This document shows positions 1-24,667 of a DNA stretch of 24,667 bases, piece after piece. The notes under the pieces are model-generated. The model was not told the origin of the DNA. It did no database searches and saw only the letters and a program-made list of their open reading frames with translations. This DNA is from a virus: the IMG/VR virus record IMGVR_UViG_3300044941_000405, positions 1-24,667 of that record. One strand, written 5' to 3'. Positions within the stretch are counted from its first letter, which is position 1, and each line of letters opens with the position of its first letter. A program made the position numbers and the translations under genes.

Positions 1-539
1 AACAACTGAACCGGACCCTTAAGACAGGAACTAGTGACAGTAATGTGACCCGATGCGCCTTCCAATTCTTCTAAGGTGATCATTGGCTTAAGTTCGCCAT
101 ATTTATTAACAGCTCGACTATACATTGCCTCAGAAAGACCCGAGAAATACCGGTATGCCCATGCATCTCGGAAGTGTATAGTTACATGCATATAATGTTT
201 CATGGCCTTGTCCTGTAAGGCTTTTTCAATTTTTTCTGGGTCTTTGGCCCGCACTGTAATTTTACCTGCTTTTAGAGCTTTACGGTAAAGCTCTACGTAC
301 TCATTATGAAACGGGTTAACCAAATAAGCCTCTATTCCTAATATCGGCTTAAAACCACCGGACAAAGAGAGCGAGTATAACTCCGCCGCACTATTCATAT
401 TGCCGTGTTCAGTTACGGCAACGTAATTGGCTCCAAGTTCTTGATTTCTTTTAATAATTTGTTTAACGGTGGCCGCGCCATCTAAACTATAGTGGGTGTG
501 GGAATGTGGATTAATAAGCTGTTTAAATTTTTTGGACAT
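1..539 (-). CDS. dnaE: DNA polymerase III alpha subunit (C family), N-terminal PHP domain, truncated by window edge
   Basis: The gene starts at the ATG at 539 and runs off the left edge, leaving about 179 codons with no stop. The translation matches the start of bacterial C-family replicative polymerases. A PHP-domain motif HSHTHYSLDGA lies at residues 12-22, TEHGNM at 43-48 (usually TDHGNM, so Asp to Glu here), and the GIEAYL strand at 68-73 in a stretch corresponding to the usual KPIIGCEAYV. Because the histidines are kept, the PHP site may still bind metal, as in active DnaE/PolC PHP domains; this is inference. The palm and the rest lie outside the window, so DnaE and other C-family forms cannot be fully separated. 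It would be the phage replicative polymerase. It is last in the leftward run and has its own TATGGTAT promoter-like motif 19 bases upstream. Confidence 0.9.
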   Translation of the reverse strand, partial: MSKKFKQLINPHSHTHYSLDGAATVKQIIKRNQELGANYVAVTEHGNMNSAAELYSLSLSGGFKPILGIEAYLVNPFHNEYVELYRKALKAGKITVRAKDPEKIEKALQDKAMKHYMHVTIHFRDAWAYRYFSGLSEAMYSRAVNKYGELKPMITLEELEGASGHITVTSSCLKGPVQL

Positions 540-550
540 GCGCGTATGCT

Positions 551-567
551 CAATATACTAATACCAT
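551..567 (-). promoter_or_regulatory. Promoter-like ATGGTATTAG motif upstream of dnaE
   Basis: Read on the minus strand, ATGGTATTAG spans 567-558. It has the TGG-TATTAG form of an extended -10 element. Six bases after the hexamer comes a purine (G at 551), which would give a 12-base leader to the dnaE ATG at 539. It lies in the 47-base gap after the upstream gene's stop. It is one of seven matching sites in the window; no -35 box is apparent. Confidence 0.5.
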
Positions 568-586
568 ATACAAAGCACTAGTCAAC

Positions 587-787
587 TTATTTTATATGTT
601 TTTTAAGTTTTAACAATGCCGATTCATGTATGCGATCTAACTCTTCCTTGGTTACCTGCAGGCATTTCTTGGCAAAATCATCGCTGACTCCACTTGGGTG
701 ACGCTCTAACAGACGAGCAAGCGAATTTTGATAAACTTTTGCAACAATATAATCGGGGTGTTTGTCTATTTTAGGGTTTCTTGACAT
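587..787 (-). CDS. 66-aa sigma-70 region 4.2-like small protein
   Basis: Starts at the ATG at 787 and overlaps the end of the coiled-coil gene upstream by 17 bases. Residues about 33-63 align without gaps to the region 4.2 helix-turn-helix of sigma-70. The core VTKEELDRIHESALLKLKKH (residues 45-64) parallels the E. coli RpoD stretch [20 protein letters not shown], with V, T, E, I, A, L, K and L in place. The protein has no room for regions 2 or 3. In sigma factors this helix contacts the -35 element and sits on the RNA polymerase beta flap. It could be the missing half of the sigma-like protein at 13615-14667, which ends just after region 4.1, or an independent flap-binding regulator. The similarity is short, so an unrelated HTH is possible. 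Confidence 0.5.
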   Translation of the reverse strand: MSRNPKIDKHPDYIVAKVYQNSLARLLERHPSGVSDDFAKKCLQVTKEELDRIHESALLKLKKHIK

Positions 788-1145
788 TTTTTTTAAATTC
801 CAATACGTTATTGGCAGACTGCTTAATGTGCTGCTCTAGTTTGCTTAATTCTACCTGGAGCCTTTTAATTGCTTCAAGGTGTATATTAACCGTTTTTTCA
901 ATGATCTGTAAATCTTGCTCATGAGATTGTAATTTTGCAGTTATTTCGCCAAAATACTTTACATTAACTATTTTGGCACTTTTTTTCAGATATTTAATAT
1001 TAGCCTGGCAATTTTCTATATGTACACACAGATCTCTTTTTTGTATTGTTAAACTGTCTAGGGATAACCGTAGTTTATCTAGCTGAGACTGAATGCTTGC
1101 CAGCTTAATAAAGATATTTTTATCTTTAGGGGGGATAAAACTCAT
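771..1145 (-). CDS. Coiled-coil protein of unknown function (124 aa)
   Basis: The frame is open further upstream, but the start is placed at the ATG at 1145 because it forms an ATGA overlap with the stop of the zinc-ribbon gene, typical of translational coupling. The upstream extension would lie wholly inside that gene. The product begins MSFIPPKDKN and is then almost entirely helical heptad-like sequence rich in Leu, Ile, Lys, Glu and Gln up to a lysine-rich end. No catalytic motif is visible and the family is not recognised. It sits in a tightly overlapping set with the zinc ribbon upstream and the sigma region 4.2-like protein downstream. Confidence 0.7.
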   Translation of the reverse strand: MSFIPPKDKNIFIKLASIQSQLDKLRLSLDSLTIQKRDLCVHIENCQANIKYLKKSAKIVNVKYFGEITAKLQSHEQDLQIIEKTVNIHLEAIKRLQVELSKLEQHIKQSANNVLEFKKNVKKP

Positions 1146-1321
1146 TTTCGAGGCCTTTTGCCGCAAAAATCGCAGCGAGATAGATATTTTTTTTGGCCAT
1201 TTCTCAGCACAAAACGTACTGTAATAACGTTTCCGCGCCCACAGTCCGAGCACAAAACCTCTTGAGTTGCAATGTCGTTTTCGCGACTATTTGGTTTTTT
1301 TACCTTTCTCTTTTTTGGCAT
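1142..1321 (-). CDS. Small zinc-ribbon protein (59 aa)
   Basis: Two CxxC pairs, CSDC and CDFC, separated by about 20 residues with a basic, aromatic loop between them, form a classic zinc ribbon. The N-terminus is strongly basic (MPKKRKVKKP), which suggests nucleic-acid contact. The ATG at 1321 is chosen over an upstream in-frame ATG at 1357 because an A/G-rich stretch (AAAGAAGAAAC) precedes it and it reduces overlap with the metallophosphoesterase gene from 71 to 35 bases. Its stop overlaps the next gene's start as ATGA. Small zinc ribbons of this kind are common in phages and often bind RNA polymerase or DNA; the specific role is unknown. Confidence 0.7.
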   Translation of the reverse strand: MPKKRKVKKPNSRENDIATQEVLCSDCGRGNVITVRFVLRNGQKKYLSRCDFCGKRPRK

Positions 1322-3107
1322 GTTGTTTCTTCTTTGATGGATTACCCCAGTCGCCATCGATTATGTTAATAAGCTGTCTTGACCCGTTTGGATAAATAAT
1401 GCAATGAGTATTAAGCCAGCTACTCGGCCCCTTATTATAAGATAATCTTAATTTAGTTGATGTCCCTACTCTATATACACCACGCAATATCTCAGGTGTA
1501 TGAGAGTGGGCACTGACGATGGGCCCATAAGACTGCTCAAGCGCAACAGCACTAGGATGTCGAGAGCCATTGGCTCCAAGATCGCCATGGACACCACACT
1601 GGATTTTATGAACCATATAGTCTTCATCTCTTTTCAGAAAACGAATTTTATGGAAATTTTTCATACGGGTTTGCATGGCATGGACAATAGGGTCTTTGCC
1701 GTTACACATGGCATTAGACAATTCTAGCGCGCAGGAAAAGTTATGCGGGTCTTTGCGATATAGTTCTTTTCGACAATATTTTTCTACAAAATCATCATGA
1801 TTAGATTTTACCCAAGCAAACTCTTCAAATAGGTCGGACATATAATCAATATCTTTTGCGCATTCTGTTAATTCGCTTTCCAAACTAAACCTTGACGCTT
1901 TTAATCTTTCATCTTTAGAAATCAGGTCGTCTGATTCATGGTGATTGATGGAGTGGCCATTAAAAACGTCATGAAAGACACCTATTTTAGGCTTTAATGT
2001 CTTGATCATTTCAATTGTGGCAGCTTTCACTTTTGGGCAAGTATCTCCAACATGCCAATCCCCGCATACAATGGCGGTAGCTCCTGTCCATTGTTTTTGG
2101 CCACTGGCGGTATATTTATACCCCAAATCAATAAATGAACCAGAAGCCAGTTCGGCCTGAACCTGTCTTACGTGGTAAACTTCATCATTAACAATTTCAA
2201 CTACCAATGCCCCCAATACGTGGTCCATGTCAGCTATATAGCCGCTGCGTTTTAAATCGCCCTCATCATTACTATAATCAGGCTTAGTAACGGCCCCTGG
2301 AGACATAATAAGGTGACACATCTTTTCATTACTTACCGGAACGGCTTTTAGTCTTTGCTTAGGCGATGCAAGTATGAAACTACCTTCACGCTGACAAATA
2401 CGATTCAATCCAGTTACTGGGTCGACCTGTGTAGGATTGATAAAGATATTGCTTATAAATAGATTGTTATTAAGTCTCAAATTTTCATGTACAAAGTTTA
2501 GACCAGTTAAACTGGGGTCAAAAAGACCATTCTTTTTTTCACTAAAAAATGCTGGCAATATTAATAGTTCTGCCTTTTCATGTTTAGTAAAACTTTTAAG
2601 TGCGGACAAAAACTTTTTATGTAATTTGCTGCCAGCCACTGCGGTAGTAATAATATACTTATTAACCCCTTTGGCTTTTTTGGCTACTTCTGCCATTTTG
2701 AGAAAGTTATAAATATGGGGCTGTTTTGTGACATCATATGCAGCTTTGTGCAACTTTTGTAGCGTATCAAAATTGTGGCGAACCATGGCTGAAGTAATAC
2801 CCATACCGCTTAACTCTGTCCTAGAGGGCATCCGTCCATGTTTTGAAGAAAACTCGCACACTTTGTTTACGATTTCGGATACGCGATTTGCTTGTTTTAC
2901 AGCTTGCGGATGCTCCAAATTATTGCCACTTTTATTTTGTTTTTCTTTAATTAAAGCCCATAGGCCGGCGTAATTGGCAAAGTGGTGCCTTACCATATGT
3001 CTGGTGACGCCAGCTTTTATCAAATCAACACTAGAAGGTAAATTACCTGTCTGCCTTGTGATTTTAAGCGCAATATCAATTATACGCTGTTTCTGTGGGC
3101 TTACCAT
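1287..3107 (-). CDS. Metallophosphoesterase with tandem N-terminal HTH-like repeats (606 aa)
   Basis: The C-terminal half (about residues 343-590) carries the ordered calcineurin-type metal motifs: GDWH (D350, H352), HDVFNGH (D380), SNHDD (N436, H437), GVHGD (H507) and AHSHTPE (H534, H536). These predict a two-metal phosphodiesterase or nuclease. The N-terminus has two related repeats, about residues 9-54 and 75-123, each ending in a G(V/I)T..MVRH.F helix-turn-helix-like segment, so a DNA-bound enzyme is likely. The middle, 130-340, is unassigned. The tail is very lysine-rich. The start follows the upstream stop directly (TAAATG) with AAAAGGG as ribosome site. Large phage metallophosphoesterases such as the T5 A1 type come to mind, but this is from memory and unverified. 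Confidence 0.8.
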   Translation of the reverse strand: MVSPQKQRIIDIALKITRQTGNLPSSVDLIKAGVTRHMVRHHFANYAGLWALIKEKQNKSGNNLEHPQAVKQANRVSEIVNKVCEFSSKHGRMPSRTELSGMGITSAMVRHNFDTLQKLHKAAYDVTKQPHIYNFLKMAEVAKKAKGVNKYIITTAVAGSKLHKKFLSALKSFTKHEKAELLILPAFFSEKKNGLFDPSLTGLNFVHENLRLNNNLFISNIFINPTQVDPVTGLNRICQREGSFILASPKQRLKAVPVSNEKMCHLIMSPGAVTKPDYSNDEGDLKRSGYIADMDHVLGALVVEIVNDEVYHVRQVQAELASGSFIDLGYKYTASGQKQWTGATAIVCGDWHVGDTCPKVKAATIEMIKTLKPKIGVFHDVFNGHSINHHESDDLISKDERLKASRFSLESELTECAKDIDYMSDLFEEFAWVKSNHDDFVEKYCRKELYRKDPHNFSCALELSNAMCNGKDPIVHAMQTRMKNFHKIRFLKRDEDYMVHKIQCGVHGDLGANGSRHPSAVALEQSYGPIVSAHSHTPEILRGVYRVGTSTKLRLSYNKGPSSWLNTHCIIYPNGSRQLINIIDGDWGNPSKKKQHAKKEKGKKTK

Positions 3108-3788
3108 TTACACGCCCTTTTGCTCTGTGCCGTCGGCTTCCTGTTCCTTATTGTTTGTTCCCGACACAGTTTTTTCTGATAGACAATAGGCTGCCACTAA
3201 TTTAGTAACATATGTCCCTTTGTTGTCTGGTAGAACTGTTTCAATTTCTTCCCCAACTTTTCGGCCCAAAATCATTTTAACAACATTTTCTGGTGTGCCT
3301 GCTGAAGATAAATCAATTCTGCGATAATTGCTTAAAGTTTTAACCTCGCCGCTATCTAATTTAAGGGTCTCAGATACAAAAACAAGGTCTCCCGATTCTA
3401 CTGTTTCTTTGGCAGTAATAAGACCGTGCTCTAGCATCGCTGCTACTTCTCTTTGCTCATTAGCTTCAGAGGTTTCTCTAACTTTAACCATCACATCATA
3501 TCCAGACAGTAGGCCTTTGCCTTCGGCTACTTTAATTACAGCATCCAAAATATTTAAAGTGCTGGTTAAGCTAGCTTCAAGTGCCTGATATCGTTTGCTT
3601 AAATCATTCAAAGATTGGATGGCACCATTGATTCCATTAGCCAAACTTGTTTCATTTTTTCTGCGCTCTTCGGATTCAGTAACCTGGGCTGCTGAAAGTT
3701 TTTCTAAACTTACTTGCAAGCTAAGGATTGTGTTTTTCATTTCAGTTTGTTTAGATAACACATCTGTTAATTTATCTGTGAGACTCAT
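3108..3788 (-). CDS. Coiled-coil protein with a Gre/FKBP-like C-terminal segment (226 aa)
   Basis: An excellent AGGAGGA site, overlapping the stop of the upstream gene, precedes the ATG at 3788. Residues 1-80 are predicted coiled coil. Residues about 132-202 resemble the C-terminal domain of GreA/GreB: ILGRKVGEEIETVLPDNKGT (173-192) parallels the Gre pattern LGKKVGDEVEVETPGGKKEY, followed by one more strand. In Gre factors this domain docks on RNA polymerase while an N-terminal coiled coil enters the secondary channel. Here the coiled coil lacks an obvious acidic tip and is longer, so cleavage stimulation should not be assumed. The tail (203-226) is low complexity. It may be a polymerase-associated regulator or an unrelated beta-domain protein. 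Confidence 0.6.
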   Translation of the reverse strand: MSLTDKLTDVLSKQTEMKNTILSLQVSLEKLSAAQVTESEERRKNETSLANGINGAIQSLNDLSKRYQALEASLTSTLNILDAVIKVAEGKGLLSGYDVMVKVRETSEANEQREVAAMLEHGLITAKETVESGDLVFVSETLKLDSGEVKTLSNYRRIDLSSAGTPENVVKMILGRKVGEEIETVLPDNKGTYVTKLVAAYCLSEKTVSGTNNKEQEADGTEQKGV

Positions 3789-3789
3789 T

Positions 3790-4503
3790 CTATCCTCCTA
3801 TTTTATTTTTCACATCTTCCAAATTGGATGCCGCTTGGGCTGCAGCCAACTGGTTCATTTGTTCAGCAGACGGCATCGGCAATCGTCTAGCAGCCAATTG
3901 TGGGTCACCGATTGGTTGGGAACGGTCTTGACCAGTTTTTTCACCTATGTTTTGACTACGCTGTTTTCTGATCACTTTCCTAACCGGTTTATCTGCAGAT
4001 ATTGGAGGTTTGGCGGCTTGCCTAACTTGCGCCTGTTTAACTGTAGGGTGAGAAACTGAAGTTTGCGAAACCGGAACCTGCGATGGGGGTGATGCGACGG
4101 GGGACACCACAGGTTCCGGCGATAGCCGGGATTTAGTTTTTTCAATAGCACGCCCGGCTAATAACTTTAAAACGCCTACCTCTTCTTCGGAAAAATGTGA
4201 AAAAGTATTGACCTCTGGTTTTGGGTTGCTTGGCGCTATACCCAACAGGTTTTCTAACCTTGAGATTACAAAATCCCTAATCTCTTTTTGAACAATAGCA
4301 ACCAGTTCAGGTCTACCAGAGCCTTCGCCAAATAAATTGTGGTTTAGTAAAGCTTCATATAGTTTAGCCTGCTCGATTCGCTTTACGGCCTCCACTAACA
4401 CAGCCGAACCACTATCATCTGGCGTTACGACTTCGTCGTACACCTCTTCGTATACTTCGTCTGCGACTGCATCATCTAAAAAGTTATTGTAATTATTGTC
4501 CAT
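3790..4503 (-). CDS. Acidic, proline/glutamine-rich protein of unknown function (237 aa)
   Basis: First gene of a leftward cluster, starting at the ATG at 4503, nine bases after the predicted transcription start of the GTGGTATA motif. Residues 1-35 are very acidic (repeats of DE.YEEVYDE type). Residues 36-125 look helical and globular. Residues about 128-215 are rich in Pro, Ser, Gln and Val and probably disordered, then basic. A short helix rich in Ala, Gln and Asn closes the protein. No known family or catalytic motif is recognised. The mix of an acidic head and disordered tail would fit an adaptor or a scaffold-like protein, but nothing in the sequence decides this. Confidence 0.7.
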   Translation of the reverse strand: MDNNYNNFLDDAVADEVYEEVYDEVVTPDDSGSAVLVEAVKRIEQAKLYEALLNHNLFGEGSGRPELVAIVQKEIRDFVISRLENLLGIAPSNPKPEVNTFSHFSEEEVGVLKLLAGRAIEKTKSRLSPEPVVSPVASPPSQVPVSQTSVSHPTVKQAQVRQAAKPPISADKPVRKVIRKQRSQNIGEKTGQDRSQPIGDPQLAARRLPMPSAEQMNQLAAAQAASNLEDVKNKIGG

Positions 4504-4511
4504 ATGTCTTT

Positions 4512-4528
4512 CACTCTATATATACCAC
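4512..4528 (-). promoter_or_regulatory. Promoter-like GTGGTATATA motif upstream of the 237-aa gene
   Basis: On the minus strand TTTTTGTGGTATATATAGAG reads from 4533 to 4514. The extended -10-like core is GTGG followed by TATATA (4524-4519). Six bases further a G at 4512 could start transcription, giving a 9-base leader to the ATG at 4503. It lies directly after the resolvase stop codon, in the 30-base gap, as expected for the head of a new transcription unit. Confidence 0.55.
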
Positions 4529-4533
4529 AAAAA

Positions 4534-5112
4534 CTATTTTCTAAAAGCCTCTTCTAAGTTACTAATTTTTAATTGTTTTTTATGGCTAGTTACCTGACCG
4601 TATGTTGCCACACATATAGCATCCGCTACATCGTTGTCTTTAATTTTTAGCTTGAGGCCATATCTCTGATTGACCCACCACACCGAAAGGTGCTTGGTGG
4701 TAATTTTCCCTCTTGCTTGTCTCTGACGCACCTTTTTATTGTGTAGCCTCTGGTTTTTGTTGAGTTTAATTTGCAGCTCAGACCTCCATCCAGAGGTATC
4801 TACATAAACTACACGTTCTCCATAATCTTTCATGACAGCGTCTAAAAAAGCAAAATGTATAAATTCCAGTTCTTTTTGTGACATCCTAAACCTGCCGGCG
4901 TTGGTTTGCTCTACATAAATCTTATCTGGCTTAATTTGGTCACATTTTTCTTTTATAAGATTGGCCATAGTTTTTGCCCTCATGACCATGGCTATGGAAT
5001 CAACGGCATGGGTCTGGGATTTGGACCTCAAAAGTCCGAAATCATAAAGTTTGCCATTTTTAATAACGGCATATCCCGTCTTTGTAGACATGTCCAGACC
5101 CATTATAACCAT
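4534..5112 (-). CDS. RuvC-like Holliday-junction resolvase / RNase H-fold nuclease
   Basis: At 192 aa it is close to RuvC size (about 170-190). The four acidic residues expected for this fold are visible: D7 in GLDMSTKTGYAVI on the first strand, E68 in KIYVEQTNAG on the central strand, and D161 plus D164 in DNDVADAICVATYG at the C-terminal helix. The middle is basic (residues about 117-140), suiting junction DNA binding. Members of this family cut four-way junctions; in phages they debranch DNA for packaging. It is coupled to the preceding gene by a TAATG overlap. Alternative: a related RNase H-fold nuclease of different specificity. Confidence 0.8.
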   Translation of the reverse strand: MVIMGLDMSTKTGYAVIKNGKLYDFGLLRSKSQTHAVDSIAMVMRAKTMANLIKEKCDQIKPDKIYVEQTNAGRFRMSQKELEFIHFAFLDAVMKDYGERVVYVDTSGWRSELQIKLNKNQRLHNKKVRQRQARGKITTKHLSVWWVNQRYGLKLKIKDNDVADAICVATYGQVTSHKKQLKISNLEEAFRK

Positions 5113-5402
5113 TAAACTTTACCGCGCTCAGTCAATATTTGCAAAACTAGTTTTTTCTTTAGTTTAGACGCCTTTAGCGGTTCCTTATAACTTTCCATGG
5201 CAACCTGGACTCGCTCTCTAGCTTCCTTTAAATCAGGGTCCTGTGCCTTTGCGTCTTCCAACTCAGACTCATATTTACTAATCTGCATAATTTTTTCTTT
5301 AAGCTGTTCATCCGTTAGAGAATGTACCTCGGCAGCAAATTGCGGGTCTATTTTATTAACCTTATCGTACAAAGTTTGTGGTTGTTTAGCTTTTTTGGCC
5401 AT
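5112..5402 (-). CDS. Small helical protein of unknown function (96 aa)
   Basis: Starts at 5402 behind an AAGGA site that overlaps the upstream gene's end, and its stop overlaps the resolvase start (TAATG). The sequence is charged and almost entirely helical (DEQLKEKIMQISKYESELED and similar heptads), with basic termini. No catalytic residues, Cys pairs or membrane segments are seen, and the family is not recognised. Tight coupling to the RuvC-like gene suggests a shared role in DNA handling, as inference only. Confidence 0.7.
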   Translation of the reverse strand: MAKKAKQPQTLYDKVNKIDPQFAAEVHSLTDEQLKEKIMQISKYESELEDAKAQDPDLKEARERVQVAMESYKEPLKASKLKKKLVLQILTERGKV

Positions 5403-5403
5403 T

Positions 5404-5616
5404 TTATCCTTCTTTCTGGGTTTCTGTTTTTTGTTCTGTTGCTTCCTGTTCTTTTAGGGACATCGACAGTTCTGACAGCGCATATACTGCTCCCTGAATC
5501 TGTTGCATTTGAGATTTTACAACCTCAATCTCACTAAGTAATTTTTTGTATTTTTCAGACAACTGCATCTGGCTTTTAGAATATTCTTGTAATTGTTTTT
5601 CCAATTGTTCTTTCAT
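5404..5616 (-). CDS. Short coiled-coil protein (70 aa)
   Basis: The frame opens earlier (5637), but the ATG at 5616 is chosen because AGAAGGAG lies at the right distance before it. The translation is one long coiled coil (repeating L, Q, K and E, residues about 1-55), then a Glu/Thr/Lys-rich tail. Length and composition resemble small oligomerising phage proteins; no function can be assigned. It heads a three-gene unit (70-aa, 96-aa, resolvase) behind a TATGGTATA motif that lies across the end of the previous gene. Confidence 0.65.
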   Translation of the reverse strand: MKEQLEKQLQEYSKSQMQLSEKYKKLLSEIEVVKSQMQQIQGAVYALSELSMSLKEQEATEQKTETQKEG

Positions 5617-5628
5617 GCCATCTCCTTC

Positions 5629-5645
5629 TAATAACACTATACCAT
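5629..5645 (-). promoter_or_regulatory. Promoter-like ATGGTATAGT motif upstream of the 70-aa gene
   Basis: Minus-strand ATGGTATAGT covers 5645-5636 and overlaps the last codons and stop of the 141-aa gene. Six bases after the hexamer TATAGT comes an A at 5629, which would give a 13-base leader (AGAAGGAGATGGC) holding the ribosome site for the ATG at 5616. It belongs to the same motif family as six other sites in the window. Confidence 0.45.
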
Positions 5646-6062
5646 ATTTTGTTTGTCATTAAATATAAAATCTTCCAGGCTATATATTACATTCTTATGA
5701 ACCACTGAGCCTACTGACTCTATTTCTTTCCCCGCCTTATATAAATTCCTGTCAGACAGGTTTCTTAAATACTTGCATGCATTATCTACTGAAAACGGTA
5801 CGATATAGAATTCTTCCAATTTTCTACCTTCTAAGGTAGCCAATATTGCAGCATAGGTAGCTGCATCGTGCTCATCTACAAAAACTCTGCATATTCCAGC
5901 CGATTTTTTGCGAGAACTTTTTTCTAGGTACATCACTTTTTTATTGTTTCCGGTCCGTAGAAAGCATATATATATCAATTGGTTATCTTGTAACTTTTTA
6001 TAATATTTAACAAATAGTTCCCTGGGCGGCGATAATTTAAGCAGATGCTTGCGCTTTTTCAT
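5637..6062 (-). CDS. Unknown protein (141 aa) overlapping the end of sbcC
   Basis: Start placed at the ATG at 6062, preceded by TAGGA at a 7-8-base spacing. An in-frame ATG at 6098 has no ribosome site and would lie deep in sbcC. The gene overlaps sbcC by 26 bases. The product begins with a basic stretch (MKKRKHLLKL) and looks alpha/beta and soluble, with no recognised motif or membrane segment. The coupling to sbcC hints at a recombination or replication accessory role, but that is inference. Confidence 0.65.
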   Translation of the reverse strand: MKKRKHLLKLSPPRELFVKYYKKLQDNQLIYICFLRTGNNKKVMYLEKSSRKKSAGICRVFVDEHDAATYAAILATLEGRKLEEFYIVPFSVDNACKYLRNLSDRNLYKAGKEIESVGSVVHKNVIYSLEDFIFNDKQNMV

Positions 6063-7749
6063 ACATGGTCCTAGATGAAGCCCCGTCATAGTATACATTT
6101 ACTATTTGACTAAACAGCTCTTTAATTTCTGTGGCATGATCTATAACCAAAACAGTACCTGCAATATTTGTTTTGATTACCTCTAGCGCGGCATATTTAT
6201 TTTCAGTGTCTAGGCCGTCCAGAGCTTCGTCCATGGCTGCAAAATTAAGCTGTATTCCATTTCTGCGCAATACAACAGACCTCAATGCTAAATCTACACA
6301 TAGCTCTAAACTGGACTGCTGCCCACCGGAAAGATTTTTATAAACAACAGGAACCCCTGCCTTATACAAATTAGTAGATATCTGGTTCTTTGTTGCCCCA
6401 GATTTTGTTATAGTTTCTGTGCTAAAAGAAACTGTCAAGTCTTGTACATTGGGTATTTTTGCCATTAAAGAATTGGCCTCTGATGCAATTTCTGATAAAA
6501 CCTCGGCAAAGAAAACCCCCAAAAACCCCGATCTTCCTATTGCTTGAGCGGCAAGGCGATCTACTTCGATGTCCTTTTCAAGCGCAGAGGCCTGTTTTTT
6601 AGCCAAACTAAGTTGTTCTAAGGCTCGCTGCCTGTTAATTTTAGCCTGATTTATGGCAGCCATCTGGGCATTTAAAGATCGCAATAAGGTTGCCCTACTG
6701 GCTGATGCGCTACTCAATTCCGACTTTTTGGCATATAGTTCTCTATATTTAGACTGCATAGCATCAATATCGGATTTCACCTGCGGCAGAGCTGCCAGCT
6801 TAGCTATATTATTTTTATAGGTGTTTAATAGTAATTCTAGCTCCGATTTCATGCGCTCCAATGCGCTTTGACTATCTGGCCAATCTTGAGTACACGTTGG
6901 GCAAATACGTTCCGCTGTTTTTTTAATATTATATGCAAGCACAGATGCTTTTGATTTAATTCCTGACTGCTCAGCTATTATGGAATTTAGGCTTTCATAT
7001 TGTGCAGTTAATTGCGCTAAATTTTGCGAAACAGTTCGCAACTCAGCATCCACTGAAGATTCAGAGTTTTTTAAGTCTTCGGACACTTGTCGTTCTAAGT
7101 CAGAGATTTGTGTTTGTAAAGATAACACCTCTGATTCATCGGGCTCTAAGCATGACGATAAATGTTTTTCATTGGCCATAATTTGACCTTGAAGATTCGA
7201 TAACATAGTTTCTTTATTTTTAATATCAGCATTAAGTTTTTCAGAGGCAGATTCTAGCTCATTTAAGCCTAGGGTGGCGGCCAAGAATTCTTTTTTTTGT
7301 GAGTCGGTGAAATTAATAAACGAACCTTGAGTGCGTTGCATCCGGAAAACTATGTTTCTTAGCAGGTTACGAGGAACCCCCACTAAAGTATCCAAATAGC
7401 CTTCTAAATCAGATGACATTCCTGAAATATCTTGACCATTAACAAGAATGGACAATTTCGGTCTTCTACGCACCTCAATTAACTCACCCGATTCGTTAGT
7501 TAAAAATAAAGACACTGATAGGTTTTTTTCGTACTTATTAATCAGTTCGGTCGCAGGTATATCACATACACCCAAAGCATATGCGATAGCAAGAATAATT
7601 GACGATTTGCCGGAGCCCGAAGATAAATTTGGGCTGCCATCGTACTGTCCTGAAATTAAAACTAATCCGCCATTAGGTTCAAAATCAACCTCGTGATGGC
7701 CACGAAACGATCGGAAATTATCTAACTCCAGTTTTACCAGTTTTAGCAT
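6037..7749 (-). CDS. sbcC: SbcC/Rad50/gp46-like recombination ATPase (570 aa)
   Basis: An SMC-type ABC ATPase split by a coiled coil. The N-terminus has KLELDNFRSF then Walker A GSGKSS at 45-50, preceded by a longer loop than usual (GQYDGSPNLSS). Long heptad regions flank a zinc hook CPTC at 283-286. The C-terminal lobe has signature LSGGQQSS at 473-480, Walker B with D-loop NFAAMDEALDGLD at 502-514, and the H-loop VIDHAT at 535-540. At 570 aa it is short, like phage gp46, rather than bacterial SbcC (about 1000 aa). With SbcD it should form a Mre11-Rad50-type nuclease that processes ends for recombination-dependent replication. The partner sbcD is not adjacent but at 15018 on the other strand. 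The ribosome site AAAAGG lies inside the aminotransferase gene, which overlaps by 32 bases. Confidence 0.92.
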   Translation of the reverse strand: MLKLVKLELDNFRSFRGHHEVDFEPNGGLVLISGQYDGSPNLSSGSGKSSIILAIAYALGVCDIPATELINKYEKNLSVSLFLTNESGELIEVRRRPKLSILVNGQDISGMSSDLEGYLDTLVGVPRNLLRNIVFRMQRTQGSFINFTDSQKKEFLAATLGLNELESASEKLNADIKNKETMLSNLQGQIMANEKHLSSCLEPDESEVLSLQTQISDLERQVSEDLKNSESSVDAELRTVSQNLAQLTAQYESLNSIIAEQSGIKSKASVLAYNIKKTAERICPTCTQDWPDSQSALERMKSELELLLNTYKNNIAKLAALPQVKSDIDAMQSKYRELYAKKSELSSASASRATLLRSLNAQMAAINQAKINRQRALEQLSLAKKQASALEKDIEVDRLAAQAIGRSGFLGVFFAEVLSEIASEANSLMAKIPNVQDLTVSFSTETITKSGATKNQISTNLYKAGVPVVYKNLSGGQQSSLELCVDLALRSVVLRRNGIQLNFAAMDEALDGLDTENKYAALEVIKTNIAGTVLVIDHATEIKELFSQIVNVYYDGASSRTMYEKAQASA

Positions 7750-8833
7750 TAGTTAGCCTTTTAATTAATAATTTAAAATCTAAATCATCCCCACACAAAT
7801 TTATCCTAAAACTATCGGGTTTGTCAAAAAAATAATCACCCCATAGCACTTTTAGTCCGAGGGTATTCTCAATATAGTCCTGTATGTAATTGATTTTGCT
7901 ATGTTTTCTTGGCCCAAGCTCACTGACTTTTTTTGATTTGGTCTTTGCAGTGGCCCACACATACATACCTTCTTTGTTATTAACTTTTATTACTATGTTA
8001 TTGTTTTTGTTGTGTTTTTTAATTGCACTATTAAATAATTTTCTTCTGGCCAGAATTTCTTTTCTGATAGACTCCATATAAGTTTTAGCTCTACTGCCTA
8101 GAATCCATTTTTCTAAAATATTATTAAAACTCTTAATAGCTGGTTTAGATATGCCTATAGTAGTAATCTCCACGTACTCTTCCATATATTTAGCGATATC
8201 GCTGTCAGTAACAGTGGCCCAGCCAAGTCTGATGCCAGGAACCCCTATCGCTTTGGCAGCGCTATAAATGCAAACCACGGAATTATATTTTTTGACGTTT
8301 TTGGTATAAAACGGCCAATTATAACAAGAATCATAACACGCCGGCCATGGAGCCGTGTTATTATATATAGAGCCATCTGGATTGTTTGGACTTACTATAA
8401 CATGGCAAGTGTCACTGGAAGGCTGTGTAGGTATTTCTTTATTAGGAAAAAGAGTTTTTAGGGCATCATGATACGCCAAAACTCCCATATTAAATAGCGC
8501 AGGAACACGCGGCCAAATTGTTTTTTGTATGCTTACCCCTGACGTACAGCCGTATTTTTTAGCAAACGCATATCCAGCAGCCGACAGAAGCTGCGAAGCC
8601 CCCAGTGCAAACACAATATGCTTATTTTTACAATCGTCATTTCCGGCGACGGCATGCAGTCGCTTAATAAGCGTTCTGGCAGTATCCAAATAAAATTCAG
8701 TCGATTGTGGAAAATAATAGGTATTATTGTCGTATTGGTTTCCTGGAATATATTTTAAAAAAATAGTAGGCTGGCCGACGCTAAGATCAATCCTGTGATT
8801 CGCGTGGATCCTTTGTCCGTTCCGAGTGGGCAT
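7718..8833 (-). CDS. Alliinase / tryptophan-aminotransferase (TAA1)-like PLP enzyme (371 aa)
   Basis: A fold-type I pyridoxal-phosphate enzyme of the alliinase C-terminal family. Seen in order: IDLSVGQPTIF (15-25), matching the family's N-terminal DHGDPTMF; ALGASQLLSAA (76-86), the cofactor phosphate loop; SPNNPDG (148-154), with the Asn that contacts the ring; YDSCYNWPFYT (167-177), matching the family's YDLAYYWPHYT with D168 for the pyridine nitrogen; SAAKAIGVPGIRLGWA (191-206), with K194 as the likely Schiff-base lysine; and SFRINLCGDDLDF (341-353), with R343 for the substrate carboxylate. Known relatives either cleave S-alkyl-cysteine sulfoxides or transaminate tryptophan; the sequence does not say which. 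The plant EGF-like domain is absent. The gene overlaps both neighbours and shares their operon. Such an enzyme is unexpected in a phage. Confidence 0.85.
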   Translation of the reverse strand: MPTRNGQRIHANHRIDLSVGQPTIFLKYIPGNQYDNNTYYFPQSTEFYLDTARTLIKRLHAVAGNDDCKNKHIVFALGASQLLSAAGYAFAKKYGCTSGVSIQKTIWPRVPALFNMGVLAYHDALKTLFPNKEIPTQPSSDTCHVIVSPNNPDGSIYNNTAPWPACYDSCYNWPFYTKNVKKYNSVVCIYSAAKAIGVPGIRLGWATVTDSDIAKYMEEYVEITTIGISKPAIKSFNNILEKWILGSRAKTYMESIRKEILARRKLFNSAIKKHNKNNNIVIKVNNKEGMYVWATAKTKSKKVSELGPRKHSKINYIQDYIENTLGLKVLWGDYFFDKPDSFRINLCGDDLDFKLLIKRLTNAKTGKTGVR

Positions 8834-9050
8834 CGGCTCTCTTCTCCATAAGCTCTTCTATGTTATGCAAACGCTCTACCGCCCTAGCCATTAGTCCGTT
8901 GTCCAGTCTTTCTAGCACCTGAGTGTCGCCAACAGTTAGGACTGGCGTAGATTCTACTCCACAAACTTTACATGCTGAAGTACGGGATCGCCTATCTAGT
9001 TTAACTACGAATTCCCCGTGCTCAGGACATTTATACCTAAACCACCCCAT
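8787..9050 (-). CDS. FmdB-like zinc-ribbon protein (87 aa)
   Basis: The N-terminal half has YKCPEHGEF (C9, H12) and ACKVCG (C27, C30), a Cys/His plus CxxC zinc ribbon like the FmdB-type regulatory domain common in phages. The C-terminal half is a charged helix (LERLDNGLMARAVERLHNIE, residues 47-66, and following). The start overlaps the chaperonin stop as TAATG, and the 3' end overlaps the PLP-enzyme gene by 47 bases. It could be a transcription-associated or nucleic-acid-binding adaptor; function not established. Confidence 0.75.
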   Translation of the reverse strand: MGWFRYKCPEHGEFVVKLDRRSRTSACKVCGVESTPVLTVGDTQVLERLDNGLMARAVERLHNIEELMEKRADAHSERTKDPRESQD

Positions 9051-10828
9051 TATTCTGCCAAACTACCCCTAATACCAGAGGCTCCCTCAAAACGACGTAC
9101 AAAGTCTGCTTCTTTTCGATCTTCTATAACATCTCGCTGAAAACATACTATACCTCCAAGAGTCCCGAGCAAAGAGGCGATAGATATGCTATTTCTTAGG
9201 GCTTCTGTAACCGCAGGGTATGAATCTAGTAACTGGAATTTACTAACCCACTTCTGATTTTCGATATCAAATGTTTCATTAAACCTAACCTCTAGCTGGG
9301 CCATAAATTCGTCAATTTCTTCTGGCCTGTAACCGTAATTTTCATACAGTTGGCGTACAGGCCGTATTACACTGTCTTTCAAAATATCTATAGCCATTTT
9401 TTTAGGTCCTGGAGTAGGCTCGGAATTGCTTAAATCTGACAGATATCGGGCAACCTGGACCAAAGTCCATCCACCACCAGGAAGTGCTCCGTATTTTACA
9501 GCTCCACGTATAGCCATCCAAGCATCTTCTGCTCTATCTCTTTTTTCGCGGCTTTCACCTGCCGAAGGAGCATAAATAGTAAGTCTAGCTATACCAGAAG
9601 TTAGTTTTCCGATTCGTACCTTAAGATCGTTAGCTTCATATTCGCTTTCTGGAACAATAGTTTTAAGCGCCTCTACTCGTTCCTTAATTGCATCAAAATC
9701 TTCTTCTGCAATAATAGTTGACCTAAATCTATTAGCCTCAAATTTTTTGATTTTATTCAGTGATACTAATACTTCTGGATTTAGTTCAGATAGCGGTCGG
9801 TCTAGCGGGTTAAACACTGAGGTTCCTGCATATGCCTGCAAATCGTATAAAAATTGGGTTTGGCCGTTTGCAATAGCATTTTTAGGTGTTAAAACAGGGT
9901 ATACCTTGGCAGAAGTATGTGGGGAATTCCAGTTATAGTTTAAATCAGCTATTACGGCATCTGAGAAACCGTGAGCCACCAAAAGGACACCCCTATCGTG
10001 ACGTTTTGTTTCCTCAAAAAATAGACCAATTTTTTGTAAAGGATCAAAAACTTGGTTAAGATCGTTAATTACGCCATCAAATAAAATAGCAACCGGACGA
10101 TCCAAAACTACTTGAGTACCAGATCGATCATTGATAAAAGCCTGGGCCATATTTTTACAAGATTCCTCATATCCGGTCTCGATAGCGTATCCATTAATTT
10201 TATCAATTTTATATTCACTTACGCCAGAAGCCTCAATTATAGTTAAGTTACCATCTTCTCCAACTATATCAAAAGCCTCTGCCACTGACTTTGCCAAGTC
10301 TTCATCACCGTTAGCTGAGAGCAGTGCAACATTATATATAAATTCTGAATAACAATCGTGGTTTACTTTCATCGCATATGAATCAATTTTATTTAAAATA
10401 TCTGGCAATATTTTTTGCATCTCTCTGACAATCTTTTGTGGGCTTTGTTTACTGCCCTCACTAGACTGCAAATACTTTCGCGTGTTTTCGGCAATCGCAG
10501 CTGCTAAAATAGTGCTAGTTGTAGTACCGTCACCAGCTTCTGAAGCTGTGCGTATTGAGGCATCTCTAGCAGACTCTAACACTAGCTGTTTAAGTGAATC
10601 GTGGTAGCCCAGAGATTTAATAACCGTAACACCGTCTTTAGTTACAATAGGTTTCATGTTCATTTCTGGTCTTTCTATCAAAACAGGCCGGCCCCCTGGC
10701 CCTAAAGTAGCCCCAACCATTAAAGACATATGATTTAGCGTACTTACAACAATTTCTTGCAGTTTTTCACTGCCAGGTACCATTTCTTTAGCTGCTGATT
10801 TTGGTTTACCGGTTTGAAATAAGGCCAT
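9050..10828 (-). CDS. groL: GroEL/Hsp60-like chaperonin (592 aa)
   Basis: Clear group I chaperonin. ATP-site motifs align with GroEL: GATLGPGGRPV (39-49), TKDGVTV (63-69), GDGTTT (99-104, with the Asp equivalent to D87), AEDAW (433-437, Asp equivalent to the catalytic D398), PGGG (450-453), and a Asp at 535 where GroEL has D495. The apical region with INGYAIETGY (211-220) is present. It is about 44 residues longer than GroEL, with an N-terminal extension and extra sequence before the second ATP-site half, and lacks the Gly-Gly-Met tail. Phage GroEL homologues (for example in phage EL) fold phage proteins. A strong AGGGAGGG site precedes the start, which overlaps the upstream stop. A possible GroES-like partner is at 14702-15013. 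Confidence 0.95.
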   Translation of the reverse strand: MALFQTGKPKSAAKEMVPGSEKLQEIVVSTLNHMSLMVGATLGPGGRPVLIERPEMNMKPIVTKDGVTVIKSLGYHDSLKQLVLESARDASIRTASEAGDGTTTSTILAAAIAENTRKYLQSSEGSKQSPQKIVREMQKILPDILNKIDSYAMKVNHDCYSEFIYNVALLSANGDEDLAKSVAEAFDIVGEDGNLTIIEASGVSEYKIDKINGYAIETGYEESCKNMAQAFINDRSGTQVVLDRPVAILFDGVINDLNQVFDPLQKIGLFFEETKRHDRGVLLVAHGFSDAVIADLNYNWNSPHTSAKVYPVLTPKNAIANGQTQFLYDLQAYAGTSVFNPLDRPLSELNPEVLVSLNKIKKFEANRFRSTIIAEEDFDAIKERVEALKTIVPESEYEANDLKVRIGKLTSGIARLTIYAPSAGESREKRDRAEDAWMAIRGAVKYGALPGGGWTLVQVARYLSDLSNSEPTPGPKKMAIDILKDSVIRPVRQLYENYGYRPEEIDEFMAQLEVRFNETFDIENQKWVSKFQLLDSYPAVTEALRNSISIASLLGTLGGIVCFQRDVIEDRKEADFVRRFEGASGIRGSLAE

Positions 10829-11958
10829 TATTCCCTCCCTAGCCTAATTTGTTGTTTAATTTTAAAATAATCCCAATCTTCACCGCTAATAACCATAGAA
10901 CCAAATCTACTAATCTCTTTTGGTTCATCATGCGGTTCTTCTATAAAACCTTCTTCATCATAAGTATATTTCCTAGGAACATAAATTTCTTGATGGTCCT
11001 CGTAGAACTTAGGCCACATTTTCTTTAAGTTTTTCAAATACTTATTAAATCTAATCTGACGCTGTTCTTTACTGTATCCTATTATTGCACAATAATCTAT
11101 TTCATCGGGTTTACGTTCATTTTTAGGTGTTTGAGGTCCTATACCATGGTTATGTATATTCATATAAAAATCGTAAAATTCTTCTTCCATTACACCTATT
11201 TCTACAAACCCGTATAATGATCTGTATTTTAAAAAAGGTTTAACTACTGCAAAATTCCCATTAGGCATATCAACAATTTGTTCTCGGTCTGTTCGGTATT
11301 GAAGAGGTATCCGCTCCCATTTATATTCTGGCACATTAGCTTTAATAAAATCTGGGTCTATCTGCCTGAAATCACGACGAAAACCTACTTTTTCGTTTTT
11401 ATATCCTGTAATAGCATGAGTAAAATGGATACGGATAATTCTGCAAGATTTCACCTCATTAGTTAGCCAGGAACGGAATTTGATTTGGTTATGTTCATTA
11501 ATATATTCTGCAGAATTCGCTTTATGGTCTGGAATTTCAACTTCTATATAAGACAGGAGATTAAGTTCTTTTAGCGTAGCAATCCAGCGGGTAATTGTTC
11601 TTTCAGATACTTTAAATATGGCAGATAATTCTTTATTAGATTTTTTAAAATCACCGTTGGTATGAATACCCATAACTCTTAAATGCCAGTAAAAGTTCTT
11701 TAATTTCTTAGAGTTGTGTCGTTTTCTGGAAGATATATGCCTGTCAATCAACATTTCACCTGCTTTAATTTCTTCAAAGGATCGTGGGGTTATAAAATCT
11801 ACACACTGATCGTAATATCTTTGTTTTGTCTCAGGTTTCCACCCAGACATATCAAGATCGCTAGACTCGATAGCCATAGAATTATTATGAATTAGCATGC
11901 GATCACTGCTAACTTTTCCAGTGTAGGTATATCCATTGATATGTGTACTAGGTATCAT
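10828..11958 (-). CDS. HTH-containing protein, possible replication initiator or regulator (376 aa)
   Basis: Start taken as the ATG at 11958; the codon before it is TTG. No ribosome site precedes it, and the ATG lies at the predicted +1/+2 of the GTGGTATTGG motif, so the mRNA may be leaderless. Residues about 100-140 form a winged-helix/HTH: KSNKELSAIFKVSERTITRW, then IATLKELNLLSYIEVEIP. This matches the HTH_36-like domain seen in replication initiators and phage regulators. The rest is alpha/beta with many aromatic residues and unassigned. As the first gene left of the divergent region with its 20-bp inverted repeat, it is a natural candidate to bind that site, either as autoregulator or origin-binding protein; that is inference. 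Confidence 0.7.
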   Translation of the reverse strand: MIPSTHINGYTYTGKVSSDRMLIHNNSMAIESSDLDMSGWKPETKQRYYDQCVDFITPRSFEEIKAGEMLIDRHISSRKRHNSKKLKNFYWHLRVMGIHTNGDFKKSNKELSAIFKVSERTITRWIATLKELNLLSYIEVEIPDHKANSAEYINEHNQIKFRSWLTNEVKSCRIIRIHFTHAITGYKNEKVGFRRDFRQIDPDFIKANVPEYKWERIPLQYRTDREQIVDMPNGNFAVVKPFLKYRSLYGFVEIGVMEEEFYDFYMNIHNHGIGPQTPKNERKPDEIDYCAIIGYSKEQRQIRFNKYLKNLKKMWPKFYEDHQEIYVPRKYTYDEEGFIEEPHDEPKEISRFGSMVISGEDWDYFKIKQQIRLGRE

Positions 11959-11975
11959 CAATTAACCAATACCAC
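11959..11975 (-). promoter_or_regulatory. Promoter-like GTGGTATTGG motif, leftward, apparently leaderless
   Basis: On the minus strand TTTTTGTGGTATTGG ends at 11966. After the hexamer TATTGG come six bases (TTAATT), then G at 11959 and the ATG at 11958. If this is an extended -10 element, transcription would begin at or one base before the start codon. No Shine-Dalgarno sequence is present between the motif and the gene. The hexamer's last two bases depart from TATAAT. Confidence 0.5.
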
Positions 11976-12006
11976 AAAAATACGCTACAGTAAAAAACAT
12001 TTATTT

Positions 12007-12089
12007 AAAATCTGTCTATCAAGACTTACTTATTATAATTTATTTATTAAAACCTATTTATAATATCTTAGTCTTGATAGACAGATTTT
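12007..12089. repeat. Perfect 20-bp inverted repeat with 43-bp AT-rich spacer
   Basis: AAAATCTGTCTATCAAGACT at 12007-12026 is the exact reverse complement of AGTCTTGATAGACAGATTTT at 12070-12089; the next base pair on either side does not match. The spacer (12027-12069) is nearly all A and T. It is too widely spaced for a standard terminator hairpin and lies upstream of both divergent genes, so a protein-binding pair of sites (operator or origin) is more likely. Each arm is not itself a palindrome, which suggests one bound unit per arm in opposite orientation. Confidence 0.85.
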
Positions 12090-12094
12090 TAATC

Positions 12095-12115
12095 AAACTA
12101 CTACTTAAACTACTA
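12095..12115 (+). repeat. Two direct copies of AAACTACTA, 12-bp period
   Basis: AAACTACTA occurs at 12095-12103 and 12107-12115, just right of the inverted repeat. Only two copies exist, so it may be chance in AT-rich DNA, or a minimal iteron or regulator site. No third copy was seen in the intergenic region. Confidence 0.35.
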
Positions 12116-12145
12116 ACACAACCCCAACCGCTATAATTACAATTT

Positions 12146-12162
12146 ATGGTATAAGTATTTGA
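12146..12162 (+). promoter_or_regulatory. Promoter-like ATGGTATAAG motif, rightward, apparently leaderless
   Basis: AATTTATGGTATAAG places a TGG-TATAAG extended -10-like element at 12147-12155. Six bases (TATTTG) separate the hexamer from the A of the ATG at 12162, where a sigma-70-type promoter would start transcription. No ribosome site lies in between. The arrangement mirrors that of the leftward gene at 11958. Confidence 0.55.
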
Positions 12163-13622
12163 TGGAATTAAAATTAAGATCACCTACTACTATATGGCTC
12201 CCTGAAGACAATGAAAGAACAAGAAAATTATTAACTTATACTGATTTGCAAGTACAATTTCAGATTAAAAAATTAAAAGAATCTATGAGATGGAACAGGT
12301 ATGATAACGAATATTATAAGAATAGAATGGAGCAACTACAAAATCAATTAAAACAAGTACTTGTTAAATATGATCCTTCTACAGGTGACCCGTACACATA
12401 TACAGGACTAGCTGACCTTTTACACGAAACATTTGGTTGGTCTAAACCTACCTTAACTCCTGCAATCAGTACTAAATTAATTCCTTGGGCTAATATGCCT
12501 CCTGACCTTAGATATTATCAAAGAGAAACAATTGATGCCCTACGCTCGCAGGTTCATGGTGCAGCCAGCTTGCCGACTGGTACTGGGAAAACAATGTGCA
12601 TACTTTATCTAGTAAAAGAAAATCCGGTTAAAACGATCATTGTTACCCCATATACTAATATTACTAATCAGATATATGACCTTTTTTGTCACTTCTTAGG
12701 GAAAAAATATGTTGGTAAATATGGAGATGGGAAAAAAGAATACGATAAACTTATAACTATATCTACTGCACAAAGTTTAGCTAAGTTACCTGAAGATTCT
12801 GAGGCCTACAAAAGCTTATCCGAGGCTAAAACCATGATATTTGATGAAGCACATTTTGTCCCTTGCGAAACCATGGAACATGTATGCCTTGGACTTTGCG
12901 GCAATGCCATTAATAGGTATTTCTTTTCCGCTACTCATGTAAGAGGAGATGGTTCAGAGCTATTATTGCGAGGAATCACAGGGCCAATTGCCTATTCTAA
13001 AACGTTTCCAGAAATGGTTGAAAAAGGGTTTTTAAAAAAACCTATATTTAAACTTTTTACCACCAGTCCTTATGGGGACTGTAATAAAAAAGATGTAAAA
13101 TCAGAAACAAGAAAACAGATTTATGAAAACCCAAATGTAAATAAGACAGTAGGTGCCGTTGTTTCTTTGGCTATGAAAAAAGGCAGGCAAGTGTTGATTA
13201 TTATTGAAGAATTTAAACAATTCGTTAAACTGATCAATTATCTAACCGTTCCTTTTGAATTTGTACACGGTGGAGTTAGTCAGGATGCTAAAGATATAGT
13301 TCCAGAACACTATTGGGTTAGTGATACTAAAGCTGCTATTGATAGATTTAATGCTGGTGAAACAAAAGTATTAATAGGAACTTCTGCAATATCTACTGGT
13401 GTAGATTTAAAACCAGTTGGATGCCTTATTTATCTTCAGGGAGGTATATCAGAAATAAAAATAAAACAAGGTATAGGCAGGGGTACCAGAATGTGTGATA
13501 ATTTAAAAGATTTTTGGGTGGTTGATTTTAATATCATGGGCTCAAAATCTATGGAAAGGCATTATGCCATTCGTAAATCATATTATGAAGAAATGGGCCC
13601 AATAGAGGAATATAATGTATAG
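12162..13622 (+). CDS. SF2 DNA helicase (UvsW-like), 486 aa
   Basis: Superfamily 2 motifs in order: a Q-like LRYYQRETIDAL (about 117-128), motif I SLPTGTGKT (136-144), Ia-like IIVTPY, motif II FDEAH (227-231), motif III FSATH (255-259), motif V IGTSAISTGVDL (near 406-417) and motif VI QGIGRGTR (near 434-441). The layout matches UvsW/RecG-like and type III restriction-like helicases that remodel forks and D-loops in phage recombination-dependent replication. About 110 residues precede the helicase core, partly coiled coil. The start is the ATG at 12162, directly after a TTG. No ribosome site is seen, consistent with a leaderless mRNA. The stop overlaps the start of the sigma-like gene. Confidence 0.85.
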   Translation: MELKLRSPTTIWLPEDNERTRKLLTYTDLQVQFQIKKLKESMRWNRYDNEYYKNRMEQLQNQLKQVLVKYDPSTGDPYTYTGLADLLHETFGWSKPTLTPAISTKLIPWANMPPDLRYYQRETIDALRSQVHGAASLPTGTGKTMCILYLVKENPVKTIIVTPYTNITNQIYDLFCHFLGKKYVGKYGDGKKEYDKLITISTAQSLAKLPEDSEAYKSLSEAKTMIFDEAHFVPCETMEHVCLGLCGNAINRYFFSATHVRGDGSELLLRGITGPIAYSKTFPEMVEKGFLKKPIFKLFTTSPYGDCNKKDVKSETRKQIYENPNVNKTVGAVVSLAMKKGRQVLIIIEEFKQFVKLINYLTVPFEFVHGGVSQDAKDIVPEHYWVSDTKAAIDRFNAGETKVLIGTSAISTGVDLKPVGCLIYLQGGISEIKIKQGIGRGTRMCDNLKDFWVVDFNIMGSKSMERHYAIRKSYYEEMGPIEEYNV

Positions 13623-14667
13623 AGACAGTGGCTCTTTTTTTATATCTTTTGTAAACGCGCTAAATTCGAGCGAAACAAAAAATATTGGTAACGCCGATAG
13701 TAACTTTCTTTTAATAAAAAAACTACTTAAGTTTGAACAAAAGGCCAAAGATATTATATTTAGTGGGCCCGATGGTCAAGAGCTTGCAAAACAGTTCATA
13801 TTGCAGTTTACTAAAACAGAACCAAACAATACTGCAGTTTCTATTAAATATGGCAATGTATATTTCCGTGAACGACAGGGGACTTATTATAAAGAAATAG
13901 CTCCCGCTATTCGACAAAATAAGATATCTAAAATACTGAAATATAGGATAAATTATAATTTTATTAAATGGGCGCTTGATAATTTCCAAGGCAAACGGAG
14001 CCAAAAGCTTAAATTAAAAAGATGTTTCGACAATATTATAAAAATACGGGAAAGGCTTGTATTAGATAACGCATATATTGTGCTTAATAGAGTTAGAATT
14101 ATGTCAGCAAGCCATGTGGACTATAGTCTTAAATATTTAGATGTAGTGCAGTCCTGTTTTGTCGGATTAATGGAGGCCGTGGATAATTTTGTGCCCAACT
14201 CTAGGGGGAATATTACAAAAAAAGATACCATTAATTTTATACCTGTCGTAATATGTAGAGTTACGTTAAATTTCAGAGATATTAATAATACGAGTTTGCT
14301 GAAAGCTAGTACAAAAGACTGGAGAATTATATATCGTATTAAGCTAGCAATTAAAAATGGACATAGTAGCGTGGAAGACATTTATCAATTCGTATCTGAG
14401 AGTTTTCCTGATTTAAACCAAGATATTATAATTACCAATATGCAGTTTATAGATGGTGTTAAATATAGTGCCTATATTAATAAAACAGAAGAAGAGGGCT
14501 CAGAACAAAAGTCACCAGTAGACCAGTATGTTATTGAAAACTATCAAGATTCCTTAGATAAAATAGACGAAAACCATGATTATACTCAGCTATCTCGATC
14601 AATAGGGAATCTCACCATACTGGAGCAAAAATGCATACTTCTTAAGTATGGGAAATTATTTAGTTAA
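13615..14667 (+). CDS. Sigma-70-family-like factor ending after region 4.1 (350 aa)
   Basis: Residues 145-225 match region 2: RERLVLDNAYIVLNRV then YLDVVQSCFVGLMEAVDNF (174-192), parallel to the canonical FLDLIQEGNIGLMKAVDKF, then an INFIPVVICRVTLNF segment in place of FSTYATWWIRQAI. Residues about 232-285 look like region 3. Residues 324-347 (LSRSIGNLTILEQKCILLKYG) match region 4.1, but the protein stops there, and no in-phase or shifted frame supplies the region 4.2 HTH. Residues 1-140 are unassigned. It should bind host core RNA polymerase and redirect it to phage promoters with only a -10 element, as T4 gp55 does. The 66-aa protein at 587-787 may supply region 4.2. The start lies in the helicase's last codons behind AGAGGA. 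Confidence 0.75.
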   Translation: MYRDSGSFFISFVNALNSSETKNIGNADSNFLLIKKLLKFEQKAKDIIFSGPDGQELAKQFILQFTKTEPNNTAVSIKYGNVYFRERQGTYYKEIAPAIRQNKISKILKYRINYNFIKWALDNFQGKRSQKLKLKRCFDNIIKIRERLVLDNAYIVLNRVRIMSASHVDYSLKYLDVVQSCFVGLMEAVDNFVPNSRGNITKKDTINFIPVVICRVTLNFRDINNTSLLKASTKDWRIIYRIKLAIKNGHSSVEDIYQFVSESFPDLNQDIIITNMQFIDGVKYSAYINKTEEEGSEQKSPVDQYVIENYQDSLDKIDENHDYTQLSRSIGNLTILEQKCILLKYGKLFS

Positions 14668-14676
14668 TTATTTTTT

Positions 14677-14693
14677 GTGGTATATAATTAGGA
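14677..14693 (+). promoter_or_regulatory. Promoter-like GTGGTATATA motif upstream of the GroES-like gene
   Basis: TTTTTTGTGGTATATAATTAGG spans 14671-14692, ten bases after the sigma-like gene's stop. The core GTGG-TATATA is at 14677-14686. Six bases on, A at 14693 would start a 9-base leader to the ATG at 14702. An AGGAGG ribosome site at 14690-14695 straddles this predicted start, so the true start may be slightly upstream, or the gene also relies on other transcripts. Confidence 0.55.
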
Positions 14694-14701
14694 GGTATTT
14701 C

Positions 14702-15013
14702 ATGATAACATTAGGTGGTCAAATTGCTATACAGCCATTTGAAGCGCAACCGCAACTTTCTGGTGAAGTAAAGGGCGGCATAGGTAGGATTACAAACAGA
14801 TTTAGTTTAGTTTCTGCCGTTGTTGTTATGGGTTACATAATTAGCGCTGATGAGCAGCTAAACCCAGGGGATATAGTTTATATACGTTCCGATGTTGCTG
14901 TTATGAAACCTTGGTCTAAAGTAACCTATACAATACCTGAATCAAATAAGTCATTTGTTTTATGTCCATTAAGCGACGTAATCGCTTACTCTAAGTCGCC
15001 AACTAAATCGTAG
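14702..15013 (+). CDS. GroES-like co-chaperonin candidate (103 aa)
   Basis: The ATG at 14702 is chosen over an upstream in-frame ATG because AGGAGG lies six bases before it. The product is GroES-sized (GroES 97 aa, T4 gp31 111 aa) and beta-rich. GQIAIQPFEAQPQLSG (6-21) fits the GroES first strand, and KGGIGRITNRFSL the mobile-loop region. LNPGDIVYIRSD (53-64) parallels GroES VKVGDIVIFNDG, and SFVLCPLSDVIA (about 83-94) parallels VLIMSESDILA. A partner for the phage chaperonin at 9050-10828 is therefore plausible. The mobile-loop hydrophobic triplet is not clearly conserved. Alternatives: another small beta-barrel phage protein. Confidence 0.5.
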   Translation: MITLGGQIAIQPFEAQPQLSGEVKGGIGRITNRFSLVSAVVVMGYIISADEQLNPGDIVYIRSDVAVMKPWSKVTYTIPESNKSFVLCPLSDVIAYSKSPTKS

Positions 15014-15017
15014 ATGT

Positions 15018-16040
15018 ATGAAATTTTTACTTGTAGGAGACATGCATGTAAAGAAAGGGAATCTGGAAGAATCTGAAAGGATTTTAAACTGGGTTCGGGA
15101 TGTCGCTATTAAACGTCGGATTAATTCCGTAGTTTTTATGGGCGACCAATATAACGATATGGGCACTGTCTCATTGCAAGTAGATTATTTGTGGCGTCAA
15201 TATTTATCAGACCTCTCTAAAGTTGTTAGTATTACGTGCCTAGTTGGGAATCACGATATGACCGGTGACGGTATTTATAATGCCATGGCTTCACATGGCA
15301 GCAAAAATATCCAGGTTGTGGGTGATTCCCCTAGCATTGTTAGTCACCCAGAAAGGCAAAATGGAATAGCATATCCTAATCCTGTATATGCTATTGGTTT
15401 TATTAGGAATTCAGACCAGTTCGTGGCTTCGGTAAATGCGGCTGTAACTGACAGTTCAATACTCCTATGCCATCAAGAGTTTGAGGGATCTCAATACGAA
15501 AATGGTTTTTATGCACCGCATGGGGTATTGCCAAGTGCTATTCGCTCTAAGATGATTATATCGGGGCATATTCATATGGCCCAGTCTTTTGCAAATGTTA
15601 CGTATGTTGGCGCACCAAGATATATTAACAGATCCGACTGTAATACATCTAAATATATATGGGTGCTGGATTCAGATCTATGTAGATTGGAGCCAGTGTC
15701 GCCACCAGAAGGTGTTTTAGTTAAATATCGCAGTATAATTATTAAAGAGGGTGGCAGTGTTCCAGATATAGACAATTCCGCGTATGTTAAAAATTTTATA
15801 GATATATATGGATCAGATACTTATATCCAGAAAACATTGAGGTTAGTGCCAGAGGGTTCTGTTATTAGGACGTTTCCAAATAAGGTGCAGGCCCAAACTA
15901 CTGTAAGTGAGAATAAGGGTGTAAAGGCCAGCATGGAAGACTATTTGGTTAAGTTTTGCGAAGATAAGGGAGTCGATAAGCCTTTGGCTAAAATAATATC
16001 AGAAAGGGTACGCAGTGTATGTCCAACAGTATTTCGCTAA
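15018..16040 (+). CDS. sbcD: SbcD/Mre11/gp47-like recombination nuclease (340 aa)
   Basis: All five metallophosphoesterase motifs of Mre11-type nucleases are visible: GDMH (D8, H10), MGDQY (D43), VGNHD (N78, H79, D80), LCHQEF (H152) and SGHIH (H184, H186). Length equals phage gp47 (about 340 aa), and the C-terminal third (about 230-340) would hold the SbcC-binding and capping segments. With sbcC at 6037-7749 it should form the two-metal end-processing nuclease used in recombination-dependent replication. The start lies four bases after the previous stop without a strong ribosome site, so translation is probably coupled. Its 3' end overlaps the next gene by 22 bases. Confidence 0.9.
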   Translation: MKFLLVGDMHVKKGNLEESERILNWVRDVAIKRRINSVVFMGDQYNDMGTVSLQVDYLWRQYLSDLSKVVSITCLVGNHDMTGDGIYNAMASHGSKNIQVVGDSPSIVSHPERQNGIAYPNPVYAIGFIRNSDQFVASVNAAVTDSSILLCHQEFEGSQYENGFYAPHGVLPSAIRSKMIISGHIHMAQSFANVTYVGAPRYINRSDCNTSKYIWVLDSDLCRLEPVSPPEGVLVKYRSIIIKEGGSVPDIDNSAYVKNFIDIYGSDTYIQKTLRLVPEGSVIRTFPNKVQAQTTVSENKGVKASMEDYLVKFCEDKGVDKPLAKIISERVRSVCPTVFR

Positions 16041-16390
16041 ACTATAAAAATTATTTGGAGCAGCTTGGTCATTTGCGCGCTTTAACTGTTAGGATGAATA
16101 TTATCCATGAAGCTCAAGCCTTACAGGTTCGTAATTATCCATTATTAATACCTGGTGTAAAAAGTGCAGTTACGGAAATAGACATAGAAACAAAGACTGT
16201 GGTGTACAAACTAACCCCCCAAAACAAAAAATTTAACTTATCGTCACCAAAAGTTAAAAAGATTTGCGATAATATAAAAATATATATACAAGAAGTTATA
16301 CTGTGGCCTAATACTAATGTTTTTTTTACAGTTTCGGATTCTGGAGCTAAAAATGTCAAAAGCAATAGAAAAAAACGATCTCGCCGATAG
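16019..16390 (+). CDS. Unknown small protein with basic tail (123 aa)
   Basis: Begins inside the end of sbcD and itself overlaps the start of the next gene by 38 bases, so it sits in a fully coupled run. Residues 1-45 look helical, 50-105 alternate strands and helices (TEIDIETKTVVYKLTP, then a charged helix, then NVFFTVSDSG), and the last dozen residues are strongly basic (KSNRKKRSRR). No known family, Cys pair or membrane segment is seen. Its position just before the terminase genes is the only functional hint. Confidence 0.65.
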   Translation: MSNSISLNYKNYLEQLGHLRALTVRMNIIHEAQALQVRNYPLLIPGVKSAVTEIDIETKTVVYKLTPQNKKFNLSSPKVKKICDNIKIYIQEVILWPNTNVFFTVSDSGAKNVKSNRKKRSRR

Positions 16391-17003
16391 GCTTTTGTTA
16401 GAGCTGGGGGAGAAAGATGGGGCAATGTGCATAGAATACTTAAACTCTGGTAAACACTTGCTTGCAGCCGATACAGCTGCTCGGTTTTATGAGTTATACT
16501 TAAACGGCTCAGACATTAAAGAAATCCACAGGCTTAATAAAGCGTACCCCATAGAAGCGATTATGATTGCAAAGGTCAAGTATAAATGGGATGAGTCAAG
16601 GGAGTCTTATTTTATGGAACTGCAGTCTAAAATTAGAGATAAGGTAGTCAAAACCCAGCTAGAGACCGTTTCTTTCATGACCGATATGATGTCAGCTACA
16701 TATAAACTTCACGGCGACAAAATAAAGAAATTTTTGCAAACTGGCAATCCCGAAGACGCGAAAGGGGCACTGGGAATTGACACTCTGCACGGATTGGTTA
16801 AGCTATCAGAAACTCTGCAGAAGATTACAGGACAGGGGCAATCTAATAGTAAGTCTGCGCCACAGTCCGTGGTTTCTATTAGCATGCAGGCTCCGTCTAT
16901 TGTTTCAAAAAACAAAGGAGAGTCCGAAGATGACGGCGTACAACTTAGTGAAGAGGCAATAGATAAAATTTTAGAAATAGCGTACCAGGACACCAAAAAA
17001 TAG
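16353..17003 (+). CDS. Putative terminase small subunit (216 aa)
   Basis: The ATG at 16353 is chosen because GGAG precedes it by six bases; a longer reading from 16317 lacks support. Residues about 38-75 (AARFYELYLNGSDIKEIHRL and following) look like the helix-turn-helix DNA-recognition part of small terminases, followed by a long central helical region (about 85-160) suited to ring formation, and a low-complexity, acidic tail. It ends one base before the large terminase start, the usual gene order. The call rests on context and architecture more than on a diagnostic motif. Confidence 0.6.
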   Translation: MSKAIEKNDLADRLLLELGEKDGAMCIEYLNSGKHLLAADTAARFYELYLNGSDIKEIHRLNKAYPIEAIMIAKVKYKWDESRESYFMELQSKIRDKVVKTQLETVSFMTDMMSATYKLHGDKIKKFLQTGNPEDAKGALGIDTLHGLVKLSETLQKITGQGQSNSKSAPQSVVSISMQAPSIVSKNKGESEDDGVQLSEEAIDKILEIAYQDTKK

Positions 17004-17004
17004 T

Positions 17005-18882
17005 ATGAAAGATGTCGGAGTTAATAAATACCTTGCAGCAGCATTCATACGCCCGATTACGTCTAAAAAACGTCTGAAGATGTGGCTTAAGGTGTTTTTA
17101 GGGCTCGATTTCCCAGATAGTTATGTTGACCCTGAAAGCAATTCAAGTCCGGTTGATTGGATGTATGATGTTTATAGCATGTATAAAAATAATAAATGCA
17201 ATGAATCTCCAGAAGTTATAGTGATTTCTAGCCGTGAGTCTTACAAAACACTGTCCGAAGCGGCATTTGCGGTTTTGTGTATGATTCATTTTAATGCTCG
17301 TATTGCCCATATGGCGGCAATTGTTTCCCAAGCCACTGCTGCGCAAAATTATATTAAAGACTTTTTGCAAAAATTAGAGCCTTATATGAATTACCACAAA
17401 ATTTCCATAACCTCACAGAACGATAAAGAAGTGGAAATTACAGACAAAAACGGCAATAGAACTTTTATGAAAATTATTGTTGCAACTGTAGCTGGTGCCA
17501 ATAGTAGCCATACCAATATTTTTACTATAGATGAGATTGACACTATCAGAAGTAAAGAGGGCTTACGGGCATACAAAGAGGCACAAATGATACCAGGGGT
17601 TTTTGATGGGCAACACCCAGTAACTATTAAAACTTCTACATTGAAATTCCCCGGCGGTTTGTTTATGAAAGAGTGGGCTCGAATTAAGGAGCTGGGATAT
17701 TCAATTCATAAATGGAACATTATTGATATTACTGAAAGGTGTCCACCAGAGCGTCATCTGCCAAATACTCCGAAGCAGGTTCGTTATATAGACCATAACC
17801 TTCCGCTAAAAAATTACTCTCAAGAGCAGTATGATTTTTTAACCGACAAGGAAAAAGAAACTTTTGAAAAAATAGAGGTAACCGAAGGCTGCGCCAAGTG
17901 TCCACTCCTTCCGGTATGTCGCACACGGTTGGCTAAAAGGCCAGAAACAGATACAGGCGGGCTTTGGAAGCCAATTGATTTTACTATTGGTCAGTTTAAT
18001 AAAACTGATGTAGATTTAGCTGAGTCGCAGCTTTTATGTCGCAAGCCGTCCAGTCAGGGTATGGTATACCCAAGATTTTTAGATAGTCCAGACGGCACTG
18101 GTAATACCTACACACTAGCACAGGCCTGGGAAATCTACACCGGCACTAAAATTTCTGAAAATCAATCTATGCAAGACCTTATAAAGCAAATGCGCATGAA
18201 CGGGGTACCTTTTTATTGTGGCGTGGACTGGGGTAGCACTCACGCATTTGCCATTGCGGTAACCGCAATATTGCCCAATAGAGAGTGGTGGTTAGTAGAT
18301 AGCTATTCTGTTCCTAATCTTGAGTTTGACCAAATGATGCATTTAGCTATGCAGGTTCGCGATACCTACAGGCCCAAAAAATGGTTTTGCGATACGTCGC
18401 AACCAATGTTTTTAAAGGCATTTACCCGTAATGGTATGCCAGCTCCCAAATTTACTAAAGACGTGCAAGGTGGTATATCTTGCGTAAGGTCTCAAATATT
18501 AGATAGTCAAAATAATAGACGCCTAAAGCTCATTAAACATCACCGGAATGAGTTTTTTTTAAAAGTGTTTCAGGAGCATACTTTTAAGTTAGACTCTGCA
18601 GGTAATTTAACTCAAGAGCCTGATGATTCTGATGTAGCAGATTTAGCTGATGCGTTAAGGTATGCCGCCCAAAACCTATTTCCATATAAAAAACGCAAAG
18701 GCAGTGAAATAGAACTGCCAATGCCGCAAAAGATGCCAGAGGTTCCAGTTGAAATGGAGTCGCCGTATGCAGACTGGTTACCGAATAAAATCAACGAGTT
18801 AACTGGTGGATATGATGCAACAAACGCTAAAGGGTCTTGCGGTTCTATTATATGGGATATTAGTGGTGATGACAATGAGTAA
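17005..18882 (+). CDS. terL: Terminase large subunit (TerL), 625 aa
   Basis: The ATPase domain has the deviant Walker A VISSRESYKT (73-82) typical of TerL (Arg and Lys kept, glycines lost), Walker B FTIDEIDTI (173-181), and motif III KTSTLKF (209-215). The RNase H-like nuclease has three acidic positions: D408 in YCGVDWGS, D463 in WFCDTSQP, and D546 or D549 in DVADLADALRYA. Between them is a Cys cluster, C296xxC299 and C305 (with C246 nearby), a probable zinc-binding insert. TerL packages DNA into the procapsid through the portal and cuts it. It follows the small-subunit candidate by one base and precedes the portal region, the standard packaging order. Confidence 0.93.
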   Translation: MKDVGVNKYLAAAFIRPITSKKRLKMWLKVFLGLDFPDSYVDPESNSSPVDWMYDVYSMYKNNKCNESPEVIVISSRESYKTLSEAAFAVLCMIHFNARIAHMAAIVSQATAAQNYIKDFLQKLEPYMNYHKISITSQNDKEVEITDKNGNRTFMKIIVATVAGANSSHTNIFTIDEIDTIRSKEGLRAYKEAQMIPGVFDGQHPVTIKTSTLKFPGGLFMKEWARIKELGYSIHKWNIIDITERCPPERHLPNTPKQVRYIDHNLPLKNYSQEQYDFLTDKEKETFEKIEVTEGCAKCPLLPVCRTRLAKRPETDTGGLWKPIDFTIGQFNKTDVDLAESQLLCRKPSSQGMVYPRFLDSPDGTGNTYTLAQAWEIYTGTKISENQSMQDLIKQMRMNGVPFYCGVDWGSTHAFAIAVTAILPNREWWLVDSYSVPNLEFDQMMHLAMQVRDTYRPKKWFCDTSQPMFLKAFTRNGMPAPKFTKDVQGGISCVRSQILDSQNNRRLKLIKHHRNEFFLKVFQEHTFKLDSAGNLTQEPDDSDVADLADALRYAAQNLFPYKKRKGSEIELPMPQKMPEVPVEMESPYADWLPNKINELTGGYDATNAKGSCGSIIWDISGDDNE

Positions 18883-18918
18883 GTACCTAATCTTTTTAAT
18901 AAATCTCTATAAATTGGT

Positions 18919-18935
18919 GTGGTATAAGCCTGTAA
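18919..18935 (+). promoter_or_regulatory. Promoter-like GTGGTATAAG motif upstream of the structural genes
   Basis: GTGGTATAAG at 18919-18928 lies in the 66-base gap after terL. Six bases after the hexamer an A at 18935 would begin a 14-base leader, AGGATATCTGTTTT, to the ATG at 18949. The leader keeps an AGGA ribosome site. It would head transcription of the virion gene run. The rest of the gap holds nothing else recognisable. Confidence 0.55.
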
Positions 18936-18948
18936 GGATATCTGTTTT

Positions 18949-19941
18949 ATGAATCAAAATGTTCTAAATATAATTACTAAGCTGTTGAGTTATGGTGACC
19001 CTGGCGTAACCGACAACCCGTCGCTAAGAAATTTTGACCTTACAAGAAATATTCCGGCCATACCAGTATCTTCCCCACGGTCTGAAAATATGGTTTTGGC
19101 ACCAGGAGAGGTAAGAACTCTTTTTGACGGCGTTGTCTCTACCTCTATGAACGGAACTACAGTTTTGCAGAATAGTTTAGTTTCGGCTAACAACAGTGTA
19201 TATCGACTTAAAGTAACCTCAGGGCCATCTGGCTTTAGAACTCTTAGACCCATAACAGGTGTGGATGCCGTTAACGTAACTATTAATAATAATATTTTAG
19301 CCAAGTTTGACTTTATAGGTGCTACTCTTACCGGTGTGCAAGTTGGCGACATTTTAAGAATTTCTGGCAGTGTTGTCTACGACACCGGACCTTTTGTATT
19401 TAATCCACTAAATGCTGGACTGTGGGTTATTATAGCAATTTCTGGCGTTAGTGTAACCGTAAAGAGAATGGTTGGTGAATCATTTTCTGGCGTTACTGAG
19501 TCTATTAACTCTGGCAGCGGCGCAGCGTCTCATGTAATGATCTATTCACCAACTGGGGTCCAGAAAGGAAATAAATTCAAAGTTTCCGGCACTCTGGTAA
19601 GCACTAGCCACAGAACTTATGAGGTACTAGATGCTGCGCCAGAATGGATTGATTTTGTTAGCACAGCGCCAATTGCAGAAGAAAACAATCTATCGTTTAT
19701 TCCAGGATCTATAGTGTTTTATTCGGCCTCTAAAAAATTAATATACCTAGAATCAGATCAAGATTGTGCAGTTAGGTTTAATGCAGAAACTTCGGATAAC
19801 TGTACTATAGAGCCGGTTAGCAATCCGGCGGCATGTTATTCTGATGTAGGGTATTTACATAAATGGGGCGAAACATATAAGTGTGTCGTAGTAAACAAAT
19901 CAGTGAACCCGCTAAATTTGAAATTTATCTCGGCTGAGTAA
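18949..19941 (+). CDS. Unknown, likely virion structural protein (330 aa)
   Basis: Placed between terL and portal and behind a promoter-like motif. The translation is beta-rich, Gly/Ser/Thr/Val/Asn-rich, with few charged helices (for example VQVGDILRISGSVVYDTG and GNKFKVSGTLVSTSHRTYEV), typical of decoration, fibre or neck proteins. There is no signal peptide, coiled coil or enzyme motif. The family is not recognised. A head or tail-adaptor role is an inference from position and composition. Confidence 0.6.
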   Translation: MNQNVLNIITKLLSYGDPGVTDNPSLRNFDLTRNIPAIPVSSPRSENMVLAPGEVRTLFDGVVSTSMNGTTVLQNSLVSANNSVYRLKVTSGPSGFRTLRPITGVDAVNVTINNNILAKFDFIGATLTGVQVGDILRISGSVVYDTGPFVFNPLNAGLWVIIAISGVSVTVKRMVGESFSGVTESINSGSGAASHVMIYSPTGVQKGNKFKVSGTLVSTSHRTYEVLDAAPEWIDFVSTAPIAEENNLSFIPGSIVFYSASKKLIYLESDQDCAVRFNAETSDNCTIEPVSNPAACYSDVGYLHKWGETYKCVVVNKSVNPLNLKFISAE

Positions 19942-19943
19942 AT

Positions 19944-21986
19944 ATGAATAAAAAGAACAAAGTAAAACAGCAAATAGTTTACGCCGCTGATCCATTAGTT
20001 TTTGCTGAACTAGAAAAAAACAACTTAGCCGTCAAGCCAGAAGAAGACGAGAAAACTATGCTATCAGAGATCATAAAATCTCTGAAGTCGCTAGATAGCA
20101 ACCGCGCATCTAGTTTGGCGTTTCATGAAATACCAAGAGACAGTGTTAGCGGTTTCGATGGACTATACCGCGGTAAAAACCGGCTTGTTCCTGATGAGTT
20201 AATTAAAATAATCACTGGCCCCCAAGGCGATGAGCTTGTTAACCAAATAATACAAGCCAGATCAAACCACGTAGCATCTTGCGGTAGGCCGCGGGCATCG
20301 CGGTTTAGCATAGGGTTTGATTTCGTACCTATTAATAAGCATAAAGAAGATGAAATAACATCCGCAGAAAGTTCCAAAATTAAAGAAAAAATGAATAAAA
20401 TTAAGGATTTTCTTTGGAATTGCGGCGCGGGTCCTGTTGATGACGAACCCGCACCCATGACTCTATCTCAGTTATTTAAACAGATCACAAGAGATGGATT
20501 AAGATTTGGACGGTTCGCTGTAGAAAGAATTTGGACGCATGACATCTCGACCGACGGAAAGCCTGTATTGTATGCCATAAGGCCTGTAGACGCCAGCACT
20601 ATATATAAAATTCCGCCAGCAAAACAAGAAGATCAATCGGCCAGGATGGAAGCTCTTAGTATTATTAGAGAGATTAATAAGGAAAAATTTGATACGTCTA
20701 AGTATAAAAAAGATGAATATGCTTGGACTCAGATAATAGACGGAAAACGATCACAAAACTTTACTCACGAAGAAATGGTTGTTTATAACATGTACCCTGT
20801 AACAGATGTAGAGTTTAAAGGGTACCCGCTTACTCCAATTGATCAGGCACTTCACGCTATTACTACTCACGTTAGTATTACCAGACATAATATGCTTTAT
20901 TTTCAGCAAGGTCGTGCTGCCAGAGGCATGCTGGTATTTAGGTCTGAAGATATAAATGAGTCAGATGTTCAAAAAATACGCCTTCAGTTTAATGCCTCTA
21001 TTAATTCTGTTAATAATGCGTGGCGATTGCCAGTTTTTGGAATAGGGCCTGAAGACGAGATTAGTTGGCAGGCAATAGATGCTGGTGGTCGCGACGGTGA
21101 ATTCCAGTATCTTATGGACAATAATGCCAGGGTGATTCTTTCGGCGTTTCAGATGAGCCCTGAAGAACTTCCTGGGTACGCCCACCTAGCGAGAGGGACT
21201 AATTCACAGGCACTCTCAGAAAGTGCAAATGAATGGAAACTAACGGCTGCTAGAGATGTCGGTCTACGTCCATTATTATACGATATACAGGATTTTATTA
21301 ACATTCACGTACTGCCATTTATAGATGCCGAATTCTCTAAAGAATATCAGTTTGTGTTTGCTGGGCTTGAAAAAGATGATCCAGAAAAAGAAGCAACAAG
21401 ATTACAGCAAGACCAGGCAATACATCTTACGTACAATAATATTTTAGAACTGGTTGAGAAACCTAAGCTAGCTAAACATCTTGGTGGCGACATACCGCTA
21501 AACCAACTTTTTAAGTCCCAAGTCATAGATCCTTATATGACTGTAGGGCAGGTGTTAGAGTATTTTTTTGGCATAGAAAATGCGTCTAAAGACCCAAGAT
21601 ACAATTACATAAGAGACCCATTTTGGATGCAATACCAGCAAATAATAGTTCAAAAGGCTCAAATGGCCATGCAGCAGGAAATGATGCAACAACAAACCAT
21701 GATGCAACAGCAAATGGCTGTCCAACAGAATATGCAGACAGGGCAAAGCCCCAGCCCTGATGAAGGTGCAGAAGCTAACCCTAATATGGTCAAGTCTCAA
21801 TGGCAGCCTATGGATTACATAGCACTTGAAAAAACCATTAAAGATAATAACAGCTCAATAGGCAAGATGATATACGAGCGCCATAAGGCCTTAGTAGATA
21901 AGCATATGGAAGCTTTTAAACAAGAATCAAGGAAAGCTTTAGAAAATATTGAGAAAACTATAGGTGCTAAAAAACGGAAAAAATAG
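19944..21986 (+). CDS. Portal protein (680 aa)
   Basis: Size, position directly before a MuF-like gene, and sequence pattern fit an HK97/SPP1-type portal. The region RVILSAFQMSPEELPGYA (396-412) with the following NSQALSE segment matches the portal stem/wing pattern in which an A-F-x-(V/M)-P-x-x-L motif recurs. Residues 1-50 are charged, 100-330 alpha/beta. Residues about 565-600 are extremely Met/Gln-rich, followed by a charged coiled coil to a lysine-rich end. The portal forms the dodecameric ring through which DNA is packaged. It starts three bases after the previous stop with no strong ribosome site, so translation is likely coupled. Confidence 0.88.
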   Translation: MNKKNKVKQQIVYAADPLVFAELEKNNLAVKPEEDEKTMLSEIIKSLKSLDSNRASSLAFHEIPRDSVSGFDGLYRGKNRLVPDELIKIITGPQGDELVNQIIQARSNHVASCGRPRASRFSIGFDFVPINKHKEDEITSAESSKIKEKMNKIKDFLWNCGAGPVDDEPAPMTLSQLFKQITRDGLRFGRFAVERIWTHDISTDGKPVLYAIRPVDASTIYKIPPAKQEDQSARMEALSIIREINKEKFDTSKYKKDEYAWTQIIDGKRSQNFTHEEMVVYNMYPVTDVEFKGYPLTPIDQALHAITTHVSITRHNMLYFQQGRAARGMLVFRSEDINESDVQKIRLQFNASINSVNNAWRLPVFGIGPEDEISWQAIDAGGRDGEFQYLMDNNARVILSAFQMSPEELPGYAHLARGTNSQALSESANEWKLTAARDVGLRPLLYDIQDFINIHVLPFIDAEFSKEYQFVFAGLEKDDPEKEATRLQQDQAIHLTYNNILELVEKPKLAKHLGGDIPLNQLFKSQVIDPYMTVGQVLEYFFGIENASKDPRYNYIRDPFWMQYQQIIVQKAQMAMQQEMMQQQTMMQQQMAVQQNMQTGQSPSPDEGAEANPNMVKSQWQPMDYIALEKTIKDNNSSIGKMIYERHKALVDKHMEAFKQESRKALENIEKTIGAKKRKK

Positions 21987-21988
21987 TC

Positions 21989-22804
21989 ATGACTCTGTCT
22001 GATGCACAAAAAGAATCCGTTAAAAGGTCGATAAACGGTCTTTTTTATACTGTTTCCGCAAAATTTTTAGGTAGGTTTTACCGAGGTCCAAGTATTTATT
22101 TTGATTTGGTAAGGCAGTCTGAGCCAGAATTTACCTTAGAGGGTATTTATAGGTATACTGCAGCCCTTCAGTTTGGCCCTGGCATGAACACTGATGATAA
22201 AAAACTGGAATCTATGGCCGAGATAGCACATAACTACATAGAAGCCAAAAGACTTCAAACTGTCAGTCGTGTTATTAAGGCAATTGAAACTAGTCAATAT
22301 CCGCAGGAAGCCATGAAAATTATTGAAGATGAGATCGATAGCCTCCAAACCTATTTAGAGTCTTTAATTATGACAGAGAGCAGAAATGTGCAAGCTTTTG
22401 CAGAACAAGAAGGCATATCTCAAGTGGCTGCTTCTGTAGGCGATGATGACCCTACTGTGATAATGACGGGTCGCTACGACAACAAAACTTGTAAGTATTG
22501 TAGGATTATGTATCACGACCCCGTGAATCCAGAAAAACCTATTCCATATAAACTAAAAGATTTATCTAGTGGATATTTTAAACCAAAAGAATGGGATCAG
22601 GTTAGCGGTCACATACCCCCTTTACATCCACGATGCCGACATATGTTGTCTTATGTAGCAAAAGGATATGGGTATCCTAAAGGACGTGTCCCAGAATTTA
22701 TAGGTTTGGATTACGATTACTATATTGACTATCATTCATCGTATAACAAGTCGGAATCACTTGCTTTTTTGTCACACGAAGACGATCATTGTTCCCATGA
22801 TTAG
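21989..22804 (+). CDS. MuF-like phage head morphogenesis protein (271 aa)
   Basis: Follows the portal by two bases, the usual place for SPP1 gp7/Mu gpF-type minor head proteins. MTESRN (128-133) matches the ARTE-type segment, and the C-terminal core has NKTCKYC (C168, C171) followed by GHIPPLHPRCRHML (207-220, with H213, C216, H218), the family's D.RTC..C ... PP.HP.CRC pattern. The Cys/His set probably binds zinc. Residues 1-120 are helical. These proteins sit inside the head near the portal and help head assembly or DNA ejection. No toxin domain is fused here. Confidence 0.82.
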   Translation: MTLSDAQKESVKRSINGLFYTVSAKFLGRFYRGPSIYFDLVRQSEPEFTLEGIYRYTAALQFGPGMNTDDKKLESMAEIAHNYIEAKRLQTVSRVIKAIETSQYPQEAMKIIEDEIDSLQTYLESLIMTESRNVQAFAEQEGISQVAASVGDDDPTVIMTGRYDNKTCKYCRIMYHDPVNPEKPIPYKLKDLSSGYFKPKEWDQVSGHIPPLHPRCRHMLSYVAKGYGYPKGRVPEFIGLDYDYYIDYHSSYNKSESLAFLSHEDDHCSHD

Positions 22805-22843
22805 CCTAATCTTGTAATTATATTAAGCTTTTTAGGAATATAA

Positions 22844-24334
22844 ATGGGATTAAAGATCGATGGCATATGTGCCACCAATGCAATAGATAGTTCTGGCGAG
22901 ATATTAGATATTGAAGGCCACGATATATCCGATCTGGAAAGTGGGAAAGGTGTATTAAATTTCGAGCACCAGAATGGCCCAGAAGACATCGTAGGTGCTA
23001 TTATATATGCCAAAAAGCTTTTAAAATTAGATGATTGCGTCACAGAACGCCAAAAGAAATATTGGAATATGGTCAAAAAGCCCTGTATTTATATTATTGC
23101 AGAGCTGTTTGACGAAGAAGATTCTCCGCCAGCCGCTGCAGTGGCGGCCATGATTAGGTATTACGCCAAAAAGAAAGAAAAGATGCTGGTTTCATATTCT
23201 ATTGAGGGGCTTACATTAGAGCGTGACGGGAATGTACTTAAAAGATCGGTCGGTCGCAGAGTAGCCCTAACTTTAAGAGCCTGCAATAAAGAGTGCGTAG
23301 CAGGTTTGCTAGAAGAAGGCGACTATAAGCGGATGGCGGACGATTTATTGGCAAAAACCGAAAAGGATATGCTTGAAGTTGATAGCATTTCTATAGGTGA
23401 TTCGGAATTTGAAGAAATTTATACCGGCAATTTAGATAAAAACCTAAATGATCTTTTAAAAACACTTACTGCTGGCATGCCATCGCAAGCTCCTTCGGAT
23501 AGGGTACAGGGTGCGGCTCTACAGGTAGAAAAATTAGACCCGCGTAAACGCGCCCAGATTAAGGCTGCTATTAGAGACTGGGACAAAAAAACTCCATTGA
23601 TTCAGGTAATTAAAGCTGCTCTGCCAGAAGTTTCTGACGAATATATAGAGCATTTTGCAGATTTGGCCGAAACCTTGGCATTGAAAAAAAGTACGACCAG
23701 AATAGACCAAAGACATGCGGTAGGCAAAACTGACAATATACAGAAAGAAATTTTAAGCGGTATACACTTGTCAACACACCCAAAACTATCTAGAGTTATT
23801 AGGGAAGGTGTTACAAGACATATTACCGATTCTGGTCACCATGTGATACTATCGCCCAAATCTTCTACTGGTCATTCTCAGGAATTATACTACAATATAC
23901 TTAGGGACCTGGGTTTTTCTGATTATGCCGCCCCTGCCAAAGAGGTGTCACACGAAAATTTAAATGGCGGGTATCCTACTATTGTTCAACAGGTACCCAA
24001 AAACCCCATCAATTATTGGCAGTCTATACACGGCGCCAACCTCGCGTTTAAAAATCAAGAAAACATAATAAAAACACTAGATTACATTTTGGGCGTTAAA
24101 AGACCGCGACATTCTATGGTATTGTCAGATGGAAGGCAGGTAAAGGCCATAGACACTAATTCTATGTTTAACGACAGTGTAGAAAAACCACACAGCATAT
24201 CTGCAGACTTGCTAGGTCACGGTATAGATAAAGAGACTTTGGTGAAAGTTTTATTAATACACGGGGTGGACCGGAATGCAATAAAACAGGCCGTCGTTAG
24301 GTTAGCCCAGCTTTCTGGAGATATAAATGGTTAA
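22844..24334 (+). CDS. Prohead-protease-like protein with kinase-like C-terminal segment (496 aa)
   Basis: Residues 1-150 fit the prohead protease fold: DGICATNAIDSSGEIL (6-21), LNFEHQN (38-44, H42 as candidate catalytic His), DIVGAII, then MLVSYSIEG (114-122, Ser 117 or 119 as candidate nucleophile). A linker and helical segment (about 230-290) follow. Residues about 315-450 resemble a protein-kinase/HipA or PI-kinase-like pattern: VILSPKS (K339), QELYYNILRDLGF (346-358), IVQQVP, then LDYILGVKRPRHSMVLSDGRQ and KAIDTNSMF (D437). The usual GNTDRHxxN catalytic loop is altered (GVKRPRHSMV), so any such domain may be inactive. The position after MuF suits a maturation protease. An AGGAA ribosome site precedes the start. 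Confidence 0.68.
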   Translation: MGLKIDGICATNAIDSSGEILDIEGHDISDLESGKGVLNFEHQNGPEDIVGAIIYAKKLLKLDDCVTERQKKYWNMVKKPCIYIIAELFDEEDSPPAAAVAAMIRYYAKKKEKMLVSYSIEGLTLERDGNVLKRSVGRRVALTLRACNKECVAGLLEEGDYKRMADDLLAKTEKDMLEVDSISIGDSEFEEIYTGNLDKNLNDLLKTLTAGMPSQAPSDRVQGAALQVEKLDPRKRAQIKAAIRDWDKKTPLIQVIKAALPEVSDEYIEHFADLAETLALKKSTTRIDQRHAVGKTDNIQKEILSGIHLSTHPKLSRVIREGVTRHITDSGHHVILSPKSSTGHSQELYYNILRDLGFSDYAAPAKEVSHENLNGGYPTIVQQVPKNPINYWQSIHGANLAFKNQENIIKTLDYILGVKRPRHSMVLSDGRQVKAIDTNSMFNDSVEKPHSISADLLGHGIDKETLVKVLLIHGVDRNAIKQAVVRLAQLSGDING

Positions 24335-24667
24335 AATATACGCGATATATAGTGAGTATAGCCCGGAGCCATTAGCGGTAATAAGAACTGACGGCGGTGT
24401 GGTTGATTTCGCCACTGATAATACCAACGGCGAAATAACTCATGGGGTTATTGAAAAGGATATACCGAAACAGCAACAGTTTGCGGCTTTGCAGGCAAAG
24501 ATAGCAGATACCTCTCATTTAAAAATGGTAGAAAAGACTCCTGACAAACCATTTTACATGTTGCGGTATACTCTAAACAATGGCGACGTAGTAGAAATAA
24601 CTGCAGACGGTCTGTCTTGTTTTTTAAATGGAGAAATGTTAACCCATTTTGAAAAAAATGCGCTTTT
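24327..24667 (+). CDS. Unknown protein, 3' end beyond window
   Basis: ATG at 24327 lies inside the last codons of the protease-like gene, eight bases overlapping, behind GGAG at a 7-base spacing. The frame is open to the right edge (113 codons). The visible part alternates short strands (MVKIYAIYSEYSPEPLAVIR, then GGVVDF, then FYMLRYTLNNGDVVEI) and looks beta-rich and soluble. No family is recognised. It continues the head-gene operon, so a small scaffold, decoration or head-completion protein is possible. Confidence 0.7.
   Translation, partial: MVKIYAIYSEYSPEPLAVIRTDGGVVDFATDNTNGEITHGVIEKDIPKQQQFAALQAKIADTSHLKMVEKTPDKPFYMLRYTLNNGDVVEITADGLSCFLNGEMLTHFEKNAL

Follow-up and report, generated by a model that had tools for sequence, protein, structure and literature searches.

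Gene content and organization of the locus

The window, by which we mean the whole stretch of DNA analyzed, is a virus record of 24,667 bases (IMG/VR IMGVR_UViG_3300044941_000405) that encodes GroEL, SbcC/SbcD, RuvC, a DnaD-like protein and terminase, among others. It is an incomplete, 24.7-kb fragment, and genes missing from the window itself cannot be read as absent. A 606-aa protein encoded at 1287-3107 on the minus strand resembles the phage DNA-transfer protein family phrog_1745. A preliminary description placed an ORF for a PLP enzyme at 7718-8833 and named no strand; the ORF exists and lies on the minus strand, with its ATG at 8833 and a TAA stop at 7718-7720, and the plus strand across this interval is full of stops. 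The features of the region are as follows.

6037-7749, minus strand: SbcC-like nuclease subunit, downstream slot border (phrog_77, 1.5e-55)
7718-7749, minus strand: 32-bp overlap of the PLP gene and the downstream SbcC-like gene
7718-8833, minus strand: TAA1/alliinase-family PLP enzyme, 371 aa (Alliinase_C 3.2e-30; AlphaFold pLDDT 84.7; best PDB match TAA1, Z 33.2)
7805-7807, minus strand: codon of R343, predicted to bind the substrate carboxylate (TAA1 R363, alliinase R401; by alignment)
8228-8230, minus strand: codon of R202, predicted to bind the PLP phosphate (TAA1 R225; by alignment)
8252-8254, minus strand: codon of K194, the predicted Schiff-base lysine (TAA1 K217, alliinase K251; by alignment, invariant in 18 aligned phage members)
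8306-8332, minus strand: codons 168-176, D168..Y171.W173P174.Y176 (TAA1 D191, Y194, W196, P197, Y199; by alignment)
8375-8386, minus strand: codons of the NNPD motif, residues 150-153 (N151 corresponds to TAA1 N168; by alignment)
8787-8833, minus strand: 47-bp overlap of the PLP gene and the upstream zinc-ribbon gene
8787-9050, minus strand: zinc-ribbon protein, 87 aa, upstream slot border (weak, sub-cut-off zinc-ribbon Pfam matches)
9050-10828, minus strand: divergent GroEL-type chaperonin (phrog_5725, 2e-81)

The overlaps of 47 and 32 bases previously claimed for the PLP gene agree with these coordinates. The upstream overlap is likely to be true because a GGAG-like stretch is found ahead of the ATG and no alternative ATG, GTG or TTG occurs within the next 24 codons; the downstream overlap is accounted for by where the SbcC-like protein naturally starts. 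The zinc-ribbon gene adjoins GroEL in all relatives of the window phage and in Myxococcus phage Mx1.

Family membership and predicted fold

Enzymes of the TAA1/alliinase family produce the precursor of auxin in plants and, in Allium, the flavour of garlic. Alliinase_C (PF04864) was the best Pfam model for the window protein (E=3.2e-30, 105.7 bits; cut-off 22), with Aminotran_1_2 second at 45.1 bits and no other aminotransferase class above it. The model also matched all 18 of the phage members that were aligned (best 4e-62; their recovery is described below); in the jumbo-type outgroup members L174, L177, L178 and L179 the Aminotran_1_2 score exceeds that of Alliinase_C. The Alliinase-EGF N-terminal domain was not listed in the Pfam scans, and the protein begins at the PLP domain. 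When PDB sequences were searched with the window protein using phmmer, TAA1 (2.8e-18) and alliinase (8.5e-15) were found and the rest were no better than 0.046. A profile of the 18 phage proteins gave 239 bits for TAA1 and 184 for alliinase among all PDB sequences, followed by aspartate aminotransferase at 67.

The AlphaFold model of the window protein (pLDDT 84.7, pTM 0.85) matched TAA1 (3bwo, Z 33.2) and alliinase (1lk9, 32.9) in what amounts to a tie, and ACC synthase followed at 28.4. In sequence scores TAA1 was ahead of alliinase for each of the 18 phage members compared, so that at the sequence level a TAA1-like enzyme is better supported than an alliinase-like one. A structure search of viral proteins returned distant PLP enzymes of other families and no more. 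PHROG 5879, a phage family of unassigned function, was matched by 11 of the 18 members (best E 6e-11; window 5e-5), and PADLOC gave nothing meaningful, the sole match being Cas8a at 0.006. Thus Pfam, fold, alignment and tree (see below) all uphold the earlier placement in the alliinase/TAA1 family.

Conservation of active site residues

Residues N151, D168, Y171, K194, R202 and R343 are invariant across the 18 aligned phage proteins, and K194 and R343 align with K217 and R363 of TAA1 and with K251 and R401 of alliinase. The elements listed in the preliminary description (NPDG, YDSCYNWPFYT, K194 and R343) are all present in the window protein, and the lysine, whose loss in close relatives would have told against the assignment, is retained in every one of the 18. 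At sites that differ between TAA1 and alliinase and are conserved in the phages, six follow TAA1 (window P22, D153, A214, S229, 253 and 291; at the last two the window protein itself has M253 and Y291) and two follow alliinase (D16 and T225). Other residues are specific to the phages: R109 (16/18), E222 (18/18) and, in the C-terminal domain, an invariant G289-M290 followed by an aromatic residue. We take G289-M290 plus the aromatic residue to be an aminotransferase feature lost by both plant enzymes, and R109 and E222 may point to a substrate unlike tryptophan. Because the catalytic residues of TAA1 and alliinase are identical, sequence alone cannot settle between transaminase and lyase chemistry. 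The window protein is among the most divergent members, with F175 for Q, VPG for HAG and I29 for W, and therefore may differ from the others.

Distribution of the gene in phage genomes

Single-protein scans of viral contigs with the window PLP protein and the window terminase as queries found no relatives, which were recovered instead by means of a GroEL query and profile queries. The window GroEL identified 16 IMG/VR loci that are kin of Myxococcus phage Mx1, and tblastn showed wide synteny of the window genes among these Mx1-like loci. In eight lineages (window, L003, L005, L006, L007, L009, L012 and L015) the slot between the zinc-ribbon gene and SbcC holds the PLP gene, which is cleanly missing from it in seven (L002, L004, L008, L010, L013, L017 and Mx1); L006 is the same as L011 and L014, and L013 the same as L016, and each was counted once. 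The slot borders are within about 20 bp of each other in L002, L010 and L013. In L004 an HNH endonuclease-like ORF (12032-12559) fills the slot instead of the PLP gene. No copy of the PLP gene was found elsewhere in the searched records with an empty slot, nor was a class I/II aminotransferase found in the four PLP-minus phages searched.

Profile scans yielded further loci, for a total of about 36 IMG/VR contigs with relatives. Among them are a second phage group with the PLP gene (largest contig 86 kb), contigs of up to 369 kb and several distant members of the Mx1-like supergroup, whose copies are a long way from both GroEL and SbcC. Among 50,697 GenBank phage records, three members that were searched had no relative and a fourth had two weak matches; a jumbo-type member likewise gave weak, mostly partial matches to GenBank phages. 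No phage members of the TAA1/alliinase family were found in the published literature. Thus the family is known, and the phage carrier and the new branches are new.

Selection and history of gain and loss

Purifying selection on the PLP gene is strong: dN/dS was 0.089/1.148 (about 0.08) for L007-L012 and 0.017/0.166 (0.10) for L023-L025. Since the catalytic set is invariant and dN/dS is about 0.08-0.1, the gene product is very probably a working PLP enzyme, in keeping with the earlier suggestion of a likely active enzyme.

When presence of the gene was mapped onto a phage tree built from GroEL, helicase, terminase, SbcD and SbcC, five changes were needed, at least four of them forced by well supported branches. 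Because the gene occupies the same slot in divergent phages and yet requires five presence/absence changes, we read it as old in the slot but dispensable, having been lost repeatedly or else regained when the conserved flanks recombined. The description of the gene as established rather than a recent insert thus holds, in that it is an old resident found in the same slot of eight divergent phages. For the Mx1-like phages it is optional cargo (an auxiliary metabolic gene) with a fixed slot.

Neighboring genes and candidate partners

Co-varying partners were sought by clustering and phmmer in five PLP-plus and four PLP-minus Mx1-like records, and the PLP gene alone was distributed five to none. 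Its neighbors vary between lineages. The lack of a fixed partner together with the varying neighbors favors an enzyme that works alone on a common metabolite, and argues against a multi-gene hypermodification pathway. Two candidate partners were considered and rejected: CYTH proteins are near the gene in some phages, but have relatives in a PLP-minus phage as well, and AAA+ ATPases are common to several PLP-plus lineages, but are divergent and not universal.

Several other genes were encountered in these genomes. CYTH-type (triphosphate tunnel) or possibly related proteins are encoded in G013 (47873-48370), G018 (51900-52355), G004 (137414-138022), G008 (60577-61185) and G014 (100283-100873). 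Two different phages have genes with 'LHREDGPAVEW'-type repeats close to the PLP gene (L042:7620-7847 and 9293-9781; L177:6801-7061). A subtilisin-like protease with an HGHGT motif occurs in five of five PLP-plus and one of four PLP-minus Mx1-like records (G012 1225-1977, G008 114394-115266 and homologues), and several of these proteases have a signal-peptide-like start. Mx1-like phages also have methionine aminopeptidase-like ORFs (G004 82539-83291, G006 133063-133806, G008 112316-113125) and relatives of the Mx1 peptide deformylase (G014 151957-152433, G008 111334-111810); in G008 the two are close together and may form a pair for N-terminal methionine processing. Mx1 itself (OR576727) has NAMPT and NMNAT genes at 124119-127421, a possible NAD salvage module, with no similarity match in the IMG/VR relatives compared.

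Relationship to plant and bacterial proteins

The best score of the phage profile in 398 Pseudomonadota genomes was 51 bits and that of Alliinase_C in 398 Bacillota genomes was 43.5 bits, and no clear family member was found in these approximately 800 sampled bacterial genomes. With Arabidopsis TAA1 as a query, the top score was 22 bits among 349 Pseudomonadota genomes and 28 bits among 348 Bacillota genomes; against the phage proteins the same query gave 145 bits for L012, more than 100 bits for 14 and 68 bits for the window protein. Thus, the nearest relatives among the proteins sampled are the plant enzymes, not bacterial ones. A degenerate pattern, KxTGH[AS]GxRxGW, which picks up several phage members of the family but is blind to window-type ones, had no true match in 84,980 genomes, and conserved phage peptides scanned against the same set found no relative. 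An alliinase-type DNA pattern gave three matches, which we regard as chance because all three fall in short open frames that have no relation to the family.

In three trees rooted with bacterial aminotransferases, the clade of phage and plant proteins had support of 100/100, 99/98 and 99/99, the window protein being omitted from the last, so that the phages group with TAA1/alliinase apart from the bacterial class I/II enzymes. Several trees were tried; they contained 5-13 bacterial rows from two phyla and two plant sequences, and have long branches. With jumbo-type members included, the plants nest within the phage radiation; constraining all phages to group without the plants was disfavored in two tests (p-AU 0.027 and 0.036) but not in a smaller first set (0.36). 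The phage motifs are graded from an ordinary aminotransferase form in the jumbo-type members to the TAA1-like KxTGHxGxRxGW. We suggest, as a tentative and rather doubtful proposal, that the TAA1/alliinase family may have its main prokaryotic-side branch in tailed phages, and that the eukaryotic genes, including the first plant auxin-synthesis enzyme, may go back to phage-borne ancestors (or to a bacterial lineage, as yet unsampled, on which phages drew as well).

A 2022 review describes the tryptophan aminotransferase clade as almost exclusive to plants (PMC9309667). Where the TAA gene came from is under dispute, and the bacterial match quoted by one side has no more than 25% identity (E=2e-8; PMC4754409). 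Over the full length, the closest phage proteins share about 30% identity with Arabidopsis TAA1, as do the choanoflagellate homologues cited in the same paper. Since the phage proteins match TAA1 at about 30% and the quoted bacterial protein at only 25%, this phage enzyme family, hitherto undescribed and maintained by selection, is of direct relevance to this disputed point of auxin biosynthesis.

Possible function of the enzyme

The best mechanism we can offer, and one to which our analysis gives an even chance, is that of an aminotransferase working by itself on aromatic or hydrophobic amino acids. PLP would be held on K194, with D168 at N1, Y171 at O3' and R202 at the phosphate; Y39 would be contributed by the neighboring subunit, and R343 and N151 would act on the substrate carboxylate. 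These residue roles are presumed by analogy with TAA1/alliinase and class I aminotransferases. The enzyme would convert an aromatic or hydrophobic L-amino acid to the 2-oxo acid in a TAA1-like ping-pong cycle. We infer the dimeric state, the transaminase rather than lyase chemistry and the substrate class. Acting alone on a host metabolite, the enzyme would confer a host-dependent benefit, so that phages would repeatedly lose or regain the gene. It is a concrete candidate for a new phage metabolic enzyme.

An alliinase-like C-S beta-lyase, which would convert cysteine derivatives (S-conjugates or sulfoxides) to pyruvate, ammonia and reactive sulfur species, is unlikely. Among solved enzymes alliinase ranks second in closeness (184 bits, Z 32.9) and has every PLP residue in common with the phage proteins, and C-S lyases appear further down the fold list along with kynurenine aminotransferases. 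However, TAA1 outscores it in 18/18 members, the phages side with TAA1 at most of the differing positions and the EGF-like N-terminal domain is absent. Quite improbable too is another PLP reaction on an arginine-like or specialized amino acid, such as that of a cyclodehydratase, hydroxylase or decarboxylase (compare GntC, VioD, RohP and CobD). The best NCBIfam matches of the phage family are GntC, HisC, CobD, beta-methylarginine and capreomycidine models, RohP is in the fold list, and R109 and E222 are phage-specific; but the NCBIfam matches of the window protein are an order of magnitude below the curated cut-offs and far below TAA1/alliinase, and further biosynthesis genes are absent nearby. 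SAM degradation is known in some phages, and a SAM consumer of the ACC synthase type would lower SAM and blunt host restriction or methylation-dependent defense. ACC synthases are next in the fold list (Z 28.4), but at 45 bits against 239 for TAA1 in the profile search such an enzyme is very unlikely.

PLP enzymes participate in known phage hypermodification pathways of the ViI/M6 type, and a step in DNA base hypermodification had been among the roles proposed for the gene. The common intermediate of such pathways is 5hmdU (PMC6449724). A search for the ThyA-type gene (PF00303) found it in only one of six PLP-plus Mx1-like contigs (G004); none of the gene families compared follows the PLP gene without exception, and the contexts of the PLP gene vary by lineage. 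Hypermodification is therefore disfavored, and we hold it highly improbable. Scarcely more can be said for a non-catalytic, moonlighting partner of the GroEL/SbcC operon, to which we attach the same very low probability. The gene is coupled by overlap to its neighbors in the Mx1-like group, but its catalytic residues are fully conserved under strong purifying selection, seven relatives keep GroEL, the zinc ribbon and SbcC without it, and it sits elsewhere in the genomes of other phages. A share in the function of the replication-chaperone operon, within which the preliminary description placed the gene, is likewise not supported, in view of this clean absence, the approximately five gains or losses, the HNH endonuclease that takes the slot in one relative and the distance of the gene from GroEL and SbcC elsewhere.

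Comparison with known systems

The phage enzyme has the same fold (Z 33) and the same PLP and carboxylate residues as TAA1, the Arabidopsis L-tryptophan aminotransferase (PDB 3bwn/3bwo), and most phage members also share its KxTGHxGxRxGW-like and YxWPxY signatures. It differs in being phage-encoded and in its R109, E222 and G289-M290, and the window member, which is more divergent, is without the TGH signature. Garlic alliinase, the alliin lyase (PDB 1lk9, 2hor), belongs to the same Pfam family and has the same catalytic residues (Z 32.9), but its sequence scores are lower than those of TAA1, its EGF-like domain is absent from the phage protein, and the phages have D153 where alliinase has E209 and S229 where it has P286. 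Bacterial class I/II aminotransferases (AspAT, HisC, CobD, KAT) have the fold-type-I superfamily in common with the phage enzyme, and presumably also a GMF-like C-terminal motif; those sampled fall outside the phage-plant group with 99-100% support. The similarity to PHROG 5879 is distant only. Myxococcus phage Mx1, the closest cultured phage, has the same order of GroEL, zinc ribbon, SbcC, helicase and terminase as the window, but is without the PLP gene.
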